23,616 nucleotides of DNA from a virus. The position numbers and the translations under genes were made by a program. A model generated the notes under the pieces. It had not been told where the DNA came from and made no database searches. It saw only the letters and a program-made list of their open reading frames with translations. Location of the stretch: the IMG/VR virus record IMGVR_UViG_3300009285_005222, positions 1 through 23,616 of that record, one strand, 5' to 3'. Shown here one piece after another: positions 1 through 23,616 of the stretch (positions are counted from its first letter, which is position 1; each line of letters opens with the position of its first letter).

Positions 1-390
1 AAGGACAACAAGGCGACGGGCGAGAAGGATTCCAGGATAAATCGCCGAGGCCGTCTCGTCTCGGATATGACCGCGCTCAAAAAGGAATATCAAAAAGTCT
101 GGTCGGAGATAATGTTCGTGGAGGCGATGGACGAAAACGGCAGGCCGATCCTGGACAAGAAGACGGGCAAGCCGAAAATGGTTCCCGCGCTTGATGAAGT
201 TACGGGGGAAAAATTAACCCGCTTAACGGCGCGCTTGCGCGTGTCCACGTCCTCACGCAATACGCAGGAATTCCAAACCGCGCTAGCGTATGCGTTCGGG
301 AAACCAAAGGAAGAGATTGAGGGAAATCTCAAGGGCGAAATCGTTCTTCGGATAGTCCGCGAGGAAACAAAAAAAACCGATGGCGACTGA
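1..390 (+). CDS. Terminase small subunit, C-terminal part (5' end outside window)
   Basis: This is probably the DNA-recognition subunit of the packaging motor. The reading frame is open from the first base of the window through to the stop at 388-390, so the ATG at 67 is likely internal and the true start lies upstream. About 129 codons are visible. The charged, helical C-terminal half ends in an 'AYAFGKPKEEIEG' block followed by a short beta-like tail. That layout resembles the C-terminus of many small terminases of HK97-type phages ('RAYGKPK' blocks). It overlaps the large terminase start by 11 nt, the usual terS-terL arrangement. Position is the strongest argument; the sequence alone is only suggestive, and the N-terminal DNA-binding domain cannot be seen. 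Confidence 0.6.
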   Translation, partial: KDNKATGEKDSRINRRGRLVSDMTALKKEYQKVWSEIMFVEAMDENGRPILDKKTGKPKMVPALDEVTGEKLTRLTARLRVSTSSRNTQEFQTALAYAFGKPKEEIEGNLKGEIVLRIVREETKKTDGD

Positions 391-1645
391 ACTGACCGTT
401 CACTTGCGAGTCCTGCATCCGAAGCAGGAGTTAATCAAAGCGTCAACTGCCAAGCGGATAATAGTCCGCGCTGGTCGGCGCGGCGGCAAAACTGTATTTG
501 CCGCTGATTGGGCGGTGGACAATTTTCTTGACGGGAAGCGCGTCCTGTATGGTGTGCCGACTTCCGACCAGTTGCAGAAATTTTGGTTCGAGGTGACGCG
601 TGCGCTTGCGGAGCCAATCGAAGCGGGGGTATTCAAGGTGGACAAAACCATGCACACCATTGAAAGGCCAGGGACAGAGAATCGCATCCGCGCCAAAACC
701 TGTTGGAATGCGGATACCCTGAGGGGGGATTACGCCGACCGGCTTGCACTGGATGAGGTCCAACTTATGGCAGAGGATACGTGGGGAACGGTGGGCGCGC
801 CTATGTTGTTGGATAATAATGGCGACGCGCTTTTTATCTATACCCCGCCGTCACTCCATTCTCGCAGTACTAGCAAGGCCCGCGACAAAGGCTGGATGAC
901 AAAATTCACCAAGCAACACGCCAACGATCCGAAAGGACGCTGGAAGATATTTTCGTTCACGTCGCATGACAACTCATACATTTCCGCCGAGGCGCTGGAT
1001 GATATTACCGAGGACATGAGCGCGACTGCGATCCGGCAAGAAATTTACGCGGAGGACATGGATGAAGCGCCGGGCGCGTTGTGGCATAGGCAGAAAACGC
1101 AAATCGGGACTCAGTGGATTTTGGGACTGGATGATAACCGCGTTTTCAAAACGCCCGAATTGATTCGGGTTGTGGTGGGAGTAGACCCGTCCGGTTCGTC
1201 TACGGGTGACGCGTGCGGTATAATCGGGGCTGGCATGGATAACAACAAACACCATTACACGCTGGAAGACAATAGCATCCAGGGCAGCCCGGACATGTGG
1301 GCGCGTGAGGCGTGCAAGACGTACCACAAATTAAAAGCGGACGTGATGGTCGCTGAGAAAAATTACGGCGGCGAGATGGTCGAAAAGGTTATCCGTGACA
1401 CCGATCCGACAGTCAACGTGAAACTCGTAAGCGCGACGCGCGGGAAGGCCGTCCGCGCCGAACCAATTTCAGCACTGACCGAGCGCGGCACGGATCACAT
1501 GGTAGGAAGTTTCCCATCGCTGGAAGACGAATTGTGCCTGTGGGTTCCGGGCGATGCCAGCCCGAACCGATTGGATGCTAAAGTCTGGGCGGATACGGAA
1601 TTAGGGGCAGGACTCAGCCCGTTGCAACTCGTGGACTATGCGTGA
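380..1645 (+). CDS. terL: Terminase large subunit (packaging ATPase-nuclease)
   Basis: This is the motor protein that translocates DNA into the prohead and cuts it. The 421-aa product has an N-terminal ATPase with a Q-like adenine motif (HPKQ, residues 13-16), Walker A GRRGGKT (32-38) and Walker B LALDE (122-126, E126 probably catalytic). The C-terminal RNase H-fold nuclease shows acidic residues in VGVDPSG (D269), VAEKN (E326) and NRLDAKVW (D399). The length is close to the short end of the family. The start at 380 follows a purine-rich GAGGAA and overlaps the preceding gene by 11 nt. The portal gene begins 8 nt after the stop. Motifs and neighbours agree, so the identification is firm. Confidence 0.95.
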   Translation: MATELTVHLRVLHPKQELIKASTAKRIIVRAGRRGGKTVFAADWAVDNFLDGKRVLYGVPTSDQLQKFWFEVTRALAEPIEAGVFKVDKTMHTIERPGTENRIRAKTCWNADTLRGDYADRLALDEVQLMAEDTWGTVGAPMLLDNNGDALFIYTPPSLHSRSTSKARDKGWMTKFTKQHANDPKGRWKIFSFTSHDNSYISAEALDDITEDMSATAIRQEIYAEDMDEAPGALWHRQKTQIGTQWILGLDDNRVFKTPELIRVVVGVDPSGSSTGDACGIIGAGMDNNKHHYTLEDNSIQGSPDMWAREACKTYHKLKADVMVAEKNYGGEMVEKVIRDTDPTVNVKLVSATRGKAVRAEPISALTERGTDHMVGSFPSLEDELCLWVPGDASPNRLDAKVWADTELGAGLSPLQLVDYA

Positions 1646-1653
1646 GGTAAACA

Positions 1654-3255
1654 ATGGCAATTTTTGGTATACCAACTCGAAAGGACATCGCCGCGCTGAA
1701 AGACGAACTCGACGCGCTGAAAGCGGAGCGATATAAATATCAGCCCTGGCAACTGGAAACAGCCGAGGCGGAAAAGTGGAATCAGCCAGACCCAAGCGTT
1801 TATAAAAACCAGGCAGACCTATATCGTACCCTGTCCTGGGTGATGACGGCGGTTGACATCACTGCGTCCACCACCGCGCTTGTCCCATTTTCCGTAATGT
1901 CGGCAGTCGGGGAACAAGAGCCGAGGGAAATTGTCAATCATCCATTCGAGATGCTATTGCGTCACCCAAACGAACTTGATTCGCGTTTTGAATTCCTGTA
2001 CGCCACCGTCGCGTTGTGGAAATTGACAGGCAACGCGTATTGGTGGCTTAATCGCGCAAATGAAAACGCCGCGCCGACTGAGATGTGGGTCATCCCGTCG
2101 CACATGATTGAGCCTATCCCGGATGGGCGGATGTACCTGGACGGGTATGCCTACTCGCCAGGAAACGGAAATACTATCGCGCTGGAAAATTGGGAGATTG
2201 TAGACTTCCGCCGCTTCAATCCGTTCTCGCGTTTTCGCGGCCTATCCGCCATTGAATCGTTGGCGTTGGTCGCACAGGGCGACATTGGGATGCAGGAATA
2301 CAACACAAAACTATTCAAGGATAAGGGTGGGCAACTGTCCGGTATTCTCGCGTTCAAATCCATAATCGAAACAGATCAATGGAAAAAAATAAAACAGGAC
2401 AAGCGCGACGCGGCCAGCAAGCGCGAGGACATGATGCTAAACGGCGTGGGCGATGGTGGGGTAGAATGGCTACAAAACGCGTTCACGCAAAAAGATATGG
2501 AATTTTTGGAAGGCCGCAAATTTAACCGCACCGAGATTTACGGCGCGCTTGCGCCTGGCCTGGAATCCATGACCGACCCGTCTGCAACTGAGGCCAACGC
2601 TAATGCGGGCGAGCGCGTGTTCATGGGGAAAAACATTTACCCGATGCAGGTGATGATGGCGGAGAAAATCAGCAATTCTATTCTGCCCGCCTATGGTGAA
2701 AATCTGATTGCAGAATTCGAGGACGTGCGTATCTCTGACCGCCAATTGGAATTACAAGAACGCGCGGCAGACGAAAAGATTATGACGCTTAGGGAACTTC
2801 GCAAAACCTACAATCAACTTGAACCTCTTGGAGACGAACGCGACGATCTGCTTCCCGTCCAAATCACCGCGCAGACTGGGCAACCCGAATCACCCGCGCC
2901 GGTTATTGTGCAATCTAATCAGCCCGACGTGGACCAGACCCAGCCTGATACGATCCAGGGACAAGAGCCGCCCATAGACGCGGACAATCCCGACGCGGAT
3001 AACAACGCGCTGAAGGCCGACCTGGACAAGTGGAAACGCATCGCGCTCAAAAAGGTTGGCAAGGCTGTTCCATTTGAATCGTTTGAAATACCGGACGGGA
3101 TGCGGTTGGAGATTACCCGCGCCTTGTCTGCCTGCAAGTCCGAAGCGGATGTGCGCGGTGTGTTCGCCAAACACGCGGCGGCGAAACCGAAGGCCAGTGA
3201 TGTGCTGGAATTGGCGCGCGCGATGAACCGCGCGGTGGAAGAATTGGCGAAATGA
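1654..3255 (+). CDS. Portal protein, HK97 family
   Basis: The dodecameric ring at the capsid vertex, through which DNA is packaged and ejected. The 533-aa product has the hallmark HK97/lambda-type portal blocks: YRTLSWVMTAVDITAS near residues 52-67, then HPFEMLLRHPNELDSRFEF and the LTGNAYWWLNR segment, followed by the stem/wing region with GLSAIESL. The C-terminal part (about 405-533) is proline/aspartate-rich and then helical, probably lumenal or barrel-crown sequence. The start lies just downstream of a GAGG Shine-Dalgarno region at the end of terL. The stop overlaps the next ATG (ATGA), pointing to translational coupling with the morphogenesis gene. Confidence 0.93.
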   Translation: MAIFGIPTRKDIAALKDELDALKAERYKYQPWQLETAEAEKWNQPDPSVYKNQADLYRTLSWVMTAVDITASTTALVPFSVMSAVGEQEPREIVNHPFEMLLRHPNELDSRFEFLYATVALWKLTGNAYWWLNRANENAAPTEMWVIPSHMIEPIPDGRMYLDGYAYSPGNGNTIALENWEIVDFRRFNPFSRFRGLSAIESLALVAQGDIGMQEYNTKLFKDKGGQLSGILAFKSIIETDQWKKIKQDKRDAASKREDMMLNGVGDGGVEWLQNAFTQKDMEFLEGRKFNRTEIYGALAPGLESMTDPSATEANANAGERVFMGKNIYPMQVMMAEKISNSILPAYGENLIAEFEDVRISDRQLELQERAADEKIMTLRELRKTYNQLEPLGDERDDLLPVQITAQTGQPESPAPVIVQSNQPDVDQTQPDTIQGQEPPIDADNPDADNNALKADLDKWKRIALKKVGKAVPFESFEIPDGMRLEITRALSACKSEADVRGVFAKHAAAKPKASDVLELARAMNRAVEELAK

Positions 3256-3995
3256 AACGAGACACCCTCCTCCGCTTCATCCGCCGCGCCGCGCAGGCGG
3301 TCCCATCTGTTGTGGAGCATCTGAGCGCGGATGCAAAAAACATGCTGGCGCTAAAGGTTGGCGAGACGGGCGACTATAACGAATATCTGCAAAGCATAGA
3401 AGTTCTTGTCCAGAAACTTTATGATTACGGATTAAGCGAATCGGAGTTCAAGGAACAATTCAAGGCTTTGATAGTCGCGCAACTTATGGCGGCATACAAT
3501 AGCGCATGGTTTGACACAATGGACACGGACGAGATACCGGATTATCTGGACGAGGGCCTGCGGGAGGAGATAAAAAAACAATATGGGTATGTCAATAGGT
3601 ATTACGAAGACATAGTAAAAGCGCGCGGCCTGGCAATGGGAATTGCTTTGCTTTTGTCGCGTGCCAGTCTGTGGGCGGGCGCGGTTGTGGGGGCATACAG
3701 TAACGCGATCCTGCAAATCGCAACCGTGGAAGGTCCAAAACCAGATACGCCAATATTGGAAAATCTTGTTTGGCGTTTGGGCGCAACTGAACAGCACTGT
3801 AAAGAATGCTATTCGCTGAATGGGATAGTGGCGTCCGCGGGTGATTGGGGGAGAAGCGGATTCCGTCCGCAAATGCCGCCTAACGAAATGTTATCCTGTG
3901 GCGGCTGGCGTTGCGATTGCTCGCTTCTGCCATCTCTGGAAATAGCAGATGCCGACGCGGCAGAGCGATTGAATCAAATAGCGGCAGGTATCTAA
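3252..3995 (+). CDS. Phage head morphogenesis protein (Mu gpF / SPP1 gp7-like minor capsid protein)
   Basis: A minor capsid protein thought to sit with the portal and assist head assembly or DNA ejection. The 247-aa product is helical for about 150 residues. It ends in the recognisable family signature: W-R-L-G-A-T-E-Q-H-C-K-E-C-Y-S-L-N-G followed about 30 residues later by CGGWRCDC. The cysteines at 183, 186, 216, 221 and 223 look like a metal-binding cluster, typical of Mu F-like proteins. Coupling to the portal stop by a 4-nt ATGA overlap and the position right after portal support the call. A short hydrophobic stretch near 124-150 (GLAMGIALLLSRASLWAGAVV) may be a buried helix rather than a membrane segment. 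Confidence 0.8.
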   Translation: MKRDTLLRFIRRAAQAVPSVVEHLSADAKNMLALKVGETGDYNEYLQSIEVLVQKLYDYGLSESEFKEQFKALIVAQLMAAYNSAWFDTMDTDEIPDYLDEGLREEIKKQYGYVNRYYEDIVKARGLAMGIALLLSRASLWAGAVVGAYSNAILQIATVEGPKPDTPILENLVWRLGATEQHCKECYSLNGIVASAGDWGRSGFRPQMPPNEMLSCGGWRCDCSLLPSLEIADADAAERLNQIAAGI

Positions 3996-4528
3996 TGCAG
4001 ATTAGATTTAAAATTGAAGGCCTCGAAAACATCAGATCGTTTTTTCTGGATGTTTCAAGAACTGTCCCGCACGTTGTCATTAATGCCATTGCGGAACATT
4101 TGAAAAACGCGCTACAGCAAGACCGGGCGCAGTATAAATACATTAGCCGCGCATCTGCTTATGGTTCAACGGGCGCAACGTTTGAAAATGGGAATCCCGT
4201 CCCAGATGGATATTTCAGCGCAAAGCAATTCCGTTATGTCATGGCGAAAATTACAGACGGCACTATGACTCCCGGAACAGAAAACAGGACAGGGAAAAGC
4301 GCGGCAGGATGGGGGTATAATCCAATTGCAGAGGGGGAGAATACAGGATACATTACCAACCAAACCCCCGGCGCGTATTACACCACGAGCGACATTGGTC
4401 AAGCGCGCCAACCCGCAAAAGTCGGGTGGTTAAAAAACTCCATCGTCATTGCAAAAAACATTGTCGGCGCATTGTCGGCGGCAAAAGACGCGGTTGACAA
4501 ATTCATAATTTCATCGAAAGGAAAATAG
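3995..4528 (+). CDS. Putative neck / gp10-like structural protein
   Basis: A 177-aa protein. The ATG at 3995 was chosen because it overlaps the preceding stop (TAATG) and because the residues before it in the same frame are only antisense-like filler. It opens with a small beta-alpha unit (MQIRFKIEGLENIRSFF) followed by a helix, then a polar, glycine/tyrosine-rich region (YGSTGATFENGNPVPDGY) and a C-terminal helix. This layout resembles the HK97 gp10-like proteins of phage necks and minor tail proteins. However, the gene sits before the protease rather than after the connector, so its role is uncertain. It is the last gene before a 190-nt non-coding island. Confidence 0.45.
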   Translation: MQIRFKIEGLENIRSFFLDVSRTVPHVVINAIAEHLKNALQQDRAQYKYISRASAYGSTGATFENGNPVPDGYFSAKQFRYVMAKITDGTMTPGTENRTGKSAAGWGYNPIAEGENTGYITNQTPGAYYTTSDIGQARQPAKVGWLKNSIVIAKNIVGALSAAKDAVDKFIISSKGK

Positions 4529-4541
4529 CCTCTTGTTTTTG

Positions 4542-4550
4542 TGGTATACT
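4542..4550 (+). promoter_or_regulatory. Extended -10 promoter candidate
   Basis: TGGTATACT at 4542-4550 is a TGn-TATACT extended -10 element, one mismatch from the TATAAT consensus. No convincing -35 box lies 16-18 nt upstream, which is acceptable for extended -10 promoters. Transcription would begin near 4557 and read into the hairpins and terminator described below. It lies 14 nt after the preceding gene's stop, in an AT-rich patch. Confidence 0.4.
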
Positions 4551-4567
4551 ATTTTTGGTAGGAGATT

Positions 4568-4589
4568 GGCCAAACTAAAAAGTTTGGCC
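4568..4589 (+). other. Perfect 9-bp stem-loop
   Basis: GGCCAAACT (4568-4576) and AGTTTGGCC (4581-4589) are exact reverse complements separated by AAAA. Only three T residues follow before CC, so it is a poor terminator. It would form the first helix of a transcript starting near 4557. Confidence 0.6.
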
Positions 4590-4653
4590 TTTCCGCAAGG
4601 AATAATCGAGATAACCCTATTCAAACGCTGAGAGGCTCTTTGCGAGACCGGAA

Positions 4654-4722
4654 ATGGTAAACAAAGGCGACGCGTACAGGAAACTGTATGTGTCGCCTTT
4701 TTGTTTTGGAGCATGCAGATGA
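4654..4722 (+). CDS. Possible 22-codon leader peptide spanning the terminator
   Basis: A short open frame (MVNKGDAYRK...FGACR) starts at ATG 4654, runs through the whole terminator hairpin and ends at TGA 4720-4722. That stop overlaps the protease ATG (4719) as ATGA. The geometry would let a translating ribosome unfold the terminator and couple to the next gene. There is no good Shine-Dalgarno sequence before it (GACCGGAA only), and a 22-codon frame can arise by chance, so it is listed as a possibility only. Confidence 0.15.
   Translation: MVNKGDAYRKLYVSPFCFGACR
4663..4707 (+). terminator. Strong intrinsic terminator, GAAA-capped
   Basis: The arms 4663-4679 and 4684-4700 pair over 17 positions (15 Watson-Crick pairs, two G-U pairs) around a GAAA tetraloop (4680-4683). 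The 3' arm runs into TTTTTGTTTT. On the opposite strand the arm is followed by TTTGTTT, so it may work in both directions. It sits directly before the protease Shine-Dalgarno sequence, in the middle of what is otherwise a continuous late operon, so read-through or antitermination must occur unless a downstream promoter was missed. Confidence 0.8.
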
Positions 4723-5573
4723 AATTACCGCCCAAAATCAGAGAAGCAATCAAGGCCGTCACCGACGCGCCGAATTTGCGCGGGGACGAACAGCAAACCT
4801 GTCGCAACTGCAATTATTTTAAGTACATGCCTACCGATGGAAGTGATTTTGAGGGCGTCTGCAATCTTCACGAATTCACCGCGAAAGAAGTCTGGGTGTG
4901 CGATGATTGGGAATTAATCCCGCCCTCCGAACCCGCACAAGTGGAAAGCGCAGTCAAAGCCATCGGGGATTGGGAACTTGAAATTCGCGCCGTGCCATTT
5001 GGTGTAGACCGCGAAAAACAATCGTTTGACGCTGAAACTAATTATATGCTTGAGGAGTTTCAGACGCCCGTCGTTACATACCACCACGGAATCAATCCGG
5101 GCAGAAAAGGTATGCAGGTCAACCCAGTCATCATCGGAAAAACAATCAGCGTAGAAAAGCGGGCAGACGGGATTTGGATTCGTGTCCTACTTGACAAGAC
5201 TTTGGATTTTGCCCGCCGCGTATGGGAAGCGGCGAAAAAAGGACTGGCCGTTGCATCCTCCGATTCAATTGCACATTTGGCGCGGCTTGAGGTGAACGGA
5301 CGGGAAGAGTTTTACGATGGCGAAAAGCCAGGCAGAATTTCTGTCTGGCCGCTGGCGGGTGTGAGTTTGTGGGATTCGGGCAATGGAAATTTTCGTCCCG
5401 CCTCCCCGAACGCCATCGCCCTGCCTGCCATGAAAGCGATTTATCGGGAAGCGGGACTCCCCTTCCCGGACTTCAATCCCCATGACGCTTTACCAGAGGC
5501 CGCGCGAGCGGCGGGGAAGCGCACAAGGGAACAGGCACTTGCTTATTTAATCACCATTCCTAACGAGGAGTAA
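4719..5573 (+). CDS. Prohead maturation protease, HK97-like, with N-terminal four-cysteine domain
   Basis: Serine protease that trims scaffold sequence from the capsid protein during head maturation. The 284-aa product has a likely catalytic His in YHHG (H122/H123), a Ser in ASSDS (S180/S181) and the following I-S-V-W-P-L-A-G-V-S-L-W-D core strand typical of the HK97 family. Residues 28-64 form a separate small domain with CxxC (C28, C31), C48 and C61 in a CDDW context, suggesting a metal- or cluster-binding knuckle. The start at 4719 is preferred over the ATG at 4713 because GGAG (4708-4711) then lies 7 nt upstream. The major capsid gene follows after 7 nt, as expected. The role of the cysteine domain is unknown. 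Confidence 0.82.
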   Translation: MKLPPKIREAIKAVTDAPNLRGDEQQTCRNCNYFKYMPTDGSDFEGVCNLHEFTAKEVWVCDDWELIPPSEPAQVESAVKAIGDWELEIRAVPFGVDREKQSFDAETNYMLEEFQTPVVTYHHGINPGRKGMQVNPVIIGKTISVEKRADGIWIRVLLDKTLDFARRVWEAAKKGLAVASSDSIAHLARLEVNGREEFYDGEKPGRISVWPLAGVSLWDSGNGNFRPASPNAIALPAMKAIYREAGLPFPDFNPHDALPEAARAAGKRTREQALAYLITIPNEE

Positions 5574-5580
5574 AACAACC

Positions 5581-7197
5581 ATGAAAGATCAACTCAAGAA
5601 ACTCCGCGCGCAAATCAAAGTGTTGGCCATCAAAGCCGACCTGACCGACGCGGAGGACGCCGAACTGAAAAAGATGATGGCGCAAGCCGTCAAACTCGAA
5701 GGCCAGATCGAAGCCGCCGCGCTCGCCGCGAAGGGCGACGAAGCGGAACAGGCCGAAGCCGAAGCCGCGAAGAAACTGGAATTCGACGCCGCGCTCAAGG
5801 CTGAAAAGGTCAAGTGGGAAGCCGAGGCCGCGAAAGGACGCCGCCTGCCGATGGGCGACGGCGCGCCACATCAAACGCGATTTGCGGATACCCTGAAATA
5901 CGATTATCTGTCTCCCGGCGATCTTGGCCTGGCGATTCACCTCGCCAACGGACTCTCCCGCGCCAACACCGCAGGGATTGACGTGCGGCTTGGCCAGGGC
6001 GCGCTGAAAGCCCTCGCCATCAAATTGATCGAGGACACACGCGATTTTGGACATGCCGCCCTCGGACGAGGCTATTCGCTCAAGGCGATGTCCGAAGCGG
6101 GTCTGTCGCTAGACAAGGACGCGTATAAGGACGACGCGGCGATGAAGGCCGTTACCGATCCGATGTACACCGGCGGCACGACCGAAGGCGGAAACTGGGT
6201 GCATACCTCCTACAGCCGCGAGTTGTGGGCGGCATTGCGCGCCCCTACCGCCGTGCTTGGAAAACTTCCGGTGCAGATCATCCCGGACGGTTCTAAGTCC
6301 GCGACTATCCCATTGGAAGGCACTGATTTGACTTGGTACTCCGCCCCCGAAGCGACTGCGAGCGACACGACTTTGCTTGTCCCGTCCGCGACGGTTGGCG
6401 GGACGCAGATCACCACGCCCACCAACAAAGAAATTACCGTCGGCAAAATGGGTGCGCGCGGCCTGTACAGCGGCGAGTTGACCGAAGATTCCATTATCAA
6501 CTTCGTCCCGCAACTCCGCGAACAATTGATCACCGGCGGCAACGAGCAGTTGGAACACGCTGTAATCGATGGCGACACCGAAACGGCCGCGACCACCAAT
6601 ATCAACCACATCGGCGGCACGCCCACTTCGACGGGCATCAGCCGCGATCTTTTCCTGATTTTCGATGGATTCCGCAAATTGGCGCTCGTCACCAATACCG
6701 ACAACTCCGTTGCAGGCGGCGCGCTGACCGAGGACGATTACCTGGATACCATGTGGCTAATGGGTACGGCTGGACTGGCCGGTGCAGACCTCTCCAAGTG
6801 TGGTTTCATCATTGACCCGAACATCTACAAAAAGTCGCTGAAATTAGCGACTTTGAAAACCAAAGACGTTTGGACCCAAGCCACGATGGAAAGTGGCGTT
6901 CTCACGAAACTGTGGGGCTACGACATTTTCGCCTCGTGGTTCATGCACTACAAATCGACCGTCCGCAAGGCAAACAGCGCGGGCAAAGTGGATCAAACCA
7001 CCGTCGCGAACAACACCTACGGCTCGATTCTCGGCGTCCGTTGGGATCAGTGGCGGTTCGCGTACAAGCGCCAGATGACCATCGAGACGACCCGTATCGC
7101 CAACGCCGACTCCTACGAGATCGTTGCCTGGGCACGCGTCGGACTCGGCTACCGTGACACGGAAGCCTCTGCCATTTCCTATGGCATCACCGTCTAA
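5581..7197 (+). CDS. Major capsid protein, HK97 fold
   Basis: Forms the icosahedral shell. The 538-aa product begins with about 85 residues of charged, alanine-rich heptad-like helix, which fits an HK97-type delta/scaffolding domain to be removed by the protease encoded just upstream; the switch near residue 85-90 (AKGRRLP) is a plausible boundary but no cleavage site can be read with certainty. The rest has the layout of HK97-like capsid proteins: an E-loop-like segment with WVHTSYSREL and KLPVQIIPDGSKSATIPLEG, a long spine helix region (LREQLITGGNEQLEHAVIDGD), and an ending RIANADSYEIVAWARVGLGYRD. GAGGAG lies 9 nt before the ATG. Even, GC-rich codon use suggests strong expression. Confidence 0.92.
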   Translation: MKDQLKKLRAQIKVLAIKADLTDAEDAELKKMMAQAVKLEGQIEAAALAAKGDEAEQAEAEAAKKLEFDAALKAEKVKWEAEAAKGRRLPMGDGAPHQTRFADTLKYDYLSPGDLGLAIHLANGLSRANTAGIDVRLGQGALKALAIKLIEDTRDFGHAALGRGYSLKAMSEAGLSLDKDAYKDDAAMKAVTDPMYTGGTTEGGNWVHTSYSRELWAALRAPTAVLGKLPVQIIPDGSKSATIPLEGTDLTWYSAPEATASDTTLLVPSATVGGTQITTPTNKEITVGKMGARGLYSGELTEDSIINFVPQLREQLITGGNEQLEHAVIDGDTETAATTNINHIGGTPTSTGISRDLFLIFDGFRKLALVTNTDNSVAGGALTEDDYLDTMWLMGTAGLAGADLSKCGFIIDPNIYKKSLKLATLKTKDVWTQATMESGVLTKLWGYDIFASWFMHYKSTVRKANSAGKVDQTTVANNTYGSILGVRWDQWRFAYKRQMTIETTRIANADSYEIVAWARVGLGYRDTEASAISYGITV

Positions 7198-7214
7198 CCT
7201 ATATTTCGCGTGAT

Positions 7215-7239
7215 GGCGGGAGGGGCGTTCCCTCCCGCC
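7215..7239 (+). other. GC-rich intercistronic hairpin after capsid gene
   Basis: GGCGGGAGGG (7215-7224) and CCCTCCCGCC (7230-7239) form a perfect 10-bp stem with a GCGTT loop, 17 nt after the capsid stop. No U-tract follows, so it is unlikely to be an intrinsic terminator. A role in protecting the 3' end of capsid mRNA or setting stoichiometry is inferred. Confidence 0.7.
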
Positions 7240-7263
7240 GGACGTGATAGGAGAAAAAATCAA

Positions 7264-8226
7264 ATGGCTACTTATATTTTGCGAAAGGGTGTTGCGTCCC
7301 TGAACGATTTGTCCAATGGCGTATTGGCTGGCTTGCTACTCAGCGGCGCGCAGGGTGATGTTTTCTACTGCGACCCCACCAACGGCAATAACGCCAATGA
7401 TGGTCTGTCCCCGGATACTGCCAAAGCGAATCTCAAAAACGCTTACGATTTGACCACCGATAACCACAACGATGTGGTTTGTTTTATCGGCGGTGCGACT
7501 GCCGACAACCCGGCGGCGGCCATCACCTGGTCGAAATCCTATACCCATCTGATTGGCATCTCATCCCCCGTATTCGGCCTGGGTCAGCGATGCCGCGTGG
7601 TCACGCTGGCGGCTACAGCCGTCACCCCGGTCATCACCTTCTCTGGTAGCGGTTGCATCGTCGCGAATATGCAGTTCTACAACGAGAAGGCGGCAGGTTC
7701 GGCGGCAGGTTGCGTCATCGTCACCGGTCTGCGGAATTACTTCGAGAATGTGTTCTTCATGTCGCCGGTTGCGACCGACGCCGCGTCGTATTCACTCAAA
7801 CTTGGTTCATCTGAAAATGTGTTCGTCCGTTGTACCATTGGACAGTTTACGAACCCGCGCACAGCCGCGAGTTATGGATTGTGGGTACATGGTGCCGGAG
7901 TAGTTTCTCGCAACAAATTTGTCGAATGCGAGTTTCTGTCCTGGGGCTACGACGCCACCCATTGCCACGTGCTCTTCGATGCCGACATGGCCGCCGTCCC
8001 ACACGTGACCTGGTTCGAGGATTGTCTATTTCAGCAAAACGCCACACAGTTGACGCAAGCCATTGACGATAACTCTACTGCCGCCGGTCATCAGATCGTT
8101 TTCCGTGGCCGCAACAATTTGGTTGTCAATGCCGCCGCTGTTGGCGATGTGCTGACCTATATGTTTGCCCCGAACCCCGACGCGAGCATCAGCGGTCTGC
8201 TGGCCGTCACAGTCGCCGAATCTTAA
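7264..8226 (+). CDS. Right-handed beta-helix protein, probable head decoration/fibre protein
   Basis: A 320-aa protein encoded directly after the major capsid protein. The ATG at 7264 is preferred over in-frame upstream codons because AGGAG (7249-7253) sits 10 nt before it and the upstream codons fall in the hairpin. After a short N-terminal segment, residues 30-60 read V-F-Y-C-D-P-T-N-G-N-N-A-N-D-G-L-S-P, a motif common at the N-cap of right-handed parallel beta-helices. Repeated short strands with Asn/Gly/Cys turns follow (SGSGCIVANMQFYN, GLRNYFENVFFMS, RNKFVECEF, WFEDCLF), as in pectate-lyase-like folds. No lyase catalytic pattern is evident. Placement suggests a capsid-surface or head-fibre protein; a misplaced tail component is the alternative. 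Confidence 0.6.
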   Translation: MATYILRKGVASLNDLSNGVLAGLLLSGAQGDVFYCDPTNGNNANDGLSPDTAKANLKNAYDLTTDNHNDVVCFIGGATADNPAAAITWSKSYTHLIGISSPVFGLGQRCRVVTLAATAVTPVITFSGSGCIVANMQFYNEKAAGSAAGCVIVTGLRNYFENVFFMSPVATDAASYSLKLGSSENVFVRCTIGQFTNPRTAASYGLWVHGAGVVSRNKFVECEFLSWGYDATHCHVLFDADMAAVPHVTWFEDCLFQQNATQLTQAIDDNSTAAGHQIVFRGRNNLVVNAAAVGDVLTYMFAPNPDASISGLLAVTVAES

Positions 8227-8237
8227 GGAGCGCGAAA

Positions 8238-8390
8238 ATGCTAATCAAACTTCTGCAAGATTCAGATGGCTTTGACAAAGGCGACGTTGTGGAAATTTCC
8301 AAACCGCGCGCCGAGCAACTAATCGCGGAGGGCAAGGCGGAACTGTACGTCGCGCCCGAACCCGCCAAGTCCACCAAAAAATTCAAGTAG
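8238..8390 (+). CDS. Small conserved-type virion gene, 50 aa
   Basis: A 50-aa protein starting at ATG 8238, with AAGGAG (8225-8230) 7 nt upstream, directly after the beta-helix gene. It begins MLIKLLQDSDGF and carries KGDVVEI followed by a helix ending LIAEGKAEL, then a lysine-rich tail. The same plan (MKIKFL...EGDVAEF...AIEIIRLGGGKE) occurs in the 80-aa product at 9881-10123, so the two look like distant paralogues. Small proteins of this type are common between capsid and connector genes. The function is not known; binding to a capsid or connector component is only inferred from position. Confidence 0.65.
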   Translation: MLIKLLQDSDGFDKGDVVEISKPRAEQLIAEGKAELYVAPEPAKSTKKFK

Positions 8391-8393
8391 TTT

Positions 8394-8417
8394 GAGGAGG
8401 GGCGCGAGCCCCTCCTC
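8394..8417 (+). other. GC-rich intercistronic hairpin with GCGA tetraloop
   Basis: GAGGAGGGGC (8394-8403) and GCCCCTCCTC (8408-8417) form a perfect 10-bp stem closed by a GCGA GNRA loop, 3 nt after the preceding stop and 3 nt before the CGGAG Shine-Dalgarno region of the next gene. No U-tract follows. The stem shares an AGGGGCG core with the hairpin at 7215-7239. Confidence 0.7.
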
Positions 8418-8431
8418 TCTCGGAGTAATCC

Positions 8432-8809
8432 ATGAAGGAAATTTTCCTGAAACTCTCCACCGGCGCGGCAGACGGCGCGGCTTTAATACTTGCTCCATCT
8501 GCCGTGCTTGGAAAACTGTACGCAATTGAATATCAGCCCGGCGATATTGCTACCGGCGCGACACTGACGCTCACCTGCCTCGGCGCGAACGGCGCGGAAA
8601 AGCCCCTGCTCACGAAGGCCAGCGCAGGCACGGCGAATAGTTGGTACTACCCCCGCGACCTGGTTCACGCGGTGGCAGATGGCGCGGCACTGACTGGCAC
8701 ATCTGGCGGCGATAGGGCAATGCCAGTTTTGCAGGGTGTGGTTAAGGCGGTCATCGCATCCGGCGGAAATTCCAAAGTCGGTTACGTGGCGTTGTACTAC
8801 GAGGACTGA
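8432..8809 (+). CDS. Phage structural protein of unknown function, 125 aa
   Basis: A 125-aa protein starting at 8432 behind GGAGTAA. It reads as a compact beta-rich domain: MKEIFLKLSTGAADG, then a central segment with TGATLTLTCLG, then GTSGGDRAMPVLQGVVKAVIASGGNSKVGYVALYYED at the end (given here only as a description of its glycine-rich turn and closing strand). Proteins of this plan occur between capsid and head-tail connector genes in siphophages. I do not recognise a named family. The stop overlaps the connector ATG (TGATG), so it is made with the connector and is probably a virion or head-completion component. Confidence 0.6.
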   Translation: MKEIFLKLSTGAADGAALILAPSAVLGKLYAIEYQPGDIATGATLTLTCLGANGAEKPLLTKASAGTANSWYYPRDLVHAVADGAALTGTSGGDRAMPVLQGVVKAVIASGGNSKVGYVALYYED

Positions 8810-9432
8810 TGACGATCACAAACGGCTATAGTTCACTCGCGGAATTCAAAGCCTGGGTCACGGTGCGTGGCGGTACTGCTTCAACCGACGCGGCGGACGA
8901 CGCGGTGATGGAAAGTATCATCGAAGCCTGCTCACGCAAGATTGATGAATTGACTGGGCGCAAATTTTGGAAAAACAGCGTTGCTGAAACGCGTTATTTC
9001 CAGGCGCGCGAGGCGTTTTACCTGGATTTGGAAGATCTGGTGAGCATCGCCACCTTGTCTGTGGATTACGCCAACACCCGCACGTACACGGATTTGGTGG
9101 CCGCTGATTTTGAACTCAGCCCGCCCAACGCCGCGTTGGACGGCAAGCCGTACACCGAGATTTTTATCTCCCCGACCAGCGCGGCATACTTCCCTGTTTT
9201 CGATGCGGGCGGAAGCCGAAGCGTAAAAATCTCAGGCGTTTTCGGCTGGCCGTCTGTGCCGACCAATATCAAAACCGACTGCATGACCATCGTTCACAAC
9301 CTTTGGATGGCGCGTTCCGGCCAGGTTGGAAGCGGCAAGGTGAGCGTCACGGCGGGCGGGATCGTCATTCGCCCCGAGGACATTCCCGATCACGTTATGC
9401 AGGACATCCTAACTCTTAGGATACTGCGATGA
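8809..9432 (+). CDS. Head-tail connector / adaptor protein (HK97 gp6-like)
   Basis: A ring protein that binds below the portal and holds packaged DNA in. The 207-aa product has the family's typical N-terminal helices: SLAEFKAWV, then DAADDAVMESIIEACSRKID with ELTGRKF, where helix-rich adaptor proteins place their 'ARxxIDxxTGR' block. A beta segment and a C-terminal helical part (IKTDCMTIVHNLWMARSGQ) with the GIVIRPEDIPDHVMQDIL ending follow. It starts at 8809, overlapping the previous stop. The stop overlaps the next ATG (ATGA). Position after capsid and before neck and tail tube genes supports the call. Confidence 0.75.
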   Translation: MTITNGYSSLAEFKAWVTVRGGTASTDAADDAVMESIIEACSRKIDELTGRKFWKNSVAETRYFQAREAFYLDLEDLVSIATLSVDYANTRTYTDLVAADFELSPPNAALDGKPYTEIFISPTSAAYFPVFDAGGSRSVKISGVFGWPSVPTNIKTDCMTIVHNLWMARSGQVGSGKVSVTAGGIVIRPEDIPDHVMQDILTLRILR

Positions 9433-9884
9433 CCGTCAACGTTAATTTTGTCGCCGTCGCAAACGCGATTGGAAACCTGACCGTCTCTGGCGTGACGCTT
9501 AGGGACATTGACCAGATTACCGCGTCGGTTTTGGTCGCTCCTGCCACGCTCGCCCCGAAGCCGGGCGGATGGATTACGAATATGCGCGTTACTACAGATT
9601 CTGTCGGCACAGGCGGCGCGCAAAAGATGACGTTGTACTACACGCTGAATTACACCTATTACCACTGCCAGATTGGGAGCGTGCTGGATTTCGGATCGTA
9701 TTCGGCGATGATAACGAACATTGCCGCCATCCTGGTTGTGCTTTTGTCCAACGATGTGATAACGGGCGCGCTTGACCAGACGCCAAAAGTTTCCGACATT
9801 GGGCCCGTTTTGGATCCGGCAGGAAATTCCTATCATGGTTGCGTTTTTTCGCTGGACATCGAGCAATTTGTAGAGGTCGCATGA
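9429..9884 (+). CDS. Neck / tail completion protein (probable tail terminator)
   Basis: A 151-aa protein lying between the connector and tail tube genes, where the head-closure and tail-terminator proteins are found. It starts with a helix (VNFVAVANAIGNL) and a strand (VSGVTLRDIDQI), followed by a beta-rich core with KMTLYYTLNYTYYHCQIGS, a helix (SYSAMITNIAAILVVLLSN) and a closing DPAGNSYHGCVFSLDIEQFVEV. This alpha-beta layout is similar to tail terminator proteins (lambda gpU / HK97 gp10 neighbourhood). The match is by position and overall fold pattern, not by a diagnostic motif. It is coupled to the connector by an ATGA overlap and to the following small gene by another. Confidence 0.5.
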   Translation: MTVNVNFVAVANAIGNLTVSGVTLRDIDQITASVLVAPATLAPKPGGWITNMRVTTDSVGTGGAQKMTLYYTLNYTYYHCQIGSVLDFGSYSAMITNIAAILVVLLSNDVITGALDQTPKVSDIGPVLDPAGNSYHGCVFSLDIEQFVEVA

Positions 9885-10123
9885 AAATCAAATTTCTGTG
9901 TGATTACATCGGGCGGGAAACCGCTATGAAACAGTATCACGAAGGCGACGTGGCCGAATTCGACCACCAGGCCGCGATTGAAATTATTCGGTTAGGCGGC
10001 GGTAAGGAAGTCCCCAATCCGAGGGTAGAGGCCATGCTACAGGAATTCACGGACGCGATGGACGATCTTCTCCCGCCCGCGCCGAAAAAGAAAAAGGTGA
10101 AATATGAGCCGAACGAATCATAG
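9881..10123 (+). CDS. Small conserved-type virion gene, 80 aa
   Basis: An 80-aa protein starting at ATG 9881, which overlaps the preceding TGA (ATGA) and follows AGAGG; a longer upstream frame is ignored for that reason. It carries an N-terminal MKIKFLCDYIG strand, an EGDVAEF turn, a helix AAIEIIRLGGGKE and a lysine-rich tail (PKKKKVKYEP). It resembles the 50-aa product at 8238-8390 and may be a paralogue. The last 20 nt overlap the tail tube gene. The function is unknown; its place between neck and tail tube genes suggests a small assembly or virion protein. Confidence 0.65.
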   Translation: MKIKFLCDYIGRETAMKQYHEGDVAEFDHQAAIEIIRLGGGKEVPNPRVEAMLQEFTDAMDDLLPPAPKKKKVKYEPNES

Positions 10124-10883
10124 GTTTATCCGAGCGTATGTCAGCGGCTACGACCTCAGCGGAACGGCACGCGATATTGGCTCTGTCGGATATGCCTTCG
10201 ACAACGAACCGAACGCGGCTTTCTCGGATGGAGTGAAAAATATCGTCAACGGCCAGATGACAGTACAGGCCGACCCGCTAAACGCGTTCCTGTCTCCTGA
10301 AACGTCTCCGGCCATCGGCCTGCATGAATTGCTAAAATCCGGCGCTGGACTGCAAACCTACACCATCGCGTACGGGATTCTAGCCGCTCCCGCGCAAGGT
10401 GATTTTATCTTTTCGATGCCAATGGAGCAGGCCGCGTATCAGGCCGAGGGCGTGGCGGTGAACGTAGGCTGGGGGGGTCCAACGTCAACCAATACCCTGA
10501 TCAGTCTGGGCTACTCGTGTCCGTTCGGGCGACTGCTCCACCCCTTCGGCGTAGAGACCGCCGTCAATGCCGCTGTTGGCATAGACGATTACGGCGCAAG
10601 CCCTCCCGAACTCGGAGGGATACTGACCTACCACCTGTATTCGAGCATTGGTGGAAACATTACCATCAAAGTTCAGGAAGCGGACACCAACACAAATGGA
10701 AGTTTTACAGATATCACGGGCGCAACTAGTGGACTTATTGACGCTTCTTCTTCCCCCAAACATGGCGTCGTTGCGATTAGTGCGACCTATGCAGTGAAGC
10801 GATATTTACGCTGGCAGGTTGTTTTCAATGTGGGAACAAGCGCAACATTTTTGGCAGGATTCAATCGGAGGCTTTGGTCGTAA
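10104..10883 (+). CDS. Tail tube-like major tail protein
   Basis: Probable subunit of the tail tube. The 259-aa product begins R-A-Y-V-S-G-Y-D-L-S-G-T-A-R-D-I-G-S, a pattern I associate with a family of phage tail tube proteins that open with a 'GYDLSGYAR' strand. It is beta-rich throughout and ends KRYLRWQVVFNVGTSATFLAGF, a plausible natural C-terminus. The start at 10104 lies after AAGGTG and overlaps the previous gene by 20 nt. Its last 23 nt overlap the 3' end of the leftward HNH gene. The reading frame therefore survived the HNH insertion, with the final residues now encoded by shared sequence. The alternative is a decoration or other tail structural protein. Confidence 0.6.
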   Translation: MSRTNHRFIRAYVSGYDLSGTARDIGSVGYAFDNEPNAAFSDGVKNIVNGQMTVQADPLNAFLSPETSPAIGLHELLKSGAGLQTYTIAYGILAAPAQGDFIFSMPMEQAAYQAEGVAVNVGWGGPTSTNTLISLGYSCPFGRLLHPFGVETAVNAAVGIDDYGASPPELGGILTYHLYSSIGGNITIKVQEADTNTNGSFTDITGATSGLIDASSSPKHGVVAISATYAVKRYLRWQVVFNVGTSATFLAGFNRRLWS

Positions 10884-11493
10884 AGTATTCTATCCAATAC
10901 TCACGATTACCATTGGTTTTTACATGACAACTTTGACACAAAGTAATGCAATTTTCGGGAAAGGTATCGTTCTTTATGTAGTTAATGTGATGAACTGCCT
11001 TACCAAATTCGCCACAAATAGCGCAAGTGTAATTGTCTCGTTTGCGAATCTTTTCTTTGAATTGCTTGTTGAAGACAATTGGGTAAGGTTCGAAAGAAAG
11101 TCCGCCTCTCCAATTAGCGGCATTTTTGCCAATGGCACTTTTTATATAACAAGAACGAGAACAGTATTTTTGAGATTCTTTTCCACCGTGAGGCGGAGTA
11201 AATTCTTTTCCACAAAAGCGGCACAATCGCAAGGTTTTAATCTTTCTCGATATAGAATGGCATTTTATAGAACAATAACGTTGTGTAAGGAATCGGAAAA
11301 GTTTTACGGAATACGTTTTACCACATATCTCACACGTCTTGTTTTTTTCTCCTCCATTCCAGTTGCTAGATTTTTCTTTGACGAGATTTTCAGACCTCCA
11401 CTTTCCAGCGCAGGCAAAAGAACAGCACTTTATGTCTGGTCTCGTAAATTTCGCAGAAAACACCTTACCGCAAATGGCGCAAGTTTTTTTCAT
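10861..11493 (-). CDS. HNH endonuclease with N-terminal zinc-finger repeats (homing-type)
   Basis: A 210-aa DNA-cutting enzyme on the strand opposite to the whole late operon. Residues 5-8/24-28 begin the first of three CxxC...CxxxC zinc fingers (CAICGK, CEICGK, CRFCGK), followed by NW(N/R)GG spacers. The C-terminal HNH domain reads K-R-D-N-Y-T-C-A-I-C-G then VHHINY, then PENCITLCQSCHVKTNG: the His-His-Asn core plus structural cysteines. This is typical of free-standing homing endonucleases in phage genomes. The gene is visibly richer in A and T than its neighbours, a sign of separate origin. AAGGAT lies before its ATG (minus strand). Its 3' end overlaps the tail tube gene by 23 nt. No RuvC domain is present, so it is not IscB. 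Confidence 0.9.
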   Translation of the reverse strand: MKKTCAICGKVFSAKFTRPDIKCCSFACAGKWRSENLVKEKSSNWNGGEKNKTCEICGKTYSVKLFRFLTQRYCSIKCHSISRKIKTLRLCRFCGKEFTPPHGGKESQKYCSRSCYIKSAIGKNAANWRGGLSFEPYPIVFNKQFKEKIRKRDNYTCAICGEFGKAVHHINYIKNDTFPENCITLCQSCHVKTNGNREYWIEYFTTKASD

Positions 11494-11503
11494 GGTTATC
11501 CTT

Positions 11504-11520
11504 AACGGGAGCCTCCCGTT
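11504..11520 (-). other. Hairpin next to the HNH ribosome-binding site
   Basis: AACGGGA (11504-11510) and TCCCGTT (11514-11520) pair perfectly around GCC. On the minus strand the stem ends exactly where the AAGGAT Shine-Dalgarno sequence (11498-11503) of the HNH gene begins, so folding could influence its translation. Confidence 0.5.
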
Positions 11521-11536
11521 CTATAAGTCAGTATTG

Positions 11537-11609
11537 TTGTTCAGGCAATATAGACAGAACAGGAGGCACGATAAAAGTAAAAATCTGACTATTGCAATTG
11601 CCTGAACAA
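11537..11609. repeat. 13-bp inverted repeat interleaved with a 6-bp inverted repeat
   Basis: TTGTTCAGGCAAT (11537-11549) and ATTGCCTGAACAA (11597-11609) are perfect reverse complements with a 47-nt spacer. A second pair, AGTCAG (11526-11531) and CTGACT (11585-11590), crosses the first, giving a pseudoknot-compatible order. The pair lies in the presumed leader of the HNH transcript and upstream of the next tail gene. Confidence 0.7.
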
Positions 11610-11613
11610 TTAG

Positions 11614-11622
11614 ATTATATCA
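11614..11622 (-). promoter_or_regulatory. Leftward extended -10 promoter candidate for the HNH gene
   Basis: Read on the minus strand this is TGATATAAT, a perfect TATAAT with the TGn extension. A transcript would start near 11607, at the right arm of the 13-bp inverted repeat, and carry a leader of about 115 nt before the HNH start. No good -35 box is visible, as it would fall in the start of the 11636 gene. Confidence 0.4.
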
Positions 11623-11635
11623 CAGGAGTAACAAA

Positions 11636-12088
11636 ATGACAGTTAACGCAGGACGTACTAATCTTAAATTCGTAGGGTTCTGGCTGGACAACGCCGCCGG
11701 GACGCTGACAGATCTAACGGCGTACCTGAAAGACCCCGGAACGGTGGGCGCGCAGTTTGAGGCCGCCGCCGTCGAAGCGGTGGGGGATGGAAGCAAAAAC
11801 GTGGTTGTTGGTATGCCCGCCTACCCGCTTTCGATCACGTTTGTTTGGGATACGGTCATCCTGGCGCATCTCGCCGCGCTTGATCCGTGGACGCCGCTAT
11901 CCCTGGACATTCGCTACGGCGTGCGCCAGGCACAGGTTACGGGCGAACCCCAATTCGGAATCACCATGAGCGCCACATCGGGCTACGTGATAACCGGATT
12001 CCAGTGCAATGGCGTGGAAAGCATCACCGCGACTTTTGACGTGTACGGCGCAACCGCTCCGGCGTTTGGAACGACAAATGAAACGTGA
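11636..12088 (+). CDS. Putative tail structural protein, 150 aa
   Basis: A 150-aa beta-rich protein that starts MTVNAGRTNLKFVGFWLDNAAGTL, a short strand-turn-strand opening seen in tail tube-like proteins. It carries WDTVILAHLAALDPWTPLSLDIRYG in the middle and ends with VESITATFDVYGA. AGGAG (11623-11627) sits 8 nt before the ATG. It lies just before the tail assembly chaperone, the normal place for a major tail or tail tube protein, so it may be the real tube subunit with the 10104 product as a partner, or the reverse. The HNH insertion separates the two. The function is inferred from position and fold pattern. Confidence 0.5.
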   Translation: MTVNAGRTNLKFVGFWLDNAAGTLTDLTAYLKDPGTVGAQFEAAAVEAVGDGSKNVVVGMPAYPLSITFVWDTVILAHLAALDPWTPLSLDIRYGVRQAQVTGEPQFGITMSATSGYVITGFQCNGVESITATFDVYGATAPAFGTTNET

Positions 12089-12103
12089 TGAAAGCCAGGA
12101 TAA

Positions 12104-12427
12104 ATGTCAAAACAAATTACCTCACCATCGAAACGCTGGCCGGGGTCGGTTACGATTTCCGACCCCCTGACCATTCCACAAGCGCAATTCATCGAAGCGG
12201 GCTTGAAACAGCCCGCGCAGGAGGGCGAAAAGGTTTGGTTTACTACGCTTGACGTGATGAAACTGCCCGCCGTCATTGGATGCGTGGAAAAATGGGAACT
12301 TGAAAACTTTGCCCCCGACCCGTTTCCCGCCTCCCCGCGCAAGGATAGCCATTTGCTGATTGATTGGATTTTCGGCGAGTTGCTGAAAGTTTATTCCGGC
12401 GAGGCGATTGTCCCAAACGAGTCCTGA
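12104..12427 (+). CDS. Tail assembly chaperone, short form (gpG-like)
   Basis: A 107-aa protein directly upstream of the tape measure gene, where lambda gpG-like chaperones are found. It begins MSKQITSPSKRWPGSVTISD and ends GELLKVYSGEAIVPNES. The ATG at 12104 follows AGGA. An overlapping frame from ATG 12087 was rejected because the sequence here reads as a sensible protein and that frame does not. Near its 3' end the gene contains CCCAAAC at 12412-12418 in the correct phase for -1 slippage, producing the long form listed next. The protein would coat the tape measure and recruit tube subunits during assembly, and would not appear in virions. Confidence 0.75.
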   Translation: MSKQITSPSKRWPGSVTISDPLTIPQAQFIEAGLKQPAQEGEKVWFTTLDVMKLPAVIGCVEKWELENFAPDPFPASPRKDSHLLIDWIFGELLKVYSGEAIVPNES

Positions 12428-12714
12428 CCGATGCCTACCTGCACGCGTGCGGTGGCGCGGACGAAGAAATGCAGGCAGGAAGAGGTCACTACTCGCCCGA
12501 AATAGATTTGCTTCGTAAGATCGATCGGTTTGGCCTGGAATCCATTACCGGCAGGCGGCAGTTTTATTTTGGAGAACTTCGCAGAATGATAGTTTCAGAA
12601 AATATTGTCACCGCCTACCAATCACGCGCCCAATCGAAAGATTGGGCTTCATGGGTTAATAAGAATCCGGTTATGGCGAATCTGTTGGCAGAGGCGGAGA
12701 GATTATGCCAATAA
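12104..12714 (+). CDS. Tail assembly chaperone, long -1 frameshift form (gpGT-like)
   Basis: After the slip at 12412-12418 translation continues in the -1 frame through RVLTDAYLHACGGADEEMQ... to the stop at 12712-12714, giving about 203 residues. The downstream part (about 98 aa) has no sensible start codon of its own: the frame opens only with a TTG inside the upstream gene and the ATG at 12431 is in a different phase. It is helical and charged and ends NLLAEAERLCQ, overlapping the tape measure start by 10 nt. This is the usual G/GT arrangement of siphophages. The ratio of forms depends on slippage frequency, which cannot be read from sequence. Confidence 0.75.
12412..12418 (+). promoter_or_regulatory. 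-1 ribosomal frameshift site CCCAAAC
   Basis: The heptamer fits X XXY YYZ with the zero-frame codons CCA AAC (12413-12418), so both tRNAs can re-pair on CCC AAA. The zero-frame stop is 7 nt further on. A weak bulged hairpin (ACC-GCA / TGC-GGT, 12437-12453) lies about 19 nt downstream and may or may not help. Confidence 0.75.
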
Positions 12715-15155
12715 CCGGCGCGGGCGTAAGCGGAATCAATGTCGAGATAACCGGACGGGCGGATGATTTAATCGCGGAGATTAATAAGACCAATAAGTCG
12801 CTCGATCAATTCAAGCAAAAAATCAAAGACGAAAAAGCCGCGCTTGCGGAGCAGGCGAAACAGGTCAAATCCGCCACCATGTCATGGACGGATTTTCGCT
12901 CCATGTACCAGACCGTGCTGGACGTGGTACGCGTGGGGCAACAGGTTTGGAACGCGTCCATTGATAAATTTATAGATTACACCGAACAAATCAGGAGGGT
13001 TCAGCGCGTAATGGGCGGGGATGTTGAAAACGCCTCCCGCCTGATTCAGGTTGCGGATGACGTTGGCGTAAGTTTTGAACAGATGGCATTAGCCATGCGA
13101 ATGGCTACAAAAAACGGGGTTGATGTAAGCGTAGACAGCCTCGCTAAACTCGCCGACCAGTTTATTGCTATTGAATCTCCGATAGACCGCGCAAAATTCG
13201 CGCAGAAGATATTCGGTAAAAATTGGGAGGCGATGATTCCGATTCTTGAAAAAAGCGGCGCGGGCGTAAAAGACCTTTACGATGGAATTGACGATGGGCT
13301 TATCGCGACAGAGGCGGGCGCGGCGGCGGTTGACCAATACAAAATATCCATAGACGAACTTGGAGAGGAGTATGACGCGTTTATAAACCAAGTCGCACCG
13401 CCATTTTTGGATTTCTTAAATCAGGCATTGATGGGATGGCGCATAATTTTAGAAATGGCTGACCAGATGGACAAAATAGATTTTAGCAAAGGGGAAGTAT
13501 TTAAGCAGATTGCTATAATCCATGACTCCATTAAGGATACGTTGGAGGCGGACGACGCGCTAAAGAAATTCATAAAAACAGAGGGCGGAATTCCAGGTGA
13601 GGTTGATCCGGCGACAGACGCGCTGGAAAAAGAAACCGAAGCCCTTGACCTGCTCAAAGACGCCGCGCAAATAACCTCCGATGCGCTTGAAGAAATATCA
13701 CAGCGTAACCAGGACATCATAAGCACGGTTGAAAAATTCGCCAGTCTAAACAAAAGCCACGCTGATGAAATGGCAGACGCGTATGATGAATTAAAAAATA
13801 AACAAGAAGACCTGGCGGAAGCGCAAAAAAAAGGTGACGTGAAAGGCATAAAGAGGGCTACCGAGGCAATCAATGAACAGCGCGAAACAATCAGCGGGCT
13901 GGTTGTGGATTACGTTAACGCGGGTGATGCGATTGTCTATGAGATGATTAAGGCAGAACTTGCAATCGGCGGTTTAACTGACGCGGAATATCTGCTCACG
14001 CTCGAAGCGGGCAAGGCATTTGGGGTTATCACCGACGCGGATATAGCAATGGCGCAAGCGGCCATGACAGAGAGGAACGCTTTTATTGACGCGGCAAAAG
14101 CATCTGGGCAATTAGGAAATGAGGTTGACGCGGCAACCAATAAAATTATTTTCGACATGATGCTCGCGAAACTCGCAGTAGACGGATTGACCGATGCGGA
14201 ATTTCAAGCCGCGTTGGAGGTTGGTAAAAACCTGGGCGTTATTTCAGACGCGGCCATACAGGTTGCCAAAGACCAGCAGGAGGCGGCCAACGAACTAATC
14301 GCAGGCACTGGATTGACGACGCCAGAGGAAACGACAGTAGACACCACAAACGCAACCGTTGACACGTCAGACACTGTCATCAACAGTGGCGCGACTACCG
14401 TAAGCGGAGATGGCGTAACCGTTGAAAGCGGAATGGTCACAATCAACGGAACCGCCGTTACACTAGATCAGGAACAGGTTACGCAGGCAATCCAGGATTC
14501 GATAGATAAACAGGATAGATTCACCCAATCGTTAGAGGTTACTTATTCTGTCATCAGAAACGAAGCAGTTGCCGTTGAAAATGTTAGTGTGTCCGTGCGA
14601 GATTTAACTTTTTGGCAGGACAGATTTACTCAATCGTCAGAGGTTACCTATTCCGTCATCAGAAACGAGGCGCTGGCCGTTGAAAATGTTAGTGTGTCCG
14701 TGCGAGATTTAACTTTTTGGCAGGACAGGTTTACTCAATCGTCAGAGGTTACCTATTCCGTCATCAGAAACGAGGCGCTGGCCGTTGACAACGTAGTTCT
14801 GTCAATTCAAAATGCAATAATGACACAAAACGCTTTAACCAATTCTATCTGGCAGTCCGTTTCCGCGCAAAACGCGCTCAATTCTGCTGTGTCCTCCGGC
14901 GGCACAATCGCGCCCTCCATGGATTCGGGCGGAGTCGGGCGCGCGGGACAGGAGTACATGATTGGCACGGGCGCGCAACCTGAACGATTCACGCCGCTCA
15001 CGAATGGCGTGTTTACCCCGAACGCTGGACGCGCCGGAAACAGTGGCAGTAGTCATAGCGTGACGGTCAATATCCATAATCCCACCGGACAGTCCTCCGA
15101 TAATAGCATTCGCAAGGAACTCAAAAAACTTTCCTACCTGGGGGTGCTGAGATGA
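12705..15155 (+). CDS. Tail tape measure protein
   Basis: The 816-aa protein sets tail length and helps channel DNA into the host. The N-terminus is a coiled coil (about 20-55, DLIAEINKTNKSLDQFKQKIKDE in pieces), followed by the MGG...SRLIQVADDVGVSFEQMALAMR block seen in tape measure proteins. A more hydrophobic helix lies near residues 230-250. Two 71-residue-spaced homologous segments (about 413-450 and 484-520, both GLTDAE..LE.GK..GVI.DA) precede a Thr/Val-rich stretch (about 545-595). Three near-identical 35-residue repeats follow at 603-698. It ends with a Gly/Arg/Thr-rich segment. A GGAGAG Shine-Dalgarno sequence and a 10-nt overlap with the chaperone fit. At roughly 0.15 nm per residue, the tail would be about 120 nm. 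Confidence 0.88.
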   Translation: MPITGAGVSGINVEITGRADDLIAEINKTNKSLDQFKQKIKDEKAALAEQAKQVKSATMSWTDFRSMYQTVLDVVRVGQQVWNASIDKFIDYTEQIRRVQRVMGGDVENASRLIQVADDVGVSFEQMALAMRMATKNGVDVSVDSLAKLADQFIAIESPIDRAKFAQKIFGKNWEAMIPILEKSGAGVKDLYDGIDDGLIATEAGAAAVDQYKISIDELGEEYDAFINQVAPPFLDFLNQALMGWRIILEMADQMDKIDFSKGEVFKQIAIIHDSIKDTLEADDALKKFIKTEGGIPGEVDPATDALEKETEALDLLKDAAQITSDALEEISQRNQDIISTVEKFASLNKSHADEMADAYDELKNKQEDLAEAQKKGDVKGIKRATEAINEQRETISGLVVDYVNAGDAIVYEMIKAELAIGGLTDAEYLLTLEAGKAFGVITDADIAMAQAAMTERNAFIDAAKASGQLGNEVDAATNKIIFDMMLAKLAVDGLTDAEFQAALEVGKNLGVISDAAIQVAKDQQEAANELIAGTGLTTPEETTVDTTNATVDTSDTVINSGATTVSGDGVTVESGMVTINGTAVTLDQEQVTQAIQDSIDKQDRFTQSLEVTYSVIRNEAVAVENVSVSVRDLTFWQDRFTQSSEVTYSVIRNEALAVENVSVSVRDLTFWQDRFTQSSEVTYSVIRNEALAVDNVVLSIQNAIMTQNALTNSIWQSVSAQNALNSAVSSGGTIAPSMDSGGVGRAGQEYMIGTGAQPERFTPLTNGVFTPNAGRAGNSGSSHSVTVNIHNPTGQSSDNSIRKELKKLSYLGVLR
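14511..14800 (+). repeat. 105-nt tandem repeats in the tape measure gene
   Basis: Units begin at 14511, 14616 and 14721. The first two are complete (105 nt, 35 aa: QDRFTQS..VTYSVIRNEA..) and the third is partial, diverging after about 75 nt. Units two and three are almost identical in DNA (only a few changes), so the duplication is recent. The reading frame is kept, so each copy adds 35 residues. Confidence 0.95.
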
Positions 15156-15934
15156 GTACATGGAAATTCGGCGGTACTGCGTTAACGACCTACGGAAAAA
15201 TAACCACAGTAGATGGTGATTTGGGTATGGCCGCGCGGCGCGGTGATGATCAATTTATCCCATTTCGCGACGGGGAACAACACGTCCAAAAGTTTTACGG
15301 AAAGCGCGTGATAACTTTCGGGATTGCCGTGACTGCCGTAAATCTGGCTGCGCTGGAAGCATTGCTCGATACCATGCACCAAAAGTTTGCGCCAAAAACG
15401 CAACAGGTGCTTGAAGTCACACGAGAAGATTCGTCTGCGAGGCAGGCGAATGCGGTTGTTGACAACGAAATAACCGTTGTTCCGGTCACAAGCAAATTCG
15501 CCCGCGTGGTGGTGGAGTTTTCCCTTGCCAAACCGTTCTTCCGGTTGTCTACCGAAATCGCGGACAACACCACAACCATTGACGCGTCCCCGCACGCGAT
15601 GACCGTGACGAATCCGGGAACGACAGAAGAGCGCGACCCGACAATTATCCTGACTGGCCCGCTTACCAATCCGGTCATTACAAATTCCACAAACGGAAAA
15701 ATCCTGACCTATACTGGCATAATCGCGGATGGAGATACGGTAACAATTTCCACGAATACAACCGGCGAGTACATCGCCGTCCATAGTGCGAGCGGCAACG
15801 TGATTGGCAACATCACCCATTCTGGTGATACCGCGCTGATGACGTTCGACGTGGGCGCGAACACATTGGCGATCACCTCCGACGTTGCCACCACCGGAAC
15901 AGTCAAGGTGACTTTTAGCGCGCCTTTTGCGTAG
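15152..15934 (+). CDS. Distal tail protein (Dit-like)
   Basis: Forms the hub ring at the tail end to which receptor-binding proteins attach. The 260-aa product starts MSTWKFGGTALTTYGKITTVDGDLG, a typical opening of the Siphovirus Dit family, with 'RRGDDQFIPFRDGEQHVQKFYGKRVITFGI' as a beta-strand pattern in the N-terminal domain. The C-terminal half is a beta-sandwich of short Thr/Asn strands, which could be a carbohydrate-binding-like (galectin-type) domain as in SPP1 gp19.1 relatives. It is coupled to the tape measure stop (ATGA). The next gene is the tail hub. Order, size and N-terminal motif all match. Confidence 0.78.
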   Translation: MSTWKFGGTALTTYGKITTVDGDLGMAARRGDDQFIPFRDGEQHVQKFYGKRVITFGIAVTAVNLAALEALLDTMHQKFAPKTQQVLEVTREDSSARQANAVVDNEITVVPVTSKFARVVVEFSLAKPFFRLSTEIADNTTTIDASPHAMTVTNPGTTEERDPTIILTGPLTNPVITNSTNGKILTYTGIIADGDTVTISTNTTGEYIAVHSASGNVIGNITHSGDTALMTFDVGANTLAITSDVATTGTVKVTFSAPFA

Positions 15935-15942
15935 AGAAAAAC

Positions 15943-18900
15943 ATGGCAGATTCAGATCCCGTAGAATTCAGGCTTTACGACACAGATTTTATAACGATCA
16001 TTGCAATCCTGCCCGTCGCGGCCGGTTCGCGTTTGTATTTGGAGTTGAATGAACCCGGAAGTGGGATGGTCGTCATCCCGAATGACTGCGCGGCGGCGGC
16101 GCTGGTCGCCGAGAATCAATTCATCGTGGCCTTCTATCGCGGCGCGTATCGGGGCGGATTCCTGGTTGACAATATCGAAACAGTCGGCGCGTCGAGCGGG
16201 GAGGGCGGCGACAAATGGATGCAAATATCCGGGCGCGGTCCGCTGGCGCTTTTGAACGAAGCGATTATCTGGCCGGAGGACGCCGCCAAAACAACGCGGG
16301 AATTCGATGATTACAAATGGTCTACCATGTTCATTTTCCTGTTTGCCGAGGCATCCATGCGCGGCGCGGTGGCAAACGTTACGCTGGACTGGACAGACGC
16401 GGTAGACAGCGATGGAACGGCCTGGACAGATACCGGATATTACAGTTACACAAACGGCGAGAGTCTGCTGGACGTTTTACGCGACATCGCCAAACTGGGC
16501 TATGAATTTACCATGACCTTCGGGGATGTGACGCCTGGCTGGTTCACACTTCACGCTTACAAAAATCCCACCGGCACGGACAAATCCGAAACGATATACA
16601 TGCGCGTTGGGACGAACTGCGAAGAGGTCGGCGTGAGTGAGAAAAGCGATGAACTGGCAAACGCATACCTGATTAAGTACGCCAAGAGTTACACCTCCAC
16701 CGAGGATCCCGTTTCCATTGCCGCCAATCGCAGGCGCGAAAAACTTTATCATTCGGACGAGGCCTCCTCCCCCACCCTGGCGCGGCAGTGGGGAAATGCC
16801 ATGCTCGACAACACCACCGATCCGAAAAAGGAAATTCGCGTCAAAGTCTACGACGGCGTTCGTCCTTACGCGTTTGTGGAATATTCCGTAGGTGATACCG
16901 TTGTCCTAGACAATAAGGGAACGGAAACCGACTATAGACTGCGCGGGATGGAATTAGAATGGGGTAATGACCAGTATGCCAGCATCATGTTATCGCTCAA
17001 CTCCTCGTTTGTGGAATATGAATTACGCGTCGCGCAAGAATTGGAGCGATTGAAGCGGCTGTACACAAAAGCGCATGATTCAAATTTGCTGGAAACAAGT
17101 TTCTGGGCGGCGATTGGCGAGTTAAGCGCAATAGATCAAATAGCCGCATTGGCGCAAATTGGAAATGAGATTTTCGTCGGCGGAATTTTCACGAAAATTG
17201 GAAATGTAGCCTGCAATAATCTGGCGTCCTATGATATTTCAACCGGAGAGTGGACGGCCATCGGGAGTTTCACTGCAGCAGAAAGAATTAATGCGTTGAC
17301 GGTTATTGGGACAGATTTGTATATAGGATTTCTTGGAATTCTTGGCGCAACCAACACCGCAATATTAAAATGGGATAGTATAACCAAGTCCATGTCCGCG
17401 CTCGGGACGGGGATGCAAGACACATCTCAAGCAGAGGTAAGTGTGTTGGCGGCAAGCGGGACGGATTTATACGCCTCGGGCAGTTTTTTAAGTGCCGGTG
17501 GCGTGGCCGATACAAAAGCTATTGCCAAATGGAACGGCACGGCGTGGTCGTCTATCGGCGCAGTGGGCGCGACGGGGTACGCCTGGCCAATGGCAATGGT
17601 GGTGATTGGCACAGATTTATACGTGGGAGGGACATTCACGCAATTTTGCGGAATTACAGCGAATTACATTATAAAATACAACGGCTCAACCTGGTCGGCT
17701 TTTGCAACCGAACCAAACAATGGCGTCTTCGCGCTTGCCACAGACGGGACAAATTTATTTGTGGGTGGTAGTTTTACCGCAATCGGCGCGCTGACGGCGG
17801 CAAATTATATTGCTAAGTGGGATCCGATTTTAGGCGCATGGTCTGCGCTAGGCAACGGCACAGACGACTTCGTCTATGCTTTATTTGCAAACGAAATAAG
17901 TCTCTATGTCGGGGGGGTATTTACTACGATAAATGGCGTGGCAATTAGTTGTGTGGCTTTGTGGGATGGTTACAATTGGTACGATCTGGCGGGAGGGGTA
18001 AATTCAATTGTGTACGCGCTACACTGGTCGAATGATGCTCTTTATGTAGGCGGCAATTATTCAAGCGCCGGAGAGGGCGCTGGCGCGAAGGTCGCGGATT
18101 CCATCGCCGCGTACATCACCTCGTTCAATCCGCTGGTTGAACATTTAGACAAAGGGGGGAAAAAAGCGCGCTGGGGACAAATCAGCGGAACGCTTTCCGA
18201 CCAGTTGGATTTGCAGGCGGAGTTGGACACAAAGGTAGACTCGGTTGGGACCGCCAATGGACTCTCGATTGCGGGAACTGCAATTTCGCTGGCGGCGGCG
18301 ACAGCGGCTAATCCGGGGGCGATGAGCGCGGCGTATGCAACAAAATTGGACGGGATTGAGGCGGGGGCGGGGGTGAACAAAGGTCTCGTGGTTTTTGACG
18401 TAGATGGGGCGCTGGCGGTTGCAACAAATTTAAGAAGGTTCGTTTTTCCTGTAGCGGCGTCTAATTCATTGTGGTATTTTTATTTGTGGGACACAGGCAC
18501 CGCTGGATCAACGATTGCAGACATCCATTTGTTCAACGATACATACCCCGCCGGAATAACAATCTTCACGACACAGGCCAACCGGCCAACAGTTGCGTAC
18601 AACGACGCGAACGGGTGGACAGTGGCCACATCTGACATAACCGACTTTGTAGCAGGGGATGTGCTGATATTCGGTTTTGACCAGGTTGCGACAGGCGCGG
18701 CGGATGCGATGTGCGTAGGCGGAGCGGTGGGCGGGGGTGGAGGCGGGTTGTCGTTCGGCGAAACGATTACCACCGAGGGAAAGGCACAGAATAGAAACAC
18801 GGCCGGCGCATATTCTTATCAGGAGCAACCGACCACCCTGTATCGTCCGATTAAATTAATTAGTATCCAATGGGATATTCGCGTTGCGGGAGATTACACA

Positions 18901-19194
18901 TTATCAATCCGCGATGAGAATGGAACGGTCATCGAGGATATAATAGTTGTTGGAATTGGAGCGGCGTCTGCTGATAACTTGTTTACGCTGGCAAGCCCAA
19001 GAATTTTGCAAGCAGGGGCATACCGCCTGAGAATGACGGAAAATAGTGGCTCAGTGTTATGGAGCGATTATGGCACATCGGGAATTTACTATCCGGCGTG
19101 GAACACAGAGCGCAAAATAATCTACGACGGATCGGGATACGGCTATACTGCGCCGTTTGACTTGAATTTTTATGATAGTACATTTTCGGAGTAA
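15943..19194 (+). CDS. Tail tip hub / receptor-binding fusion with seven-repeat beta-propeller
   Basis: This 1083-aa protein follows Dit, the usual place for the Tal/hub protein. Residues 1 to about 390 resemble hub and adsorption proteins of siphophages, with a beta-rich head (EFRLYDTDFITII), WMQISGRGPLALLNE and a C-terminal QELERLKRLYTKA helix. Residues about 395-735 are seven repeats of about 48 aa, each with a G-(T/N)-(D/E)-(L/I)-(Y/F)-V-G-G-x-F-T-like core and a K-W-(N/D)-G-x-x-W-S-A motif, consistent with a seven-bladed beta-propeller. A WGQISGTLSDQLDLQ tail-fibre block (about 744), ATKLDGIEAGA (about 799), a Gly-rich hinge (about 927) and a C-terminal beta-domain (935-1083) follow. No signal peptide. 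Binding target unknown. Confidence 0.7.
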   Translation: MADSDPVEFRLYDTDFITIIAILPVAAGSRLYLELNEPGSGMVVIPNDCAAAALVAENQFIVAFYRGAYRGGFLVDNIETVGASSGEGGDKWMQISGRGPLALLNEAIIWPEDAAKTTREFDDYKWSTMFIFLFAEASMRGAVANVTLDWTDAVDSDGTAWTDTGYYSYTNGESLLDVLRDIAKLGYEFTMTFGDVTPGWFTLHAYKNPTGTDKSETIYMRVGTNCEEVGVSEKSDELANAYLIKYAKSYTSTEDPVSIAANRRREKLYHSDEASSPTLARQWGNAMLDNTTDPKKEIRVKVYDGVRPYAFVEYSVGDTVVLDNKGTETDYRLRGMELEWGNDQYASIMLSLNSSFVEYELRVAQELERLKRLYTKAHDSNLLETSFWAAIGELSAIDQIAALAQIGNEIFVGGIFTKIGNVACNNLASYDISTGEWTAIGSFTAAERINALTVIGTDLYIGFLGILGATNTAILKWDSITKSMSALGTGMQDTSQAEVSVLAASGTDLYASGSFLSAGGVADTKAIAKWNGTAWSSIGAVGATGYAWPMAMVVIGTDLYVGGTFTQFCGITANYIIKYNGSTWSAFATEPNNGVFALATDGTNLFVGGSFTAIGALTAANYIAKWDPILGAWSALGNGTDDFVYALFANEISLYVGGVFTTINGVAISCVALWDGYNWYDLAGGVNSIVYALHWSNDALYVGGNYSSAGEGAGAKVADSIAAYITSFNPLVEHLDKGGKKARWGQISGTLSDQLDLQAELDTKVDSVGTANGLSIAGTAISLAAATAANPGAMSAAYATKLDGIEAGAGVNKGLVVFDVDGALAVATNLRRFVFPVAASNSLWYFYLWDTGTAGSTIADIHLFNDTYPAGITIFTTQANRPTVAYNDANGWTVATSDITDFVAGDVLIFGFDQVATGAADAMCVGGAVGGGGGGLSFGETITTEGKAQNRNTAGAYSYQEQPTTLYRPIKLISIQWDIRVAGDYTLSIRDENGTVIEDIIVVGIGAASADNLFTLASPRILQAGAYRLRMTENSGSVLWSDYGTSGIYYPAWNTERKIIYDGSGYGYTAPFDLNFYDSTFSE
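17125..18150 (+). other. Region encoding the seven-blade repeat array
   Basis: Blades begin near residues 397 (AALAQIGNEIFVGG), 446 (NALTVIGTDLYIG), 497 (VLAASGTDLYASG), 547 (MAMVVIGTDLYVGG), 593 (ALATDGTNLFVGG), 642 (ALFANEISLYVGG) and 688 (ALHWSNDALYVGG). Each has a second strand with a Trp-Asn/Asp-Gly turn. Positions are approximate. The array resembles bacterial and phage repeat families that fold into beta-propellers. Confidence 0.65.
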
Positions 19195-19196
19195 TC

Positions 19197-19565
19197 ATGC
19201 GTGATGGCGATACACAAGTTGGCACACCCCAGGTGCTTTACAAAAACACCAAAACGGCGATAGAGGCGCTAACCGGGATTGCCGAGGGCGCAGTGGCTTA
19301 CGCTACGAACAATCCGTCTGCGCCGCTTGGATTGTACAATGGCGCGACCTGGGATTGGTATTTTATATCGCTGGGAGGCGCGGGCGGAATGGACAAGGCA
19401 ATTTACGACCCGCGCAATATCCAGAACGATGTGTTTGTACACGTTACCGCCATTGAGCCAGCCTCCCCGTTTAAGGGGATGCTGTGGTACGATTCAACTG
19501 GCGACATTGCCAGAGGTTTGATTTTTACGACATCAGACAATTCGCAATATCTAGGAGTAATCTAA
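19197..19565 (+). CDS. Small tail-fibre-associated protein, 122 aa
   Basis: A 122-aa protein starting at 19197, 2 nt after the preceding stop, with GGAG (19188-19191) just before. It contains TAIEALTGIAEGAVAYATNNPSAPLGLYNGATWDWYF, a two-strand pattern (AYATNNP...LGLYNG..WDW) that commonly occurs at tail fibre N-termini and fibre-adhesin modules. It also has a second strand group FKGMLWYDSTGD near residues 92-103. It is therefore probably a tail fibre or tip accessory subunit made with the hub. I do not know its binding target, and no separate chaperone motif is visible. Confidence 0.6.
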   Translation: MRDGDTQVGTPQVLYKNTKTAIEALTGIAEGAVAYATNNPSAPLGLYNGATWDWYFISLGGAGGMDKAIYDPRNIQNDVFVHVTAIEPASPFKGMLWYDSTGDIARGLIFTTSDNSQYLGVI

Positions 19566-20119
19566 TGGCAAATCTAATTGTTAAAGACGGCGCAGATGCG
19601 ACAAAATATATCGGCGCAGACGGCGCGGGAACAGACGGCGATCCGTACATCCCCATTCGCACTACAAAAAGAACGTCCATCAGCGTCTACGTTGCCATTG
19701 CCGTTACCAACGGGGCGTATTCGATTGGCGACGCAGTGGGCGGATTGATAACATTCGCAGGCGCAATGAGCGCGGCCGGAAAACGAAGTATGATTCGTTC
19801 GCTGACGCTCATGGGCATATCCGCCATAGAGTACGATATGGTATTTTTGAACGCCGACCTAGCCTCCGCCCCCGCCGATAACGCCCCGTTAGGTTTGGCT
19901 ATTGCCGATGCCTTAAAACTCCAGGGTGTAGTTCCGATTTTGTCTACCGATTACACCAATCCGGGGGAAGCATTTAACATCGCTACTGTGCGAAATGTTG
20001 GATTGTTGGCACAGGCGGGCGCGATAACCAGTTTATATGCTTATCTGGTGGCAAGGGAAGTAACATCTCCCGGTACATCAACGATATACATGATTGTGGA
20101 TTTTGAATTTCTGGATTAA
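19565..20119 (+). CDS. Tail-fibre region structural protein, 184 aa
   Basis: A 184-aa protein whose ATG (19565) overlaps the preceding stop (TAATG). A longer upstream frame is rejected because it would overlap the previous gene out of phase with no reason. It is beta-rich, opening MANLIVKDGADATKYIGADG, then a SISVYVAIAVTNGAYSIGDAVGGLITFAGAM segment and a jelly-roll-like second half with IEYDMVFLNADLASAPADNAPLGLAIADAL. Proteins with this opening and strand pattern are common in phage tail-fibre gene clusters, where they appear to be baseplate or fibre adaptor subunits. The specific role is unknown. Confidence 0.55.
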   Translation: MANLIVKDGADATKYIGADGAGTDGDPYIPIRTTKRTSISVYVAIAVTNGAYSIGDAVGGLITFAGAMSAAGKRSMIRSLTLMGISAIEYDMVFLNADLASAPADNAPLGLAIADALKLQGVVPILSTDYTNPGEAFNIATVRNVGLLAQAGAITSLYAYLVAREVTSPGTSTIYMIVDFEFLD

Positions 20120-20121
20120 TT

Positions 20122-21246
20122 ATGGCAAAACGTCCGCTAAAAATCTACACCGATACTGGCTGGGAGAATGTTGCCGCCGCGCCCGTTGACCCGTCCGCCG
20201 TCGACAACCTGGTCTCGTTTGCAGACATCGTAGGCGGGCAGGCGGACAGCGGGATTCCGACGAAAGCGGACGCGCAATACGAGTATCTGGTGGCAGGCGC
20301 GTCGCCGTATCTGTTTGGCAAATCTGGCGCATATCTGAATATCGCGGCTGGCAAAACGCTGGCGGTCTCTGAGAGCGTGACACTGACGGCGGGGGCGGCA
20401 GGGTATACCCTGACCGTGCCGGAATCGCTGACGGTTGCGGGACGGGATGTGGTAAATCTATTTTCTGCGGCGCAAAAAATAGATGCAAATTCTGCTACAG
20501 CATTTGTTGTGGAACAGGATGGTGTGAAAGACAATGTCCTGATAGTGGATACGACAAACGCAAGGGTTGGAGTTAATCGCGTTCCGACCACGCCTAATTT
20601 AGAGGTGGATGGAAATTTGGCGTCGTATGGAACGGACAAATATAATGGCGTGAACGCACGAACTTTTTCCAATACGACGAATGCATATTTTTTATTACAA
20701 CGCGCCGGGGGAACCGAAGCCGCGCCAACAAAATCATTGAGCGGGTTTTCGTTGGGATCATTTGGATTTCGTGGGCATGACGGGAGCGCTTTTTTTACAT
20801 TGGATTCTGCGCGTATCTCCGCATTTGCGGAGGAGGATGGCGATATTGGCCGGGGCGCGAGACTCGTAATTTTTGTTACGCCACTTGGCGGAACGGCTAC
20901 CGAGTGCACGAGATTTACAAGTGGGAGAAGTGTTCTTATTGGCACAACAACAGATGGCATGACCGCTGGCGGGTCGCTGGCAATCGCGAAGGATTTGGCG
21001 CATCGGGGGACGCTGGCCGGATTTTATAATGTCGCGCTTGCCACCAGACCATCGGCATTTACACAAACATATGCAACCGCGAGCAAAACCATCGCGGTAC
21101 TGACATACGCGGCGGCGTCGGGCGGAGCAACGGTGGACGCAGAATGCCGCGCGTCGTTGGCGCAACTGGCGGCAGATGTGTTGGCGATGAAGCAAAATGA
21201 TAATGCCATCATTGATGATGGTCAGATTTTAGGATTATTACAGTGA
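20122..21246 (+). CDS. Tail fibre protein, 374 aa
   Basis: A 374-aa protein starting 2 nt after the previous stop. It opens KIYTDTGWENVAAAPVD, followed by repetitive short beta-strand stretches (LTAGAAGYTLTVPESLTVAGRD) and a fibre-like segment (VLIVDTTNARVGVNRVPTTPNLEVDGNL), typical of trimeric fibre shafts. A globular beta-domain with GGTATECTRFTSGRSVLIG then appears, and the C-terminus is helical (ECRASLAQLAADVLAMK) ending IIDDGQILGLLQ. No C-terminal intramolecular chaperone/peptidase (S74) motif is visible. It probably forms side or tip fibres for host recognition. No host-specific domain can be named. Confidence 0.6.
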   Translation: MAKRPLKIYTDTGWENVAAAPVDPSAVDNLVSFADIVGGQADSGIPTKADAQYEYLVAGASPYLFGKSGAYLNIAAGKTLAVSESVTLTAGAAGYTLTVPESLTVAGRDVVNLFSAAQKIDANSATAFVVEQDGVKDNVLIVDTTNARVGVNRVPTTPNLEVDGNLASYGTDKYNGVNARTFSNTTNAYFLLQRAGGTEAAPTKSLSGFSLGSFGFRGHDGSAFFTLDSARISAFAEEDGDIGRGARLVIFVTPLGGTATECTRFTSGRSVLIGTTTDGMTAGGSLAIAKDLAHRGTLAGFYNVALATRPSAFTQTYATASKTIAVLTYAAASGGATVDAECRASLAQLAADVLAMKQNDNAIIDDGQILGLLQ

Positions 21247-21257
21247 AAGGAAAAATC

Positions 21258-21557
21258 ATGAAACAAATTGAATTGAAACAACTGCCCGGAGATAACGGAA
21301 TAATTGACTATCGGGAGTTACTGCTGATAGTCGCTACTCGTCATCCGCAGGGCATCACGCTGGACGCGATGGAAAAAGTTTTGCGGGTCAAATTCTCACT
21401 GGCGAAAACCACCAGCGGCGGGATGTTGAAATTGGAGGACGCTGATTGGGAGACATTGGTTGGGTATCTGAAAGTTTACCCATTCGGAATTGCCGACGAG
21501 GCGTTGGTGCAGATGCGCGACGATGTGCTTGGCGCGGAAACGATAGAGGTCGAATGA
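21258..21557 (+). CDS. Small conserved late protein, 99 aa
   Basis: A 99-aa protein. ATG 21258 is preferred to the GTG at 21243 because AAAGGA lies 7 nt upstream. It is an alpha-beta protein with IDYRELLLIVATRHPQGITLDAMEKVLRV and a second part LKLEDADWETLVGYLKVYPFGIADEAL, with a strongly acidic C-terminus (AETIEVE). Similar sequences follow tail fibre genes in other siphophages. The function is unknown; the DAD-E-L helix and closing strand suggest a small structural or regulatory protein. Its last codons overlap the next gene by 4 nt (ATGA). Confidence 0.6.
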   Translation: MKQIELKQLPGDNGIIDYRELLLIVATRHPQGITLDAMEKVLRVKFSLAKTTSGGMLKLEDADWETLVGYLKVYPFGIADEALVQMRDDVLGAETIEVE

Positions 21558-21673
21558 TCTGGTTTGTCGTCATTACCTGCCTGCTGTTTGTGTTCTGGGT
21601 CTGGTCATGGGTACGCGCGTCGGATGCGCCGTGTCCGAAGCCGCCGGAGATAAACGATGAAACTAGGAATTGA
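21554..21673 (+). CDS. Single-span membrane protein, holin or spanin candidate, 39 aa
   Basis: A 39-aa protein, shorter than usual annotation cut-offs. ATG 21554 overlaps the preceding TGA (ATGA) and AGAGG lies upstream. Residues 1-20 (MIWFVVITCLLFVFWVWSWV) are a very hydrophobic, Trp-rich membrane segment. The short tail (RASDAPCPKPPEINDETRN) is polar with a Cys and three Pro. It directly precedes the endolysin and overlaps its start by 17 nt, the classic place for a holin. It could equally be a small Rz-type or signal-less membrane accessory; a lipobox is not evident. Coding status is supported by tight overlaps on both sides. Confidence 0.5.
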   Translation: MIWFVVITCLLFVFWVWSWVRASDAPCPKPPEINDETRN

Positions 21674-22682
21674 CGTTTACCACATTGACCGATTAATTGA
21701 CTGGTCTTTGGCAAAGACTCGTTTTCCATTTGCGTTCATCAAGGCCAGTGAGTACCAAATTGACCCGCTGTTCAACGAGCAGTGGGTGGCGGCGAAAGGT
21801 CACGTTCTGCGCGGGGCGTACCATTTTTTCAGGCCATTGGTCAACGCGCAAAACGCCGCGAATATGTTTTGTGATATTCTTGGCGACGACCTGGGCGAAA
21901 TTGAACCAGCCATAGATCTGGAGGTATTCGATGGCGTGACCGACTTGTTGGAGCGCGCTAAGATTTTCGTAGATACGGTCTACGCGCGCACAGGAAAGAA
22001 GTGCATCATCTATACCAATAGCGATGTGCTTTTTAGCGCGGGTGCGGGCAAAAAAACAATCTGGCTGTTTTGGAAATATGGATGGCTGAGAGAACATCGT
22101 CTCTGGCTGGCTGCACCAACAAACGAAAGCAACACATTTGAGTATGCGATAAAAGTTTTCAATGGAGAGGCGGTTTTCAACTGGCCGTCCCCGCCACCGC
22201 CGTTTGACAAAATCCATTTTTTACAATGGACGTGGTACGGTGTGCCGGAACTTGTGCCAGGATACTATGTTGGCGAATATCACAAATTACAAGTTGATTG
22301 GAATTTTGCGGCAGATGGCGAACTTGGCGAACTGCCGCCCGTTGACCCACCCCCACAAGGAGAACCAATGAAAGGTACAGTAATTACAGCAAGTTTGAAA
22401 GTCCGCACTGCGCCCGTAGACGGCGCAGTCATCGGCGGTCTGTCGCTGAATGATTTGGTGGAGGCCGACCGCAAGGAAAATGGATGGTGGCATTTGACTA
22501 TGATACGCGGCGTTGCAACCGTTGGCGAAAATTGGTCATACGAAGGCGCAACACAAGGATACATCCGAACCGACTCGGACGTACCGCCAACTGGATTGCC
22601 CATCATCCACATCCATCAATTGTACAGTGCTGATGGCTACCCCGACAAAATCATTGATGAGGAATGGATACCCAATGCTTGA
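21657..22682 (+). CDS. Endolysin: GH25 muramidase with SH3b domain
   Basis: Cell-wall lytic enzyme that hydrolyses the MurNAc-GlcNAc beta-1,4 bond. The 341-aa product has the GH25 signature residues: G-I-D-V-Y-H (D6), F-I-K-A-S-E (E32), G-A-Y-H-F-F-R-P (residues 53-60) and the catalytic A-I-D-L-E (D87, E89). A proline-rich linker (LPPVDPPPQGEP, about 226-237) leads to an SH3b domain (about 238-310, VITASLKVRTAPVDGAVIG...GWWHLT) that probably binds peptidoglycan. The tail HIHQLYSADGYPDKII... (about 314-341) is unassigned. No signal peptide, so it needs a holin. ATG 21657 overlaps the membrane protein gene. A strong internal start at 22368 may give the SH3b domain alone. Confidence 0.93.
   Translation: MKLGIDVYHIDRLIDWSLAKTRFPFAFIKASEYQIDPLFNEQWVAAKGHVLRGAYHFFRPLVNAQNAANMFCDILGDDLGEIEPAIDLEVFDGVTDLLERAKIFVDTVYARTGKKCIIYTNSDVLFSAGAGKKTIWLFWKYGWLREHRLWLAAPTNESNTFEYAIKVFNGEAVFNWPSPPPPFDKIHFLQWTWYGVPELVPGYYVGEYHKLQVDWNFAADGELGELPPVDPPPQGEPMKGTVITASLKVRTAPVDGAVIGGLSLNDLVEADRKENGWWHLTMIRGVATVGENWSYEGATQGYIRTDSDVPPTGLPIIHIHQLYSADGYPDKIIDEEWIPNA
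22357..22362 (+). promoter_or_regulatory. Internal Shine-Dalgarno sequence within endolysin
   Basis: AAGGAG, an exact Shine-Dalgarno core, ends 5 nt before the in-frame ATG at 22368. Such a signal is unusual inside a coding region and lies exactly at the linker/SH3b junction. Confidence 0.6.
22368..22682 (+). CDS. Putative internally started SH3b cell-wall-binding product of the endolysin
   Basis: Same frame as the endolysin, starting at codon 238. The product would be 104 aa: the SH3b domain (M-K-G-T-V-I-T-A-S-L-K-V-R-T-A-P...) plus the C-terminal tail, with no catalytic residues. Endolysins from several Gram-positive phages (for example Enterococcus F170/08 Lys170 and clostridial CD27L/CTP1L) make a separate binding domain this way, and it multimerises with full-length enzyme. 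Here the evidence is the AAGGAG-N5-ATG signal at the domain border. No expression evidence exists in this window. Confidence 0.4.
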   Translation: MKGTVITASLKVRTAPVDGAVIGGLSLNDLVEADRKENGWWHLTMIRGVATVGENWSYEGATQGYIRTDSDVPPTGLPIIHIHQLYSADGYPDKIIDEEWIPNA

Positions 22683-23310
22683 TATTGTCGCAAGCACTTT
22701 GTTTTCGTTTTCACCTTCCGCCGCAATCTATTATCGTGGCCTTCACGATAGAGAGAGTTCAGAGTTTGGTTACAAGTCGCGTAATCAGAAAAAGTCCATT
22801 CCAGAAGTTACGAAATGCGGCAACGGCGAAGTTTATCCTCTAACTGAACCCGTTGAATGGCTGTGGTACTGGTCATGGGCATGGCGTTATCCATCATTGG
22901 TTAGCAGTGGTGAGAGCAAGCGAATCTGGAAAACAAACATGCGCGGGAATGGCGCTTTCACGAACAAAAAGGGTTCTAATACATGTCGTTCATGGATATT
23001 GGGGACAAACAAGAATAAAGAGCCAATGCGAAGCGAAGGCGTAACATGTCCAGGCGGAAATTTATTTCGGGTTGTGAATGAAAAAATTGTTACTGTTGGC
23101 GAACGCGAGAGTTTAAAAATTTGGTGTTTAGATTATAATTACCTAAAGGTACTTAGCGTCGCGGAAACTAAGGAGCTTGCAATTATCCTACCTCCCTGGT
23201 TGTTACATGTTGCTCAAAATGTACACCCAGATGGATCGTCTAGTCCGTGGGATTACAACTTCAGAGTTCCGCTATTTTCGGCAAGTGGTGAAACTGCCAT
23301 AATTCTATAG
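22675..23310 (+). CDS. Protein of unknown function after the lysis gene, 211 aa
   Basis: A 211-aa protein. ATG 22675 overlaps the endolysin stop by 8 nt, and GAGGA lies about 11 nt upstream. The reading frame before it is not a credible protein. It opens MLDIVASTLFSFSPSAAIYYRG, has a Trp/Tyr-rich stretch (VEWLWYWSWAWRYPSL, about 60-75), a Lys/Asn-rich middle with four or five Cys (KCGNGEV, NTCRSW, VTCPGG, KIWCLD) and ends SPWDYNFRVPLFSASGETAIIL. I do not recognise a family. Its base use is more A/T-rich than the fibre and capsid genes, so it may be a late-acquired cargo gene (moron). Position suggests expression with the lysis genes. Confidence 0.6.
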   Translation: MLDIVASTLFSFSPSAAIYYRGLHDRESSEFGYKSRNQKKSIPEVTKCGNGEVYPLTEPVEWLWYWSWAWRYPSLVSSGESKRIWKTNMRGNGAFTNKKGSNTCRSWILGTNKNKEPMRSEGVTCPGGNLFRVVNEKIVTVGERESLKIWCLDYNYLKVLSVAETKELAIILPPWLLHVAQNVHPDGSSSPWDYNFRVPLFSASGETAIIL

Positions 23311-23327
23311 TAGTAAATATATCTGAC

Positions 23328-23356
23328 ATTATAGCATAATTCCTGTTAAAGGACAA
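23328..23356 (-). promoter_or_regulatory. Leftward sigma70-like promoter candidate
   Basis: On the minus strand: TTGTCC (23356-23351), exactly 17 nt, then TATAAT (23333-23328) with the TGC extension, an excellent -10. A transcript would run left from about 23321, antisense to the end of the late operon. No gene follows it nearby. It could be a real antisense promoter or chance in AT-rich DNA. Confidence 0.35.
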
Positions 23357-23571
23357 TTAGAAGTGAGGTTATCTACCTCCAATCTTCCCTGCATCATTAC
23401 TGTGATTCCCTTTTCTATTTCTGTCCGAGTAAGTTCTGGCAGGGCATAATATGCGGCGGGTTTTCTTTTTTATAACTTAGAACCTCTTTACGTTACTTTA
23501 TACCTATAGGCAGTTTATAACGTATGCAGTTTTTACGTCCAAAGTGTCCAAAGCCGAGCTTAGGACATTTT

Positions 23572-23593
23572 AATATCCTCTTAATCGGATATT
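23572..23593. repeat. Inverted repeat in the end region
   Basis: AATATCC (23572-23578) and GGATATT (23587-23593) are exact reverse complements with an 8-nt spacer. This could be an operator half-site pair or a weak hairpin. No U-tract follows. Confidence 0.4.
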
Positions 23594-23616
23594 CCTTTGT
23601 AAACGAGCTTCTACAA

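Follow-up and report, generated by a model that had tools for sequence, protein, structure and literature searches.

A recurrent promoter-RNA-terminator unit that probably controls when the capsid genes of uncultured phages are switched on

In dozens of uncultured phages a compact element recurs, made up of a promoter, an RNA, a terminator and the start codon of the capsid genes, and as the same set-up is found in so many related viruses, this unit probably controls when those genes are switched on. At least two conserved RNA types that are absent from Rfam occupy the same slot within it, and its layout resembles that of known terminator-gated phage leaders. The reading that we prefer, and to which we would give an even chance, is that of a cis-acting leader of the protease-like/capsid operon, gated by its terminator. 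To our knowledge, it is not known how most uncultured tailed phages time the expression of their capsids, and the models of this timing rest on few cultured phages; with this unit, late-gene control in these phages, possibly of Chloroflexota, becomes testable on a fragment of 200 bp, and the model of one of the RNA types offers a means of finding more copies.

The unit and its head-gene neighbourhood

The window, that is, the whole stretch of 23,616 bases analysed here, comprises positions 1-23,616 of the IMG/VR record IMGVR_UViG_3300009285_005222. Among its first genes are those of the terminase large subunit (380-1645) and the portal (1654-3255), followed by two genes without a profile match (3252-3995 and 3995-4528), the second of which lies directly upstream of the unit. 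The unit fills the interval between 4528 and 4719, and the first gene past its terminator (4719-5573, plus strand) is an open reading frame for which relatives were found, with no match in Pfam, PHROGs or NCBIfam, so that its product can be called only protease-like, on the basis of its location ahead of the major head protein gene and of the motifs YHHG and VASSDS. The major head protein gene itself (5581-7197, plus strand) has a weak match to PHROG 10 (E 6e-4) and one to TIGR01554 below the cut-off, and its protein found no match among annotated phages. The two neighbours of the unit, originally described as neck/morphogenesis and protease genes, are both without a profile match.

The same neighbourhood varies among the relatives: the protease-like and capsid domains, which are two genes in the window, are fused as one open reading frame in L003 (2869-5145), L005 (137-2431) and L006 (234-2765), and the protease gene differs in its N-terminal domain from one relative to another. 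Further along the window, a glycosyl hydrolase family 25 lysozyme, probably the endolysin, is encoded at 21657-22682 (Pfam E 3.5e-16), and amid the plus-strand structural genes there is a minus-strand frame of 210 aa (10861-11493) in which CxxC pairs are repeated and the C-terminus is HNH-like, accompanied by a promoter-like site (11642-11614, minus strand), which looks like a free-standing HNH endonuclease.

The unit, all of it on the plus strand, begins with an extended -10 promoter element, TGGTATACT, at 4542-4550, which has the same place in the relatives. It is regarded as an extended -10 only, because a -35 element is absent 17 nt upstream, and a generic sigma-70 promoter scan of the window did not list it. 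Transcription is predicted to start at 4557, 7 nt past the last base of the -10, where an A is conserved in the relatives. Hairpin A follows at 4568-4589, with a perfect 9-bp stem (GGCCAAACT-AAAA-AGTTTGGCC) closed by an AAAA loop and present in both the minimum-energy and the centroid folds. The intrinsic terminator (4663-4707) consists of a stem at 4663-4700 with 17 contiguous pairs, two of them G-U, a GAAA loop, and then the U-rich TTTGTTTT; when both strands are compared, it is the strongest terminator in the window. Immediately afterwards come a ribosome site, GGAG (4708-4711), and, with a spacing of 7 nt, the ATG of the protease-like gene (4719-4721), a second in-frame ATG being found at 4713.

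Between hairpin A and the terminator the structure is less definite. A small hairpin with a GCAA loop (TTCC-GCAA-GGAA, 4591-4602) can be read from the sequence and would be an alternative structure, since the minimum-energy fold, from which it is absent, pairs GCAAGGA at 4595-4601 with TCTTTGC at 4637-4643 in a possible long-range helix, itself in a region within chance; a second possible hairpin, ACCG-GAAA-TGGT (4647-4658), appears in the predicted fold and, taken alone, is also within chance. The whole unit (152 nt) folds with -61.2 kcal/mol and a z of -6.6, none of 200 shuffles being as good; without the terminator z is only -2.6, and the middle segment (4590-4660), folded alone, gives -0.5. 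The fold signal stems mainly from hairpin A and the terminator, and in the sequence of the window neither of the small tetraloop helices exceeds chance. The original prediction of a promoter-RNA-terminator unit therefore holds, at the level of sequence, for the extended -10, the hairpin at 4568-4589, the 17-bp terminator and the fold as a whole, and its tetraloop helices are no more than possible.

A small coding gene in this place was rejected: the plus-strand frames that start within the unit are of 32 aa and 22 aa only, as the initial view of a region with no substantial coding frame had it, and the relatives share no coding sequence there; on the minus strand a frame of 100 aa spans across the unit. 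Nor was the RNA recognised by Rfam 15, where, in line with the initial view, which had recognised no RNA family, neither the unit nor the RNAs of the relatives matched any family at the gathering score, permissive thresholds adding only weak matches below threshold. BLASTN of the unit against annotated phages gave one chance match of 24 nt.

Recurrence, position and direction in the relatives

Relatives were collected from IMG/VR with the protease-like and capsid proteins as queries. A stretch of 27 bases from the RNA of the window is found in one other contig only, identical over 2,800 nt; in the other relatives the sequence at the same position differs and the layout is the same. Among 98 distinct upstream regions, 64 had a computed terminator-like hairpin, from which 12, situated within genes or distant from the gene start, were removed by hand, so that a strong terminator stands before the same gene in 52 of the 98 (the terminators of L032 and L112, which escaped the filter, are additional to these), a count of loci that share ancestry and are not independent trials, although their DNA is very divergent. 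For 48 of the 52 terminators, the median distance from the end of the stem to the in-frame start codon is 20 nt. As to direction, the strong terminators point the same way as the capsid genes at 48 loci and the opposite way at 2, and the extended -10 elements at 27 and 1, respectively. Of the relatives in the tree, about 44% are without the unit.

The promoter recurs together with the terminator. Of 49 units, 25 have, 45-210 nt upstream of the terminator, a TG followed by at least five of the six bases of TATAAT, as against 1.8% of 2,797 control windows, and 14 have a perfect extended -10 match in the expected interval, as against 0.1%; the consensus from the alignment of the relatives is TGnTATAAT. 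A start motif, AAYYRAATA, located at about +1 to +9, is shared by 25 of 52 leaders, compared with 3% of control windows, and is absent from the window's own unit. In a piecewise scan of whole records for strong terminators, no terminator but that next to the capsid genes had an extended -10 upstream (at least 5/6) in the window, in G301 (L205) and in G300 (L214), the copy of G316 (L208) having a weaker -10 and that of G313 (L211) none by the same threshold. That place, direction and spacing are fixed speaks for a role in cis, although compact packing alone could put any small RNA gene this near to the next start codon.

As regards the hosts, 298 genomes were drawn from the class to which an Anaerolineaceae assembly with a capsid relative of its own belongs, and 20 of them contain relatives of the capsid protein, which suggests hosts within Chloroflexota. 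A tyrosine integrase was found in only 3 of 25 records.

A slot for different RNA types

The promoter and the terminator are the most constant parts of the unit, and the RNA between them is of 35-167 nt and of differing types; to judge from these sequences, the interval is a variable slot for interchangeable folded RNAs. The RNA that we call type I was found in 15 loci and consists of a stem P1, an internal loop in which CAGGAUA lies opposite GCGAAAAGG, and a stem P2, the loop being conserved. In ten seeds, aligned with MAFFT and unfitted, but with the structure drawn from the same sequences, both sides had changed in 12 of 14 pairs. The covariance model defined here from this leader, R1, recovered five non-seed copies (L022, L097, L167, L176 and L177), all in the same slot, among which L167, L176 and L177 had been obtained through the loop-motif pattern and L022 is closely related to the seed L020. 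In the alignment of all 15 copies, which is fitted to R1, there are 46 doubly changed cells, where shuffles give 17 +/- 4, and covariation scores 0.51, compared with 0.18 shuffled and at most 0.18 in slid controls; L009, L010 and L048, folded without constraints, give the same stems. In L167, L176 and L177, type I also stands before head genes that belong to another, clearly distinct branch of capsids.

The second type is the GACCAGUAAAAUC hairpin, GACC[AC]G[GT]AAAAUC with a varying flanking stem, found at L066:2883, L103:2397, L107:2774 and L112:2978, and also in L225, L230, L232, L236 and L237, where the head genes that follow it are very divergent. A third, longer leader of about 190 nt is common to L005 and L016, with 68% identity, and its terminator too lies before the protease-like start codon. 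Since the slot holds different RNA types, a joint treatment of all the leaders with MAFFT and RNAalifold yielded no consensus.

The window's own RNA fits neither type I nor the second type: P1, the CAGGAUA/GCGAAAAGG loop and P2 are not found in it, though its clade mates L009 and L010 match, and R1 gives no match to it up to E = 10. The proposal to build a covariance model from related loci thus bore fruit in the slot, with strong compensatory change in 15 relatives, and did not extend to the RNA from which it had started. A search of 24 whole records with R1 gave significant copies in three of them, one per record and always in the slot. The R1 match at 13196 of the window (E 0.019), within the long frame 12705-15155, was taken as chance; relaxed pattern matches in L172-L175 and L178-L182 look like coincidences in coding sequence, and the sole match among Anaerolineae genomes, L184, lies opposite an open frame of 1017 codons. 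L171 was set aside, being non-coding yet not before capsid genes: at 128-159 of this 42-kb contig a type-I-like motif is followed by a terminator, ahead of a small cysteine-containing frame.

The covariation bears on another explanation, according to which no RNA is regulated, and an internal promoter with a partly leaky terminator or a 5′ hairpin would set the level or stability of the capsid mRNA and insulate it from upstream transcription. The constancy of promoter and terminator, the variation in length and type of what lies between, and a middle fold within chance in the window would suit it; however, the covariation and conserved loop of type I, as well as a second conserved hairpin type, would be superfluous under it, and we consider it decidedly unlikely.

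On a tree of the protease, the three states (type I, other unit, none) require 28 changes, compared with 39 when shuffled, that is, below the shuffled value and yet many. There the window, L009 and L010 fall into one supported group, and the latter two have type I. L097 and L103 have capsid DNA that is about 83% identical and RNA types that are different; their alignment (L097 from 2769, L103 from 2482) begins at the terminator, with none through the RNA. This indicates that recombination can join RNA and capsid genes at the border between them, and that the RNA type does not go with the capsid proteins.

These findings weigh against a packaging or capsid-bound structural RNA. The packaging RNA of phi29 is a phage RNA in a head and packaging context, and the location among head genes would agree with something similar; but here the RNA type does not track the capsid genes, as L097 and L103 illustrate, type I precedes divergent capsid families, and the unit is missing in nearly half of the relatives, so that this possibility is hardly credible.

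The chief rival of the leader reading is an independent gene for a trans-acting small RNA, or "moron", packed by chance between two head genes, with late transcription passing through it by general antitermination. This explanation, possible but somewhat doubtful in our estimation, is retained because the RNA is complete in itself, with its own promoter and its own terminator, and exchangeable; there is, moreover, one copy per genome, and the conserved internal loop of type I could bind a partner. On the other hand, the slot is always the same, the direction is 48 to 2 and the same start codon follows at about 20 nt, even before very divergent capsid genes, and neither RNA type was found in any other context, the doubtful L171 apart. 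The original prediction had allowed for either a moron or a leader/antiterminator, and it is the leader that recurrence and a fixed position and direction before the capsid genes favour.

A terminator-gated leader and its counterparts in known phages

A strong terminator in the sense direction within a head operon would lower capsid expression unless it were overridden. From the arrangement we infer promoter activity, termination, a control of read-through and its timing, in the following manner: (i) a host-type extended -10 promoter would give rise to an RNA of about 145-150 nt; (ii) this short RNA would end by default at the intrinsic terminator that adjoins the capsid ribosome site; (iii) at the right time there would be read-through, either because the folded RNA acts on the polymerase or because a phage or host factor recognises the leader; (iv) and finally, the capsid genes would be transcribed both from the promoter of the unit and from upstream. 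The alternative pairing of a classical attenuator or riboswitch is not supported, as pairing of the leader with its own terminator arm in preference to the arms of other units, tested by permutation, gave p 0.057 over all units and 0.63 within type I.

Phages make use of antitermination both by protein, as with the lambda-type Q (PMC6606751), and by RNA, as with the put of HK022 (PMC9378689). In the late control of lambda and phage 21, a PR' promoter, a tR' terminator and antitermination by Q are combined (PMC6606751), and the unit is similar, at the level of sequence, in its sigma-70-type promoter, its short terminated RNA and the late genes that lie behind the terminator. It differs in that the RNA itself is structured, with covariation in relatives, whereas Q needs no such RNA, and in that the unit is placed within the head operon and immediately precedes the capsid genes. 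A lambda-type -10-like pause element is not conserved in the initial transcribed region, NANNAT being scattered and in few of 27 units, and the spacer between -35 and -10, the position of the Q-binding element in lambda, holds no sequence shared by 36 promoters, a comparison in which a phage-specific site would not show. A boxA like that of lambda nut (GCTCTT[TA]) occurs in 1 of 52 leaders, that of the window, and no boxA is conserved.

The put RNA, of about 70 nt and with two stem-loops, acts at early promoters of HK022 (PMC9378689), and the unit is like it in that the nascent phage transcript is structured close to its start and has a terminator further on. In place of two adjacent stem-loops, type I has one nested arrangement of P1, internal loop and P2 before the capsid genes, and the RNA of the window has another predicted fold. 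By analogy, then, the unit could work like PR'-tR' or like put, although tested features that define each of them are missing. It is conceivable, if unlikely, that the slot contains exchangeable put-like RNAs for processive antitermination, which would make the polymerase resistant to terminators for the capsid genes and would have been diversified by the exchange of cassettes.

Finally, the Pas sRNAs of E. coli prophages are phage-encoded small RNAs that act in trans (PMC13192938), and the RNA considered here is likewise a small one encoded on a phage element; in the present case its position, its orientation and its distance to the capsid start are all fixed.
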